Shown here: positions 1-64,000 of the stretch, piece after piece
Layout: each line of letters starts with the position of its first letter
How positions within the stretch are numbered: the stretch's first letter is position 1
DNA from: an uncultured Lachnospiraceae bacterium
GTDB lineage: Bacteria; Bacillota; Clostridia; Lachnospirales; Lachnospiraceae
Direction: 5' to 3'
Length of the DNA: 64,000 nt
NCBI GenBank assembly: GCA_946566685.1
Contig: CAMNXA010000016.1
Location: 1 to 64,000, forward strand
Position numbers and translations under genes: made by a program
The notes under the pieces: generated by a model
The model's input: the letters and a program-made list of their open reading frames with translations, nothing else
Told to the model about the DNA's origin: nothing
Databases searched by the model: none

Positions 1-51
1 GACTGTAAATCTGCTGCAAATTGCTTCGGTGGTTCGAATCCACCTCCATCC
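1..51 (+). tRNA. tRNA-Tyr (GTA), 5'-truncated by window edge
   Basis: Anticodon loop CTGTAAA, T-arm GGTTCGAATCC and acceptor 3' strand present. Confidence 0.75.
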
Positions 52-73
52 ATTTAGCAGTATAATTAAATAA

Positions 74-147
74 CGCGGGGTGGAGCAGTCTGGAAGCTCG
101 TCGGGCTCATAACCCGAAGGTCATAGGTTCAAATCCTATCCCCGCTA
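74..147 (+). tRNA. Initiator tRNA-Met (CAT)
   Basis: Cloverleaf with anticodon arm CGGG-CTCATAA-CCCG (three G-C pairs, typical of the initiator) and T-arm GGTTCAAATCC. Confidence 0.85.
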
Positions 148-153
148 CTCAAT

Positions 154-226
<73 letters not shown>

Positions 227-246
227 TTTTGTCTACCCAAAATTAC

Positions 247-319
247 GGAGCACTAGCTCAGTCGGTAGAGCACCTGACTTTTAATCAGGTTGTCGGGGGT
301 TCGAATCCCCCGTGCTTCA
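247..319 (+). tRNA. tRNA-Lys (TTT)
   Basis: GGAGCAC...GTGCTTC acceptor, anticodon loop CTTTTAA, T-arm CGGGGGTTCGAATCCCCC. Confidence 0.9.
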
Positions 320-366
320 CTAGACGGAAGAAGAAAAAGTAAATGGGGGATTCGAACCCCGTTGAC

Positions 367-384
367 ATCCCCCGTGCTTCACTA
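367..384 (+). repeat. Exact 18-bp repeat of the tRNA-Lys 3' end (copy 1 at 305-322)
   Basis: ATCCCCCGTGCTTCACTA occurs twice; reverse complement of the T-arm (GGGGGATTCGAACCCC) at 345-360. Confidence 0.85.
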
Positions 385-395
385 AAGGAAGAAGT

Positions 396-427
396 GGAAA
401 TCCAATAAATAAGTGGATTTCCTTTTT
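396..427 (+). terminator. Rho-independent terminator of tRNA cluster
   Basis: GGAAATCCA-ataaataag-TGGATTTCC followed by TTTTTTT. Confidence 0.8.
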
Positions 428-534
428 TTATGGGATTTCAGGGGTATTATATTTGCCTGACCTGATAGTTCTTTATGTAGTCAGAATATAGTCAGAGGGC
501 AAAATGTAGTCAAGGGTGTAGTCAATAAAATAGC

Positions 535-593
535 TTGACAAAAAGTATAACACAGTGTTATTTTATTATTAAATAACACTGTGTTATACTTTA
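535..593 (+). promoter_or_regulatory. Promoter plus operator for BlaI/MecI-like regulator
   Basis: TTGACA at 535-540; perfect 20-bp inverted repeat AAAGTATAACACAGTGTTAT (543-562) / ATAACACTGTGTTATACTTT (574-593) just upstream of RBS and ATG. Confidence 0.8.
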
Positions 594-605
594 GGAGGAT
601 AAGAC

Positions 606-989
606 ATGATACAAAAAATATCTGATGCCGAACTTGAAATTATGAAAATTGTATGGGGAAATCCGGAAAAAGTGACTTTATTTACTTATATTATGGACGA
701 ATTGGTGGTCAGGGGCAAACCGTGTCAAAAGAATACCCTGATTGTTTTGCTGTCGCGGTTAATGAATAAAGGCTTTCTGAGTGCTCGAAAAATCGGCCGC
801 CGTAACGAATATTCTGCGCTTGTCTCAGAAACAGAATATCAGACAGCGCAGACAAAATATTTTCTGGATAAGCTTTATGAGGGAAGTGTTAAAGGGTTGG
901 TTTCCAATCTGATTTCGGGTGATCTGCTGGCAGACGAAGAATATGAGGAATTAAGAGGGCTGCTGGAGAAAGGGAAGGAGAAACAATGA
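606..989 (+). CDS. BlaI/MecI/CopY family transcriptional repressor
   Basis: 127 aa winged-helix sequence ISDAELEIMKIVW; overlaps the next gene. Confidence 0.9.
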   Translation: MIQKISDAELEIMKIVWGNPEKVTLFTYIMDELVVRGKPCQKNTLIVLLSRLMNKGFLSARKIGRRNEYSALVSETEYQTAQTKYFLDKLYEGSVKGLVSNLISGDLLADEEYEELRGLLEKGKEKQ

Positions 990-2650
990 ATGTAGTTTTG
1001 AAAACTTTTCTGTCTATGTCTGTTTCCGGAGGTTTGCTTATTCTGCTTTTGCTTTTGGGAAAAGGATTATTAAAAGATAAGATCAGTCGACAGTGGCAGT
1101 ATTATATTTGGATGATTGTGATTTTGCGGTTGTGGCTTCCTTTTGGGCCGGAAGTGAATATGTTGGGAAAGGTTTATCAGGTGGTTGATCGGGCAGTATC
1201 CCAGGAGGCTTCACTGTTGCAGGAACCATTACGATCAAATATTTCGGACGGTGGTTTTGCTCCTGTTATGGAGGATCATGAAAGGGTAAATAGTTTGCCG
1301 GAAGATGTGATAACAGTGCATCCGCTTCAAGAAGTTGTATCATTGCTGGTGAATCATATCTGGCTGATCTGGCTGATGGTTGCTCTGGTTTTGCTGATAC
1401 GAAAAATTACGATTTATCAGGGGTTTATACGGTATATCTATGTTGGGATGACACCGATTTCTGACATTGAGATTTTAAACCGGCTTTCTGTTATTGCAGA
1501 GCAGTCAGGTATAAAGAAGCCGATAGAGTTATGCGTTAATCCTTTAATATCTTCACCGTTGTTGATTGGCTTTTTTCATCCGTGTATCGTATTGCCGGAC
1601 GAAAATATTCCCGAAAAGGATTTTCAATATATTGTATTGCATGAGTTGATGCATTATAAGAGGCGGGATATGTTTTACAAATGGTTAGTGCAGGTTACGG
1701 TCTGCCTGCATTGGTTTAATCCTCTGGTACATTTTATGAGCCGGGAAATAAACAAGGCCTGTGAATTTTCCTGTGATGAAGCTGTTCTTGCCAGGATAGA
1801 GTGTGGCAGTGCACAGGATTATGGCAACACTTTGCTCAATGCCATGGCGGCGGTTGAAAGATACAGGAAAGATTTTGGAGTTGTTACTTTGAGCGGAAAT
1901 AAGCAGTTATTGAGAGAAAGGTTGGTAGTGATTATGCGTTATAGGAAAAAGTCAATGAGGACACGGCTTGTGACAGGTGTGTTGACGTTGTGCATCGTGT
2001 TTGCGGCAGCTTTTGTGGGTGTGTATCCTGTGAATGCCACGGCGAATCAGGAGACAGGCAGTCTGCCATTGTTTCGGCTTACTTTTGCTGGGATGGACGA
2101 GGAGACGCAGGACAGATGGCTGGATAAGATTTATACCGACAATCGTATCGAATTTTGGGGTGCTGCGGTTGGTCTGTTGGATGAGGATAGTGATTTGTTT
2201 CGGCAGTATGCAGAAAGAACCTATGCAGATGGAAGCATCACTTATTTTTCTACTTTGGCCATGTACATGAGTGAGGATATGCTGGAAGAATGGCTGGACA
2301 AGGCATTAGAGGATAACAATTGGGTGTTTCAATCCTTCCTGTGCAAGGCATTGGAACGGGATGATGAACTTGATGAACTGGAAGAAAAGCGGGACAAAGA
2401 GTGGGCAGAAGAACAAAAGAAGGAATATCAGGCTGTAGGGGTTACAGTGGATGGCAAGAATTATTATTATCAGGGGCAGCTCGTCAATATTTTCTTGGAT
2501 ATCCGCGTCAATCAATCTTTTTGGACTTTGAGTATGAATCCGGCAGGAACCGTCAATATCAAGATCAGCCGTGATGCGGATAATAAAATTACGGGGGTTA
2601 CATATATGACAGAAGAGGAAGTAAATGAATTGTTTGGAGAGATTGAATAA
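986..2650 (+). CDS. BlaR1/MecR1-like M56 family metallopeptidase sensor
   Basis: HELMHYKRRD zinc-protease motif, N-terminal TM helices, coupled to BlaI gene. Confidence 0.9.
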   Translation: MNVVLKTFLSMSVSGGLLILLLLLGKGLLKDKISRQWQYYIWMIVILRLWLPFGPEVNMLGKVYQVVDRAVSQEASLLQEPLRSNISDGGFAPVMEDHERVNSLPEDVITVHPLQEVVSLLVNHIWLIWLMVALVLLIRKITIYQGFIRYIYVGMTPISDIEILNRLSVIAEQSGIKKPIELCVNPLISSPLLIGFFHPCIVLPDENIPEKDFQYIVLHELMHYKRRDMFYKWLVQVTVCLHWFNPLVHFMSREINKACEFSCDEAVLARIECGSAQDYGNTLLNAMAAVERYRKDFGVVTLSGNKQLLRERLVVIMRYRKKSMRTRLVTGVLTLCIVFAAAFVGVYPVNATANQETGSLPLFRLTFAGMDEETQDRWLDKIYTDNRIEFWGAAVGLLDEDSDLFRQYAERTYADGSITYFSTLAMYMSEDMLEEWLDKALEDNNWVFQSFLCKALERDDELDELEEKRDKEWAEEQKKEYQAVGVTVDGKNYYYQGQLVNIFLDIRVNQSFWTLSMNPAGTVNIKISRDADNKITGVTYMTEEEVNELFGEIE

Positions 2651-2767
2651 GGGAACGATTGCATTTGCGGATATGTTGTCATATAATTTTTTTAGCAAAA
2701 TGAAAATTAAGCCGATATAAAAAATAGCGGATTCATGAAATAGGAAAAGGAAGCGAAGGATAGTTTT

Positions 2768-3871
2768 GTGATTAAAGTTAAAAAATCTCTTTCAGCAGTA
2801 TTTGATCATATCAGCGAATGTATGGTGCCAGTTATACCAATCCTTCTTGCAGGCGGTATCCTTAAGATGGTGGTGCTGCTTTTGGGGATGCTGCATATCC
2901 TGACAGGAACAACGGAAGTAATCTTATCGGCAATCGCAACGACTCCGTTTTATTTTTTGCCGGTGATGGTGGCATATGCAGCGGCCAAACATTTTGATAC
3001 GGATCCTTTGGTGGCGATCATCAGTGTATGTGTGATGCTTCTGCCAGATTTTGCAGCGCTTATGGAAAGCGGGGAGAAAGTCACTTTTATTGGGATTCCG
3101 GTGGTTTCAGCCACTTACGCTTACAGCGTTATTCCGATCATTCTGCTGATCTATTGCATGTCTCATGTGGTGCGCTTTCTGAAGAGGATTATCAAAGAGA
3201 GTCTACAGCCGTATTTTTTGGCTGTTTGTGCGATTTTCATTACTTCTCTGCTGGGGATTCTGGTGATAGAACCGGTAGTAAGTCTGGTCAGCAATGGGCT
3301 TGCCCAGGGGCTTAATGTGATGCAGGAGCGGGTGCCGATGGCGGCGTGGGGACTGTTGGCGGCGATCTCATTGTTCTTAGTCTCTACGGGAATGCACTGG
3401 ATTTTTATGTCGCTGGCGATCACACAGATTGGATTGACAGGGGTGGACTATGGCATTATGGTAGCTCTGCTCATCTCTAATATGTCCCTGGCAGGCTGTG
3501 ATCTGGGAGTGTTTGTGAAATCCAAAGATAAGGGGCGCAGATCTCTGGCCATGAGCGCCATGCTCACAGTGTTGATTCCGGGTATTTCGGAGCCCTCGGT
3601 TTTTGGTATTTGTTTCAGGGAAAAGACGCCGGTGGTGGCGAATGTTCTGGGCTGTCTGATCGCAGGCATTGTGCAGGGCATTATCACGGTGCATTGTTAT
3701 ATTTATACATTTCCGAGTATTCCGTCTATCTTAATGTTTTACAGCGACAGGGAACCGGCAAATCTGTTTAAGGCGATCGTGGTAGGCGTGGTGGCTTTTG
3801 CGGCGAGCTTTCTTCTGACAGTTTTTATCTACAGGGAGCAGTCAGATGCGGAACGAAAGCAGATGGCATAA
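2768..3871 (+). CDS. PTS transporter EIIC-type membrane protein without EIIB/EIIA domains
   Basis: VPVIPILLAGGILK and PGISEPSVFGICFR typical of glucose/beta-glucoside EIIC. Confidence 0.85.
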   Translation: MIKVKKSLSAVFDHISECMVPVIPILLAGGILKMVVLLLGMLHILTGTTEVILSAIATTPFYFLPVMVAYAAAKHFDTDPLVAIISVCVMLLPDFAALMESGEKVTFIGIPVVSATYAYSVIPIILLIYCMSHVVRFLKRIIKESLQPYFLAVCAIFITSLLGILVIEPVVSLVSNGLAQGLNVMQERVPMAAWGLLAAISLFLVSTGMHWIFMSLAITQIGLTGVDYGIMVALLISNMSLAGCDLGVFVKSKDKGRRSLAMSAMLTVLIPGISEPSVFGICFREKTPVVANVLGCLIAGIVQGIITVHCYIYTFPSIPSILMFYSDREPANLFKAIVVGVVAFAASFLLTVFIYREQSDAERKQMA

Positions 3872-3934
3872 GAATGATCCGGAAACAGAAGGGGCTTTGG
3901 GTGTGCCGCTGCCTGTCGTGACATGGAGGTATCT

Positions 3935-5113
3935 ATGAAAAAACTGTTATTTTTTGTGGGAGACATAGAGACGCAGGGATATTTCTCATTGCAGATCGCG
4001 GAGGCCATGGAGGCGATGGGGCATGAGACTTTTATCTATGATCTGAGTAAACCCTGGAACAGTACGGAGAAGTTTTTTCATTTTTTCGAAAGAGGAAACA
4101 CAGCGCTGATCAATTTCAATTTTCATGGGATGAGCGGAGAGGAGTATTTTCTGGATGAAAATGGAACCATGATGTGGGATGCGCTTTCCATACCCAGTTA
4201 TAATATTGTGGTGGATCATCCCATGTACTATCATCATTTTTTGGAAAAGGTTCCGCATAATTATCATCATATCAGCATTGACAGGAATCATGAGGCCTAT
4301 ATGAAACGCTTTTTCCCGGAGATTGTAAACGGGCCTTTTCTGCCGTTAGCCGGTACGAAGCTGTATCCGGACAGGTCGAATGTGCCTGTGGAGTTCCGTA
4401 AATATGATGTGACGATGGTGGGTAATTACTGTGTGCCGGCTACTTTTGAAAAATACATCACAAGGATTGATGACGAGTATACGGCGTTTTATTATGGCAT
4501 GATCGATGACCTGTTAGCCAATCCCTGGAAGACAGTGGAAGAGGTGGCGCAGGCGCATCTTACGGAAGAGTTGGGGGAAGTGCCGGAGGAGGAGTTTAAA
4601 AAGGCGATGGCGGCGCTCACCTTTATAGATCTGTATGTGCGCTATACATTCCGGGGACGTGCGGTGCAGGAACTGGTGGACGCAGGAATCAAGGTGCATA
4701 TGTTTGGGGATGGCTGGCAGCTTCTGGAGTGCAGGCAGGCACAGAATCTGATGATCATGAATAGTCTGGATTCTGTGGGGTGTCTTAAGAAACTGTGCCA
4801 GACGAAATTATCACTCAATGTGATGCCCTGGTTTAAAGATGGCGCCCATGACAGGATTTTTAACAGTATGTTGAATGGGGCGGTCTGTCTGACAGACAGC
4901 AGCATATATTTAGACAGTATTTTGCAAGATCGTGTAAATTGTGGTCTTTATACGCTCAAAAACATGGAGCGGCTGCCGGAGATCGCGGCGGGCCTGCTGG
5001 CTGATCCCGGGCTGATGCAAAAGATTGCGGACGGGGGATATGAGACGGCCAGGGCAGGGCATACCTGGGCGCATCGGGCGCAGGTGCTGCATGAATTGGT
5101 GGAAGAAGAGTAG
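3935..5113 (+). CDS. CgeB/YkvP-like glycosyltransferase family protein
   Basis: C-terminal LSLNVMPWFKDGAHDRIFNSMLNGAVCLTD resembling glycosyltransferase family 1/CgeB; RBS GGAGG upstream of ATG 3935. Confidence 0.6.
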   Translation: MKKLLFFVGDIETQGYFSLQIAEAMEAMGHETFIYDLSKPWNSTEKFFHFFERGNTALINFNFHGMSGEEYFLDENGTMMWDALSIPSYNIVVDHPMYYHHFLEKVPHNYHHISIDRNHEAYMKRFFPEIVNGPFLPLAGTKLYPDRSNVPVEFRKYDVTMVGNYCVPATFEKYITRIDDEYTAFYYGMIDDLLANPWKTVEEVAQAHLTEELGEVPEEEFKKAMAALTFIDLYVRYTFRGRAVQELVDAGIKVHMFGDGWQLLECRQAQNLMIMNSLDSVGCLKKLCQTKLSLNVMPWFKDGAHDRIFNSMLNGAVCLTDSSIYLDSILQDRVNCGLYTLKNMERLPEIAAGLLADPGLMQKIADGGYETARAGHTWAHRAQVLHELVEEE

Positions 5114-5159
5114 GATTAGGTTAGAAATATAAAAAGTAGTCATATTTGACATATAAGGA

Positions 5160-5714
5160 GTGGAAGAGCAGATGGATTTTATAGGGAAATACCGGGAAAG
5201 GCGCAGACAGAGATTCCATAGACTTTATGAACGTCATAAACGGCTTCGGAGGCTTCTGAAGGAACATGGTGAAGACATCCTTAATTCTAAGAATTTCAAG
5301 AGCACCAGAGGGCATATACAGCATGGTACGATGACGGTGCACAATCATTGTATGGATGTGGCGCGTTACAGCCTGCTTTTGAACAGGAAATTAAATCTGC
5401 ACTGCAATAAGCATGATCTGATCAGGGGTGCGCTGTTACATGATTATTTCCTTTATGACTGGCATGATAAGGAATACTTGTCCCAGAGAAAAAGGCTGCA
5501 TGGGTTTCATCACCCAATGACAGCGCTGCATAATGCAGAGAAAGAGTATCAGCTCAATGATATTCAACGGGAGATTATTAGAAAACATATGTGGCCGCTG
5601 TCGGTGGTGCCGCCGGTCTGCCGGGAAGCATGGGTAGTGACGGCCGCGGACAAATATTGTTCCCTGATGGAGACGGTGGGCCTGCATAAGGGACATGGCG
5701 CACAGGCCTCATAG
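5160..5714 (+). CDS. HD domain-containing protein (predicted hydrolase)
   Basis: HNHCMDVARYSL...LLHDYFLYDWHD HD motif. Confidence 0.75.
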   Translation: MEEQMDFIGKYRERRRQRFHRLYERHKRLRRLLKEHGEDILNSKNFKSTRGHIQHGTMTVHNHCMDVARYSLLLNRKLNLHCNKHDLIRGALLHDYFLYDWHDKEYLSQRKRLHGFHHPMTALHNAEKEYQLNDIQREIIRKHMWPLSVVPPVCREAWVVTAADKYCSLMETVGLHKGHGAQAS

Positions 5715-5823
5715 TAAATCGGCAGTTGTGGAAATAGAAGACAGGGGAGAAGTAACAGATTTGGCAGCTTGTATTGCAGAAGGTTCAGATCTTGTCACGA
5801 AAAGAACGAAAAGGAGATAATAT

Positions 5824-7404
5824 TTGGAGGAAATAACAGACCACCTTGCTGAGAAAGACAAGAATACAGGTAAGAATATAAAGAAAAAGCCACAGACAGC
5901 AAGTATTTATCAGGCGCTATCAGCATATTGTGCCGGTGAGGATTATCCCTGCCACATGCCGGGGCATAAGCGGAATCCCGACAGCGGGGAGATGGCGGAT
6001 TTCTATCAGATTGACATTACGGAAATAGACGGGTTTGACAACCTGCACCATGCGGAAGGGTTGATCAGGGAAGCCCAGGAGAGGGCAAACCGGCTGTACG
6101 GGGCACAGGAGACTTACTTTCTGGTGAACGGCAGTACCTGCGGGGTGCTGGCGGCTATTATGTCTGTGACGCAGCCGGGAGATGAGATCCTGATAGCCCG
6201 TAATTGTCATAAGGCAGTGTACCATGCGGTGATCTTGCAGGGATTGAGGCCGCATTATTATTATCCGGAAATCATACAGGAGTATGGCATTCATGATGGG
6301 GTGGATGCGGAAAAGATAGGAAAACTGTTGGACAAATATCCGGCCTGCAAGGCAGTGGTGATCACATCGCCTACCTATGAGGGTATTATTTCTGATATTC
6401 AGGCGGCGGCCCGTGTGGCGCATGAACGGGGCAAAGCGCTGATTGTGGACGAGGCGCATGGAGCGCATCTGGGTCTTTGGGGTAGAGAGCGGCAGAATGA
6501 TGTGGCATCCGAAGCAGATTCGGCTCCCTTGGGCAGAGAGCGGCAGGGCGCCGTGGCGGCGGGGGCGGATCTGGTGATACACAGTCTGCACAAGACATTG
6601 CCGGCGATGACGCAGACAGCGCTTTTACATGTAAATGGCAGTCTGGTAAACCGAGACAGGCTGCGCAGGTATCTGACCATGTTGCAGAGCAGCAGTCCAT
6701 CTTATGTATTGATGGCCAGCATGGATTCCTGCATACGCTTTCTGGAGGAACATGGCGAGGAGAGATTTGCCTTTTTTGAGGCACAATATGATAAATTTTA
6801 TCAAAAAACGGCAAAATGCCGGCATCTTCATATCGGAAAAATGACGGATGTGTCAGAAAAGGATTACCATCTGACAGCATGGGATATCGGAAAGATTGTG
6901 ATCTCTGTTAAGGATACGGCTGTGCGCGGCCCACAGTTATATGATATTCTGAGGCAGGAATATCATCTGCAAATGGAGATGGCGGCGGATACTTTTGTGC
7001 TGGCGATGATGACGGTGATGGATACGGAAGAAGGCTGGCAGAGATTGGCTGACGCAATCTGCGCGATAGATGATAGGATAGAGAAGGAAAGTCCGTCAGA
7101 AGAAGATACCCTATATCCGCAATCGTCATCGACAGGTGTCAGGGCACATACGAAGGCCAGAATGACACCGTCACAGGCATTTCACAGCGCGCAGGAGGAA
7201 ATAGCACTGGAGGATGCGGCCGGCAGGACAGCAGCCGGTTTTATGAATCTGTATCCGCCGGGGATTCCGCTGATTGTGCCGGGGGAAGTCATTGACAGGG
7301 CGATGATAAGGAAGCTTAACGTGAGCCTGGAACTTGGCCTTACCGTACAGGGGATATCCAAGTCGGGAAAGATTCATGTGGTCAGGGAAGAGGGTTGTCG
7401 GTAG
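5824..7404 (+). CDS. Orn/Lys/Arg decarboxylase family PLP enzyme
   Basis: CHMPGHKR, DITEIDGFDNLHHAEG, VDEAHGAHLG, HSLHKTLPAMTQTA. Confidence 0.9.
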   Translation: MEEITDHLAEKDKNTGKNIKKKPQTASIYQALSAYCAGEDYPCHMPGHKRNPDSGEMADFYQIDITEIDGFDNLHHAEGLIREAQERANRLYGAQETYFLVNGSTCGVLAAIMSVTQPGDEILIARNCHKAVYHAVILQGLRPHYYYPEIIQEYGIHDGVDAEKIGKLLDKYPACKAVVITSPTYEGIISDIQAAARVAHERGKALIVDEAHGAHLGLWGRERQNDVASEADSAPLGRERQGAVAAGADLVIHSLHKTLPAMTQTALLHVNGSLVNRDRLRRYLTMLQSSSPSYVLMASMDSCIRFLEEHGEERFAFFEAQYDKFYQKTAKCRHLHIGKMTDVSEKDYHLTAWDIGKIVISVKDTAVRGPQLYDILRQEYHLQMEMAADTFVLAMMTVMDTEEGWQRLADAICAIDDRIEKESPSEEDTLYPQSSSTGVRAHTKARMTPSQAFHSAQEEIALEDAAGRTAAGFMNLYPPGIPLIVPGEVIDRAMIRKLNVSLELGLTVQGISKSGKIHVVREEGCR

Positions 7405-7462
7405 CGGTTGAAATTCCCATGAAAGTGTGGCATTATTAATATAAGGATTACGATAAAAGGTA

Positions 7463-8065
7463 ATGGCGTTTATGGGAAAAATAGTATGTCTGATGGGCAA
7501 GAGTTCATCGGGTAAGGATACCATATATAAAAAAATATTGATGCAGGAAAAAGTGCATTTGGAGACGATAGTGCCGTATACGACCAGGCCAATCCGGGCT
7601 GGCGAAAGGGACGGCGTGGAGTATCATTTTACGGATGAGGATGGATATCAGGCGCTTCTTGGACAGGGAAGCATTATAGAATCAAGGGCGTACAATACCT
7701 GCTATGGTGTCTGGCGGTATTTTACGGTGGCGGACGATACCATTGATTTAGATAGCTGCTCCTATGTGCTGATCGGTACACTGGAGGCTTATGAACAGCT
7801 TCGGAAATTTTATGGGGCAGACAGGGTGATACCGGTCATGATCGAATTGGATGATGGCGTGCGGCTGCAAAGGGCCTTAGACCGGGAAACGGCGCAGGAT
7901 CATCCGAAGTATGAGGAGATGTGCAGACGTTTTCTGGCGGATGCAGAGGATTTTTCCGCAGAGAAGATGGCGCAGGCGGATATCAGCAGGACTTTTAACA
8001 ATGATCAGCTGGATCATTGTCTGAATGAGATTGTAGCGTATCTGCAAGAGAATCTGAAGTCATGA
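7463..8065 (+). CDS. Guanylate kinase-like protein
   Basis: [16 protein letters not shown]-loop, [19 protein letters not shown]. Confidence 0.85.
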
Positions 8066-8075
8066 CGGAAAAGAG

Positions 8076-8525
8076 GTGACAGGAGTGGATATTAAGGTAA
8101 ATCAGGTACAGCAGGCGCCGCAGGTGGAACAGACGCAGCAGGTGCAGGAGACGGACGGCACATTCAAGTTCACTCTCGTCAGCAGAATTGAGGAGCAGGA
8201 CTTACAGCAGGCGCTGGCCGGGATGATGGAGGAGATTACCAGACAGGGTGATAAACTTGCCAAGCACCGGGATATCAAGGATATGAAGCGCTATCGGGCG
8301 CTGATCAAGGATTTTTTGAATGAGGTAGTCAATCGTTCCCATGCTTTTTCCAGAGAAAATTTCCTGGACAGACGGGGACGGCACAGAGTCTATGGGATCA
8401 TCCGGTTGATCGATCAGAATCTGGATCAGCTGGCACAGGAACTTGTGAAAGATGAGCAGGATCATCTGGCGATTCTTGACAAGATCGGAGAAATACGGGG
8501 GCTGTTGTTGGATATCTTTACTTAA
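8076..8525 (+). CDS. YaaR family protein
   Basis: 149 aa, [19 protein letters not shown]; located before holB as in other Firmicutes. Confidence 0.8.
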
Positions 8526-8546
8526 GGGGAAGCGGTGAGGTTATAG

Positions 8547-9536
8547 ATGGCAAAATTTACAGATATTATCGGACAGGAACAGTTAAAAGAGCATATACAG
8601 AACGCGATCGCATCCAATAAGGTGTCGCATGCTTACATCATCAATGGGGAACGCAATGCCGGCAAAGAGTTTATTGCCCGGATTTTTGCGATGACTTTGC
8701 AGTGCGAGCAAGGCGGTGCGGAGCCATGTAATGAATGTCATTCCTGTAAACAGGCGCTCAGTCACAACCAGCCTGATATCATCTATATCAGCCATGAGAA
8801 GCCTAACAGTATTGGTGTGGAAGACATTCGGGGACAGATTAACAATGATATCGGCATTAAGCCTTATAGCAGCCCGCGCAAGATTTATATCATGAATGAG
8901 GGCGAGAAGATGACGCCGCAGGCGCAGAATGCACTTTTGAAGACCCTGGAAGAGCCGCCGGAGTATGCGGTCATTCTGATCCTGACGGACAATGTGGAGG
9001 CGCTTCTGCCCACGATCATCAGCCGGTGCGTGGTGCTCAACATGAAACCGGTATCGGATGCGCTTGTAAAAAAGTATCTGATGGAAGAACTGGGCGTGCC
9101 GGACTATAAGGCAAATATCTGTGTGGCTTTCGCCAGGGGCAATATCGGTAAGGCAAAACTTCTGGCCAGCAGTGAGGAGTTTGAGAAGGTCAAAGAGGAA
9201 GCCATAACACTGGTGAAATATATCAATGATATGGAGATCAACGAGATTGTCAAGGCGATCAAGAAGATCATGGAGTACAAGCTGGATGTCAACGATTATC
9301 TGGATATTTTGACCGTTTGGTACCGGGATGCGCTTTTATATAAGGCGACCAAGGATGTGAACAGTCTGGTGTTTAAGAATGAAATACAACAGATCAGGAA
9401 AGTGGCGGACAGGAGTACCTACGAGGGGATTGAGACGATTGTAAAAGCGCTTCAGCAGGCCAGAAGAAGGCTGGAGGCCAATGTCAATTTTGATCTGACT
9501 ATGGAACTTATGCTCCTTACGATCAAGGAGAATTAG
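8547..9536 (+). CDS. holB: DNA polymerase III delta' subunit
   Basis: IIGQEQLKEHIQNAI, NALLKTLEEPPEYAVIL, zinc-binding CNECHSC. Confidence 0.9.
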   Translation: MAKFTDIIGQEQLKEHIQNAIASNKVSHAYIINGERNAGKEFIARIFAMTLQCEQGGAEPCNECHSCKQALSHNQPDIIYISHEKPNSIGVEDIRGQINNDIGIKPYSSPRKIYIMNEGEKMTPQAQNALLKTLEEPPEYAVILILTDNVEALLPTIISRCVVLNMKPVSDALVKKYLMEELGVPDYKANICVAFARGNIGKAKLLASSEEFEKVKEEAITLVKYINDMEINEIVKAIKKIMEYKLDVNDYLDILTVWYRDALLYKATKDVNSLVFKNEIQQIRKVADRSTYEGIETIVKALQQARRRLEANVNFDLTMELMLLTIKEN

Positions 9537-9593
9537 GCGGACGGCCCGGTATGCGGGCAGAGTCTGTCCGGAAAATGTGGAGGTTGATAGATT

Positions 9594-10508
9594 ATGATAA
9601 AGGTAATAGGAGTGCGGTTTCGAACCGCTGGTAAGATATATTATTTTGATCCGGGAAAATTGGAAGTGAAAAGAAACGATCATGTGATCGTGGAGACGGC
9701 TAGGGGTATTGAATATGGTACAGTGGTCGGTGAACCCAGGGAAGTGGAGGATGATAAAGTTGTACAGCCTCTGAAGGCAGTGCTTCGTGTGGCAACACAG
9801 AAAGATGATGAGCAGGAGGCAGCAAACAAAAAGAAGGAGAAGGAAGCTTATCAGATCTGTCTGGAAAAGATCAGAAAACACAATTTGCAGATGAAACTGA
9901 TCGATGCGGAATATACTTTTGATAACAACAAAGTGTTGTTCTATTTTACGGCGGACGGCCGGATTGATTTCAGAGAACTGGTCAAAGATCTGGCGTCAGT
10001 CTTTAAGACGCGGATCGAACTTCGTCAGATTGGCGTGCGGGATGAGACCAAGATTCTGGGCGGCATCGGTATCTGCGGCAGGCCGCTTTGCTGCCACACG
10101 CATTTATCAGAGTTTGCACCGGTGTCCATCAAGATGGCGAAAGAGCAGAATTTATCCTTAAATCCGACCAAGATATCCGGTGTCTGTGGCAGACTGATGT
10201 GCTGCTTAAAGAATGAAGAGGAGACTTATGAGGAACTGAACAGAAAATTGCCCAACGTAGGTGATTTTGTGACCACGGAGGATGGTCTCAAGGGCGAAGT
10301 GCACAGCGTCAATGTGCTGCGTCAGCTGGTGAAGGTCATAGTGGATGTGGGCGATGAGAAAGAGATTCAGGAGTATAAGGTGGAACAGATCCGCTTTAAG
10401 AGAAGACACGGAAAGAACCGCAAGGTGGAAGCCAATGAGGCGGAATTGAAAGAACTTGAGAAACTTGAAAAACAGGACGGGAACAAATCCTCGATTGATG
10501 ATAACTGA
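9594..10508 (+). CDS. ricT: PSP1 domain protein, RicT (YaaT)
   Basis: GGIGICGRPLCCHTHL...KISGVCGRLMCCLKNEEETYEEL. Confidence 0.92.
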   Translation: MIKVIGVRFRTAGKIYYFDPGKLEVKRNDHVIVETARGIEYGTVVGEPREVEDDKVVQPLKAVLRVATQKDDEQEAANKKKEKEAYQICLEKIRKHNLQMKLIDAEYTFDNNKVLFYFTADGRIDFRELVKDLASVFKTRIELRQIGVRDETKILGGIGICGRPLCCHTHLSEFAPVSIKMAKEQNLSLNPTKISGVCGRLMCCLKNEEETYEELNRKLPNVGDFVTTEDGLKGEVHSVNVLRQLVKVIVDVGDEKEIQEYKVEQIRFKRRHGKNRKVEANEAELKELEKLEKQDGNKSSIDDN

Positions 10509-10540
10509 TCGGTTCAGGTCTTGTCCTCCGGAGGTTAGAG

Positions 10541-11287
10541 GTGTCAAAAGACAAAGAGATTTTAAAGGGGAATGAGCGGATTGACGATCTGGAGCGGAAC
10601 GGGTATCGCATCATACAGGACCCCGGGCGCTTCTGTTTCGGAATGGATGCGGTGCTTCTGTCCGGATTTGCCAGAGTAAAGGATGGTGCTGCGGTGCTGG
10701 ACTTAGGAACCGGGACGGGGATCATTCCTATTTTGCTGGAAGCAAAGACAGGCGCAGCACATTTGACGGGATTGGAGATTCAGGCGGACAGTGCGGATAT
10801 GGCAAGGCGCAGTGTCCGTTTGAATGGATTGGAAGATAAAATAGAGATCATCACAGGGGATATCAAAGAGGCAGAAGTGTGGTTTGAGGCTGCTTCTTTT
10901 GACGTTATAACCTGCAATCCGCCTTATATGATAGGGCAGCATGGCCTCAAGAATCCCGAGGATGCCAAGGCGATAGCCAGACATGAGATACTTTGTACGC
11001 TGCGGGATGTAGTCTCACAGACAGCCAGACTTCTGAAACCGGGCGGCAGCTTCTTCCTGGTACACAGACCCTTTCGGCTGGCGGAGATTATGGTGACTTT
11101 GCAGGAATATAAATTGGAGCCCAAGCGGATGCAGCTCGTCTACCCCTTTGTGGACAAGGAGCCGAATATGGTGCTGATCGAGGCAAGACGGGGCGGCAGA
11201 CCGCGGATGACGGTGGAGAAGCCTTTGATCGTATACCGGGAACCGGGAGAGTATATGCCGGAAATTTACGATATTTATGGATATTGA
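10541..11287 (+). CDS. trmN6: tRNA1(Val) (adenine-N6)-methyltransferase-like
   Basis: GTGTGIIPILL SAM motif, NPPY catalytic motif; located between ricT and rsmI. Confidence 0.85.
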   Translation: MSKDKEILKGNERIDDLERNGYRIIQDPGRFCFGMDAVLLSGFARVKDGAAVLDLGTGTGIIPILLEAKTGAAHLTGLEIQADSADMARRSVRLNGLEDKIEIITGDIKEAEVWFEAASFDVITCNPPYMIGQHGLKNPEDAKAIARHEILCTLRDVVSQTARLLKPGGSFFLVHRPFRLAEIMVTLQEYKLEPKRMQLVYPFVDKEPNMVLIEARRGGRPRMTVEKPLIVYREPGEYMPEIYDIYGY

Positions 11288-11318
11288 CAGAAGAGAGGGA
11301 AATGCGAAAGGGGGATTT

Positions 11319-12161
11319 ATGCCGGGCATCTTATATTTATGTGCGACTCCTATCGGCAATCTGGGTGACATGACACCCCGCGTGGTGGAGACATTACGCA
11401 GTGTGGATGTGATTGCGGCGGAGGATACGCGCAATAGCATTAAACTGCTAAACCATTTCGAGATAAAGACTTCTATGACAAGTTATCACGAATATAATAA
11501 AGTAGAAAAGGCGGACTTCCTGATCAGTCAGATGCAACAGGGAAAAGATGTGGCGCTCATCACGGACGCCGGTACACCGGCCATATCAGATCCGGGAGAA
11601 GTGCTTGTGAAAAAGTGTCAGGAAGCCGGAATCCTGGTGACTTCCCTGCCTGGGCCTGCGGCCTGTATCACAGCGCTCACACTTTCAGGGCTTTCTACCA
11701 GACGATTTTGCTTTGAGGGATTCCTGCCTGCTGATAAGAAAGAAAAGGCACAGATCCTGAAGGAGTTGCAGGAGGAATCAAGGACGATCATTCTCTATGA
11801 AGCGCCCCATCATCTGGTGAGGACATTAGGGGAACTGCATGCAGCACTGGGGGACCGCCGGATTACCCTTTGCAGGGAACTTACAAAGAAATTTGAGACG
11901 GTGTTTCCTACAACATTCAAGGAAGCGCTGATGTATTATGAAAAGGAAGAACCCCGCGGTGAGTATGTGCTTGTCGTGGAGGGCAAGAGTCTGCTCCGGA
12001 AAAAGGAGGAGGCGCAGGCGGCCTGGCAGAGCATGACGATAGAGGAACATATGACATACTATGAGGAGGGGGGGATGGATGAAAAAAGTGCGATGAAACA
12101 GGTTGCGAAGGATCGTGGCGTGCCAAAAAGAGAAATTTATCAATATTTATTGCCAAAATGA
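11319..12161 (+). CDS. rsmI: 16S rRNA (cytidine-2'-O)-methyltransferase
   Basis: LYLCATPIGNLGDMTPR, AEDTRNSIKLLNHF, LITDAGTPAISDPG. Confidence 0.93.
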   Translation: MPGILYLCATPIGNLGDMTPRVVETLRSVDVIAAEDTRNSIKLLNHFEIKTSMTSYHEYNKVEKADFLISQMQQGKDVALITDAGTPAISDPGEVLVKKCQEAGILVTSLPGPAACITALTLSGLSTRRFCFEGFLPADKKEKAQILKELQEESRTIILYEAPHHLVRTLGELHAALGDRRITLCRELTKKFETVFPTTFKEALMYYEKEEPRGEYVLVVEGKSLLRKKEEAQAAWQSMTIEEHMTYYEEGGMDEKSAMKQVAKDRGVPKREIYQYLLPK

Positions 12162-12194
12162 TTGACAAAACGCCCGGAATCCGTAAAATTATGA

Positions 12195-12235
12195 TTGACA
12201 AATGCTAGACCAGAGAATATACTTTGAATGTCAAA
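12195..12235 (+). promoter_or_regulatory. Promoter of acpP/fab operon with FabT-like box
   Basis: TTGACA (12195-12200)-17 bp-TATACT (12218-12223), overlapped by TTTGAATGTCAAA (12223-12235). Confidence 0.75.
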
Positions 12236-12266
12236 CTATTTTAATGGCGAAAAGGAGATAAGGAAA

Positions 12267-12500
12267 ATGTTAGAGAGAGTTATTGAGATCATTCAGGAAC
12301 AGTTAAACTTAGACGGCGTAGAAATTACCGAGGAATCCTCTTTCAAGGACGATCTTGGAGCAGACTCCCTGGACTTATTTGAACTTGTTATGGCTTTTGA
12401 GGAAGAGTACGGTGTGGAGATCCCTTCTGAGGACTTAGAGCAGATCACGACAGTTGGCGCTGTTGTTGAATATATGAAGAACAAAGGGGTGGAGGCGTAA
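12267..12500 (+). CDS. acpP: Acyl carrier protein
   Basis: [22 protein letters not shown] phosphopantetheine site; RBS AAGGAG upstream of ATG 12267. Confidence 0.95.
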
Positions 12501-12527
12501 GAGCGCCTTTTGATTGAGGTTTATAAA

Positions 12528-13454
12528 ATGAAAACTAAGATTACAGAACTTCTGGGAATCGAGTATCCGATTTTTCAGGGCGGTATGGCCTGGGTCGCGG
12601 AGTATCATCTGGCGGCCGCTGTATCGGAAGCGGGCGCTCTGGGCATTATCGGCGCAGGCGGCGCACCGGCGGCCTTTGTGAGGGAGCAGATTCAAAAGGC
12701 CAAAGAACTGACGGATAAACCTTTTGGGGTGAATCTGATGCTGATGAATCCGGAAGCCGATGAGATTGCGAAAGTGATCGTGGAGGAAGGTGTCAAAGTG
12801 GTGACCACTGGCGCTGGAAATCCAGGCAAATATATGGCCATGTGGAAAGAGGCCGGCATTAAGGTGATTCCTGTAGTTGCCAGTGTGGGTCTGGCAAAAA
12901 TGATGGAACGTGCCGGTGCGGATGCTGTGGTGGCAGAAGGTACGGAATCCGGCGGGCATATCGGAGAGGCAACTACAATGACGTTGGTACCGCAGGTGGT
13001 AGATGCGGTAGGCATTCCCGTGGTTGCGGCAGGCGGTATCGCGGACGGCAGAGGCTTTGCGGCGGCGATGATGCTGGGTGCGGAAGCGGTTCAGATGGGG
13101 ACACGGTTCCTGGTAGCGGCTGAGTGCACCGTACATGACAACTATAAGAAAAAGGTGATCGCGGCGAAAGACATCGATTCCGAAGTTACCGGCAGGGCCA
13201 ATGGGCATCCGGTTCGTCAGATCCGGAATAAACTGACCAGAGAGTATCTGCAACTGGAGAAGCAGGGAGCTTCTTTGGAAGAGATGGAGCATCTGACGCT
13301 GGGTTCTCTGCGCAAGGCTGTGGTAGAGGGTGATGTGGTATCCGGCACTCTTATGGCCGGACAGATTGCCGGCATGGTCAGCAAAGAGCAGACCTGTGAG
13401 GAAATGATCGCAGAGATTATGGATCAGGCTGAAGTTCTCTTAAAGTTGAAATGA
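12528..13454 (+). CDS. fabK: Enoyl-ACP reductase II (FabK)
   Basis: YPIFQGGMAWVAEYHLAAAVSEAGALGIIGAG, EGTESGGHIGE. Confidence 0.92.
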   Translation: MKTKITELLGIEYPIFQGGMAWVAEYHLAAAVSEAGALGIIGAGGAPAAFVREQIQKAKELTDKPFGVNLMLMNPEADEIAKVIVEEGVKVVTTGAGNPGKYMAMWKEAGIKVIPVVASVGLAKMMERAGADAVVAEGTESGGHIGEATTMTLVPQVVDAVGIPVVAAGGIADGRGFAAAMMLGAEAVQMGTRFLVAAECTVHDNYKKKVIAAKDIDSEVTGRANGHPVRQIRNKLTREYLQLEKQGASLEEMEHLTLGSLRKAVVEGDVVSGTLMAGQIAGMVSKEQTCEEMIAEIMDQAEVLLKLK

Positions 13455-13529
13455 TTTGAGTCCGGGAAGCGAATTTTGCAATCGGGCCTTCCCTATGAAT
13501 CATAGGATAGAAAATGCAGAAAGATGCTG

Positions 13530-13565
13530 AAAAGAGGCAAGCTGCGTGGCTTGCCCCTTTTTAAA
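13530..13565 (+). terminator. Terminator/attenuator between fabK and fabD
   Basis: GGCAAGC-tgcgt-GGCTTGCC-CCTTTTT. Confidence 0.75.
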
Positions 13566-13574
13566 CGCAGATAC

Positions 13575-13587
13575 TTTGAAATTCAAA
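13575..13587 (+). promoter_or_regulatory. FabT-like box upstream of fabD
   Basis: TTTGAAATTCAAA. Confidence 0.65.
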
Positions 13588-13634
13588 ATATTTGAATATA
13601 TAATAAGGAAACTATGAGAAAGGTGGAGTAGACT

Positions 13635-14543
13635 ATGGGTAAGACAGCATTTATGTTCCCGGGACAGGGAGCGCAGTATGTGGGAATGGGTAAAGACTTT
13701 TATGAGCAGATTCCGGTCTGTAAGGAGATGTATGAACTGGCGAGTAAAGCCAGCGGCCTTGATGTAGAGGCGCTCTGTTTTGAAGAGAATGAAAAGATCA
13801 ATATTACGGAATACACACAGATTGCCATGCTGGCTACGGAGGTGGCCATGTTAAAGGCAGTGGAGGAAAAGGGCATTAGACCGGATGTGACAGGAGGTTT
13901 AAGCCTTGGGGAATATGGCGCGCTGGCGGCAAGCGGCGTTATGAGCCCGGAAGATGTGTTTAAAATAGTGCGTAAGCGCGGTATTTATATGCAGGAGGCA
14001 GTGCCCCAGGGCGGTGCAATGGTGGCGGTACTTGGTCTGGATACGGCGGTGATCGAGCAGATCTGTGAGGAGACGCCCGGCATGGTGACCATTGCCAATT
14101 ATAACTGCCCGGGACAGATTGTCATTACCGGTGAAGAGGGGGCTGCGCAGGCGGCTGTGGAGAAACTGACAGCGGCAGGCGCAAAGAGATGTGTACCCTT
14201 AAAAGTCAGCGGCCCTTTCCACTCGCCCCTGTTAGTGGGCGCCGGCGAGAAACTGGCAAAGGAACTGGAAACAGTGGAAATCCATGATATCGAGATTCCC
14301 TATATTGCCAACGTGACGGCGGACTATGTGAAGGATAAGGCGGATGTAAAATCCCTTTTGGAGAAACAGGTTTCTTCTTCCGTGAAGTGGCAGCAGACTG
14401 TGGAGCGGATGATCGCAGATGGCGTGGATACCTTCATTGAAATTGGCCCTGGAAGGACATTGTCAGGATTTATGAGAAAGATCAACCGGGATGTGAAGGT
14501 GATCAATATTGAAAAGGTTGAGGATTTGGAGAAACTTGGATAA
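13635..14543 (+). CDS. fabD: Malonyl-CoA:ACP transacylase
   Basis: FMFPGQGAQYVGMG, GGLSLGEYGALAASG. Confidence 0.95.
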   Translation: MGKTAFMFPGQGAQYVGMGKDFYEQIPVCKEMYELASKASGLDVEALCFEENEKINITEYTQIAMLATEVAMLKAVEEKGIRPDVTGGLSLGEYGALAASGVMSPEDVFKIVRKRGIYMQEAVPQGGAMVAVLGLDTAVIEQICEETPGMVTIANYNCPGQIVITGEEGAAQAAVEKLTAAGAKRCVPLKVSGPFHSPLLVGAGEKLAKELETVEIHDIEIPYIANVTADYVKDKADVKSLLEKQVSSSVKWQQTVERMIADGVDTFIEIGPGRTLSGFMRKINRDVKVINIEKVEDLEKLG

Positions 14544-14568
14544 TTAATTTGGGAGGAAGGGCTGAAAT

Positions 14569-15309
14569 ATGTTGACAGGAAAAGTAGCATTGGTGACTGG
14601 CGCAGGACGCGGGATTGGCAGGCAGATTGCACTGACACTTGCGGAGTATGGCGCAGATGTGATTATAAATTATAATGGTTCCAAAGAGAAAGCGGAGGAA
14701 GTCGCAGCGCAGATTGATTCCATGGGAAGAAAGGCTGTTGCGGTGCAGTGCAGTGTGGCGGATTATGAGGCCTGTGGAAAGATGGTTACGGATATGCTGG
14801 CGGCTTTCGGGCATATTGATATTCTGGTGAACAACGCAGGCATTACGCGGGATAATCTGGTGATCAAAATGACAGAAGAGGACTTCGATGCGGTCATGGA
14901 TACCAATTTAAAAGGTACTTTTAATACCATCAAGCATATGTATCGTCCTTTCTTAAAACAGAAGGCAGGCAGGATCATTAATCTGTCCTCTGTTACCGGA
15001 GTGCTTGGCAATGCCGGACAGGCAAATTATGCGGCTTCTAAAGCCGGTGTGATCGGATTGACCAAATCCATGGCAAGAGAACTGGCCAGTCGGAATATCA
15101 CGGTCAATGCCGTGGCTCCCGGGTTTATCGATACCGATATGACACAGGCCATGACGGATGCAGCTAAGGAGGCTACTATCGCACAGATTCCCTTAAAACG
15201 TGTAGGGACGCCGAAAGATATTGCAGAGACAGTAGCGTTTCTGGCAAGTGATAAAGCGGCTTACATTACGGGTCAGGTAATCTCCGTAGACGGCGGCATG
15301 GCCATGTAA
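14569..15309 (+). CDS. fabG: 3-oxoacyl-ACP reductase
   Basis: [39 protein letters not shown]. Confidence 0.95.
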
Positions 15310-15376
15310 CAGCCGCAAAAGAAGAACAAGTATAATAGTACAAATAACAAAATAGAAAAGGAGTTAAGAGGGCGAA

Positions 15377-16615
15377 ATGAGCAGACGAGTAGTGGTAACA
15401 GGAATGGGTGCGATCACCCCTATCGGACTGAGTGTAGATGAGTTCTGGACAGGTGTCAAGGAGGGCAGAATAGGGTTTGCGCCTATCACCAAATTTGACG
15501 CGACAGATTTTAAATGCAAACTTGCCGCAGAGGTCAAAGGCTTTGACGGTAAGAATTATATGGATTTTAAGGCAGCCAAGAGAATGGAGCCCTTCTCCCA
15601 GTATGCCGTAGCGGCGACCAAAGAGGCGCTGGAAGATGCGGGGATTGATATGGAGAAAGAAGATCCCTACCGCGTGGGTGTGGCGGTCGGTTCCGGCACT
15701 GGCTCTTTGCAGGCCATGGAGCGTTCCCATACCAGACTGGTCGAAAAAGGCCCCGGCAGGATTGAGCCGCTTTTTGTGCCGCTTACCATTTCCAATATGG
15801 CGGCAGGTAATGTATCCATACAGTTTGGCTTAAAAGGTAAGAGCATCAATGTGGTGACAGCCTGTGCGACAGGCACCAACTCTATCGGTGAGGCGTTCCG
15901 CACGATTCAGTACGGAGATGCGGAAGTGATGGTGGCAGGCGGTACGGAGGGCAGTGTGTGTCCTATTGGTATCGGCGGCTTTTCGGCGCTGACAGCATTA
16001 TCTACTTCCGAAGACCCTGAGAGATGTTCGATTCCTTTTGATAAAGAGAGAGGCGGTTTCGTCATGGGAGAGGGCGCCGCTGTCGTGGTGCTTGAGGAGT
16101 TGGAACATGCCAAAGCAAGGGGTGCAAAAATCTATGCAGAGGTGGCAGGGTATGGCTGTTCTTCCGATGCCTATCATATCACTTCTCCTGCGGAAGATGG
16201 TGCAGGCGCTGCAAAAGCAATGGAGTACGCGGTGAAGGACGCTGGTCTGGAACTGAATGATATCACTTACATCAATGCACACGGAACCGGTACCCATCAC
16301 AATGACCTTTTTGAGACGCGGGCCATCAAACTGCTCTTTGGCGATCATGCGAAGGATATCAGGATCAATTCCACCAAGTCCATGGTAGGGCATCTTTTAG
16401 GTGCGGCTGGTGCGATTGAATTTGTCACCTGCGTCAAAGAAATTCAGGAGGGATATATTCACAAGACGGTGGGATATCAGGTACCGGATGAAGAATGCGA
16501 CCTGGATTACTGCAAGGAGCCGTACACAGAAGAAGTTAAATATGCCCTGTCCAATTCCCTCGGTTTCGGCGGACACAATGCCAGCCTTCTGGTTAAAAGA
16601 TATGATGAGCGCTAA
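15377..16615 (+). CDS. fabF: Beta-ketoacyl-ACP synthase II
   Basis: VVVTGMGAITPIG, NVVTACATGTNSIGEAF, INAHGTGTHHND. Confidence 0.95.
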   Translation: MSRRVVVTGMGAITPIGLSVDEFWTGVKEGRIGFAPITKFDATDFKCKLAAEVKGFDGKNYMDFKAAKRMEPFSQYAVAATKEALEDAGIDMEKEDPYRVGVAVGSGTGSLQAMERSHTRLVEKGPGRIEPLFVPLTISNMAAGNVSIQFGLKGKSINVVTACATGTNSIGEAFRTIQYGDAEVMVAGGTEGSVCPIGIGGFSALTALSTSEDPERCSIPFDKERGGFVMGEGAAVVVLEELEHAKARGAKIYAEVAGYGCSSDAYHITSPAEDGAGAAKAMEYAVKDAGLELNDITYINAHGTGTHHNDLFETRAIKLLFGDHAKDIRINSTKSMVGHLLGAAGAIEFVTCVKEIQEGYIHKTVGYQVPDEECDLDYCKEPYTEEVKYALSNSLGFGGHNASLLVKRYDER

Positions 16616-16666
16616 GTAAAAACAAGCGGCGCGAAGCGACATTTAAGAGAATGAGAGGATAAAGAT

Positions 16667-17101
16667 ATGTCATTGATGACAGCGAAAGAAATCATGGAAA
16701 TCATCCCCCACAGACAGCCCTTTATGCTGATCGACACGATCGAAGAACTGGAAGAGGGCAAACGTGTGGTGGCCAAAAAATGTGTGTCCTACAATGAACC
16801 CTTTTTTGCAGGACATTTTCCGAATGAGCCGGTGATGCCGGGTGTGCTGATCGTGGAAGCGCTGGCGCAGACAGGTGCGGTGGCAATCTTAAGCCAGCCG
16901 GAATTTAAGGGAAAGACAGCTTATTTTGCAGCCATTAACAGTGCCAAATTTAAGGGAAAAGTAGTCCCCGGGGATGTACTTACTCTGGAGACGGAAATTA
17001 TTAAGATCAAAGGCCCCATTGGCGTAGGTGCGGCAAAGGCTTATGTGGACGGAAAGCTGGTCACACAGGCGGAACTCACCTTTGCAATCGGGGAAGCATA
17101 A
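16667..17101 (+). CDS. fabZ: 3-hydroxyacyl-ACP dehydratase
   Basis: [37 protein letters not shown]. Confidence 0.95.
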
Positions 17102-17151
17102 GACAGAAAATAAAATATCGATGAAGTATCGGAAAGGCCAGGCGCAATAAT

Positions 17152-18237
17152 ATGGTAACTATCAGACCATTAAAAATAGGTGATTTAACAGCATGTATAC
17201 CGGTGATCCAGGGCGGTATGGGAGTCGGCGTAAGCCTTTCCTCCCTGGCCGGTGCGGTAGCCGCAGAAGGCGGAATCGGCGTGATTTCCACAGCGCAGAT
17301 AGGGTATCGGGAGCCGGACTTTGACACAGATCCTATCGGAGCGAATCTGCGGGCCATAGGGACAGAGATTGCAAAGGCCAGACAGATTGCCGGGGGCGGC
17401 GTTCTGGGCGTCAATATCATGGTGGCGACCAGAAAATATGAAGAATATGTCAAAGCGGCCGTGGCTGCGGGCATCGACCTGATCATTTCCGGAGCGGGAC
17501 TGCCCATGGATCTGCCAAAGATTGTGGGGGCGGCGAAGACGAAACTTGCGCCTATTGTATCCAGCGTCAAGTCAGCGCAGGTCATCATGCGGTACTGGTG
17601 GAAAAAGTACAGCAGACTGCCGGATGCGGTGGTGATCGAGGGGCCGTTAGCCGGTGGACATCTGGGATTTCACAAAGAACAGCTGGAAGATATCGAGGCA
17701 CTTCACTATGATGAGGAAGTGAAGGCGATCATTGCACAGGTCAATGAGACGGCGGCAGAGCATGAGAAGGAGATTCCGGTCATCATGGCAGGCGGCATTT
17801 ATACCCGTGAAGATATGGAGCATTATGTGGAGATGGGAGCTGCCGGTGTACAGATGGCCACCAGATTTGTGACAACCTATGAGTGCGATGCGGACGAGGC
17901 ATATAAGCAGAGTTACATTGATGCCAAGAAAGAGGACATTGTGATTGTACAGAGTCCTGTAGGTATGCCGGGACGTGCCATTCTGAATCCTTTTATGAAA
18001 AAGGCGAAGGAAGGGCAGATTCCGCATGGAAAGTGTCATCTGTGTATCAGCACCTGTAAGCCGGATCAGACTCCTTATTGTATTACGGACGCACTGGTAA
18101 ATGCAGTAAAGGGCAGAGTGGACAAGGCACTCCTATTCTGCGGCGCCAATGCTTACCGTGCCACGAAGCTGGAACATGTGAAAGATATTATGGAGGAATT
18201 CCGGCCGGCGGAAGCAGGGATATATGTTTGTAAATGA
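17152..18237 (+). CDS. Nitronate monooxygenase/FabK-like flavoprotein (second copy)
   Basis: IPVIQGGMGVGVSLSSLAGAVAAEGGIGVIS, EGPLAGGHLGF. Confidence 0.88.
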   Translation: MVTIRPLKIGDLTACIPVIQGGMGVGVSLSSLAGAVAAEGGIGVISTAQIGYREPDFDTDPIGANLRAIGTEIAKARQIAGGGVLGVNIMVATRKYEEYVKAAVAAGIDLIISGAGLPMDLPKIVGAAKTKLAPIVSSVKSAQVIMRYWWKKYSRLPDAVVIEGPLAGGHLGFHKEQLEDIEALHYDEEVKAIIAQVNETAAEHEKEIPVIMAGGIYTREDMEHYVEMGAAGVQMATRFVTTYECDADEAYKQSYIDAKKEDIVIVQSPVGMPGRAILNPFMKKAKEGQIPHGKCHLCISTCKPDQTPYCITDALVNAVKGRVDKALLFCGANAYRATKLEHVKDIMEEFRPAEAGIYVCK

Positions 18238-18263
18238 TAATAAAATTGAGCGGGGAGAATTAC

Positions 18264-19229
18264 ATGAAAACGAGAATCATAGGAACAGGGAGTTGTCTGC
18301 CGGAAAACGTGGTGACAAATGATGATCTGTCTAAGATTATGGATACTTCCGATGAGTGGATCAGCAGCAGGACAGGAATCAGGGAACGGCATCTGGCAAA
18401 AGAGGAGACTACTGCCGATATGTCTACAGAGGCGGCCAGACGTGCGTTGGAAAATGCAGGTGTGACAGCCGATGAAATCGATCTGATCATCTTGGGAACA
18501 GTGACGGCGGATCATGTGACGCCTTCCTGTGCCTGCGAAGTACAGGCGGCGCTGGGAGCAGACCGGGCGGTGGCTTTTGATATCAATGCAGCCTGTTCTG
18601 GTTTTATGTTTGCCCTGAACATCGCCAATGCCTATTTGCAGGCAGGACTTTATAAAACAGCGCTTGTGCTGGGGGCGGAGACCCTGTCCAAGATCATGGA
18701 CTGGAATGACCGCAGTACCTGCGTGCTCTTTGGAGACGGTGCGGGAGCCGTAGTTGTCCGTGCGGATGAAAACGCCGGATTACTCGCCTTTGACCAGGGC
18801 TCGGATGGCAGCAGGGGGGCGGTTCTTTCGTGTGAAAACCGTACCAATAATAATCCACTGGTGGATACGCCCAAAGACCTTGCCTATATACATATGGATG
18901 GGCAGGAAGTCTATAAGTTTGCGGTGACGGCAGTACCTTCCTCATTGCAGAAGACCATCGCTGCTGCGGGCCTTGCGGTGGAGGACATCGATTACTTTGC
19001 GCTGCATCAGGCCAATATCCGTATCCTGCAATCGGTGGCTAAGCGGCTGCATGTATCGGCGGATAAGTTTCCCATCAGCCTGGATCATTGTGGAAATATT
19101 TCCGCAGCCAGTGTGCCGATCCTGCTCGATGAGATGAACCGCAAGGGCATGTTAAAACCCGGCATGAAGATTGCCATGAGCGGTTTTGGCGGCGGTCTGA
19201 CCTGGGCTTCCGCAGTTGTTGAGTGGTAA
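18264..19229 (+). CDS. fabH: Beta-ketoacyl-ACP synthase III
   Basis: DINAACSGFMFAL, HQANIRI, GNISAASVPI; RBS GGGGAG upstream of ATG 18264. Confidence 0.94.
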   Translation: MKTRIIGTGSCLPENVVTNDDLSKIMDTSDEWISSRTGIRERHLAKEETTADMSTEAARRALENAGVTADEIDLIILGTVTADHVTPSCACEVQAALGADRAVAFDINAACSGFMFALNIANAYLQAGLYKTALVLGAETLSKIMDWNDRSTCVLFGDGAGAVVVRADENAGLLAFDQGSDGSRGAVLSCENRTNNNPLVDTPKDLAYIHMDGQEVYKFAVTAVPSSLQKTIAAAGLAVEDIDYFALHQANIRILQSVAKRLHVSADKFPISLDHCGNISAASVPILLDEMNRKGMLKPGMKIAMSGFGGGLTWASAVVEW

Positions 19230-19348
19230 AAAGGATTTGACTTTTCAGGCGGCATTCTATTATAATAGGTTTCAGCATAAAGTATTTTATTAGTTCTCCG
19301 CTTATCCGAGGTTAAATTATGTTCTGGAAAATGATAAATATACAACTA

Positions 19349-19396
19349 CAAAAAGGAAGCATTTATCCCGTTTACAGGGATAGTGCGCCTTTTTTT
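19349..19396 (+). terminator. Rho-independent terminator after fab operon
   Basis: AAAAAGG...TATCCC-gtttaca-GGGATA...CCTTTTTTT. Confidence 0.65.
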
Positions 19397-19544
19397 AGAA
19401 AGATTTGTGGAAGATACCGCAGGACATGATCTGGGAAGCGGATTGTTAAAATTTAAATCTTATAGAAAAGGTACATTATCTCCTTAACCATTTATTTCAG
19501 ACGTTTATCAGTCGTTGATGATTTTAAAGGTAAGGAGATTTTTT

Positions 19545-20651
19545 ATGCTTAAAATTAAAAAACAAATAGGGACACTATATACATCATCTGTGTTGGGAAG
19601 GTTATCTTTGACCGGCGCATGGGTGGCGATACTTGCAGCGAGAGGCTATGGTCTTGCAGAAATTGGATTTGCGGAAACGGTTTTTCACATAACAAGTATT
19701 CTCTTTGAAATTCCATCCGGCGTACTTGCCGATCTGTTCGGAAGGAAAGCCATGCTTATTGTGAGCAGTGTTATGAAAATGATCGGCAATATTGTCATGA
19801 TATTTTCCTGCAATTTATGGATGGTATGCGCAGCACTTGCATTCTATGCCATGAGCTATAATTTTGCTTCGGGCTCGGACGATGCGCTGGCATATGATTC
19901 GCTGAAAAAAGTCGGAAGGGAAGCCTATTATGAGAAATATGCCTCGAATCAATTGATCATCTACCGCCTATGCAGTGGAATATCAACATTAAGTGCGGGT
20001 TTTGCACTTCTGATCGGACACAGAGCAGCCTACGGAACGGATATGCTGATGTCTGCCGCGCAGATATGGGTGCTTATGTCACTTTGTGAGGTGCGGGGGT
20101 GTGATGAGGAGAGTATTCATGACAGAGACGTGAAAGGTACTGTCAGGAAAGAATTTGTAAATTGCTTTAAAGAGAGTATTTCCTTTATGCACAGGGAAAA
20201 GAAGACCATCGCTCTCATGTTCTGCAATTCATTGGTCGGGGCGGTGGATATTCTGCTGCTGTTCTTTCTACAGGCAAAACTGCCGGCAGCCGGTATGCCG
20301 GAGTGGGCTCTTGGGTTTGCCTTGTTCTTTATGGAAATGGGAGGTATCTTGGGAGCGAAACTGATATTTCAGTGTAAGAAGCTGCGTTATCGGAGTTTGT
20401 TCGCCATTACAGTTTTCCTGGTATTGCTGGGAGTGGCAGTGGAGCATTCCGGGATCAGCCTGCTTATGGCGGCCGGTGGATTCGTGGCGGCGCTCAGTGA
20501 TGATGCGCTTCAGGTAAGGACGAATACAATCTTGCAGAATATGTTTCCGTCTAAACAGCGGGCGACACTTATTTCCATGGAATCATTTACGTTTTCCATG
20601 ATCATGATCGTGTTATCACCGCTTGCCGGGGTGCTTTTTACTTGTTGGTAG
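19545..20651 (+). CDS. MFS transporter
   Basis: EIPSGVLADLFGRKAMLIV motif; multiple TM segments; RBS AAGGAG. Confidence 0.88.
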   Translation: MLKIKKQIGTLYTSSVLGRLSLTGAWVAILAARGYGLAEIGFAETVFHITSILFEIPSGVLADLFGRKAMLIVSSVMKMIGNIVMIFSCNLWMVCAALAFYAMSYNFASGSDDALAYDSLKKVGREAYYEKYASNQLIIYRLCSGISTLSAGFALLIGHRAAYGTDMLMSAAQIWVLMSLCEVRGCDEESIHDRDVKGTVRKEFVNCFKESISFMHREKKTIALMFCNSLVGAVDILLLFFLQAKLPAAGMPEWALGFALFFMEMGGILGAKLIFQCKKLRYRSLFAITVFLVLLGVAVEHSGISLLMAAGGFVAALSDDALQVRTNTILQNMFPSKQRATLISMESFTFSMIMIVLSPLAGVLFTCW

Positions 20652-20668
20652 GAAAGTCCTCCGCTTAT

Positions 20669-20717
20669 CCGAGATCCGCGAAGCGGATCTCGGAATCGAA
20701 CTTGCTCGATTTTTTAT
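20669..20717 (+). terminator. Hairpins at end of MFS gene
   Basis: CCGAGATCCG-cgaa-CGGATCTCGG then AATCGA...TCGATTTTTT. Confidence 0.6.
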
Positions 20718-20760
20718 CAGTATCAGTAGTATAGCGGCATTTATCGCGTACCATTTCTAA

Positions 20761-21987
20761 TCATATCAAATTACAGGGAATGAAACAATTTTGGGCATCT
20801 ATCGGAATTACTTCTTCACACATACAAATAATACCGCCGCTTCCTCTCTTCAGTTTTGCTTTGTCCAGCAATTCATATTTCTTAACTTCACGCCGATCTG
20901 GATTTGCTGATTTCTTTATTTCCAAAGGGTGAATGATGCCATTTTCTTCCACAAATATATCAATTTCTTTTGCATTTGAATCCCGGTAATAAGTCAGGTT
21001 TATCTTTGAAGGTGCATAGGCAAAATTTTTAAGCAGTTCTATCACCACATAATTTTCAAAATAATGTCCGCTCGCGGCCCCGTTCATAAGCGTATCCCGG
21101 GTAAGCCACATGGATAGATAAGCGCACAGTCCCGTATCGCAAAAATATAGCTTTGGCGTTTTGGTGAGCCGTTTCAATTCATTATTAGCATATGGTTGCA
21201 GCAGATAGATAATGCCTAAACCCTGTAGCAGACGCACCCATTCTTTTGCCGTTGGCTGGGATATTTCTGCTGCTTCTGCCAATGTCTTATAATTTACCTG
21301 CTCTGCTACCAATGCGGCGCAGGCCTTCATGAATTTATAGAAGCGAACCGTATCGGTAATTCCGCCTTCTTCCGCAACATCTCGCATAAGATAGGTTTCG
21401 ATATAGGAATTAAAATATTCCTGCCTTTGCTCTGAATCTGCGCCCTGGGCGTCTGGCATACCTCCGCGCCATATATATTCAAATACCCGGGTAATGTCGT
21501 TTTTGGGGACAAGCGGCTGCCTTGCCAGCAAACAGGGCAAAGAAAAATCCATCTCATTTGGAAATGTCAACCCCTCCGCTTCATTCTTCGAAAAGCTGTA
21601 TAGTTCCAATATCCCAATCCTGCCGGCCAATGTTTCACGGATGTTTTTCATCATTTTGTATTGCTGTGATCCAGTCAGCCAAAACAATCCCCGTTCTTCG
21701 CTTTCATCGCACATAATCTTGATCTGTTCGAATAACTCTGGTGCTTTTTGTATTTCATCAATGATGATCGGTGGTTTATAGGTTTGGAAGAATAATACCG
21801 GATCAGATTTTGCAAGTGTTCGTGCCATTGTATGATCCATAGAAACATAATTACGGTTTTGTCCCGCTGCTAAATGCTTTAACATCGTTGTCTTTCCAAC
21901 CTGTCTGGCACCAGTTACAAGAACCGCTTTAAAAAAAGAACTCATGTGTAAGAATTTACGCTCTAATGCACGCTCCAGATATTTCAT
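20761..21987 (-). CDS. AAA ATPase with DUF4143-type C-terminal domain
   Basis: VTGARQVGKTTMLKHL, IIIDEIQKAPELFEQIK, LTGSQQYKMMKNIRETLAGRIGIL, LTYYRDSNAKEIDIFVEENG. Confidence 0.9.
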   Translation of the reverse strand: MKYLERALERKFLHMSSFFKAVLVTGARQVGKTTMLKHLAAGQNRNYVSMDHTMARTLAKSDPVLFFQTYKPPIIIDEIQKAPELFEQIKIMCDESEERGLFWLTGSQQYKMMKNIRETLAGRIGILELYSFSKNEAEGLTFPNEMDFSLPCLLARQPLVPKNDITRVFEYIWRGGMPDAQGADSEQRQEYFNSYIETYLMRDVAEEGGITDTVRFYKFMKACAALVAEQVNYKTLAEAAEISQPTAKEWVRLLQGLGIIYLLQPYANNELKRLTKTPKLYFCDTGLCAYLSMWLTRDTLMNGAASGHYFENYVVIELLKNFAYAPSKINLTYYRDSNAKEIDIFVEENGIIHPLEIKKSANPDRREVKKYELLDKAKLKRGSGGIICMCEEVIPIDAQNCFIPCNLI

Positions 21988-22179
21988 ATTCCAAGCTCCT
22001 TTTATGATAATATAAAGTACACTTTATATTATCATAAAAATATTACTCTTACAATTGCCTATTTTTCCATTTTGCTTCAGTAAGCTGCTATTCGGAGCAA
22101 TCGTGTCAATCGAATGACCCGATTTGACCTGATATTTTCATTATGCCCACAAATGAACGAAGTAATTGACTTGGCTGCT

Positions 22180-23124
22180 TTATAATTGTTCGAGTACTTT
22201 CCAAATATCTGCATTGATACAGATGGAGCACTCTCTGATTTCCGTTGGTGCGCAGGATTCCCCATAATTGACACAAGCATAGGTGGCCTTTGGATTCCCC
22301 GCCGTCATCTGCCAGAACGGATATTTGATGATACCTGGGGTGTTGCCGCCAACCCCCAGTTCCAGATAAAGGACATGGAGATTTTCGTGCCTGTGTAGAA
22401 AATCGGCATAGGCGGCCGAAGCTTTGTGCCATCCTTCATCTTCCACGAAGGAATTGTCTGCGCGCAGATTGGTTGTCATATCGCTGCCATCATCCGGGCA
22501 TTTGGGAATCATATCCGTTGGTATCCTCATGGAAAGCTGTTTGCTTTTTGGCACCTGGAATACACCGTCAGAGTCTTTCACAAATCCTTGCGCTTCCATG
22601 GCTTTTATTATCCATGCTTCATTATCATAGGTCTTTCGGATAGATGGATTTACACTTTGGAACAGGCCATAATCACCCTGGGTATAAAACAGCCTCTTTT
22701 TGTCAAAACCTGCTCTTTGGAACTGATGATCCACATTGGTGGTGATGACAAAATAGTCTTTGTCTTTTACAAGTTCCAACAGTTTCGTATATACGGGATT
22801 GGGGGCATCAATGTATCTGTTGTAATAAATATGCCTTGCCCACCAGGCCCAGTAAGTTTCTGCATTGGGAAAGGGATAGAAGCCGCCGGAATACATATCT
22901 CTGATACCATATTTTATGGCAAAGTCAAAGAAATACCGTTCAAATCGTTCTCCGCTGTAAGTAAAGCCGGCAGATGTGGATAATCCGGCGCCAGCGCCGA
23001 TGATAATGGCGTCTGCTGTTTCCATTTCCCTTTTCAGTCTGATAGTCTCTTCCTGTCCATTTGACAGTTGAGTCAAACGTTCATTGTTATTTTGATGGAT
23101 ATTCTTATTTCCAAACATAGTCAT
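22180..23124 (-). CDS. SIR2/sirtuin-family protein, SirTM-like, incomplete Zn-binding cysteines
   Basis: IIGAGAGLSTSAGFTYSGERF, ITTNVDHQFQRAGF; PKCPDDGSDMTTNLRADNSFVEDEGWH. Confidence 0.75.
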   Translation of the reverse strand: MTMFGNKNIHQNNNERLTQLSNGQEETIRLKREMETADAIIIGAGAGLSTSAGFTYSGERFERYFFDFAIKYGIRDMYSGGFYPFPNAETYWAWWARHIYYNRYIDAPNPVYTKLLELVKDKDYFVITTNVDHQFQRAGFDKKRLFYTQGDYGLFQSVNPSIRKTYDNEAWIIKAMEAQGFVKDSDGVFQVPKSKQLSMRIPTDMIPKCPDDGSDMTTNLRADNSFVEDEGWHKASAAYADFLHRHENLHVLYLELGVGGNTPGIIKYPFWQMTAGNPKATYACVNYGESCAPTEIRECSICINADIWKVLEQL

Positions 23125-23161
23125 TTCCTTCCTGCCCTATGGGGAACAGCGGCTTCCCTTT

Positions 23162-23725
23162 TCAGATATAAATCACATCAGCATAATGGCGTTTCGGATG
23201 TTTGGGATATTCCCCGTCACAATACCCCATTGTGACAAATACCTGCGGGGCAAATTCTTCCGGGATACCCATTTTATCCTGATATTGTTTCCCTTTCTCT
23301 GTGGCGAGACAGTTCAGGACTTCTCCAACGATACAGGTCGATACGTTCTGTTCATATGCGGCAAGAGTCATATTCTGTGCCAGTATATATGCATCCGGGG
23401 AAGAAAAATAGAAATTCTTCGGGCCAAACAAAGCTGCGACTACCGGCGCATTATGGAAGGCGTTTTCTGATGCAGCGATATCTTCTTCGGATGGAAGCGC
23501 CGTAATCCCTTTGTTAAAGTTCTGGATGATCCGCATATGGGCTTTGCCGATGTAATCAATTATTGTACGGTCAGTTATCACTACAATTTTTGTGGAATTA
23601 CGGTTTCCCGCATTTGGGCTGTAGTCTGTCACGGCAAGTATCTTATCTATTGTTTCTTTGGAAGGCGGAGAGTCTGTGAATTTCCTCACGGAGCGTCTCC
23701 CCCTGATGGCTTCCATTAATTCCAT
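23162..23725 (-). CDS. Nitroreductase family protein
   Basis: AIRGRRSVRKFTDSPPSKETI, SPNAGNRNSTKIVVI. Confidence 0.88.
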   Translation of the reverse strand: MELMEAIRGRRSVRKFTDSPPSKETIDKILAVTDYSPNAGNRNSTKIVVITDRTIIDYIGKAHMRIIQNFNKGITALPSEEDIAASENAFHNAPVVAALFGPKNFYFSSPDAYILAQNMTLAAYEQNVSTCIVGEVLNCLATEKGKQYQDKMGIPEEFAPQVFVTMGYCDGEYPKHPKRHYADVIYI

Positions 23726-23752
23726 TTTCTGTTCTCCTTTAAAATGTGAATG

Positions 23753-24460
23753 TTATAATTGTTCGATTGCCTGTACCGGACAATTTTCAAAACAGTTTCC
23801 GCAGTGCAGGCAGTTGTTCTGCCGTATGGCGTAGGGTTTGCCCTTATCGATAGCTTCCTGCGGGCAGACTCTGACGCATTTCCCGCATCCAATACAGGCA
23901 TCTGTAATCCTGTATCCTTTTGGTTTCATAACCGCATTGCCCACAGCAAAATATTCCCTTGTGATGGGTCTGGTGGACAGGCAGAAATATTCTATCGTAT
24001 AGTCTTTGATCACAAATATGGTGTCAATATTTTTGGTTTCTCCCGGATAGACATTCTCAAGGTAGGGCTGCTCCCGGTAGAGAATATCCCGCCATTTGAT
24101 CTGTTCATCTTCTGGTACCTCCACAGCCCTCCCGGATACACGGATTGTTTCTTTATATCTGGTGTAAGCGGCTATCTGCACTCTGCCATCCGCATAGAGC
24201 TGTCTTGCAAACGGCTTGCCACGTGCTGTCAGGAAGTAGATGTCTGTACCTTCGTAATGTATCGCGCTGATATTCCGGATCTGCGGGGCGCCGTCTTCAT
24301 CAACCGTGGCAAAATTCAGCACACCGACATATCCCAGTTTCTCTATACAAGTTTTAACATCCATCTCATGATTCTCCTTTTCATGATTTCCCTTATTCTG
24401 TGACCTGGGGTTTGATAAGCCAGCTTTCTTCCGTTGCCCAGCACTGGGGATCTTCCGCAT
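23753..24460 (-). CDS. Pyridoxamine 5'-phosphate oxidase-like domain fused to 2[4Fe-4S] ferredoxin
   Basis: FMN-binding split-barrel N-terminus (LGYVGVLNFATVDEDGAPQIRNI) and two CxxCxxCxxxCP clusters (CIGCGKCVRVCP, CLHCGNCFENCP). Confidence 0.87.
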   Translation of the reverse strand: MRKIPSAGQRKKAGLSNPRSQNKGNHEKENHEMDVKTCIEKLGYVGVLNFATVDEDGAPQIRNISAIHYEGTDIYFLTARGKPFARQLYADGRVQIAAYTRYKETIRVSGRAVEVPEDEQIKWRDILYREQPYLENVYPGETKNIDTIFVIKDYTIEYFCLSTRPITREYFAVGNAVMKPKGYRITDACIGCGKCVRVCPQEAIDKGKPYAIRQNNCLHCGNCFENCPVQAIEQL

Positions 24461-25457
24461 AGAAATCTCCGCAGGTTCCCTTGGCTACGGCAGGACAGCC
24501 TCTGCACCATGCCAAAAGTTTACATCTGGCACATTTGCTGAATTTTTCGTAGGCACGGTATTGTTCCATGCTGGTAATCCATACATCTGCGATACGATCC
24601 TCAAAGACATTTCCAACCTTGCTTTCCGCAACTCGGCGGCAGGCATAGATTTCACCGGAAGGAAGGATAGTCAGATGACAGTTGCCACAGTTGCAGCCCC
24701 CATAAATCATTCCGGCTTTTGCATCTTCCGGAATCCGGAACTCCCCGGTTTCGTATTCGTACAGTGTCCACAGGTGATCCTTTTTGTTAAAATATGTCGG
24801 ACAGCCATTTGCCTCATATTCCTTAAATTTCTTATCGCATACAGCAAGTAGTTCCCTGTATTCGGCGGCTGTCATACTGGCATCCAGATTGCCGCCGCTT
24901 GGCACATATCGGGAAAAAGCAAAAACGTTTGCCCCTGCCGCCACTACCGCATCGATGATTCCCGGAACTTCCATACGATTTGTCTTGGAAACGGTGGTCA
25001 TAATGACACTGCGGATGCCGGCCTGGTTGATGCATGCGATTTTTTCAAGCGTGCAGTCATAGGAGCCAGGCATTCTGAACCAATCATGGGTCTGGCGAAG
25101 CCCGTCCAAAGAAAGCTGATATTTCTCACAGCCGTACCATTTCAAGTCCTGGCATATCTGGTCATTTAGATGAAACGGATTTCCGAGGATTGTAAATTTG
25201 ATGCCGTGTTCATGCAGGAGTTTCAAAAGTTTCCAGAAATCCGGATGCAGGATGGGATCGCCGCCGGTAATATAAAAATAGGGGGTTCGACCATACACCT
25301 TACAAAAATCCAGGCAATTATAAAAGGTATCTTCCATCTGTTTCCAGGTCATGGATTGCAGACAGGTATGGTTTCCTGCCGAATAGATGTAGCAATGCTT
25401 ACACCTCTGGTCGCATTCATCTGTGATATGCCATTGAAATGAAAAATAGGGCTTCAT
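24393..25457 (-). CDS. Radical SAM/SPASM peptide-maturase-like protein
   Basis: CDQRCKHC (CxxxCxxC), C-terminal SPASM cysteines CNCGNC...CARCKLLAWCRGCPAVAKGTC...C; next to ACG-repeat peptide. Confidence 0.88.
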   Translation of the reverse strand: MKPYFSFQWHITDECDQRCKHCYIYSAGNHTCLQSMTWKQMEDTFYNCLDFCKVYGRTPYFYITGGDPILHPDFWKLLKLLHEHGIKFTILGNPFHLNDQICQDLKWYGCEKYQLSLDGLRQTHDWFRMPGSYDCTLEKIACINQAGIRSVIMTTVSKTNRMEVPGIIDAVVAAGANVFAFSRYVPSGGNLDASMTAAEYRELLAVCDKKFKEYEANGCPTYFNKKDHLWTLYEYETGEFRIPEDAKAGMIYGGCNCGNCHLTILPSGEIYACRRVAESKVGNVFEDRIADVWITSMEQYRAYEKFSKCARCKLLAWCRGCPAVAKGTCGDFYAEDPQCWATEESWLIKPQVTE

Positions 25458-25519
25458 GTCTGTCTCCTCCTCCGATTATCTGGGCCCGTAAAGCACATTT
25501 TGTAATTTTCCATTTAGGG

Positions 25520-25552
25520 GAGTCCCCCGAATAACAGACCGCCGGGGGACTC
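25520..25552 (-). promoter_or_regulatory. Intercistronic stem-loop between peptide gene and radical SAM gene
   Basis: Perfect 10-bp stem GAGTCCCCCG / CGGGGGACTC, no U-tract on minus strand. Confidence 0.75.
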
Positions 25553-25563
25553 ATATTAACTTC

Positions 25564-25788
25564 CTATTTGTCACCAGCGCCGCAGGCAGAACCGCAAGCC
25601 GCAGGTTTTTCGTCCGGTTTGTCACCAGCGCCGCAGGCAGAACCGCAAGCCGCGGGTTTTTCTTCCGGTTTGTCGCCAGCGCCGCAGGCAGAGCCGCAAG
25701 CCGCGGGTTTTTCTTCCGGTTTGTCACTTGCACCGCAAGCGCTTCCCGCCATATTTTCGTTCCAACCAGCTATGTTTGATAATGCCAT
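25564..25788 (-). CDS. ACG-repeat Cys-rich peptide, putative RiPP precursor
   Basis: MALSNIAGWNENMAGSACGASDKPEEKPAACG(SACGAGDKPxEKPAACG)2SACGAGDK; RBS GGAGG upstream; adjacent radical SAM/SPASM gene. Confidence 0.88.
   Translation of the reverse strand: MALSNIAGWNENMAGSACGASDKPEEKPAACGSACGAGDKPEEKPAACGSACGAGDKPDEKPAACGSACGAGDK
25568..25745. repeat. Three full 51-bp tandem repeats plus a partial fourth inside the peptide gene
   Basis: Units at 25568-25618, 25619-25669, 25670-25720, partial from 25721; near-identical on inspection. Confidence 0.92.
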
Positions 25789-25848
25789 GTTTAGTACCTC
25801 CTTTTATGAATTGGTTTTCAGCCGGCACAATTGCCTTCTGTGATTATC

Positions 25849-25876
25849 ATTATACTGACAGGCAAAAACCCTACAA
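25849..25876 (-). promoter_or_regulatory. Candidate promoter of ACG-peptide operon
   Basis: Minus strand TTGTAG (25876-25871)-16 bp-TATAAT (25854-25849). Confidence 0.5.
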
Positions 25877-25975
25877 GTACGCACTTTTTTGTAACCAAGC
25901 TTACTTTTTGGTAACCATTGGGCAAATACGCTGTTTAGAGGCTCAAAAATTTTCTGAAATTCCTTTTGAACCATA

Positions 25976-26017
25976 TTGACAGGAAAAGTCGTGTAACATT
26001 ATAATTATAGTGTTACA
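25976..26017 (+). promoter_or_regulatory. Promoter of HxlR regulator with near-perfect dyad over -10
   Basis: TTGACA (25976-25981)-18 bp-TATAAT (26000-26005); 26-bp dyad TGTAACATTATAATTATAGTGTTACA (25992-26017). Confidence 0.75.
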
Positions 26018-26057
26018 TTCATTTTTGCATGTAGCTGTTGTTATGTGAAGATTATTT

Positions 26058-26405
26058 ATGGAAGGAAGGTTAATACATATGAGAAAGAAAGCAGACTTAC
26101 CAGAATGCCCCGTAGCGACCACCGTCAGTATGATTGGGAATAAATGGAAACTTCTCATCATACGCAACCTTATATCCCGGTCGTGGCGATTCAATGAGCT
26201 CCAGCGGGATCTGGAGGGTATCAGCCAGAAAGTCCTGACGGACAGTCTGCGCTCGATGGAGGCAGACGGAATTATCACAAGGACTGTCTATGCAGAGGTT
26301 CCGCCCAGAGTGGAATATGCCCTGAGTGAACTTGGAGCATCCCTGTGTCCTGTTATGGATGAGATGAAAAAATGGGGGCTTATGTACAAAAATCGTGCAG
26401 AATAA
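26058..26405 (+). CDS. HxlR family transcriptional regulator
   Basis: CPVATTVSMIGNKWKLLIIRNLI...RFNELQRDLEGISQKVLTDSLRSMEADGII. Confidence 0.93.
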   Translation: MEGRLIHMRKKADLPECPVATTVSMIGNKWKLLIIRNLISRSWRFNELQRDLEGISQKVLTDSLRSMEADGIITRTVYAEVPPRVEYALSELGASLCPVMDEMKKWGLMYKNRAE

Positions 26406-26488
26406 TGAAATGGGATGATTAGCAGAAATCTGAAACCGATATCACACAGCGATACGATTATCATAGAGCATTTGAAACCTGAGATATA

Positions 26489-26528
26489 ATAACAACGGAT
26501 GCCAGGCATCGCTGGACATCCGTTGTTA
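26489..26528. terminator. Hairpin between HxlR gene and small ORF
   Basis: AACAACGGATG...CATCCGTTGTT inverted repeat. Confidence 0.6.
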
Positions 26529-26548
26529 AAGAAGGTATAACAAATAGC

Positions 26549-26761
26549 TTACGCGCTGAGTATTGGCATCGAGATACCGTTGATATACGCATAGCCCGCT
26601 TTAGAAGCTTCATATCTTTCCATTTGTTTCTCAAAGGATTCGATTCTCTGACGAGCTTCACAAGCCTTTTCCTGTTTTGTCTGCCTGATCCAATTGTTCT
26701 TCATTGCTGAATAAATAGATTCGGCCTTTCTTCCCATTACGACATTTTTATGCTTTTTCAT
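26549..26761 (-). CDS. Small 70-aa protein of unknown function
   Basis: MKKHKNVVMGRKAESIYSAMKNNW...; RBS GGAGG upstream on minus strand; faces AraC gene divergently. Confidence 0.6.
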   Translation of the reverse strand: MKKHKNVVMGRKAESIYSAMKNNWIRQTKQEKACEARQRIESFEKQMERYEASKAGYAYINGISMPILSA

Positions 26762-26890
26762 TTTTTTCTCCTCCAGTCATTATCATGAATGTTGATTAAT
26801 AGTGACGATGTTATAGTAGCATAGTTTTGTTTGTGATTATTGCATATTTGTTAGAAAAATAGTATAATAGTTGGGAAAGGAGTATGGGAC

Positions 26891-27637
26891 ATGTTTGGGC
26901 TTGTAAAAGAAAAAGAACTCAGATATTTAGAATATCTTCATCGGGAAGCAGAGTACAGACATCATACCAATGCGGAGGATATGTACCAGTATGACCTTCT
27001 CAGGATGGGTGACCCGAGAGCGGTTAAAGAGGGCGTCAGGATGTTTTCATCCGATCTTACGGGACACATATCGGATGACCCGTTGCGCAACTACAAATAT
27101 CTCTTTGTTGCCGCTGCCACCCTGGCCAGCCGCAGCGCCATTGCGGGGGGCATGGACACAGAGCGGGCGTACAATATCAGTGACCTGTACATCCAGAAAA
27201 TGGATACTTTGCAGAGCGTGGAAGAGGTGAAAACCCTTCATGCGGATATGCTGGCCTTTTATACCAGGGAAATGGCGAAGCTTGATAAAGTGAATGTCTA
27301 TTCAAAGCCGGTCGTCTTATGTATTGACTATATTTACAATCATCTGCATGAGGCGATCCGCACCGAGGATCTGGCGGAGCAGGTAGGGCTGAACAGAAGT
27401 TACCTGTCAACGCTGTTTAAAAAGGAAACAGGACAGACAGTTTCCGGCTACATTCTTTCAAAAAGGATGGAGGCGGCAAAGAATATGTTAAAGTTTTCGG
27501 ATTATTCCTATGCCGAGATAGCCTCCATCCTTGCATTCAGTTCTCAAAGCCACTTTATTCGGGCCTTCCGCGCCCAGACAGGATATACACCCAAAGAGTT
27601 TCGCAATAAATATTTCCATATCACTGATGAGACCTAA
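26891..27637 (+). CDS. AraC family transcriptional regulator
   Basis: C-terminal double HTH (LNRSYLSTLFKKETGQTVSGYI...SQSHFIRAFRAQTGYTPKEFR). Confidence 0.9.
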   Translation: MFGLVKEKELRYLEYLHREAEYRHHTNAEDMYQYDLLRMGDPRAVKEGVRMFSSDLTGHISDDPLRNYKYLFVAAATLASRSAIAGGMDTERAYNISDLYIQKMDTLQSVEEVKTLHADMLAFYTREMAKLDKVNVYSKPVVLCIDYIYNHLHEAIRTEDLAEQVGLNRSYLSTLFKKETGQTVSGYILSKRMEAAKNMLKFSDYSYAEIASILAFSSQSHFIRAFRAQTGYTPKEFRNKYFHITDET

Positions 27638-27675
27638 ACAGGATTTTCTCTATAATGCATTGGCATCCATTCAGC

Positions 27676-27729
27676 CGAGATTCGCCTGAGGCGAATCTCG
27701 AGGAGATAATCCCGCAGGGATTTTCTCCT
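27676..27729. terminator. Tandem hairpins between convergent genes
   Basis: CGAGATTCGCC-tga-GGCGAATCTCG then AGGAGA..ATCCC-gca-GGGAT..TCTCCT. Confidence 0.65.
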
Positions 27730-30217
27730 ATTCATTGCTTCGGATTCGCTCGATTAAACTCTCTTTTTCCACCTTTTTATTGATAAAAAGTGTGATCGCA
27801 GCCTGGCCTCCCAGTAATGCCAGCGCAAGGATTACGGTCTCCCAGATTGGGAAATGATAACCGGTCAAACTCATAAAGTGCATCTTTTTGGCATAGAGGA
27901 AGAACAGATATCCAGACAGGTGTCCAAGCGTTGCACTGATCAGGAGTGTACCGGCGGTGAACACCATGCCTTCTGCGGAGAGCATATGGACAAGCTGTCT
28001 GTTAGAAAGGCCCAGTGCCTGTAGTATCCCCAGTTCCCTCCTGCGAGTGATGATACTGGTGATCATCGTATTGATCAGATTCATGAAACTGATCACGGCG
28101 ATCAGGACAAGGATCAGGTATACCGGATATTTGGTCAGGCTTAGGCCGAAGCGTCCAATGGCCATTTCCTCATCCAGGGAATAGAGATTAAAATGCTCAT
28201 TCTCAGCTACAATATCCTGAAGGGCCTTTTTCACATCATCATACTGTGCCTCTTTCACATGTACATAGATGTCCGTGGTCGGGTCATAGGTCAGCCCCAG
28301 ATTGTCCCAGCTGTCCTTTGTCATGATAAGGAGAACAGTGAAACTTTCCGGCTGGGACAATGCGGTCAGGGTGACGGTAAGAGGAATTTCCCGGTCACCG
28401 TCATGGAGTGTCAGCGGGAAAACATCGCCCAGGGCAAGCCCATACGCGTCAAAGGAGTATTTGTGGGTGTAGATGATCTCGTTGTTGGCGGTCATGCGGT
28501 CATAGTCGATATCACCGGATACAAGCTGTTCGTTCAGTTCGGGAAGGTCTTCTCTGGTAAAACAGGAGATTGCCACCCGGTTATTATTGTTTTCGAAGAG
28601 AGCGGATTCCATATTTGAGGAAGATAGAATTTCTCCGGGGGCGCGTGTCACGGACTCCACGCCTTCTATGGAGGACAGCTGTGCCAGAAATTCTTCACTG
28701 AAGTAGTTCTGCTGTACAAGGGAATCCAGATTGTTTTCCGGATATTCTTTATCGTTATGTGCATAATTCAGGGAAATGCGAAACTCCCCTTCCTGTATAT
28801 TACGCCTCGCAAGATCTTCTACACGGCAGCTGTTCATGACGGCCGCTACACAGATAAAGAGCACACTGCTTAAGCCCATGGTGAGCATGGTGACGATGGT
28901 ACGTCTCTTGTTACGCGCAAGGTTAGCCCAGGTCAAAGTGGAGACCTTCACCGTAAGATGCCCTCTGCGGCTTTTACAGTCGGTGGTGTTTTCCTGATAA
29001 CGAATGGCTTCCACAGGCGATACCTTTTTGGCCATGCGGATAGGTTTCAGCAAAGATACCCATACGGTGATAAGCACCGAGATGATCACTACCAACAGGA
29101 ATGGCAGGGAGAACATATGCAGCTGGTTTCTAAGGCCTTTCAAATGCTCCATGCGGGCGGAGTCCAGTGCACTGGCATTGAGGATCCGTATGACCTGGGG
29201 GAACAGGAACCAGGGAACGAAATAACCAATCAACACGCCCAGGGGAATAGCGAATGCGCAGACGATACCGCCCTGACAGAACAACAGTCTGGCAATCTGA
29301 CGCCTGGAAGCGCCGAGGGCTTTCAGCTTGCCGATTTCCTGAATATCCGTAATGACGCCTACGTAATAGATACTGTAGATGACCAGTGCGGAGAAGAGGA
29401 TTACCACCAGACTGATGACAGCTACGATGCTGATGGCGTCCGTGTCAGGAGAAGTCATGGTATACAGGTATTGATTATTGCATGAGACATGTTCCTCATC
29501 CAGTCCGATATCTGCGGCCGTGCTGATGATTTTGGCCTCTATCTCATCATAGGAAAGCGTATCTTCTCCGTAGACACGCAGGTAAGCAGAAGGAATGGAT
29601 TCATAAAGTCCGGCTTCCTCGTATTGCGTAAGAAGGGCTTTGGAGACATAGGCACCCCAGACAATGCGGCTGTCAGAAATATCAGCGGATATTTCCACAT
29701 CGGTGAGCAGACCGCTGATGGTAAACTCTTTGGTCTGGACTTCTCCCTTGCCGCCTGCACGGAAAGAAAGAGTGACCTTGCCGCCCACAATGGGCTCTGC
29801 GCCCACGCGTTTAAGAAAAGACGGTACAGAGCAGATTTCATCTTCTTTTTCCGGGAAATGTCCCTCTGTGAGTTCTAAGTTACTAAAATAGATACCGTCC
29901 TTGACTGTATCATAATATCTCAGATAACCATTCATTTTGCCATTTATGATCTGGGCAAAATTTTCCATGGATGCTAAAGATTCCACGTTAATATGTTTTG
30001 ACAGGATGGAGAGCTGTTCGGGCTCTGTGAGTCCCAAAGCTGCGTGATAATTGGTCTGTGCCACCGCAAGCTGCCTGTTCATATCAAGCATGGCAAGTGC
30101 GCTGGTGCCGATGGCCATTAACAGCATGGTGGTAAGCATGATGGCAATACCGGTCAGCAGGGTACGGCTTTTATGATAACGGAGTTTGCTGAAAGCAAGG
30201 CGAAAAACCATCTTCAT
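27728..30217 (-). CDS. ABC transporter permease (FtsX-like)
   Basis: 829 aa; two FtsX-type domains (EIGKLKALGASRRQI, ELGILQALGLSNRQL). Confidence 0.92.
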   Translation of the reverse strand: MKMVFRLAFSKLRYHKSRTLLTGIAIMLTTMLLMAIGTSALAMLDMNRQLAVAQTNYHAALGLTEPEQLSILSKHINVESLASMENFAQIINGKMNGYLRYYDTVKDGIYFSNLELTEGHFPEKEDEICSVPSFLKRVGAEPIVGGKVTLSFRAGGKGEVQTKEFTISGLLTDVEISADISDSRIVWGAYVSKALLTQYEEAGLYESIPSAYLRVYGEDTLSYDEIEAKIISTAADIGLDEEHVSCNNQYLYTMTSPDTDAISIVAVISLVVILFSALVIYSIYYVGVITDIQEIGKLKALGASRRQIARLLFCQGGIVCAFAIPLGVLIGYFVPWFLFPQVIRILNASALDSARMEHLKGLRNQLHMFSLPFLLVVIISVLITVWVSLLKPIRMAKKVSPVEAIRYQENTTDCKSRRGHLTVKVSTLTWANLARNKRRTIVTMLTMGLSSVLFICVAAVMNSCRVEDLARRNIQEGEFRISLNYAHNDKEYPENNLDSLVQQNYFSEEFLAQLSSIEGVESVTRAPGEILSSSNMESALFENNNNRVAISCFTREDLPELNEQLVSGDIDYDRMTANNEIIYTHKYSFDAYGLALGDVFPLTLHDGDREIPLTVTLTALSQPESFTVLLIMTKDSWDNLGLTYDPTTDIYVHVKEAQYDDVKKALQDIVAENEHFNLYSLDEEMAIGRFGLSLTKYPVYLILVLIAVISFMNLINTMITSIITRRRELGILQALGLSNRQLVHMLSAEGMVFTAGTLLISATLGHLSGYLFFLYAKKMHFMSLTGYHFPIWETVILALALLGGQAAITLFINKKVEKESLIERIRSNE

Positions 30218-30218
30218 A

Positions 30219-30899
30219 TCAGCCCACCACCTTTCCGTCTGCGATCATGACGGTACGGTCAGCCATCTGTGCGATTTCCTCATTATGTGTGATGACAACC
30301 AGAGTCTGACCGTATTTCTTGGCAGAAGTTTTTAAGAGAGCCATCACCTCGTCTCCGGTCTTGGTGTCCAGGTTGCCGGTAGGCTCATCGGCCAGTATGA
30401 TAGAAGGCTTGGCGGCAATTGCCCGTGCAATGGCACAGCGCTGCTGCTGGCCCCCGGAGAGGGTGTTGGGGAGATTCTTTACCTTACTTTCCAGTCCCAG
30501 CGTCTTGACGATGTCCCGGATAAAAGGCTCATCAAGTTCCTTGTTATCCAGTCCCAGCGGGAGTACGATGTTTTCCCATACATTTAAAGAGGGAATCAGG
30601 TTGTAGGATTGAAAGATAAAACCGATTTTCCGGCGGCGGATCTGGGAGAGCCGGTTTTCTTTAAAGGAAGATATATTCTCGTCATCCAGCCAGACACTAC
30701 CGGAGGTGGGATTGTCAAGTGCACCCAGCATATGGAGCAGAGTAGATTTGCCGCTTCCGGATTTACCTACGATAGAGACAAATTCCCCCTGTTTGATTGC
30801 AAGGTCTATACAGTCAACGGCCTTGACCAGATTGTCTCCTGCGCCGTAATATTTGCATAAGCTGTCTGTTCTTAAGATAATGTTAGTGTGTTCGTTCAT
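30219..30899 (-). CDS. ABC transporter ATP-binding protein (LolD/MacB type)
   Basis: [55 protein letters not shown]. Confidence 0.95.
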
Positions 30900-31089
30900 A
30901 AATAAAATCCTGCCTTTCTGATACCCGCGTGTATGCTAGGCCGATATGAGTATATGGCTGACCGCACAGGTATGTCTGTTATAAATACAGCATAAGACAG
31001 CAATCTTACAAAAAGCTTACAGATGATAAATTTTTTGAAGAAAAAATGCAGTATTATCGGATGATGTATGTTACGCTTTGTGAACGTGG

Positions 31090-32376
31090 CTAATTGATAA
31101 AAGGTAACGGAAGCTGTACCACAAAGACACTTCCCTGTCTGACGGCGGGTTTTACCATGATGGAGCCGCCTTCCTCCTCCAGGATTTTGCGGCTTAAATA
31201 CAAGCCGACACCAGAACCATCGCTCTGTTGTACGATGGGGTGGGAACCACGGTAGAACCGCTGAAAAACCTTATTGTACTCCTTTTTGGGAATACCAATG
31301 CCGGCGTCCTCGATTTCTATATGGACATAACTGAACAGCTTATGGAGCCGTACCGTGATGGTGCTCCCGGCGGGGGAATATTTGATGGCATTGTCCAGGA
31401 TGTTTGCCAGTGCCTCCACCGTCCATTTTCTGTCCAGGGACAGCGTCAGGGAATCTGACACGGCTTCGTCCTGTCCTTCGTCCTCATTTAATACTTCCAC
31501 AGAGATATTTTTCTGCAAAGCCTTGACATATACAGTGTTGACGGCATCCAGAAGGATATCCGATAAAGAGGTCTCTTCTTTATGCAAAGTGATCATGGAA
31601 GTTTCCAGCCGGGAAATGTTGATCAGCGCTTCCATCAGGGATTCCAGTTTCGAAAGTTGCAGGGAACATCTTTCCAAAAGGGCATCACGCTCTTCGGGAG
31701 AGTCTGCCTCCATGCTTAAGGACAGACAGTTTTTGAGGGCGCTGACGGGGGTCTTAAGCTGATGGGAGATGTCAGTTACCAGAGACTTGGTATGATCGCG
31801 TTCTTCCGCAAGAAGCTGTGATTTGAGCATCAGCTTGTCTCCCAGCTTAAGGAGAGTGTCAGTGAAAGCCTCATTAAATATAATGCCCATATCTTTGCGC
31901 TTTTCCAGAAAGGAGTAATCGTCCGACAGACAGTGGTCTAATAGGGTCAGGAGTTTTTGTTCCTGGAATTTGCGCTTTTTATCAAATAATATAAAACAGA
32001 CCGTGATGATCACAAAGGAAAGGAAGAAAAAAAGAACCATCAAAAAGAGAAAAGAATTCAATGAACTGCGGTATGTCGCATCCTCATACATGGACAGATA
32101 CTCCCGATACCCATACCGGCTGAGAGCGGCAAAACCATCTGCCATATAACGCCCTTCCGTATCCTGGATCGCATCCACAAGAATATTTTCCATGGCTGGA
32201 TTTTCAGAAAGAATGGCGCCGGTAATATTACTGAGCAGTTTTATCTTCTGAGTATACTGGGCATTTAAAAATTCAAACCCGATAAAACCGAGGGATACTG
32301 TAAAGAGCAGATAGATCACGATAAGAGGAAAATATATATTTTGATAAAAATGTGTTTGATTCCGCAATGGTTTCAT
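31090..32376 (-). CDS. Sensor histidine kinase
   Basis: DISHQLKTPVSALKN H-box, NAIKYSPAGS, GSGVGLYLSRKI. Confidence 0.92.
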   Translation of the reverse strand: MKPLRNQTHFYQNIYFPLIVIYLLFTVSLGFIGFEFLNAQYTQKIKLLSNITGAILSENPAMENILVDAIQDTEGRYMADGFAALSRYGYREYLSMYEDATYRSSLNSFLFLMVLFFFLSFVIITVCFILFDKKRKFQEQKLLTLLDHCLSDDYSFLEKRKDMGIIFNEAFTDTLLKLGDKLMLKSQLLAEERDHTKSLVTDISHQLKTPVSALKNCLSLSMEADSPEERDALLERCSLQLSKLESLMEALINISRLETSMITLHKEETSLSDILLDAVNTVYVKALQKNISVEVLNEDEGQDEAVSDSLTLSLDRKWTVEALANILDNAIKYSPAGSTITVRLHKLFSYVHIEIEDAGIGIPKKEYNKVFQRFYRGSHPIVQQSDGSGVGLYLSRKILEEEGGSIMVKPAVRQGSVFVVQLPLPFIN

Positions 32377-33064
32377 CGTTTTTCACAGCTCCTTTCCCAG
32401 ATATATCCTAAGCCCCGGACATTTTTCAGCATGGCGGGGGAAGAGGGATTGTCTTCTATCTTTTCCCGCAGACGCCTGATGTTGACAGAGAGCGTATTTT
32501 CATCCACAAAATTACCATCGATGTCCCATATGGCTTCCAGTAACTGGTTTCGGGACAGGATGTGCAGGGGATTTTCCATAAAAAAGGCAAGCAGGGAATA
32601 TTCCCTGGCCGTGAGTGTTACAGGCTGTCCGTTTTTACAGACTCGTTTTTCCGCCGGATATAATGTGATATCGCCTGAGACAATACAGTCAGGATTCTCT
32701 TTTGGAAAACGTTTCATGAGAGCGTTTACTTTGGAGACCAGCACATTCAAAGAGAAGGGCTTCGTAATATAGTCGTCCGCACCCTGGGCGTAGCCGGCGA
32801 TCATATCTTCCTCTGTATCGAGAGCCGTCAGAAAGAGAAACAGGACACTGCTTTCCTTTCGGATACGGGCACAGAAATCCAGGCCGTTTCCGTCCGGCAG
32901 GGTGATGTCACATATGATGAGGGATATACTGTGGGTCTGATACATTTTTCCGCTTCCTGTATGGAGAAGGCCCTGTGCAGTGTGTAACCTTCTTTTTGCA
33001 GTTTCAGGCTGACGGAGAGATTGAGACTGTCATCATCTTCTAAAAGCAGGATTTCCTGGGACAT
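32373..33064 (-). pseudogene. OmpR-type response regulator interrupted by an apparent one-base frameshift
   Basis: N-terminal receiver part (MSQEILLLEDDDSLNLSVSL...IQEAEK) in one frame, remainder (MYQTHSISLIICDITLPDGNG...) in another, junction at T5 run 32945-32949. Confidence 0.82.
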
Positions 33065-33283
33065 GTGAATCTGGCTCCTTTTCTCTGGGAGATTATGCAT
33101 TATTTGGAGGTGCTCCTTATTGTCTACGTGGACATTTTACCATAACATAAGAATTTTTGTTACCCGTTTTGTTAGTTATAATTAGTATCAGGTAAGTGGC
33201 GGATAAACGTGTTTCGGAACATATCATAACCGGGAGGGACATAAAATGTTATGAACGGTATGCACAAAGAACGGAGTGTTGTT

Positions 33284-33946
33284 ATGTTAAATTACATCTG
33301 GGCATTTATGATCTTGATAGGCGTAGTGTATGGCGCTTTTACGGGAAAGATGGCGGAAGTGACGAACGCGGCACTGGATTCCGCGGGGGATGCGGTGTCC
33401 TTGTGTATCACCATGATCGGTGTTATGGCGCTTTGGGTGGGACTGATGGAGATTGCGCAGAAGTCCGGATTGATTGCGAAACTGACGCGAGGCATCCAGC
33501 CTTTCATCAGTTTCCTTTTTCCAAGGATTCCCAAAGGGCATCCGGCCAGAGAGTATATTGCTACGAATCTCATTGCCAATGTGCTGGGGCTGGGCTGGGC
33601 CTGTACGCCGGCGGGGCTGAAGGCCATGGAGGAACTGGCGAAGCTGGAGGCGGAGAGGGGGACGGTTGGGTATGCGGCGGATGGGATTGCGGCAAACGGC
33701 GGCGCAGAAACGGTTGGCGGGAAGAGGGGGAAATGGGAGCGAATTGCCAGCAATGAAATGTGCACGTTTCTGATCTTGAATATTTCTTCTCTGCAATTGA
33801 TACCGGTGAATATGATCGCGTACAGACAGCAGTACGGGAGCGTGAACCCGGCGGGAATTATTGCGCCGGCGATTGTGGCAACGTTTGTCAGTACGTTGAC
33901 AGCGGTGGTGTATTGTAAGGGGAAGGATAGGAGGCGGAGAGTTTGA
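33284..33946 (+). CDS. spmA: Spore maturation protein A-like (nucleoside recognition domain)
   Basis: MLNYIWAFMILIGVVYGAFTGKM, ASNEMCTFLILNISSLQLIPVNMIAYR. Confidence 0.87.
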   Translation: MLNYIWAFMILIGVVYGAFTGKMAEVTNAALDSAGDAVSLCITMIGVMALWVGLMEIAQKSGLIAKLTRGIQPFISFLFPRIPKGHPAREYIATNLIANVLGLGWACTPAGLKAMEELAKLEAERGTVGYAADGIAANGGAETVGGKRGKWERIASNEMCTFLILNISSLQLIPVNMIAYRQQYGSVNPAGIIAPAIVATFVSTLTAVVYCKGKDRRRRV

Positions 33947-33960
33947 GGACTCTCCGCTTT
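33744..33960 (+). repeat. Direct repeat copy 1: 3' end of spmA plus its terminator
   Basis: Highly similar to 34937-35159. Confidence 0.9.
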
Positions 33961-34060
33961 AATTTTTTATGAATGAGTGTTGAGGAGCAAGGCTTTTTGG
34001 GATATACTTATGAAAAAAGAGATGGATATTGCAGTTTTAGAAGGTAAGAGGTATAGGAAA

Positions 34061-34396
34061 ATGGAAGAAAAAATAAAGAATATTACGTTTGAAGTATATC
34101 AAGAACTGATAAAACTGTTTGGTGGGAAGATTGAACGTATTATTTTGTATGGATCATATGCTCGTGGAGACTTTAATTTGGAATCAGATGTTGATATTAT
34201 GATCTTATTGAATTGTGATCAAAAGGAAATAACGGAAAGACGAAAAGAAATCAGTAGAATTGCAAGCCGCATTGGTTTGAAAAATGATATTATGGTTTCA
34301 CTTATTGCACGCAATAGCGATGATTATGAAAATAATATGAAGTACCAGCCATTTTATCAAAACATTGAAAAGGAAGGCATGAGTATTTATGGATAA
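34061..34396 (+). CDS. MNT-type nucleotidyltransferase domain protein (putative antitoxin)
   Basis: IILYGSYARGDFNLESDVDIMILL. Confidence 0.87.
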   Translation: MEEKIKNITFEVYQELIKLFGGKIERIILYGSYARGDFNLESDVDIMILLNCDQKEITERRKEISRIASRIGLKNDIMVSLIARNSDDYENNMKYQPFYQNIEKEGMSIYG

Positions 34397-34808
34397 AGCA
34401 AGGACAGATTTAGCCGTATATCGTTTAGAGACGGCGAGACAATGTATTATATCGGCAAAAGCATTGATAGAAATATCGGATTACAAGGGTGCGGCAAATC
34501 GTACTTATTATGCTGTTTTTCATTGTATGCGAAGTGTATTAGCATTAAGTTCCATAGACTTTTCAAAACATTCTGCGGTGGGCGCTTATTTTCGTAAAGA
34601 ATATATAAAAACAGGGATATTTGATATATCTATGTCAGATATAATATCGGAAGCCTTTGATATTCGCAGCGATAGCGATTATAATGATTATTTTGTGATA
34701 TCGAAAAAGGAGGTTGAAGAACAGATATTAAATGCGCAGTATTTTTATGATAGGGTAGAGGAATATGTAGTGGCGCAAATTAAGGATTGTGAAAGCAGGA
34801 ACTCATGA
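34389..34808 (+). CDS. HEPN domain protein (putative toxin)
   Basis: AANRTYYAVFHCMRSVLAL; overlaps the MNT gene. Confidence 0.87.
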   Translation: MDKARTDLAVYRLETARQCIISAKALIEISDYKGAANRTYYAVFHCMRSVLALSSIDFSKHSAVGAYFRKEYIKTGIFDISMSDIISEAFDIRSDSDYNDYFVISKKEVEEQILNAQYFYDRVEEYVVAQIKDCESRNS

Positions 34809-34936
34809 AACGGAGAAACCTTGCTTTTATTATATTGATTTTCTTGTTTTAGTATTATTCAATAATAGGAGAGGGGAAAAACCCCTTATTAGTAAGATGT
34901 TTTTCACAAAGTACGTGTCTGTGGATGAGAGGCGTG

Positions 34937-35159
34937 TTGCCAGCAACGAGATGTGTACGTTTCTGATCTTGAATATTTCTTCTCTACAATTGATATTGAT
35001 ACCAGTGAATATAATTGCGTACAGACAGCAGTACGGGAGCGTGAACCCGGCGGGAATCATAGCGCTGGCGATTGTGGCAACATTTATCAGTACGTTGACA
35101 GCGGTGGTGTATTGTAAGGGGAAGGATAGAAGGCGGAGAGTTTGAGGGCTCTCCGCTTT
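34937..35159 (+). pseudogene. Direct repeat copy 2: truncated second copy of spmA 3' end
   Basis: VASNEMCTFLILNISSLQLILIPVNIIAYRQQYGSVNPAGIIALAIVATFISTLTAVVYCKGKDRRRRV, no 5' part of spmA. Confidence 0.9.
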
Positions 35160-35357
35160 CACTTTGCCGACATATATATATTGACAAAAATACCTATTAT
35201 CACTACGATAAAATTGGAATTTATTAGAAAAAGGAACGGACTAATCCAATTGAAAATACATCTTATGGTGGTTTGATTCCGGGGCAGAGCACAGAAGATT
35301 TTTTTCAGTTGCAGCAGTATGCCCAGAAATTTTAATATTGGAAACGGAGGTAATGTA

Positions 35358-35960
35358 ATGAATTTTGATGTAAACCAACTAAAATGGACAAGAAAACCTG
35401 CGGATTATACTATCTTTGATGATAAAATTGAAGTCATGACAAGTCCTCACACAGATTTATGGCAGAGGACGTACTATCACTTCAGAAATGACAATGCGCC
35501 TGTTTTGCAGATGGAGACGGATGAAAAAATTTTTTCCTTTATAGTGAAAACAGAATTTGAAAGCAAGCACAGATTTGATCAATGTGGGATTGTAATGTAT
35601 CTTGACAGTGAAAACTGGCTGAAAGGTTCGATAGAATACGAAAACGAAAGCTTCCAGCATCTTGGAAGTGTTGTTACTAACAATGGTTATTCGGATTGGG
35701 CAACAACAGAAATAGATGCTTCTGTAAAAGCAATGTGGTATAGATTCAGCCGCAGGGAAGATGACTATTGTATTGAGTGCTCTGAGGATGGTACTACTTT
35801 TAAGCAAATGCGTGTATGCCATATGTGGAATGGCGGCGGAACGATTCGATTTGGCATCTATGCCTGTAGTCCTGAAGAATCGTCATTCAAGGCAACATTT
35901 ACCAACATGGAAATAACGGAATGTAAGTGGCCTGCACACAACGGACAACAGCCGGACTGA
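35358..35960 (+). CDS. DUF1349 domain-containing protein
   Basis: Concanavalin-like fold sequence; QCGIVMYLDSENWLKGSIEYE; RBS GGAGG. Confidence 0.75.
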   Translation: MNFDVNQLKWTRKPADYTIFDDKIEVMTSPHTDLWQRTYYHFRNDNAPVLQMETDEKIFSFIVKTEFESKHRFDQCGIVMYLDSENWLKGSIEYENESFQHLGSVVTNNGYSDWATTEIDASVKAMWYRFSRREDDYCIECSEDGTTFKQMRVCHMWNGGGTIRFGIYACSPEESSFKATFTNMEITECKWPAHNGQQPD

Positions 35961-35999
35961 GAATTCATAGGGATATACAAAAGGAAACGGGAAAGGGCT

Positions 36000-36914
36000 A
36001 TGGCATCAGATAAAACTACACCCCAACAATTTACATCCCTGTCAGATGCGCTATGTTCGCTGTTTGGGGAAGGGACTAAAATAGAACAGACCATCCGCAT
36101 ATCCGGCGGCGATATCAATGAAGCCTACGGATTAGTGCTGACAGGCGGCAAGCGCATTTTCGTGAAATGCAATACAAAGTCAAACGCTTCTCTTTTTATG
36201 GCAGAGGCAGAGGGACTAGGTGCGATCGCCCGCACGGAAACCATCGGCACACCACAGATACTCGGGCTTGGAACGGATGAGGACAGAGGCGGATACTCTT
36301 TCCTGTTGTTGGAATTTGTTTCCGGCAGGAATCGCAGTGCAGATTATTGGGAAGATTTTGCGAGGCAGCTTTCCGATATGCATCATGCGTCAACAATCGG
36401 ATTGGTTTCAAATGGCAAATATGGTTTTGACTGTGACAACTACATTGGCAGGCGCGGGCAGATCAATGCAGGACATGACAGTTGGACATCCTTCTTCCGT
36501 GACTGCCGTCTGGAACCGCAGTTTCGGGATGCTGAGCGATATTTTGAAAAAGAGGATTGGACAAGGATTAATCGGTTGCTTGAGCATTTGGATGAAATTC
36601 TTATAGAGCCGGAATCCCCGTCCCTGCTGCACGGAGATTTGTGGGGCGGGAATGTCATCACGGGAAATGATGGCAGGGCATGGCTGATCGATCCGGCAGT
36701 CTATGTGGGACATGCGGAAGCGGATCTTGCCATGACAGAATTATTCGGGGGATTTCCGCGGACTTTTTATGACGCTTATCAGGAAGCAGCGCCCCTTCAG
36801 CCGGGTTATGAACACCGCCGGGATGTGTATAATCTTTATCATCTTCTGAACCACCTGAATATGTTCGGGAGGATGTATCTTTCGGAAGTGAGAAGTATTC
36901 TAAGACAGATGTAA
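36000..36914 (+). CDS. Fructosamine kinase family protein
   Basis: LLHGDLWGGNVITGNDGRAWLIDPAVYVGHAEADLAMTELFGGF. Confidence 0.92.
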   Translation: MASDKTTPQQFTSLSDALCSLFGEGTKIEQTIRISGGDINEAYGLVLTGGKRIFVKCNTKSNASLFMAEAEGLGAIARTETIGTPQILGLGTDEDRGGYSFLLLEFVSGRNRSADYWEDFARQLSDMHHASTIGLVSNGKYGFDCDNYIGRRGQINAGHDSWTSFFRDCRLEPQFRDAERYFEKEDWTRINRLLEHLDEILIEPESPSLLHGDLWGGNVITGNDGRAWLIDPAVYVGHAEADLAMTELFGGFPRTFYDAYQEAAPLQPGYEHRRDVYNLYHLLNHLNMFGRMYLSEVRSILRQM

Positions 36915-37074
36915 CGAAAGGAAGGGGCATAGAATAGGGTAGAAGCTGTCTCTGCCAGAAAGTATATGCAGCCTGTGCAAGATGAAAGCATTAAATTTTA
37001 ACTTGCGTAAACGTAGGTAGTACCCATAGGCAGTAACTCACATAGAATAAACTAAAATCCATACAGGAAAGCCT

Positions 37075-38214
37075 ATGGAAATTTATGTAGTCAAACCAGG
37101 AGATACCGTGGATTCCATTGCCGCAGGCTATGGGATTCCGGTATCTTCCGTTATTTATAATAATCAGCTTGTCTATCCTTATTCGCTGGCAGTGGGCCAG
37201 GCACTTCTGCTGTCTGTGGGTGAGACTTCCGAACCTTCTTATCAGGCCTGGGTCAATGGCTATGCATACCCATTTATTCAACAGAACGTCTTAGAGGAAA
37301 CCCTTCCCTATCTGTCTTCCCTCTCTGTTTTTTCCTATGGCTTTACCACAGAAGGGGAACTGATTCCGCCGACACTGGATGATTCTTTTATGGTCAATGC
37401 GGCACTTATGGAAGGGGTGCGTCCTGTGCTTACCCTGACGCCGCTTGACGCATATGGAAATTTCAATAACTTCCTGATCACTTCCGTGGTAAACGACCAG
37501 GCAGCCAAAGACAATCTCCTTAACAATCTCCTTGACACCGTGCAGGAAAGGGATTTTCAGGGTGTGGACATTGATTTTGAGTATATCCGCCCCGAGGATA
37601 GGATTCCGTTTGCCGATTTCGTGGCAGATGTGAGGAATTTTCTTTCACCTTACGGTTATCATGTGTCTGTGGCGCTTGCGCCTAAGACTTCGGACACGCA
37701 GACAGGGCTTCTTTATGCGGGAAAAGATTATGGCCTTTTGGGGAAAGCGGCAGACAGTGTGCTGCTCATGACTTATGAGTGGGGTTATACCTATGGCCCG
37801 CCCATGGCGGTGGCACCTGTCAATAAAGTCAGACAGGTGGTAGAATATGCCGTTACCCGTATTGATCCGGCTAAGATTGATCTGGGAATCCCCAATTACG
37901 GGTACGACTGGACGCTGCCTTTTGTGCAGGGGAAATCCCGGGCGACTACCGTAAGCAATCTGGAAGCCGTGCGGATTGCCATAGAGGCGGGTGTCCCGAT
38001 TCAGTTTGATGAAGTAGCCATGTCACCGTTTTTTCAGTATGAAAAAGAGGGTCAGCTTCACGAAGTATGGTTTGAGGACGTGAGAAGTTATCGGGAAAAG
38101 TTTTCCCTTCTGACGACTTATGGCCTGCGTGGGATGGGATACTGGCAGATCATGCGGTTTTTCCGCCCGAACTGGCTTTTGCTTGCGGATATGTTTGAGA
38201 TTCAGAAGGACTGA
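37075..38214 (+). CDS. LysM plus glycoside hydrolase family 18 protein (SleL/YaaH-like)
   Basis: N-terminal LysM YVVKPGDTVDSIAAGYGIP; FQGVDIDFEYI GH18 active site. Confidence 0.9.
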   Translation: MEIYVVKPGDTVDSIAAGYGIPVSSVIYNNQLVYPYSLAVGQALLLSVGETSEPSYQAWVNGYAYPFIQQNVLEETLPYLSSLSVFSYGFTTEGELIPPTLDDSFMVNAALMEGVRPVLTLTPLDAYGNFNNFLITSVVNDQAAKDNLLNNLLDTVQERDFQGVDIDFEYIRPEDRIPFADFVADVRNFLSPYGYHVSVALAPKTSDTQTGLLYAGKDYGLLGKAADSVLLMTYEWGYTYGPPMAVAPVNKVRQVVEYAVTRIDPAKIDLGIPNYGYDWTLPFVQGKSRATTVSNLEAVRIAIEAGVPIQFDEVAMSPFFQYEKEGQLHEVWFEDVRSYREKFSLLTTYGLRGMGYWQIMRFFRPNWLLLADMFEIQKD

Positions 38215-38255
38215 CAGGTAAATATTGTTAATGAGATGCTATATCGCTCAAATGC

Positions 38256-39590
38256 TCACAACTTCACAAACATAATGATCCGGAATTTATGATTCTCACA
38301 ATAACAGTCAATATTTCCGCCCAGTTTGTCACAGAAAGCCTGCACGCTCTTCATGCCAAGGCCGTGCCCCTTGCCTTTTTGGCTTTTGGGGAGGCCGGTC
38401 AGAGAGTCAAAGAGAAGTTCATTCGCGCACTCGTTTTCCATATCGATCAGCAGATATTCAGCCGTGCAATGTATTTTTCCGTTAATATACCGCTTTGAGG
38501 GTTCCGTATTTTTAACGCCGTGCACGGCATTTTCCAAAAGGTTGGCTAACACCATGGCAAAGGCATATTCATTGACCGGAATTTCCCGGGGAATCATCAC
38601 ATCAAGGTGCAGCGCAATATGAAAGGATTTTGCCTGTCCGACCATTTGGGAAAGAAGGGTATTTATGATGAGATTTTCACAATACCGATCAATCTTATTT
38701 TCATTGACTACTTCATTAATGTGTCCGGTTATGTGTCTGATCTCATCATATTCTCCCTGATTCATCAGGGAATCTATCATCATGGAATAATGTTTCATAT
38801 CATGGCGGAGTATCTTAAGATTCTGTTCGGACTGTTCCACCAGATAATTCTGACTTTCCAGACCCTTGATGTAGGAGCCGAACATTACGTTTTTCCAATA
38901 TTCATCGACCTGTTTGTTGGCACTGTCCAGATAACGCAGAACGACTACGTAAGATACGAGCATTGTGATCATTAAGAAGATGCTGACTGGAATATTCTGA
39001 GGATATTCATAAAGGGTATGGGGAAAGAAAGCCAGACAGGAAAAGCTGCAAAAAAAGAAGACAGGAATCAGGCACAGTTCCCACCAGCTTTTTCCAAGAT
39101 CCCGTTCGCAGAAGGTATGAAAGATTCCTCCAATCTTATAAAAAAGTATCATTAAAATGGTGAGATGCATCAGCAGATTTCCCGTCAGTGCGAGGCTGAT
39201 GCTGCCCGTGAGAATATACAGGATGGAGGCTGTTATACTGCCCACAATGACATAGTTGGAAGCGCTGAGGCTGATAAACAGTACTCTGCTGTCTCTCTTT
39301 TTGGCTATAAGAAGTCCTGTGGACTGTGCTATGGCAATCTGCAATATTGTTGTGAAGAAGTAGACCAGATTGCTGTCCGGGACCAGATTCAGTTTAAGAA
39401 TGTCCAGCAGGTTCATGATCGTGCAGGAGATAAAACAGATAGCGGTCGTTTTCTTTTGGGAATATCGATGCGTCAGAAACAGGTAGATAAATATCACAAA
39501 GAATATATGGCTGAACATATATGATATATTTTTAACATAAATCATTCTGACCCTCATTTCTGTGCTATAGATATTTATCTTACCGTGCAC
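38256..39590 (-). CDS. GHKL-domain sensor histidine kinase (AgrC-like)
   Basis: LKILRHDMKHYSMMIDSL, NLLENAVHGV, KGHGLGMKSVQAF. Confidence 0.87.
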   Translation of the reverse strand: MHGKINIYSTEMRVRMIYVKNISYMFSHIFFVIFIYLFLTHRYSQKKTTAICFISCTIMNLLDILKLNLVPDSNLVYFFTTILQIAIAQSTGLLIAKKRDSRVLFISLSASNYVIVGSITASILYILTGSISLALTGNLLMHLTILMILFYKIGGIFHTFCERDLGKSWWELCLIPVFFFCSFSCLAFFPHTLYEYPQNIPVSIFLMITMLVSYVVVLRYLDSANKQVDEYWKNVMFGSYIKGLESQNYLVEQSEQNLKILRHDMKHYSMMIDSLMNQGEYDEIRHITGHINEVVNENKIDRYCENLIINTLLSQMVGQAKSFHIALHLDVMIPREIPVNEYAFAMVLANLLENAVHGVKNTEPSKRYINGKIHCTAEYLLIDMENECANELLFDSLTGLPKSQKGKGHGLGMKSVQAFCDKLGGNIDCYCENHKFRIIMFVKL

Positions 39591-40325
39591 CTACTTGTAT
39601 TTTTCAGAAACAAAGAGAAGGTATTCCCTTTTGACTCTTGTAGCCTTTGCCTTGCTGACAGGAAGCTGTTTGCCGGATTCCATGATCATGCTGTCAGATG
39701 TCAACTGTTTGACATAGTCGAGATTGACAAGGAAAGATTTGTGGATTTGCAGGAAATTCTTTCTCCTGGCGGCCTCCCTTGTCTCTTCTTCAAAAGATTT
39801 TCTGAGGAAAAGGCTCTTTATAATTTCGCCGTCAAACATATGTACTTCCTGTTTTCGGCCAATATTTTCAATATATTCTATTTTGGAATAAGGCCTTTGC
39901 AGTAAGCCACCCTGTGTCTTGATCAGATACATGGATTCTGATTTTATAGTTGTATAGGATAGGGCATAATCCAACGCCTCATAAAGTTTGTCCTCATCGA
40001 TTGGCTTAAGGAGGTATCTTATGGCGTGCACCCCATAAGCGTCCAACGCATAATCATCGGATGCGGTGATATAGATGATCGCACTTTCATGGCCGGACAT
40101 CCGGATCTGTTTGCCGATATCAATTCCTGTCCGCCGCGGCATCAGCATGTCTAATATATAGATATCTGTAAGCTTTCCCGCTAATATCTTCTGGTATAAT
40201 CTGGATGGATCAGAAAATTTCTCAAGTTCAAAATCTTTGTCCGGATGCTGAGACTTATATTTTAACAATAATTTTTCTACGTTGAGCAGGTCTTTGATGC
40301 TGTCATCACAAACTGTTATTTTCAT
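39591..40325 (-). CDS. LytTR-family response regulator
   Basis: Receiver domain plus C-terminal FLQIHKSFLVNLDYVKQL. Confidence 0.9.
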   Translation of the reverse strand: MKITVCDDSIKDLLNVEKLLLKYKSQHPDKDFELEKFSDPSRLYQKILAGKLTDIYILDMLMPRRTGIDIGKQIRMSGHESAIIYITASDDYALDAYGVHAIRYLLKPIDEDKLYEALDYALSYTTIKSESMYLIKTQGGLLQRPYSKIEYIENIGRKQEVHMFDGEIIKSLFLRKSFEEETREAARRKNFLQIHKSFLVNLDYVKQLTSDSMIMESGKQLPVSKAKATRVKREYLLFVSEKYK

Positions 40326-40565
40326 GCGATAGTTTTTCCCTTTCGTATAAGACGTTAAATTTGTCTTTCAATCAAACTGAATATTACTAAAATTATACCG
40401 GGATTTGCTTTGGTTTATCAACTGATTTGGACAGGAAATTCGCACCTGATTGTGAAAAACTCATGGTTAAATGTGAAGAAATGAAATTGACGCTAATATA
40501 GCAAAAAGATAGAATGTGTGAGAACTCGGCAATTTGTGTCATAGGAGTTTTGGAGAAAGATAAGC

Positions 40566-40590
40566 AGGCGGAGAGTTTGAGGACTCTCCG
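40566..40590 (+). repeat. Third copy of the spmA terminator segment
   Basis: AGGCGGAGAGTTTGAGGACTCTCCG identical to 33932-33956. Confidence 0.85.
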
Positions 40591-40678
40591 TTGTTGTTAT
40601 AGGAATCTAAGGGAACAGTATTTCCTATTATATGCCAATATGATAATATGAATATAAGAGGAGAAGGGCGGATTTTTT

Positions 40679-42847
40679 ATGCGAAAGAAGGAAAGGAAAA
40701 CGGCGAACATGAGAAAAGTGGGAAAGAAAATCATATACTGTCTGGGCGCATATGTTTTGATGGTGCAGTTGTTTCTGATCAATAATCTGCCATGTTATGC
40801 TTCGGAGATCGGAACGGGGGCTTATCCGTCAGAGAACACTTCGCAGGCAGAACCGCCGGCGCCTGCCATCACTTCAGTCAGCGTATCGCCTGTGTCAACG
40901 GTTGTTTCCAAAAATTCTTCCTATGCCTTTGTGGCTTCTGTGGCCGGGCAGAATGATTACAGCCGGGAAGTAGCCTGGAGCGTTCATGGACAGACGAGTC
41001 AGAATACTTTTATAGATGGCAGCGGCATTCTGCATGTGGGGTCAGACGAATCATCCTCTTCCCTGATTGTAAAGGCAACTTCAAAACAGGACAGCAGTTA
41101 CAGTGCAACAGCGCTGGCAACGGTACAGACTTCCAGTTATTCCATCCAGGTGAAAGCTTCTCCGGACAACGGCGGTTCCGTATATGGAGGCGGCACGGTC
41201 AAAGAAGGCGGTTATGCGGTGCTCACTGCTGCGCCGTACAGTGGATTTGCTTTTGAGGGTTGGTTTTTAGAGAATAATAAAGTTTCCGACAATACCCAGT
41301 ACACGGTGGAGAACATACATAGTGACGCTGTTTATACAGCTAATTTCAGGTCGGATAACTGTCAGATTAATGTAAATGTCAATGACGGCAATGCCGGTAC
41401 GGCCACCGAGAGCAGAACCGTAAAATATGGGGAAAACATGGTGCTGGAAGCCAGGGCAAAAGCCGGTTATCGGTTTGACGGCTGGATGGAAAACGGAACA
41501 ACTGTAAGTACGGACAGCAGGTGGCAGTTAAACAATATTACCGGTTCCAGAAACCTGACGGCTATGTTTTCGAGGATTCAATACACCCTTACGCTCAACG
41601 GCTGGCCTGCCTCTACGGGCACGGTATCCGGACAGGGAACTTATGATGAGGGAAGTGACATTAAGATTAAGGCGGTTCCCATGAATGGGTACCAGTTTGT
41701 GTCATGGTCTGACAACGGTAACGTAGTCAGTACCGATCCGGAATATTCCGTAGAGGATATTTCCAGGGATATGTTTCTTCTGGCGACTTTTGAAAAAGTA
41801 AGAAATAATACTTATTCTATCACAGCTCAGGTATCCGCGAATGGTAAAATTGTGCCGGAAGGCAATAGCATTGTGCCGGAAGGTTCCTCCATGTCCTATG
41901 TGATCATGCCGCAGGAGGGGTATATGGTCAATGCCGTGTATGTGGATGGCAGATCTGTGGGGGCGGTTACTTCCTATCGTTTTGCGGATGTCAGGGAGAA
42001 TCACAGTATTTCCGCAGATTTTGTGACGAAGCCGGGAGAGAATGAGGGCGACCATGTGCAGGCAGAGGAGCCGGATGGGAAGGACAAGACTCATGAGCCA
42101 GATGAGGGCAGTCCGTCAGATCAGATGATAGAGTCCCAAGACGACACGGAACTGCTGACAGGGGCCATTGAAACCGGCAATCTGCAAGTGACTGTCCACA
42201 ATGATTTTGCAGATACGAAGCAGGCAACTTCCCGTGGCGGATTTGATGAAAATACCAGTGTTGCAAACCTGAAAGTGATATGGGATAAGGTACTGACCAA
42301 AGAAGAGAAAATGGAGATGTTACAGGGAGAGGTTCCGATAGCCATTCAATTTTCTGTGGATGACACCGATGGGGAAGAAACCAGAGAGACCGTAGAGGCA
42401 TTTGCACAAAGCAAGCTGCCCGGCATGACGATTGGGCGGTATTTCGAAGTGCGGCTTACGAAATCGGTACAGGGTGATGTACAGGTGCTCCAGGAACTGC
42501 CGGAAGCAGTGAAAGTGGTGCTGAATGTTCCGAAACACTTGCAGGCAGAAAACCGGGAATTTTATATTTTAAGATTACATACAAAGGAAGATGGCAGCCA
42601 GGATTTTGCCCAGCTTTTGGATGAGGACGAGGATCCGGATACGATCACATTTTCCACAGACAGATTCTCTCCCTATGCGATCGCCTATATTGACTGGTCT
42701 TCGGAGAAGTCCGGGGAGACAGGAAACACAGCAGATGCTGCTGATGATAACGGAATAGTAAGCGTCATAGCAATCATGGTTGTTGCTCTTGCCCTGGTGG
42801 CTACTTTTGGGCTCTTATGGTATGTTACCAAAAGGAGAAGACGTTGA
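40679..42847 (+). CDS. Large surface protein with tandem beta-type bacterial repeats and C-terminal TM
   Basis: Signal/TM N-terminus, repeated ~75-aa units (GYxFxGW...VENI...YTANF), C-terminal TM plus KRRRR. Confidence 0.8.
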   Translation: MRKKERKTANMRKVGKKIIYCLGAYVLMVQLFLINNLPCYASEIGTGAYPSENTSQAEPPAPAITSVSVSPVSTVVSKNSSYAFVASVAGQNDYSREVAWSVHGQTSQNTFIDGSGILHVGSDESSSSLIVKATSKQDSSYSATALATVQTSSYSIQVKASPDNGGSVYGGGTVKEGGYAVLTAAPYSGFAFEGWFLENNKVSDNTQYTVENIHSDAVYTANFRSDNCQINVNVNDGNAGTATESRTVKYGENMVLEARAKAGYRFDGWMENGTTVSTDSRWQLNNITGSRNLTAMFSRIQYTLTLNGWPASTGTVSGQGTYDEGSDIKIKAVPMNGYQFVSWSDNGNVVSTDPEYSVEDISRDMFLLATFEKVRNNTYSITAQVSANGKIVPEGNSIVPEGSSMSYVIMPQEGYMVNAVYVDGRSVGAVTSYRFADVRENHSISADFVTKPGENEGDHVQAEEPDGKDKTHEPDEGSPSDQMIESQDDTELLTGAIETGNLQVTVHNDFADTKQATSRGGFDENTSVANLKVIWDKVLTKEEKMEMLQGEVPIAIQFSVDDTDGEETRETVEAFAQSKLPGMTIGRYFEVRLTKSVQGDVQVLQELPEAVKVVLNVPKHLQAENREFYILRLHTKEDGSQDFAQLLDEDEDPDTITFSTDRFSPYAIAYIDWSSEKSGETGNTADAADDNGIVSVIAIMVVALALVATFGLLWYVTKRRRR

Positions 42848-42867
42848 AGAGAATAATGCGGTAGGAT

Positions 42868-43746
42868 TTAAATACTCACCACAAAGGCAAAATACCCGCA
42901 TCCTGTATTAAAAAGCAGGCTGTAGTCAAAGGCTCCTGCATAAAATGCCTGCCGGAATTGCTCCGAAGTCATGAAGTGACTGTTTTCCAGCTGATACTGC
43001 CAGGCCATGTGGCAGTAGATGCCTACCTGTTCCACAATCCTGATGGCAAGCTCCCTGCCGGCGGCGAGAACCAGCTGATCCATTTTGTTCAGAGGCATAT
43101 TTAACATGGCGCTCACAGCCCGCAGAACAAGACTTTCTTCCAGAGCCATATACACCTGCACCCGGCTATGGTCTGTGGCCAGATAAGTCAGCCGTATGAT
43201 CATACAGCGGCCAAAGTTTTCGCCGCTGTAATGTTCACTGACAATTTCTGTCGGTAAACGGAATAATTCCTGAATCGTGACAGACAGCGCATTTTCCAGG
43301 AGGGACATATCCTCTCCGATGTGGTCCTGTTTCCATTTGTTGGTGATCAGCCCTGCAATGGCGCGGTCTTCGATTATGATGTGTGCGGTGAGCCAGCCCA
43401 GGCAGATGCCGATAAAATGCTGCATGGATTCCTGCGAATAATTGGACTCTGTGAGGTCTTTTTCAAGGGCAGGCAGCGTCTTAAAGCGCAGGTCATCATG
43501 TAGGCGCTTGTGTATTTCGTATCCTTTGTAGTCGATAGATCTCATATAGGCTTCCTCATCGGCAAAGTGTTCTATGGCATGACTTTTGAGGTATTTGATT
43601 CCCTCTGCGCATGCCCATTGTCCGTTGCTTTCGTCTTTGCTTAGATTGATCAGTTTGCGTACGATTGAAAAAAGTTTCCGATGTGCCTTGTCGATGGATG
43701 TAACACCAATATTAAATCTTTCATCCCATTCTATTTCTTTTGACAT
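42868..43746 (-). CDS. Bacteriohemerythrin domain fused to a possible CheX-like C-terminal domain
   Basis: WDERFNIGVTSIDKAHRKLF, HAIEHFADEEAYM, HKRLHDD; C-terminal ~130 aa resembles CheX-like fold. Confidence 0.75.
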   Translation of the reverse strand: MSKEIEWDERFNIGVTSIDKAHRKLFSIVRKLINLSKDESNGQWACAEGIKYLKSHAIEHFADEEAYMRSIDYKGYEIHKRLHDDLRFKTLPALEKDLTESNYSQESMQHFIGICLGWLTAHIIIEDRAIAGLITNKWKQDHIGEDMSLLENALSVTIQELFRLPTEIVSEHYSGENFGRCMIIRLTYLATDHSRVQVYMALEESLVLRAVSAMLNMPLNKMDQLVLAAGRELAIRIVEQVGIYCHMAWQYQLENSHFMTSEQFRQAFYAGAFDYSLLFNTGCGYFAFVVSI

Positions 43747-43975
43747 GTTATACTCCGTTCCTTAAAGGGATTTGATAGATTCTGCCCGTGAAATACAGGA
43801 TGGTTTCGCGGGCTGTTTTAGTATTACTATATGTCGAGATATGGCGAAAGGTGTCATGGCCTCCGTTATCTTGAAACCTGTCAGGCAAAATAATGCTTCG
43901 GTTTATTCTAAACAGTGGTATACTTTAGGTAAGTAGAATTACGTATGGGACAGATGATCGGGAAGGCAATGTAAA

Positions 43976-44476
43976 ATGACACTGACACAGTTGGATACAC
44001 TACAGATTGCAAAAAGAGTAGATGCGATCCTGCATGTTCCGGGGAACTACCGGGGCGGGAATCTGGAGATGACTATTGTAATAGACACTTCTTTGCAGAA
44101 GGAGGAATTTCGGGAAGCAGTGGCGGGAGTAGTCGGGGCGCTTAAGAGAAGTAATGAGGTTTTCCGCAATGTCCGGTTAAATCTTGTATTGTGGGGAACG
44201 CAGATGAGCGCGAATGTGGTGCCGATGGCAGTGCTCATGACAGAGGGAGCGTTTGCTGAGTATACATGCAGCCCCTGTCAGAAATGCTATGAGGAACTTT
44301 TTGATTACCTGAAGAAGTTCCATGCCCGGAGCAAGGTGATACTGGTATTTGCGGCGAAGGACAATGAGATCAGGGACAGGCAGGCCGCCAGGGAGGCGCT
44401 CTCCCCGTTTTTGAAAAGCAAACTGCTGATCATCACGGGACAGATCATCAGTGGGACGCAAATGTATCTTGGATAG
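43976..44476 (+). CDS. Hypothetical protein, possible VWA-like fold
   Basis: 166 aa; MTIVIDTSLQKEEFREAV; no confident family. Confidence 0.5.
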   Translation: MTLTQLDTLQIAKRVDAILHVPGNYRGGNLEMTIVIDTSLQKEEFREAVAGVVGALKRSNEVFRNVRLNLVLWGTQMSANVVPMAVLMTEGAFAEYTCSPCQKCYEELFDYLKKFHARSKVILVFAAKDNEIRDRQAAREALSPFLKSKLLIITGQIISGTQMYLG

Positions 44477-44507
44477 TAGAAAGGTCTTGGAATATTGTGA
44501 GAATATG

Positions 44508-44540
44508 AAAAGGGAGACTTGTTTTCGGGTCTCCCTTTTT
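44508..44540. terminator. Bidirectional terminator
   Basis: AAAAGGGAGAC...GTCTCCCTTTTT. Confidence 0.8.
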
Positions 44541-44580
44541 GAAATGATGTTGATACCTATAAAATGTTATTTCGAATATC

Positions 44581-47124
44581 TTATTCTAACAAATATTTTT
44601 TCAGAATCTGTGTCAGCCTGTTCATATCGATCGGTTTTGCCACATGCTCATTCATCCCGCATTCAAGGCATCTTTGGATATCATCGGAAAAGGCGTCCGC
44701 TGTCATGGCAATAATGGGCAGATTTACGTCCGGGCGTTCCAGAGCCCTGATTGCCTTTGCGGCCTCATAACCATTCATGACGGGCATCCGGATATCCATC
44801 AGAATGATATCATAGAACCCGGGTTCGGACTGCGTAAATTTATCCACACAGATCTGTCCGTTTTCTGCCCGTTCCAACTCAAATCCGACTTCGGAGAGAA
44901 TGGTCTCGGCAATTTCCCAGTTCAGCTCATTATCTTCAGCCAACAGGATGCGCTTGCCGGTAAACTCAATCGCACGTCCGTTATCTTTCTGTTCATTTTC
45001 CGTATCTCCTGTCATATAACGGCTCAGCCCCAGGAAGAGATTGGATTTAAACAGGGGTTTGGAGATGAAACCCTGTACGCCGGCTTCGAGTGCTTCTTTC
45101 TCGATATCGCTCCAGTCATAGGCGGAGATGATCAGAATCGGCACCTCTTCACCCAAATGCTTGCGCATTTCCTTGGCGGTCTCCAGACCATCCATACCGG
45201 GCATCTTCCAGTCAAGAAGAACAATCTCATAGCCATCGTGCCTGTCGTGATGTGTCTTTACCATCTCCAGGGCAGTCTGGCCATCGGTAGCCCACTGCGC
45301 CTCAATACCGATATCTTTCAGGGAGGAGACAGTAGCTTTGCAGAGGTCTTCATTATTGTCCACCACCAGCATCTTCCAGGGCGGAAGTACCATGTCTTCT
45401 TCTTTGACGGTGGCCTTTTCAAAATCGAGAGTAATATGGAATTCGCTGCCCTTTTCAGGTTCGCTGTGCAGCTCAATGCTGCCTTCCATGGTGTCTACGA
45501 TAGCCTTGGTGATCGCCATACCAAGCCCGGTGCCCTCAGTCTTATCCACCTGAGATTTCTTTTCCCGGGTGAAGGTGTCGAAGATCTTCTCCTGAAATTC
45601 CGGTGTCATACCGATGCCGCTGTCTTTCACCCAGAAATGGCATCTCACATAATTGTCTCCCTTGGGAGAGGATTCCTGCTCCAGGCGGATATAGATATGA
45701 CCTTGCTCCGGCGTGAACTTGATGGCATTAGACAGGAGGTTTAACAGCACCTGATTTAAACGGACGCTGTCACAATATATCTCTTCTGCCTGTATATTTT
45801 GGATAAAAATGTCAAAGTACTGCTGTCTGGCTTTGATCTGCGGCTGTACGATATTTACAATGCTTTCCATCGCCTCCCGCAGGGAAATCTGATTCATATT
45901 TAAGGACAGCTTGCCGCTCTCAATCTTGGACATATCCAGAACGTCATTGATGAGACCGAGCAGGTGTTTGCTGGAAAGGGTTATCTTGCCAAGGCACTCC
46001 TTTACCTTATTCATATCGTTGATATTTGCCATTGCTATGGCCGTCATGCCTACGATACCGTTCATTGGCGTCCGGATATCATGGCTCATGCTGGAAAGAA
46101 ATTCGCTCTTGGCCTTATTAGCCTGGACAGCCTCCTGCTCCGCCTGTTCCAGTTCTCGCAGCTGCTGCTGTGACAGCCTGTAGTAGAGGAAAAAGATAAT
46201 GATGATTCCCACAAGCACTACGCCGGCCATGACCAGGATAATGACCTGTCTTTGGATATTCATATCGTTTACGATATCTTCCAGCAGGCCAAAGGGCATG
46301 ATGGATACCAGATACCATTCGGAATCGGGCAGGTGTGTACACAGCATGTACTCATATTCATCTCCGTTATAGATGAGAGTGGAATAATCAGCATCGGTGT
46401 TGAGGGCAGTCTGTAATTCCTGTATGTAGGTATCCCCTGCCTCCTGTTCTGAACTGGAAAAGATATCCAGAACCCGGTCAAAATAATTATCCCCATCCAC
46501 ATTTCTGACAACATAAGTACCGTTTCTTCGGATAATGAAAGAATACATATCTGTGTTGCTGTCATTTAAGGACAGTACTTCCTCCAGATACTGCATGGGA
46601 AGTCCGGCCACGATAGCGGAACTGGTCTGGCCATTCTGCATAGGATACTGGGCATCCACCAGCAGACACATGATCCGTTCTCCGTTGGTGTCGTAGCTGG
46701 AAAATACGCGTTGGTTACTGTTTTTTAAGACTCTGTAAAAAGTACTCTCGTCATAGTATTCTATGGGTTCACCATAGATGATTTCTGAATCTCCGTCTTC
46801 CGTATAGAGTGCAAGATAGGTAAAACTGCGCACGCGGGCGCTCTCTATGAGATCATCAAGCATTTCCTGACCATAAGTTACACTGTCAGGAGGGGTTCGG
46901 TCCACAAGTCCCTGTAACTGGAAGACCTGCATACTGATGACTGCGTCAAAGGTCTGTTTGACCTGTCCGGCCATCGCATGAGTGTAGACCTTTCCGACCT
47001 GGCTGATTGCGTCATTGCTCTTTCTGGCGATGATCAGGGAAGATAGGACGAATACAATAATGCTGACAGCGATCAGGATTGCAAATCCTATCAAAACGAC
47101 TCTTTTTCTCTTTTTAATAACCAC
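44581..47124 (-). CDS. Hybrid sensor histidine kinase with two receiver domains
   Basis: Extracellular Cache-like region, MSHDIRTPMNGIVGMTAIA, VLLDWKMPGMDG, ILMDIRMPVMNG. Confidence 0.94.
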   Translation of the reverse strand: MVIKKRKRVVLIGFAILIAVSIIVFVLSSLIIARKSNDAISQVGKVYTHAMAGQVKQTFDAVISMQVFQLQGLVDRTPPDSVTYGQEMLDDLIESARVRSFTYLALYTEDGDSEIIYGEPIEYYDESTFYRVLKNSNQRVFSSYDTNGERIMCLLVDAQYPMQNGQTSSAIVAGLPMQYLEEVLSLNDSNTDMYSFIIRRNGTYVVRNVDGDNYFDRVLDIFSSSEQEAGDTYIQELQTALNTDADYSTLIYNGDEYEYMLCTHLPDSEWYLVSIMPFGLLEDIVNDMNIQRQVIILVMAGVVLVGIIIIFFLYYRLSQQQLRELEQAEQEAVQANKAKSEFLSSMSHDIRTPMNGIVGMTAIAMANINDMNKVKECLGKITLSSKHLLGLINDVLDMSKIESGKLSLNMNQISLREAMESIVNIVQPQIKARQQYFDIFIQNIQAEEIYCDSVRLNQVLLNLLSNAIKFTPEQGHIYIRLEQESSPKGDNYVRCHFWVKDSGIGMTPEFQEKIFDTFTREKKSQVDKTEGTGLGMAITKAIVDTMEGSIELHSEPEKGSEFHITLDFEKATVKEEDMVLPPWKMLVVDNNEDLCKATVSSLKDIGIEAQWATDGQTALEMVKTHHDRHDGYEIVLLDWKMPGMDGLETAKEMRKHLGEEVPILIISAYDWSDIEKEALEAGVQGFISKPLFKSNLFLGLSRYMTGDTENEQKDNGRAIEFTGKRILLAEDNELNWEIAETILSEVGFELERAENGQICVDKFTQSEPGFYDIILMDIRMPVMNGYEAAKAIRALERPDVNLPIIAMTADAFSDDIQRCLECGMNEHVAKPIDMNRLTQILKKYLLE

Positions 47125-47369
47125 AAAAAACCCCCCTGTTGTATACTCGGATATCTTAATAGTAATTATCCGCTGAAATGGTGTGACGATAAAACCCTAC
47201 TTTATAGAGCGCCTTTGAAGAAAAGTATAACATATTGTAAAGGGGATTTCAATTCCGTTCATGGACATGTTAACTGTCACTAAAGTTTACTGTGTACAAT
47301 AATGACACGTTGAGAGTTGTATGGTATAATTATTTTCAATGTAAATGGAAAAATGACAGGCGGGGGTAC

Positions 47370-48746
47370 ATGATGAAATATGATGTGATTATTATCGGCG
47401 CGGGGCCGGGCGGGATCTATTCGGCTTATGAATTGACACAGAAGAAAGAGAATCTGAAGATAGCGGTTTTTGAGGCGGGGTATGCATTGGATAAGCGGCA
47501 CTGCCCGATTGATGGCGATAAAGTTAAAAGCTGTATTAATTGTAAAAGCTGCTCTATCATGAGCGGTTTTGGCGGTGCGGGTGCCTTTTCTGATGGAAAA
47601 TATAATATTACCAATGATTTTGGCGGCACGCTCCACGAGTATGTGGGCAAGAAGCAGGCCATAGAACTGATGCATTATGTGGATGAGATCAACATGAAAT
47701 ACGGCGGGGAAGGCACGAAACTGTATTCTACGGCCGGAACGCAGTTCAAGAAGCTGTGCTTGCAGAACAATCTGAACCTGCTGGACGCTTCTGTCAGACA
47801 TCTGGGAACGGACATTAACTATATTGTGCTGGAGAATCTGTATGCGGCCCTGAAAGATAGAGTGGACTTCCATTTTGATACGCCGATCAAGACGGTGGAA
47901 GTGACGCAGGAAGGCTACCGGGTGATCACAGAGAAAGAGGCCTACGAATGTGACAGATGTGTCATATCTGTGGGGAGAAGCGGCAGCAAGTGGATGGAAA
48001 AAGTATGCGGCGAACTTTCGATCAACACAAAGTCCAACCGGGTGGATATCGGTGTGCGTGTAGAGATTCCCGCAGTGATCTTTTCCCATCTGACAGATGA
48101 GTTGTATGAAAGCAAGATTGTTTATCGCACGGAGAAATTTGAGGACAGTGTGAGAACCTTCTGCATGAATCCTTATGGGATCGTGGTCAATGAGAATACC
48201 AATGGTATTGTGACGGTAAATGGCCACAGCTATGAGGGCATGGATAAACGGACCAACAATACGAACTTTGCGTTATTGGTTGCCAAGCATTTTTCAGAAC
48301 CGTTTAAGGATAGTAACGGTTACGGGGAGAGTATTGCCAGATTATCCAATATGCTGGGCGGCGGCGTTATTGTACAGCGCTTTGGTGACTTGGTGCGCGG
48401 AAGGCGGAGCAATGCCAAACGTATCGCGGAAGGTGTGATAGAGCCAACGCTTGCGGCTACGCCGGGAGATTTGAGCCTGGTGCTTCCGAAACGGATTCTG
48501 GACGGTATTATCGAGATGATCTATGCGCTTGACAAGATCGCACCGGGGACGGCCAATGATGATACGCTGCTTTATGGCGTGGAAGTCAAATTCTATAATA
48601 TGGAAGTGGAGATCAACGAGCATCTGGAGACAAAGTATAAGGGACTTTATATCATCGGGGACGGCAGCGGCGTGACACATTCCCTGTCTCATGCATCCGC
48701 CAGCGGCGTGTATGTGGCGCGGGATATTGCGGCGGCTATGGATTGA
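47370..48746 (+). CDS. NAD(P)/FAD-dependent oxidoreductase
   Basis: DVIIIGAGPGGIYSAYEL, YIIGDGSGVTHSLSHASASGVYVARDIA. Confidence 0.88.
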   Translation: MMKYDVIIIGAGPGGIYSAYELTQKKENLKIAVFEAGYALDKRHCPIDGDKVKSCINCKSCSIMSGFGGAGAFSDGKYNITNDFGGTLHEYVGKKQAIELMHYVDEINMKYGGEGTKLYSTAGTQFKKLCLQNNLNLLDASVRHLGTDINYIVLENLYAALKDRVDFHFDTPIKTVEVTQEGYRVITEKEAYECDRCVISVGRSGSKWMEKVCGELSINTKSNRVDIGVRVEIPAVIFSHLTDELYESKIVYRTEKFEDSVRTFCMNPYGIVVNENTNGIVTVNGHSYEGMDKRTNNTNFALLVAKHFSEPFKDSNGYGESIARLSNMLGGGVIVQRFGDLVRGRRSNAKRIAEGVIEPTLAATPGDLSLVLPKRILDGIIEMIYALDKIAPGTANDDTLLYGVEVKFYNMEVEINEHLETKYKGLYIIGDGSGVTHSLSHASASGVYVARDIAAAMD

Positions 48747-48849
48747 ATGACTATGAGATATGATAGAATAAATTAAAAAAAGAGGCATGGCCCGCAGGAT
48801 TTTCGGATGATTGGATATTCTGATGCGGCGGCTTCGGAACGGAGGGCAT

Positions 48850-49725
48850 ATGATATTAGGAGCGTTGGAAGCAGGTGGTACTAAGATGGTATGCGCCATC
48901 GGCAATGAGAATGGGGAGATCATGGAGCAGGTGTCCATCCCCACAGAGACACCGGAGATTACGGTGCCAAAGCTGCTGGCATTTTTTGAGGGGAAAGGAA
49001 TAGAAGCGCTGGGAATTGGGTGTTTTGGGCCTATTGATGTGGATCGGGATTCTGAGACCTATGGATATATCACGACAACACCGAAGCTGGCATGGCAGAA
49101 TTACAACATGGTAGGCGCATTTCAGGATAAGCTGGGAGTGCCGGTAGGATTTGATACGGATGTGAATGGTTCTGCCCTTGGAGAGTACACCTGGGGTATC
49201 GCCAAAGGATTACACAGCTGTATTTATATTACCATTGGAACCGGTGTGGGTGTGGGTGCGATCGTGGACGGCAGACTGCTCCACGGCATGATGCATCCGG
49301 AAGGAGGTCATATCCTTCTGAACCGCCTTCCGGGGGATACCTACAAGGGATTCTGCCCATTCCATGAAAACTGCATGGAAGGTCTGGCGGCCGGCCCGGC
49401 CATCGAGGGCAGATGGGGCAAGAAGGCTGTCGAACTCGCAGACAGGCCGGAAGTGTGGGAGATGGAGGCCGAATATATCGCGCAGGCGCTGGTAGACTAT
49501 ACTATGACCTTATCGCCTCAGCGGATTATTCTGGGCGGCGGCGTGATGCATCAGACACAGCTTCTGCCGTTAGTGCGTGAGAAATATAAGGCGCTTTTAA
49601 ATGGCTATATCAAGACGAAGGAATTGGAAGATCTGGACTCTTATATTGTGGTACAGAGCCTTGATGACAAGCAGGGCATTATGGGAGCATTAAAACTGGG
49701 GATGATGGAGTTGGAACGCCAGTAG
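48850..49725 (+). CDS. ROK family sugar kinase (fructokinase-like)
   Basis: LGALEAGGTKMVCAIG, YITIGTGVGVGAIVDG, HPEGGHILL. Confidence 0.92.
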   Translation: MILGALEAGGTKMVCAIGNENGEIMEQVSIPTETPEITVPKLLAFFEGKGIEALGIGCFGPIDVDRDSETYGYITTTPKLAWQNYNMVGAFQDKLGVPVGFDTDVNGSALGEYTWGIAKGLHSCIYITIGTGVGVGAIVDGRLLHGMMHPEGGHILLNRLPGDTYKGFCPFHENCMEGLAAGPAIEGRWGKKAVELADRPEVWEMEAEYIAQALVDYTMTLSPQRIILGGGVMHQTQLLPLVREKYKALLNGYIKTKELEDLDSYIVVQSLDDKQGIMGALKLGMMELERQ

Positions 49726-49808
49726 ATGCTGCCTGACAGATATAAGTTGGATATTATGAAAAGATATTGCCCCGCAGTGACTATGCATTGCGGGGTGAAT
49801 TTGTGCAA

Positions 49809-49836
49809 TTAAAAAAACTCCTCGCTTATCCGAGGC
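49809..49836 (-). terminator. Terminator of SGNH hydrolase gene
   Basis: Minus strand CCTCG-gataag-CGAGG-AGTTTTTTT. Confidence 0.7.
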
Positions 49837-50956
49837 TGTATTTTTCAAAATATTTCTGTAAATATTCAATGATGACCTGTGCGGCCCGTCTGTGGGATTT
49901 TTCGCCGGGGTGCGCGTGGGAACCTACCGTTTCTTCGGTAGTGTCCGGCAGTTGCAGGAAAATCACGTTGTGATCATCGCTTGCGGCTGTGTATTGGTTG
50001 ACAGCGTCATTGATTGCCAGAGAAAGGTCATAGCCCAACATACCGTAGCACCAGATAATATGTGCCTGCGGGTTATCTCTGCGCAGCATTTTCAGGAAGC
50101 TGATGACTGCATCCTTGAATCGGCGCAGGTCGTCCTCCTGGAAGGTGCCGTCCGGGTTCAGGCGCTGTTCGAAGGTCTGGCCGGTGGCGGGATCAGACCA
50201 TGCGGGCTGGACGAAGGCGGAAGCATCATTGGTGCCCAGATTGACAATGAGAGCGTCAATCTTTCTGCCAGTAAAGTCGTAAGGCGCGAAGGCCCCCAGA
50301 CTTTCATTGACAGGGCCGGAGCAGAGTCCGCAGAGTTTTTCATAGCGGGAGGGGATGTTACAGTTGGGATTAGCGTCCCAGCTGGAGAGGACACCCCAGC
50401 CGCCCTGGGAGATCAGATAGGCATCTGCGTCCAGGGCCTCAGCTGTCATTTTTGCATAATTGCGGCTATATCCCATGTACATGGGGATCCAGTCGGTATC
50501 CGCTTTGGCGCCGTAGGTGCCCTCGCCGGAAGTGATGCTGTCACCGATAAATTCCAGGGTATATTTTTTCTTGGGAACCGGATAAAAAGTCCCGTCAGCT
50601 TGCAGGCCATGGACGAGCAGATAACAATCCGCATCTTCCGTCATGGCCTGTAGTTCGCGGGTAAACCGCACGTTTTTGACAGCATCCGGACTCATGCCGC
50701 GAAACAGGCATAAAGAATATCTGCCCGGCATAAGCATCTGCCGGCTCATCAGTTCGCCGTTGATCTCGCAGGTAACCCATATCTCATGGATATGATAGCC
50801 TGCCTCGATATCAATCCAGAGTTCTGAACCGGATACATTCACTTCCACAGCGCTTCCATTAAAGAAAAGCGGCAGAGGACATACACCGAGAACCGTCCGG
50901 CCGTGAACCTTATAATGAGAAACTTCCCGAAGCGAATATTTTCTGATATTTTCCAA
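49826..50956 (-). CDS. SGNH/GDSL hydrolase family protein
   Basis: LEFIGDSITSGEGTYG, LIVNLGTNDAS, GSHAHPGEKSH; probable TTG start after GAGAGGG. Confidence 0.85.
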   Translation of the reverse strand: MENIRKYSLREVSHYKVHGRTVLGVCPLPLFFNGSAVEVNVSGSELWIDIEAGYHIHEIWVTCEINGELMSRQMLMPGRYSLCLFRGMSPDAVKNVRFTRELQAMTEDADCYLLVHGLQADGTFYPVPKKKYTLEFIGDSITSGEGTYGAKADTDWIPMYMGYSRNYAKMTAEALDADAYLISQGGWGVLSSWDANPNCNIPSRYEKLCGLCSGPVNESLGAFAPYDFTGRKIDALIVNLGTNDASAFVQPAWSDPATGQTFEQRLNPDGTFQEDDLRRFKDAVISFLKMLRRDNPQAHIIWCYGMLGYDLSLAINDAVNQYTAASDDHNVIFLQLPDTTEETVGSHAHPGEKSHRRAAQVIIEYLQKYFEKYSLG

Positions 50957-51071
50957 ATCATTACCCTCTCTTTTTCTTAAATAAAAGTTAATTGCGCAGC
51001 AATTTACTTTTAGTATAATAAAAATCTGCCCGTCTGCATAGATTTTTATAAAAGATCTGGCAGGTGTATGC

Positions 51072-51602
51072 ATGGCCTCCGTATTATCCAATGTCTCCAA
51101 TATCATTATCCCGGTCATCATCTTCTATATCGTGGCGTATGGGCTTGCCAACCGCTGTAATGTGTATGAGGATTTTATCAAGGGCGCGAAAGACGGTTTC
51201 CATACGGTCATACAGATTATGCCTACCCTGATCGGGCTGATGGTGGCAGTGGGGGTACTGCGTGCATCGGGATTTTTGGAGTTTATAGGCGGCCTTTTTG
51301 GCGGGATAGCGGCACAGCTTGGATTTTCCTCGGAACTGATTCCTCTGATGCTGGTGAAGATGTTTTCCTCTTCGGCGGCCACAGGACTTGTGCTGGATAT
51401 TTTTAAGAATCACGGGCCGGATTCCCTGATCGGGCTTACCACATCTATTATGATGAGTTGTACAGAAACGATTTTCTATACCATGAGCGTTTATTTCCTG
51501 GCGGCAAAGGTCACCAGGACCCGCTATACTTTAAAGGGCGCATTGTTAGCCACCCTGGCGGGCATCATAGCCAGTATCGTACTGGCGGGGATGCTGGTAT
51601 AG
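51072..51602 (+). CDS. spmB: Spore maturation protein B-like
   Basis: NIIIPVIIFYIVAYGLANRCNVYEDFIKGAKDGF, MLVKMFSSSAATGLVLDIFK. Confidence 0.9.
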   Translation: MASVLSNVSNIIIPVIIFYIVAYGLANRCNVYEDFIKGAKDGFHTVIQIMPTLIGLMVAVGVLRASGFLEFIGGLFGGIAAQLGFSSELIPLMLVKMFSSSAATGLVLDIFKNHGPDSLIGLTTSIMMSCTETIFYTMSVYFLAAKVTRTRYTLKGALLATLAGIIASIVLAGMLV

Positions 51603-51668
51603 GGGACAGCAGAGAATTTCCAAGCGGCCGCCAGAAGATTTGGGTTACTTCCTGATTTGGAATATAAT

Positions 51669-51699
51669 GAAAACGGCGTCCGTAAGGAACGCCGTTTTC
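51669..51699. terminator. Rho-independent terminator after spmB
   Basis: GAAAACGGCGT...ACGCCGTTTTC. Confidence 0.75.
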
Positions 51700-51979
51700 A
51701 TTGTGTGAGAAGGATAGAAATGTATCAGTCCTAATATATGTCAACAGGCATTGGTTAGATGCTCTGTTATGTTTAGTCGAAGTCGGTCGGCACCAACTCA
51801 GCACCGGCGACTCCATTGGAAGTGTAGTAACCACCGCTTGAGAATCTATGTAGGATATTCTTGCGGGCCGGATTCTTTGATTCGGCTCTGTCTCAACTAC
51901 AGTTATTACTATACACACAATTTGTGAATGGGATGTGTCAGAATTCGAAAGAAAAAAGAAAGAAAATATAAAATAAATT

Positions 51980-53485
51980 TTATAATTTCATTTCTATGGT
52001 TTTGGTGGCCATTTTCTCTCCGAATGTCCGGTCATGTTCCACAAACAGCAGTGTGGGACGGTGTGTAAGGATCAGTTTTTCCAGCTGCATTCTGGAAAAG
52101 ATATCAATATAGTTGAGCGGCTCATCCCAGACATAAAGATGCGCGGGAGTGAGCAGACTTGTGGCGATCAGGAGTTTCTTTTTCTGCCCTTCAGAGTATT
52201 CTTCCAGACGCTTGTCGAATTGTGTCCGCGCAAAGTCAAGCTGCCGCAGGATTGCCTTAAAAAGGCTTTCGTCCATATTGGCAGAGCGAATATAATCCTG
52301 TAGGGTACCGGTCACATTTGAAGTATCCTGATTGATATAGGACACGGTAAGGCCGCTGGCAAGCTGCAATTCTCCGGATATGGCAATAGAAGCATCCCCT
52401 AAAATGGCTTTGATCAATGTGGATTTGCCGCAGCCGTTTGGCCCCCGCAGCCATACGCGTTCACCCTGACCAAGAGAGAAAGTGAGGTCTTGCACGACAG
52501 TGCTCTCGCCATACCCCAGATGTAAATGATCTGCGCGAATCAAGATCTGTTTGTGATGTGTCAGGGTGGGCAGTTTTAAATCAACTACGGTTTCGATATC
52601 TTTGAGCAGAGTCTCCTTCTCCTCAATGGCGGCAGTGCGTCTGTTGTCCAGGTTTTTGCGCTGCTGCTGCATCCGGGCGGACTTGGCGCCGATGTAGGAA
52701 CGGGTGCCTATGAACCGGTCGTGCTCCTTGGCGGGATCATAACCGATCTTGCGGCCCTCTGCTTTGTCGGCCCACAGAGCGGTACGCCTGGCAGCTTCTT
52801 TCAGCTTGCCGATTTCCTTTTTCAGTTTTTCGTTTTCGGCCTGTTCGAAGCTGTCCTGTTTTTCTTTATTGGCATACCAGCTATCGAAATTACCCTTTTC
52901 TACCCGAATGGTACTACGGTTTAGTACCAGGATATGATCGACACATTCATTTAAGAGCCATCTGTCGTGGGAGACCAGAAGAAAGCCCTTTTTTGCGCAC
53001 AGATAGTCCCGCAGCAGGGTTCTTGCGCCGATATCCAGATGGTTTGTCGGCTCATCGATCAGCAGGAAATGATTGTCCCGTGAAAAGAGCAGGGCCAGCA
53101 TGATTTTCGTCCGTTCTCCGTGGCTGAGTGTTTCATAAGGTCTGTAGAGAATTTCCGCATCGGCTCTCAGACTGTCCAATTCCCGGCAGACCTTCCAGAG
53201 CTCAAAGTCCGGTACCAGTTCTTCTGCCAGATCGGCAGTGATCATTTTCTCCTGCGCCTGCGTGACCGGGCAGGGAAAATAATCGAAACAGGCGGAATGA
53301 CTGATAGATCCGCTGTAGTCATATCTGCCAAGCAGCAGATTTAAGAATGTGGTCTTGCCCTTGCCATTTCTGCCAATCAGACCGAGTTTCCAGTCCGTGT
53401 CGATGGTAAAGGATGTGTTTTCAAAAATAGTATCGTAACTGGTATCATAGGAAAAAGTTAAATTGGATACCTGAATTTGTGACAT
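51980..53485 (-). CDS. ABC-F type ribosomal protection protein, Lsa-like
   Basis: Two ABC domains (GRNGKGKTTFLNLL, GPNGCGKSTLIKAIL) with ABC-F linker, no TM; LSHGERTKIMLALLF, YSEGQKKKLLIATSL. Confidence 0.87.
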   Translation of the reverse strand: MSQIQVSNLTFSYDTSYDTIFENTSFTIDTDWKLGLIGRNGKGKTTFLNLLLGRYDYSGSISHSACFDYFPCPVTQAQEKMITADLAEELVPDFELWKVCRELDSLRADAEILYRPYETLSHGERTKIMLALLFSRDNHFLLIDEPTNHLDIGARTLLRDYLCAKKGFLLVSHDRWLLNECVDHILVLNRSTIRVEKGNFDSWYANKEKQDSFEQAENEKLKKEIGKLKEAARRTALWADKAEGRKIGYDPAKEHDRFIGTRSYIGAKSARMQQQRKNLDNRRTAAIEEKETLLKDIETVVDLKLPTLTHHKQILIRADHLHLGYGESTVVQDLTFSLGQGERVWLRGPNGCGKSTLIKAILGDASIAISGELQLASGLTVSYINQDTSNVTGTLQDYIRSANMDESLFKAILRQLDFARTQFDKRLEEYSEGQKKKLLIATSLLTPAHLYVWDEPLNYIDIFSRMQLEKLILTHRPTLLFVEHDRTFGEKMATKTIEMKL

Positions 53486-53548
53486 AATAAATGCACTCCC
53501 TTCTTCATTGTGAAAATGCGCCATGGCGCTTTTTCACAGAAATAAAAA

Positions 53549-53651
53549 AGCCTCTGTTACCAGAGAGCCTCAAAAAGAAACGGGAATGCCTATAGAAATA
53601 GAAACCCGCAAAAAAATACAGTACACCAATGATATGATCTGCCTCTGATAA
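53549..53651 (-). promoter_or_regulatory. Attenuator leader upstream of ABC-F gene
   Basis: Leader ORF 53626-53570 (GTG start, 18 aa), CTCTG-gtaa-CAGAG hairpin with T6, upstream GTTATCAGAG able to pair with CTCTGGTAAC. Confidence 0.65.
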
Positions 53652-53915
53652 CAAACTATGACTTGTTGCCGTGTTAAGTTGTTAGAAACAGATTACATCC
53701 TCAATGCGGTACTACCTCACTTTTTGCTTGATGGGATTGATTATAGCGGATGCGATAAGAGAATGCAAGAGGAAAATGACAGAAATCATGAATACGAAAT
53801 GATAAATAGCAATAGAAAGGGCTTTATTGTAATTGCGAAATCGGTCTTCTCGTGGTATATTGTGTAATAAATGAAGGGAATCTATTATCACAGGGGATGA
53901 ATTTGGGAGGAAAGG

Positions 53916-55751
53916 ATGAAAGATTCGACTATTTTTGAAAAAAGATTACAAAAACACCATGATGAACTGCGCTGGCTGTATATGGAACTGTACGAGAATG
54001 ATTCCATGTTTGCAGAATTGTGCGATCAGATGTATGACTATTATCTGGCGCGGGATCAGAAGATGAAGGCACTGGATCAGAAGAGAGAGAAAGATACGGC
54101 ATGGTTTCGCAGGAAAGATATGCTGGGCATGATGCTTTACATTGACAACTTTGCCGGCACGATACAGGGATTGCAGGAGAAGCTGTCATATCTGGAATCC
54201 TGCAATGTCAACTATATACACCTGATGCCGTTTTTGGATTCACCGGAGGGACGTTCGGATGGCGGATATGCTGTGGCGGATTTCAGGAAAGTGAGGCCGG
54301 ATTTAGGCAGCATGGATGATCTTGCGCAGCTTTCGGCACAGTGTCATGAGCGGGGAATTAACCTGTGCATGGATTTTGTCATGAATCATACATCAGAAGA
54401 GCATGAGTGGGCAAGAAGGGCGCGCCAGGGTGAAGGCGAATACATGAGTCGGTATTTCTTCTATGATAATTATGATATACCGGCACAGTATGAAGAGACA
54501 GTGCCGCAGGTATTTCCGACCACTGCGCCGGGCAATTTTACCTGGCTTCCGGAGATCGGCCATTATGTGATGACATCTTTTTATCCTTACCAGTGGGATC
54601 TGAATTATCGGAATCCCCGTGTGTTTAACGAGATGATGTACAATTTCCTGTACCTGGCGAATCAGGGCATGGATATCATACGGATCGATGCGGTGCCTTA
54701 TATCTGGAAAGAACTCGGCACTCAGTGCAGGAATTTAAAACAGGTACATACCATCGTGCGTATGATGCGCATGATCGGTGAGATCGTGTGTCCCGGCGTG
54801 GTACTGCTGGGAGAGGTGGTGATGGAACCGGAAAAGGTAGTGCCTTATTTTGGAACAGTAGAAAAACCGGAGTGCCATATGCTCTATAATGTGACTACCA
54901 TGGCGACCACCTGGAACTGCGTTGCAACCAGGGATGTGCGTCTTTTAAAGAAACAGATGGATGTGGTGAACGGACTGCCGAGGGAATACACCTTCCTGAA
55001 TTATCTAAGGTGCCATGATGATATCGGCTGGGGGCTGGATTTCGCTACACTTCAGACTTGGGGCATGGAAGAGGTGGCTCATAAAAAATATCTGAATGAT
55101 TACTTTACTGGGAATTATCCGAACAGCGAAAGCAGAGGAGAACTCTATAACGATGATCCGAGACTGGGCGATGCCAGATTTTGCGGTACCACGGCGTCCA
55201 TGTGCGGCGTGGAGAGCGCAGGGTATGAGAAAGATCAGCAGAAAATGAAGGATGCCATCCGCATGGATGTCATGCTCCATGCCTATATGCTGACACAGTC
55301 GGGGATTCCCATGCTCTACAGCGGTGACGAGGTGGGGCAGGTAAATGATTACACCTACAAACAGGAACCTGCTAAGGCGCCGGACTCCCGCTATCTTCAC
55401 AGAGGGAAGTTCCGCTGGGAACTGGCTGCGGAGCGGGATGACGTAAAGACGGTGGCCGGACAGATTTTCCGGGCGCTCGGACAGCTTGAGACTTTGCGCA
55501 AAAAGGAGAAAGTCTTTGAGGCGGATGCAGACTGTCAGGTGGTGGATGCCGGGGATGATGCGGTGTTATGTCTGATGAGAAGCAGGGGTAAGGAAAGGAT
55601 GCTGGGGGTATTTAATTTCCATGATATGGAAAGGAAAGTTTCGCTGGAAGAGGACGGCGTCTGGAAAGATATGTTGAGCGGTAAAGTGCAGGATGTAAAA
55701 GATATTACCCTGCCGGGCCATGGGTTTGTGTGGATGAAGACGAAGTCCTGA
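53916..55751 (+). CDS. GH13 alpha-amylase family protein, amylosucrase-like
   Basis: YIHLMPFLDSPEGRSDGGYAVADF, CMDFVMNHTSEEH, IIRIDAVPYIWKELG, LRCHDDIGW. Confidence 0.9.
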   Translation: MKDSTIFEKRLQKHHDELRWLYMELYENDSMFAELCDQMYDYYLARDQKMKALDQKREKDTAWFRRKDMLGMMLYIDNFAGTIQGLQEKLSYLESCNVNYIHLMPFLDSPEGRSDGGYAVADFRKVRPDLGSMDDLAQLSAQCHERGINLCMDFVMNHTSEEHEWARRARQGEGEYMSRYFFYDNYDIPAQYEETVPQVFPTTAPGNFTWLPEIGHYVMTSFYPYQWDLNYRNPRVFNEMMYNFLYLANQGMDIIRIDAVPYIWKELGTQCRNLKQVHTIVRMMRMIGEIVCPGVVLLGEVVMEPEKVVPYFGTVEKPECHMLYNVTTMATTWNCVATRDVRLLKKQMDVVNGLPREYTFLNYLRCHDDIGWGLDFATLQTWGMEEVAHKKYLNDYFTGNYPNSESRGELYNDDPRLGDARFCGTTASMCGVESAGYEKDQQKMKDAIRMDVMLHAYMLTQSGIPMLYSGDEVGQVNDYTYKQEPAKAPDSRYLHRGKFRWELAAERDDVKTVAGQIFRALGQLETLRKKEKVFEADADCQVVDAGDDAVLCLMRSRGKERMLGVFNFHDMERKVSLEEDGVWKDMLSGKVQDVKDITLPGHGFVWMKTKS

Positions 55752-55778
55752 GTAGATGCCGGGAAAGCGAGTGGCGGA

Positions 55779-56264
55779 ATGAAAGTTAATGCGGAATACA
55801 TGCAGCAGTCGCAGCTAACAATATTAATGGCAATCATAATAGCTATCATTGTCCTGACGGTGGCGGCCATACTTTTGATAAAGTGTGTCCGCCGCTTTCG
55901 CCATTACCGCAGGACAGGCTTCATGGATGAGATGGAAGGCCATGATTTTGAATATTTCTGTGCGGAACTTTTGGAAAAGCAGGGATTTATAGAGGTGGAA
56001 GTGACGCGCGGAAGCGGGGACTTTGGCGTAGATATCCTGGCGGAAAAAGACGGCGTTACCTATGCTGTCCAGTGCAAACGCTATAACGGGCCTGTGGGCG
56101 TGGAGGCCATACTCCGTACTTATGGAGGTTGCGCCTACTATGAGCGGATGGTGGGTGCGGTCATGACCAATCAGTATTTTACCAATCCGGCAGTGGAGGC
56201 AGCGAAGAAGCTGCGGATCTTGCTCTGGGACAGGGGTTATATTGATGAGATGATGGAGGAATAG
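55779..56264 (+). CDS. Membrane-anchored Mrr-like restriction endonuclease domain protein
   Basis: N-terminal TM; FEYFCAELLEKQGF...GSGDFGVDILAEKDGVTYAVQCKRY. Confidence 0.85.
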   Translation: MKVNAEYMQQSQLTILMAIIIAIIVLTVAAILLIKCVRRFRHYRRTGFMDEMEGHDFEYFCAELLEKQGFIEVEVTRGSGDFGVDILAEKDGVTYAVQCKRYNGPVGVEAILRTYGGCAYYERMVGAVMTNQYFTNPAVEAAKKLRILLWDRGYIDEMMEE

Positions 56265-56294
56265 TTTGACTATCAAAATAATATCTGCTAAAAT
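56265..56294 (+). promoter_or_regulatory. Promoter of FabT-like gene with autoregulatory box
   Basis: TTTGACTATCAAA (56265-56277) overlapping TTGACT (-35, 56266-56271); 17 bp; TAAAAT (-10, 56289-56294). Confidence 0.75.
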
Positions 56295-56329
56295 GATACA
56301 ACAGAAATGACGAAGGTTGGAGAACCGAG

Positions 56330-56764
56330 ATGGATATCAATAATACATTGAACGAAGTATTGGTCAAATTGTTCCGTGATATCAATACCATAGAAGAACG
56401 TGCCATAAGGACGGGAGAATACCGGGACGTGACCACAAATGACATGCATGTCATAGAAGCGATCGGCATGGAGGATGCGAAGAATATGACCAGTGTTGCC
56501 AGAGAACTTGAGGTGACTACGGGAACGCTGACCATATCCATCAACGGCCTGGTTAAGAAAGGATATGTGAACAGGACCCGCAGCGAGGAGGATCGGCGTG
56601 TGGTACTGATCTCTTTGTCGGATAAAGGCATCCGGGCTTATCTTCATCATCAAAATTTCCATGAACAGATGATAGATGCGGTGATTGCGGGACTGTCAGA
56701 GGAGGAGCAGCGGGTATTGGAGCAGGCCCTGCTCAAGTTAAACCGGTTTTTCAGGGAAAAATAA
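56330..56764 (+). CDS. fabT: MarR family regulator, FabT-like
   Basis: NDMHVIEAIGMEDAKNMTSVARELEVTTGTLTISINGLVKKGYVNRTRSEEDRRVVLISLSDKG; FabT-type boxes upstream of itself and fab genes. Confidence 0.8.
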   Translation: MDINNTLNEVLVKLFRDINTIEERAIRTGEYRDVTTNDMHVIEAIGMEDAKNMTSVARELEVTTGTLTISINGLVKKGYVNRTRSEEDRRVVLISLSDKGIRAYLHHQNFHEQMIDAVIAGLSEEEQRVLEQALLKLNRFFREK

Positions 56765-56779
56765 CAGGACATGGCATGA

Positions 56780-56813
56780 AAAAACTCTCAAGGATGTTGA
56801 GAGTTTTTATCAT
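56780..56813. terminator. Bidirectional terminator
   Basis: AAAAACTCTCAA-ggatg-TTGAGAGTTTTT. Confidence 0.85.
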
Positions 56814-56814
56814 A

Positions 56815-58668
56815 TTATGGATTCCACAGAGCCAGCCTTGCGGCCAGGGATCGGTAATCTGCCGGGCCGTTTTGCAGCAGGAAACAATGAAATTGATATT
56901 GAAAGTCTGTCTGCTCACAGGCAGCGTCAGTCTCTCCGGGTTCAGCCCAGATGACGGCAGCCTGTTTTTTTAATTCCATGATTTCCAGATAGCCCAGATA
57001 GTATTTCAGGTAGTTGCAGGGTTCTTCGGCAATATATTGATAAACAGCCTGCACGCTCTCATCGTCCATAGTGCCAAGAGAAGAGAAGATTCTGCGTACA
57101 TCTTCCAGGGAGGCGCCATCGTAGTGGATTGCCACATCTAACAGGGAGTACAGACACAGCTGGATCTGCCGGTCAAGGCGGCAGGCCTGATAATAGCGGA
57201 CGGTTTCCGGGTGAGCTGTCCTGGCCATCTGGATTGCGTAGTCGTAGGAGGAGAGTTCCACATACATGGCCCAGCCTTCGATAAAGCCCCCATAGTATAG
57301 GACGCTGCGCAGGGGCAGAATGTTACGTTCGTCCCAGAAGCGCTGGCTATAGACGGTCTGATATAGATGGCCGGGATAACCTTCATGCGCCAGCGTGGTA
57401 AAGAGAGACAGATCGCTGGTGGTATCCTGGGTATTGATATAGATGATGTTATCGCAGACATTGTCGATGGGTGGTGTCATGTAGAACGCAGGCGCGCTAT
57501 AGGGCTCCAGGCTTGGATCTACGTATTTGACCACAGAATGAATTGGCGCATCGTCTTTTCCGGCCGGAATAGCCGGATAATCCTGCTTGATCGCTGTCTG
57601 CAAATAGGACAGATATTCCTCCGGAGATGCTTCGGGCAGAAGCGGGGGATCCTGCAAGATCAGATTTTTGAGAGAAGGATCTGTTTGCAGCAGATGGAGC
57701 AGGGTTTCATAATGAAATTGCAGATCCTGATAGAGCAGTCTCTTGATCTCTGCAATATCCCGGTAAGACCCGGTGCGCAGTCGCAGCAGGGCCAGATAGT
57801 AGTCGCGGCCCCCTTCGTATTGGGCCAGCCCGCCGATACTTTTGCCCCTTCCTTTTAAGAGGGTGATTTCATCGGCCAGTCTGTCGTAGGCAGGAGCAAC
57901 CACAGTGGTCAGGAGGCGGTTGTGTTCCGACTGGTAGGATAGTCTCTGTTCTTCGCTTATTACGCCCTGCTGTGACAGGGCATTTAGTTTATCCTGAAAA
58001 GTAATCTCCAGAAAATGGGTGCCCTCTGCCAGAGCATCGGGATTCATCAGCGCTGTGCACTGGGCGATCGTCTTGTCTGCGGTCTCATCGGACATAAAAA
58101 GTCCTGCATCCGCCTTTTCTTTCTCGTAGACGATCAGGCCATCGAAGTAGGACGGGATCTGGGAGAGGATAGCCAGATAGTTTTCAATATCCGCTGCATC
58201 ATCCAACTGGTATTCTGCCAGAAGGATTGGAAGCTCTGAGGGCGCTCCCGATGAGGGGGAGAGTGGTTCTGCAAAATATGGATGGGCTGCGGTACCTGAC
58301 AATGCAATCAGATAAGTGTTCAGCAGATCATACAGGTATTGGTTGTCTTGGCTCAGAGCGCTGCGGTTTATCATAGAAAGGCTGTTCCTGGTCTGAGAGA
58401 GTTCATAGATATCATCTGCGGCCTCACCAGCACGATAGACAGGGAGGGAAAGCCCGGATTCATCAATGCCATAAGCAGCGGCATCATCTATTGTATAATG
58501 AAAATGGATCGGATTGGCCTGTACTTCGTTCAGGAAAAATTCTTCCCCGAAAGATTCAAATCTGGCGTCCTGATGACTATGTACATAATAAAGCAGGGTA
58601 GAGGCGCAAAAACCGCCAAAAAGAATCAGGGCAGCAGCCCATTGTTTGAGTGTGAGAGTGCGTTTCAA
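56815..58668 (-). CDS. DUF885 family protein (predicted zinc metallopeptidase)
   Basis: TLAHEGYPGHLYQTVY, YYGGFIEGWAMYVE. Confidence 0.87.
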   Translation of the reverse strand: MKRTLTLKQWAAALILFGGFCASTLLYYVHSHQDARFESFGEEFFLNEVQANPIHFHYTIDDAAAYGIDESGLSLPVYRAGEAADDIYELSQTRNSLSMINRSALSQDNQYLYDLLNTYLIALSGTAAHPYFAEPLSPSSGAPSELPILLAEYQLDDAADIENYLAILSQIPSYFDGLIVYEKEKADAGLFMSDETADKTIAQCTALMNPDALAEGTHFLEITFQDKLNALSQQGVISEEQRLSYQSEHNRLLTTVVAPAYDRLADEITLLKGRGKSIGGLAQYEGGRDYYLALLRLRTGSYRDIAEIKRLLYQDLQFHYETLLHLLQTDPSLKNLILQDPPLLPEASPEEYLSYLQTAIKQDYPAIPAGKDDAPIHSVVKYVDPSLEPYSAPAFYMTPPIDNVCDNIIYINTQDTTSDLSLFTTLAHEGYPGHLYQTVYSQRFWDERNILPLRSVLYYGGFIEGWAMYVELSSYDYAIQMARTAHPETVRYYQACRLDRQIQLCLYSLLDVAIHYDGASLEDVRRIFSSLGTMDDESVQAVYQYIAEEPCNYLKYYLGYLEIMELKKQAAVIWAEPGETDAACEQTDFQYQFHCFLLQNGPADYRSLAARLALWNP

Positions 58669-58721
58669 GTAAATACCCTCAAGAAAGATTTGTATTAATA
58701 TATGAGAGGGGGATATAAATA

Positions 58722-58749
58722 ATGACCGGATCAGAAGATGATCCGGTCA
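58722..58749 (-). terminator. Hairpin overlapping end of GGDEF gene
   Basis: TGACCGGATCA-gaaga-TGATCCGGTCA. Confidence 0.65.
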
Positions 58750-59819
58750 CGTCCGCTTTCTTTGCCGAGATATAATTTTTCGTCCGCTTCTTTTAAGATG
58801 GTGGTCATGTCGCTGTGGTAGTCGTATTCCACCAGTCCGTAAGTGAGCGATACGGTAAAGGTCTCAATCACACCGTCAAAGACAATGGCCTTGATTTTCT
58901 GCCGAAGATTTTCCAGGGCTATGACTGCATCATCCCCGTTCAGTTTGGGAAAGATCAGCAAGAATTCCTCGCCGCCCCAACGGGAGATAAAGGAATCCGG
59001 CGGTAATTCCTTGCGGAAGGTTTCAGAAATCTTCTTAAGTACTACATCGCCTACATCATGTCCATAAGTATCGTTAACATGTTTAAAGAAATCGATATCA
59101 CACAGGCAGATGCTGATCTGGTTATCCGGATTATTCAGCAGATCGTCCAGATACTCCATGGTACTGCGGCGATTGTAAAGTCCTGTCAGGGTATCGGTGT
59201 TGGCCTGTTTCATAAGCTGCCTGTTATATTCGATCAGCTTGCCTTCCAATTCCTGGGAGTCCGCGCTGAATATGTAGGCGGTCAGGGCAAGAGACAGGAA
59301 TACAAAACAGGTGTTTATCATCTGCAAAGCATTGCTGATGTCTGCTGTCAGGGCAACAACAGCGGCGTGATCCCTGCAATAATAATACAGATAAATCCGC
59401 AGTACAAGCAGACACAGCGTGTAAATGATCTTAGCCTTTTCATGTTTGTATTTTGCAAAGAAACAAAATACAAGGAGCGTAAAAATAAAATGTTGGACAC
59501 CGATATTCCAGCCAAAAAAGATTACATTGGCAATGCTCCACGCCAGGACATAAATATTCAGCGCGCAGTATGATGTAAAGGAACTCCAGTAGTAGGAGCA
59601 TACAAAGGCAAGAATAAACAGAACCAGAGAAGCGACAGAGAGGATAAGCCCTCCGATATGCCGGGTAAATGCAATCAGGACACAGTTGATCAGGGAATAG
59701 ACTGCCATGGAGATTATCAGCAGCCTGAGAACAACAATTAATTTGGAAGATTCATTTTTGCGGCCGGTGTCTCTGCATATATTTTCATAAATATTTGCAA
59801 GTACGGAATTTTCTTTCAT
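58731..59819 (-). CDS. GGDEF domain diguanylate cyclase
   Basis: DTLTGLYNRRSTMEYL, FISRWGGEEFLLIFP; N-terminal TM segments. Confidence 0.93.
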   Translation of the reverse strand: MKENSVLANIYENICRDTGRKNESSKLIVVLRLLIISMAVYSLINCVLIAFTRHIGGLILSVASLVLFILAFVCSYYWSSFTSYCALNIYVLAWSIANVIFFGWNIGVQHFIFTLLVFCFFAKYKHEKAKIIYTLCLLVLRIYLYYYCRDHAAVVALTADISNALQMINTCFVFLSLALTAYIFSADSQELEGKLIEYNRQLMKQANTDTLTGLYNRRSTMEYLDDLLNNPDNQISICLCDIDFFKHVNDTYGHDVGDVVLKKISETFRKELPPDSFISRWGGEEFLLIFPKLNGDDAVIALENLRQKIKAIVFDGVIETFTVSLTYGLVEYDYHSDMTTILKEADEKLYLGKESGRDRIIF

Positions 59820-59987
59820 TATTATAATCTTTCATTATGAGTTTATTTGATAAAAAACGATACACATATTTATATTACACCTTTTAGTGTGTCAATGCAA
59901 ACAAAGAATCTTTAATTTAATAGAAAAAAATTTACAATTTATCTTTTATCAGAAAATTGGTAGAATAATTAGAAAGGAGATTATAAT

Positions 59988-61472
59988 ATGCAGACGGTCA
60001 AGGTAAAATATTCCATCAAACATAAACTGATATTGCTTTCCATGGTGGTGGCGATCCCATTTCTGGTGATGGTCGTCTATCTGATCTATGCGCTTCATAA
60101 TTACAGCAAAGCCTATGACAATATTGTGAGCAATATGACTGTAGCAAACAACTATAATCTTAATTTCAAGGAAGAGATGGATGAGAGTCTTTATAAACTG
60201 GTGGTAGGCTATGTTACCTTCGAGACGGTGGGGGATGATAAGAGCCTGAAAGACCCCTATGTTTTGCTGAATGAACTGCGCAGTGAATTTGGCAACCTGA
60301 TGAGTATCACAACGGATGGAGAGAGCCGCGCCTGGCTTCAGATCCTGATGCGCAATATCGACACGCTGGAAGACCGCGTGGATGACATCAGGACAAACAT
60401 TGAGAATGATAATAGCTATGATATGAACATTGAGATGCTGGATAACAATATTTATATCATGACAGAACTAATTCAGGATAATATTCAGTCTTACATCTAT
60501 TATCAGACTAAGAGCATGGAACATCTGACGGAGCAGCTGAATGAGAGGGTAAATACTTTTACGGGATTTTGCGGTGTTCTGTTGTTTTTGCTGTTATTTC
60601 TGGTGGTAGCCCTGATCATTATGATCGTCACGGGCATCATTGAGCCGATCCAGGAACTGTCACGGGTCACACAAAAGGTGGCCAAAGGAGATTTCTCAGC
60701 ACGTGCCCCGGCAGATTCTGAAGATGAGGTGGCCGTGCTTGCGGACAGCGTCAACAGCATGACGGAGAGCATTGAAGGACTGGTGCGTAAGATTAAGGAA
60801 GACGAGCGCAAGATGCGCCGGGCGGATTTAAGACTCTTACAGGAACAGATCAACCCGCACTTTCTGTATAATACGCTTGATACGATCGTGTGGCTGATCG
60901 AGGGCAATGATCCCGAAAAGGCGGTCAACGTAGTTATGTCGCTGTCGGAATTTTTCCGGCTGGTGTTGTCTAAAGGGCGGGAGTATATTACCATACAGGA
61001 AGAAGAACTTCATATTAAAAGTTATCTGGAGATACAGCAGGTGCGTTACAGGGATATTCTGGAATATGAGATTCAGATCGCACCGGAATTGTATCAGTAT
61101 AAGATCCTCAAACTTACGTTGCAGCCGCTTGTGGAAAATTCACTATACCATGGCATCAAATATAAGCGGGCGAAAGGAACGATCAGCGTGACAGGGGTTT
61201 TGCAGGGTGACGAGATACGTTTTGTCGTGGAAGACAACGGTGCGGGCATGGATGAAGAGGAGCTGGAAAAGCTGAAAGGTGAGATCAATAAACCCTGTCA
61301 GGATACGGAGAAGGGCTTTGGGCTTGCCAATGTAAATGAACGCATCCGTATGAACTTCGGACAGGAGTATGGCATGCGGATTGAATCTGTTAAGGGGAAA
61401 GGAACCCGTGTGGAGATTGTCATTCCGGCAATTCCGTATGCAGCTGACAAAGGAGAGAACATAAATGAGTAA
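59988..61472 (+). CDS. YesM/LytS-type sensor histidine kinase
   Basis: HAMP, LRLLQEQINPHFLYNTLDTI, PLVENSLYHGI, GFGLANVNERI. Confidence 0.93.
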   Translation: MQTVKVKYSIKHKLILLSMVVAIPFLVMVVYLIYALHNYSKAYDNIVSNMTVANNYNLNFKEEMDESLYKLVVGYVTFETVGDDKSLKDPYVLLNELRSEFGNLMSITTDGESRAWLQILMRNIDTLEDRVDDIRTNIENDNSYDMNIEMLDNNIYIMTELIQDNIQSYIYYQTKSMEHLTEQLNERVNTFTGFCGVLLFLLLFLVVALIIMIVTGIIEPIQELSRVTQKVAKGDFSARAPADSEDEVAVLADSVNSMTESIEGLVRKIKEDERKMRRADLRLLQEQINPHFLYNTLDTIVWLIEGNDPEKAVNVVMSLSEFFRLVLSKGREYITIQEEELHIKSYLEIQQVRYRDILEYEIQIAPELYQYKILKLTLQPLVENSLYHGIKYKRAKGTISVTGVLQGDEIRFVVEDNGAGMDEEELEKLKGEINKPCQDTEKGFGLANVNERIRMNFGQEYGMRIESVKGKGTRVEIVIPAIPYAADKGENINE

Positions 61473-62493
61473 GAAAAATGTATTTGTCAGAAGGCTGGTC
61501 ATTGTACTGTTCATCGTCATTTTGTCCCTGATGGTCGTGGGCGGACGGCTGTTTACTGATATAGAAGAGGATAATTCTGTAAGTGAAGAGGAGGATCGGA
61601 TCGTGGTGGGCGTGTCCCAGCTTGGGAGCGAGTCCGGCTGGCGGACTGCCAATACGGAATCTGTGCAGAACGCCTTTACCCAGCAGAACGGTTATTTCAT
61701 GATCTTCCAGAATGCCAGGCAGAAGCAGGAGAACCAGATTAAGACAATCCGCAGTTTTATCTCCCAGCGGGTAGATTACATCGTGTTCTCCCCGGTGGTG
61801 GAAACCGGATGGGAAACCGTGTTGCAGGAAGCGAAAGAGGCGGGGATTCCGGTTATCCTGATGGACAGAAATGTGAATATAAGAGACAGAAGCCTCTATG
61901 TAACCTGTGTGGGCAGCGATTTTGTGGAAGAAGGGGAGCGGGCAGGACGCTGGCTGGAAAAGGATCTTAAGAAACGGGGAATGAATGAGGGACAAGTCAA
62001 TATTGTGGTATTGAAGGGTACAGAGGGGTCTACCGCACAGATCGGGCGGACGATAGGATTTTCCACCGTGGCTTCCGATCATCTGAACTGGAATATCCTG
62101 GAACAGGAATACGCGGACTTTACTTCTGCCAAAGGCCGGGAAGTGATGGAGACTTTTTTGAAAAAATATCCGGATATTGACGTGGTGGTGTCCCAGAACG
62201 ATGATATGACATTCGGTGCGATCGAGGCTATCAAGGAGTCGGGCCAGACGGTGGGCATTGGCGGCGATATCACGATCATTTCCTTCGATGCGGTGCATGA
62301 TGCGCTTGAGATGGTGGCGAAGGGTATCATTAATGTGGATATCGAATGTAACCCTAATCAGGGGGAGTATTTATCACAGGTGATCGACATGCTGGAAGAT
62401 GGACAGGAAGTAGAGCAGCAGTATTATGTGGAAGAAAATGTTTTTACGATAGAGAATGTGACCCGGGAATTATTGGAGGAGAGGAATTATTAG
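61465..62493 (+). CDS. Sugar-binding periplasmic-type protein, membrane-anchored
   Basis: VVGVSQLGSESGWRTANTESVQNAF, FSPVVETGWETVLQEAKEAGIPVILMDR; N-terminal TM, no lipobox cysteine. Confidence 0.9.
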   Translation: MSKKNVFVRRLVIVLFIVILSLMVVGGRLFTDIEEDNSVSEEEDRIVVGVSQLGSESGWRTANTESVQNAFTQQNGYFMIFQNARQKQENQIKTIRSFISQRVDYIVFSPVVETGWETVLQEAKEAGIPVILMDRNVNIRDRSLYVTCVGSDFVEEGERAGRWLEKDLKKRGMNEGQVNIVVLKGTEGSTAQIGRTIGFSTVASDHLNWNILEQEYADFTSAKGREVMETFLKKYPDIDVVVSQNDDMTFGAIEAIKESGQTVGIGGDITIISFDAVHDALEMVAKGIINVDIECNPNQGEYLSQVIDMLEDGQEVEQQYYVEENVFTIENVTRELLEERNY

Positions 62494-62505
62494 AAAGGGG
62501 AAGGA

Positions 62506-64000
62506 ATGATGTTAAAAATATTTCTGGTGGAGGACGAGAGTATTGTCAGGGAAGGACTCAGGGATAATATGCCATGGGAACAGTATGGCTACCAGTTTGT
62601 GGGAGAGGCCAGTGATGGAGAGATGGCGCTGCCGCTCATACAAAAGACCAGGCCGGATGTTCTCCTGACGGATATCAAGATGCCCTTTATGGACGGGCTG
62701 TCCCTAAGCCGTATTGTCCATCAGGAATTTCCGGACATGAAGATCATTATCATCAGCGGCTATGATGACTTTGAGTATGCGAGGCAGGCAATCTCCGTAG
62801 GGGTGGAACAGTATCTTTTAAAACCCATCACCAGGGCAAATCTGCAAAAAGTGCTGACGGATTTAAAGGTAAAGATAGAAACGGAACGGGAGCAGCGCAA
62901 ATACCAGGAAAAATACCAGGATGAGTCCAGGGAATATGAACGGTTTTCCCGCACGAACTTTTTTGTCAAGGTATTTGAGGGCCGTATGCCTGTGCAGGAT
63001 ATCTATGAGGAGGCAGCGAAACTTTCCCTGAAGATCAATGCACCATGTTACAATCTGTTGATGTTTAATTTGCAGGAGAAGCGCGCCGGGGAGAATATGG
63101 GGTTTGAATCTGAGGACTTCGCCAGAAAGCGGGAAGAACTGCTGCATTACTTTGTACGCTATCCGGAAAACCTGGTCTTTCGCTGGAATGTCAATACTTA
63201 CGGCGTGCTGATCAAGGGCAATGCCGAGCAGATGCAGGAACTTGCGGATAAATATCTGGAAAATGTGGAACGGATCTGCCAGCCCACGGAAGATATTCTG
63301 GACTGGTATGCAGCCGTGGGAGAACCGGTGGAAAGACTGAGTCTCCTGGCAGAGTGTTACAGCAAGGTCAATCACCTTTTTGCCTATCGGTTCCTGATGC
63401 CCCATGTGCATATCTTTACGAAAGAAGTGACAGAGAATTACATGCCCCAGAGAGAGGGCAGTAAGATTGGGGACATTGATTACTCCAAAATGGATCCGGA
63501 ACTGTTTAAGGATTTTCTCCTCCGCGGCAGCAGGGAAGATATACCGGAATTTGTGGACAGTTACTTGCTGACCATCAACGAGGCGCTGCAGTCAACGATG
63601 TTCCAGAATTATCTGGTGCTGCATGTCCGCTTTGTGACGCTGGCCTATGTAGAATCCATCGGCGGAGACAAGGAAGAATTTATGGCGGAGGCAGACGGCG
63701 GACAGATGCAGGACAAAAATCTCTCTGTGGAAGAGATACCCCGCTATATCCGCAATATGTTGGATAAGGCCATGGAATTGCGGGACCGGGAATCTGACAA
63801 TCAGAGCAAACGGGTACTCAAGAAGGCGCTTGATTATATAGAAGAAAACTATTCTCAGGAGTCGTTTTCCCTAAACTCCGTGGCTGGAGAAGTCAATGTC
63901 AGCGCCAACTATTTCAGCGCAATCTTCAGTCAGGCCATGCAGATGACCTTTATTGAATATGTGACGCAGAAGCGGATGGACAAGGCCAAGAAACTTCTGC
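62506..64000 (+). CDS. YesN-type response regulator with AraC output domain, truncated at window end
   Basis: MMLKIFLVEDESIVREGLRDNMPWEQYGYQFVGEA...DVLLTDIKMPFMDGL; AraC-type HTH beginning near the edge (NVSANYFSAIF). Confidence 0.92.
   Translation, partial: MMLKIFLVEDESIVREGLRDNMPWEQYGYQFVGEASDGEMALPLIQKTRPDVLLTDIKMPFMDGLSLSRIVHQEFPDMKIIIISGYDDFEYARQAISVGVEQYLLKPITRANLQKVLTDLKVKIETEREQRKYQEKYQDESREYERFSRTNFFVKVFEGRMPVQDIYEEAAKLSLKINAPCYNLLMFNLQEKRAGENMGFESEDFARKREELLHYFVRYPENLVFRWNVNTYGVLIKGNAEQMQELADKYLENVERICQPTEDILDWYAAVGEPVERLSLLAECYSKVNHLFAYRFLMPHVHIFTKEVTENYMPQREGSKIGDIDYSKMDPELFKDFLLRGSREDIPEFVDSYLLTINEALQSTMFQNYLVLHVRFVTLAYVESIGGDKEEFMAEADGGQMQDKNLSVEEIPRYIRNMLDKAMELRDRESDNQSKRVLKKALDYIEENYSQESFSLNSVAGEVNVSANYFSAIFSQAMQMTFIEYVTQKRMDKAKKLL

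Follow-up and report, generated by a model that had tools for sequence, protein, structure and literature searches.

Module turnover in an ACGX-repeat peptide family whose redox operons have a divergent HxlR gene and are recurrently linked to SirTM

The window (the whole 64,000-nucleotide stretch of uncultured Lachnospiraceae DNA analysed here) contains a short minus-strand gene, acgA (25564..25788), whose product of 74 aa and 7 Cys is, judged by its profile score (TIGR04341, 82.7 bits; cut-off 28), a new member of the catalogued ACGX-repeat family. Our overall reading, which we consider rather probable, is that AcgA is an intracellular redox-stress peptide modified by the radical SAM enzyme AcgM and a candidate substrate of the protein ADP-ribosyltransferase SirTM. 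The gene acgM (24393..25457, minus strand, 354 aa) begins 106 bp downstream of acgA and matches TIGR04340, the model for the ACGX-type radical SAM/SPASM maturase (580.9 bits; cut-off 400). Since both cut-offs are exceeded by far, the precursor gene with repeats noticed in the first-pass annotation is already a known family, and the 51-bp repeat is a defining feature of that family, not a peculiarity of one genome. RefSeq uses the names acgA and acgM in Roseburia sp. 831b, and the window pair has the gene order and orientation of the ACGX system (TIGR04341 + TIGR04340) with no essential difference. The window genome holds a single copy of acgA. The databases assign the ACGX system no function. 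A literature search (ACGX, TIGR04340/41, acgM with radical SAM or SirTM) returned nothing relevant and no experiment on AcgA or AcgM, and the redox and SirTM setting described below was not found in the literature searched.

TRF detected one strong array in the 64-kb window (25560-25727; period 51, 3.3 copies, 93% matches, score 294), and it falls within acgA. The sole other TRF array in the 64 kb had a score of 60. An 18-bp tandem repeat (2.8 copies, 75%) is found at 8103-8153. The minus-strand translation of 25564-25788 is MALSNIAGWNENMAGSACGASDKPEEKPAACGSACGAGDKPEEKPAACGSACGAGDKPDEKPAACGSACGAGDK, followed by the stop codon. In the 17-aa phase used at first pass it contains three full units (SDKPEEKPAACGSACGA, GDKPEEKPAACGSACGA and GDKPDEKPAACGSACGA) and a 3-aa partial; the array originally described, three full 17-aa units plus a partial copy, is thus borne out by TRF and translation in both its coordinates and its unit sequence. 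In the ACGX phase, the sense order is one diverged unit, two near-identical units and a terminal 33-bp partial, all on the minus strand. The diverged unit 0 (MAGSACGASDKPEEKPA; 25702..25752) is 69-71% identical to the next two. Unit 2 (ACGSACGAGDKPDEKPA; 25600..25650) is 92% identical to unit 1 (ACGSACGAGDKPEEKPA; 25651..25701), with four changed codons, three of them synonymous. The terminal partial, ACGSACGAGDK (25567..25599, 33 bp), is 100% identical to unit 2. The window assembly is a draft of 115 contigs, and short-read assembly is able to collapse an array of this size (~168 bp). The earlier caution about short-read assembly was apt: in one congener, acgA is apparently split into two pieces within the array (L144 at the end of G003:C56, L128 at the start of G003:C16), probably an assembly break.

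The repeats in the window are recently duplicated or homogenised beyond codon bias, which is not universal across the family. Codon identity of repeated 8-aa stretches is 0.879 within the window gene vs 0.449 between genes. Synonymous-codon shuffles inside the gene averaged 0.529 and none of 500 reached the observed value, which upholds the recent expansion first proposed from the near-identity of the copies. Over the wider set, within-gene identity had a mean of 0.593 (66 genes) vs 0.428 between genes, and the shuffle test over 67 genes gave means of 0.598 observed and 0.466 shuffled. In 22 of these genes the excess was strong, with no more than 5 of 500 shuffles matching it, and in others it was weak. 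Repeat slippage is very likely the source of the 51-bp repeats. In-frame slippage or unequal recombination would gain or lose whole modules, while the MALSNIAGW and ACGSACGAGDK ends would be retained.

A scan of GTDB genomes with AcgM returned 467 relatives, and the best 80 of the 467 loci were kept; the collections hold one genome per species. The 80 acgA genes compared come from these GTDB loci, the window and plasmids, and were picked out by the N-terminal pattern MALxx[IL]xxW. The number of units changes between species: AcgA proteins contain 3 to 13 Cys over the 80 loci, not the constant number with normal divergence that the first-pass annotation had set as counter-evidence. The Cys number agreed in 8/8 locus pairs with acgM divergence below 5%, all drawn from just three sets of near relatives. 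At 5-10% divergence 44% of pairs agreed, and beyond 20% the share was 18%. Because all eight closest pairs agree, there is no obvious hypervariability of the array, and the suggested variation between strains, though possible, is unproven.

Between the two termini, the 80 genes differ in unit number and contain several unit lengths. The conserved N-terminal segment, MALSNIAGW in the window (25762..25788, minus strand), is presumed to be the recognition or leader part. Trp9 is present in 80/80 genes, partly by selection since the extraction pattern demands Trp, and the raw list agrees. The C-terminus is exactly ACGSACGAGDK in 39/80. Almost every Cys is followed by Gly (491/494), and the fourth position after Cys is Asp in 278, Glu in 48 and Cys in 156 of the 494 cases, together 97.6%; units of one array are not independent in this count, yet species differ in whether Asp, Glu or Cys is found there. 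The ACG-x-x-[DE] core and both termini persist through unit turnover. Each ACGX unit may represent one modification module, formed by a Cys and an acidic residue (or second Cys) four positions on. The "modified Cys sites" of the first-pass annotation are inferred from the maturase together with this conserved C-x3-[D/E/C] pattern.

The best surviving alternative, a real possibility if the lesser one, is that repeat number is neutral slippage noise without functional consequence. Unit number, unit type and linker do vary freely at modest divergence. However, the ACG-x-x-[DE] core and both ends are kept and the rule at Cys+4 holds, which speaks against noise in the units themselves; the number as such could still be neutral.

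The archaeal plasmid pNP174 of Methanosphaera sp. ISO3-F5 encodes (L147, 5140-8024) an HxlR protein, an acgA-like peptide, acgM as two ORFs and a quinone reductase, with BREX genes adjoining. The plasmid peptide has ACGxE repeats, with Glu at Cys+3, and is not recognised by the TIGR04341 model. Two distinct acgA-acgM loci were found within one MAG in two cases (L031/L037 and L039/L048), so some genomes possess paralogous ACGX systems. A scan of viral contigs with AcgM gave no match, hence no sign of phage carriage.

AcgM very probably acts on AcgA. In 79/80 GTDB loci acgA is located just upstream of acgM, the exception (L059) being a contig with 77 bases upstream. The AcgM CxxxCxxC motif (C15, C19, C22) and C255/C257/C260/C273 are kept in 79/79 relatives, and C309/C312/C318/C321/C339 in every relative long enough to cover them; the protein has nine conserved C-terminal Cys, as in SPASM enzymes. 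AcgA would be the intracellular peptide substrate of this radical SAM/SPASM enzyme.

The chemistry is suggested by analogy. PapB joins Cys to Asp/Glu as thioethers at CX3D/E sites (PMC9413430), and this spacing is found at 326/494 Cys of AcgA. Like the freyrasin pair PapA/PapB, the ACGX system combines many Cys-x3-Asp/Glu modules per short peptide with a SPASM maturase of similar length that has no visible RRE extension. In contrast to that pair, AcgA has extra Cys-x3-Cys modules and shows no sign of secretion, and AcgM reaches just 61.6 bits with the PapB model (NF047865), far below its cut-off of 340, so the chemistry may differ. For the same reason a Cys thioether made by AcgM at C-x3-D/E of AcgA, probably one per module if PapB is a guide, is a specific prediction of modest probability, which we rate as plausible and somewhat short of probable. 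It would also consume the thiol and thus fits poorly with a plain thiol buffer. The second-best NCBIfam match of AcgM is SbtM, the thio(seleno)oxazole modification radical SAM maturase (TIGR04082), with 162 bits, far short of the cut-off of 350. Among solved maturases, SkfB, CteB-type and SuiB are some of the nearest to AcgM in sequence. These sactipeptide/RiPP maturases have an RRE before the radical SAM domain, whereas AcgM lacks an N-terminal RRE: its radical SAM domain starts at residue 9 and aligns to residues 101-137 of SkfB/CteB/SuiB. A Foldseek search with the AlphaFold2 model of AcgM (pLDDT 64, pTM 0.66) returned the radical SAM enzymes BlsE, SkfB, SuiB and anSMEcpe, and the top matches all had a query-normalised TM below 0.5, too weak for the structure to pick a chemistry.

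The gap between acgA and acgM contains a 10-bp perfect stem-loop (25520..25552, minus strand) with no T run after it. Stems of at least 7 perfect pairs are found in this gap in 71% of 77 loci, vs 7% of mononucleotide shuffles, and a T-rich stretch follows the stem in just 8/55 loci. The stem-loop may act by stabilising the acgA transcript or by partial termination, and in this way set the acgA:acgM ratio in favour of peptide over enzyme.

Redox genes recur in the genomic neighbourhood, and a stress role of the AcgA operon is likely. A divergent HxlR-family regulator (26058..26405, plus strand; PF01638, 107.5 bits) adjoins acgA in the window, and a divergent HxlR gene recurs at 67 of the 69 loci whose DNA extends far enough upstream. 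Its N-terminal Cys is invariant in 71/71 relatives. In DUF24/HxlR-type regulators the N-terminal Cys is a sensor of quinones, diamide, HOCl or aldehydes (PMC6943732, PMC7835342). The Cys-sensing HxlR would turn the operon on under thiol, electrophile or oxidative stress. On the minus strand of the window, a PNPOx-like flavin split-barrel domain fused to two 4Fe-4S clusters (23753..24460; PF01243 + Fer4) and a nitroreductase-family flavoprotein (23162..23725; PF00881, 92 bits) are encoded. The gene directly after acgM is a redox gene in 67/74 loci, and an oxidoreductase gene lies nearby in every one of the 50 loci that have 5.9 kb or more of downstream DNA. Their types in these 50 loci are MDR-type quinone reductase (QOR; 33), PNPOx-ferredoxin (21), nitroreductase (14) and ferredoxin-nitroreductase (11). 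As a redox buffer or carrier, the finished peptide would act together with these flavin, nitro- or quinone reductases.

The presence of an oxidoreductase at every testable locus would also be expected if AcgA gave rise to a redox cofactor of peptide origin, after the logic of mycofactocin or PQQ, for the adjoining enzymes, with one copy per repeat and repeat number setting dosage. A multi-copy precursor would be expected to consist of identical units in tandem, and the acidic ACGX-xDK unit is conserved where linker length is not. However, the operon has no recurring peptidase gene, there is wide variation in linkers and unit boundaries, and the C-terminus is retained as in a protein that is used whole; we regard the cofactor precursor as unlikely.

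Secretion of AcgA as a ranthipeptide-type antimicrobial or signal is very unlikely. Its C-x3-D/E spacing does resemble PapA, and SkfB, CteB-type and SuiB enzymes are among the solved maturases nearest to AcgM. The common neighbour clusters of acgA loci, however, contained no recurring exporter, protease/peptidase or immunity gene; the absence of a recurring ABC exporter is set against the redox enzymes, HxlR, SirTM and macrodomain genes that do recur. The ATPase-transporter genes of the window (27728-30899) are not conserved with acgA. A secreted bacteriocin was rejected on the same grounds. Equally improbable is a metallothionein-like metal- or cluster-binding Cys protein with AcgM serving another purpose, since the 3-13 Cys, although in a short disordered-looking chain, are at least 3 residues apart with a fixed acidic flank, unlike the CxC/CxxC pattern of metallothioneins, and acgM is always adjacent.

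The preferred reading, that of an AcgM-modified redox-stress peptide, is extended to SirTM by a further gene of the window operon. The minus-strand gene at 22180..23124 is assigned to SirTM (class M sirtuins, a protein ADP-ribosyltransferase family) from PDB matches and catalytic residues. Its only PDB matches are 5a3a (SIR2 family protein, 183.5 bits), which by its aligned catalytic residues appears to be a SirTM structure, and the macrodomain-sirtuin fusion 8rsn. Like class M enzymes, the protein has Gln in place of the catalytic His, plus the Asn and Arg of SpySirTM. The equivalents of N118, Q137 and R192 are kept in the window protein, and in relatives N is found in 62/63, Q in 63/63 and R in 63/63.

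Among the 50 loci, 27 contain SirTM, 26 a Zn-macrodomain-type gene and 28 either of the two; in 22 of the 50, no SirTM gene lies within 7 kb of acgM. The window operon has no Zn-macrodomain gene, and one macrodomain gene is found on another contig of the genome (G000:C50). Across 60 congeners, SirTM is present in 17/18 acgM-bearing genomes vs 18/42 without acgM (Fisher p = 1.5e-4, uncorrected for relatedness), and 16/18 acgM genes of the genus are within 2.2 kb of SirTM. In the sole acgM-bearing congener of the 60 without SirTM, acgM has an internal TAA stop (L141, G071:C53:4633-5694). Conversely, 18/35 SirTM-bearing congeners lack acgM. Neither gene is therefore obligate for the other. On the SirTM tree, the acgM-adjacent loci do not form a single clade: linkage requires 10 changes by parsimony (14.5 in shuffles), at least 5 of which are forced by well-supported branches. 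This makes it a recurrent partnership, not one inherited accident or frozen arrangement, and AcgA a good candidate for a further SirTM target. Among the SirTM genes of the genus without acgA/acgM (L108-L125), several adjoin a PNPOx-ferredoxin, Rrf2-like or NTF2-like, HxlR or nitroreductase gene; a SirTM redox module thus also exists without AcgA. At SirTM loci that lack acgM, a search for alternative small Cys-rich peptides gave nothing convincing, only ferredoxin pieces.

According to PMC11490716, lipoylated GcvH-L is the sole known SirTM target and any further targets are unknown. The GcvH-L/SirTM operon also encodes two flavin oxidoreductases (PMC11490716, PMC4518038). The extended SirTM operon of Staphylococcus and Streptococcus consists of GcvH-L, Zn-Macro, SirTM, LplA2, OYE and LLM. 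It shares with acgA loci the N/Q/R triad, a frequent Zn-macrodomain, flavin oxidoreductases and a small, carrier-like protein paired with a dedicated modifying enzyme; acgA/acgM hold the place of GcvH-L/LplA2, a likeness of layout. The differences are that GcvH-L was not found here, that HxlR is present and that SirTM occurs in just about half of acgA loci. A GCV_H profile search of the 60 congeners gave partial matches of 21-27 bits, mostly in 129-aa proteins resembling biotin carriers and none at SirTM loci, and no convincing GcvH-L. Where SirTM and a macrodomain occur, ADP-ribosylation may toggle AcgA in the stead of the lipoyl-GcvH-L of staphylococci and streptococci. By this analogy, ADP-ribosylation of AcgA by SirTM is possible, if doubtful. 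Slightly more doubtful still is the full proposal that AcgM-modified AcgA would be a second natural SirTM substrate, serving gut Clostridia as an ADP-ribosylation-controlled redox carrier that replaces lipoyl-GcvH-L and has its capacity tuned by repeat number.

The ACGX family itself was known; what the comparison adds is evidence that modules turn over while the termini stay fixed, the C-x3-[D/E/C] rule, and the location of the system in redox operons, presumably under HxlR control, to which SirTM is recurrently linked. The C-x3-[D/E] rule predicts modification sites for mass spectra, and the repeats provide a natural series of module numbers. The linkage of acgA to SirTM offers one testable answer to two questions: what the ACGX family does, and which targets SirTM has beyond the GcvH-L operon (PMC11490716).
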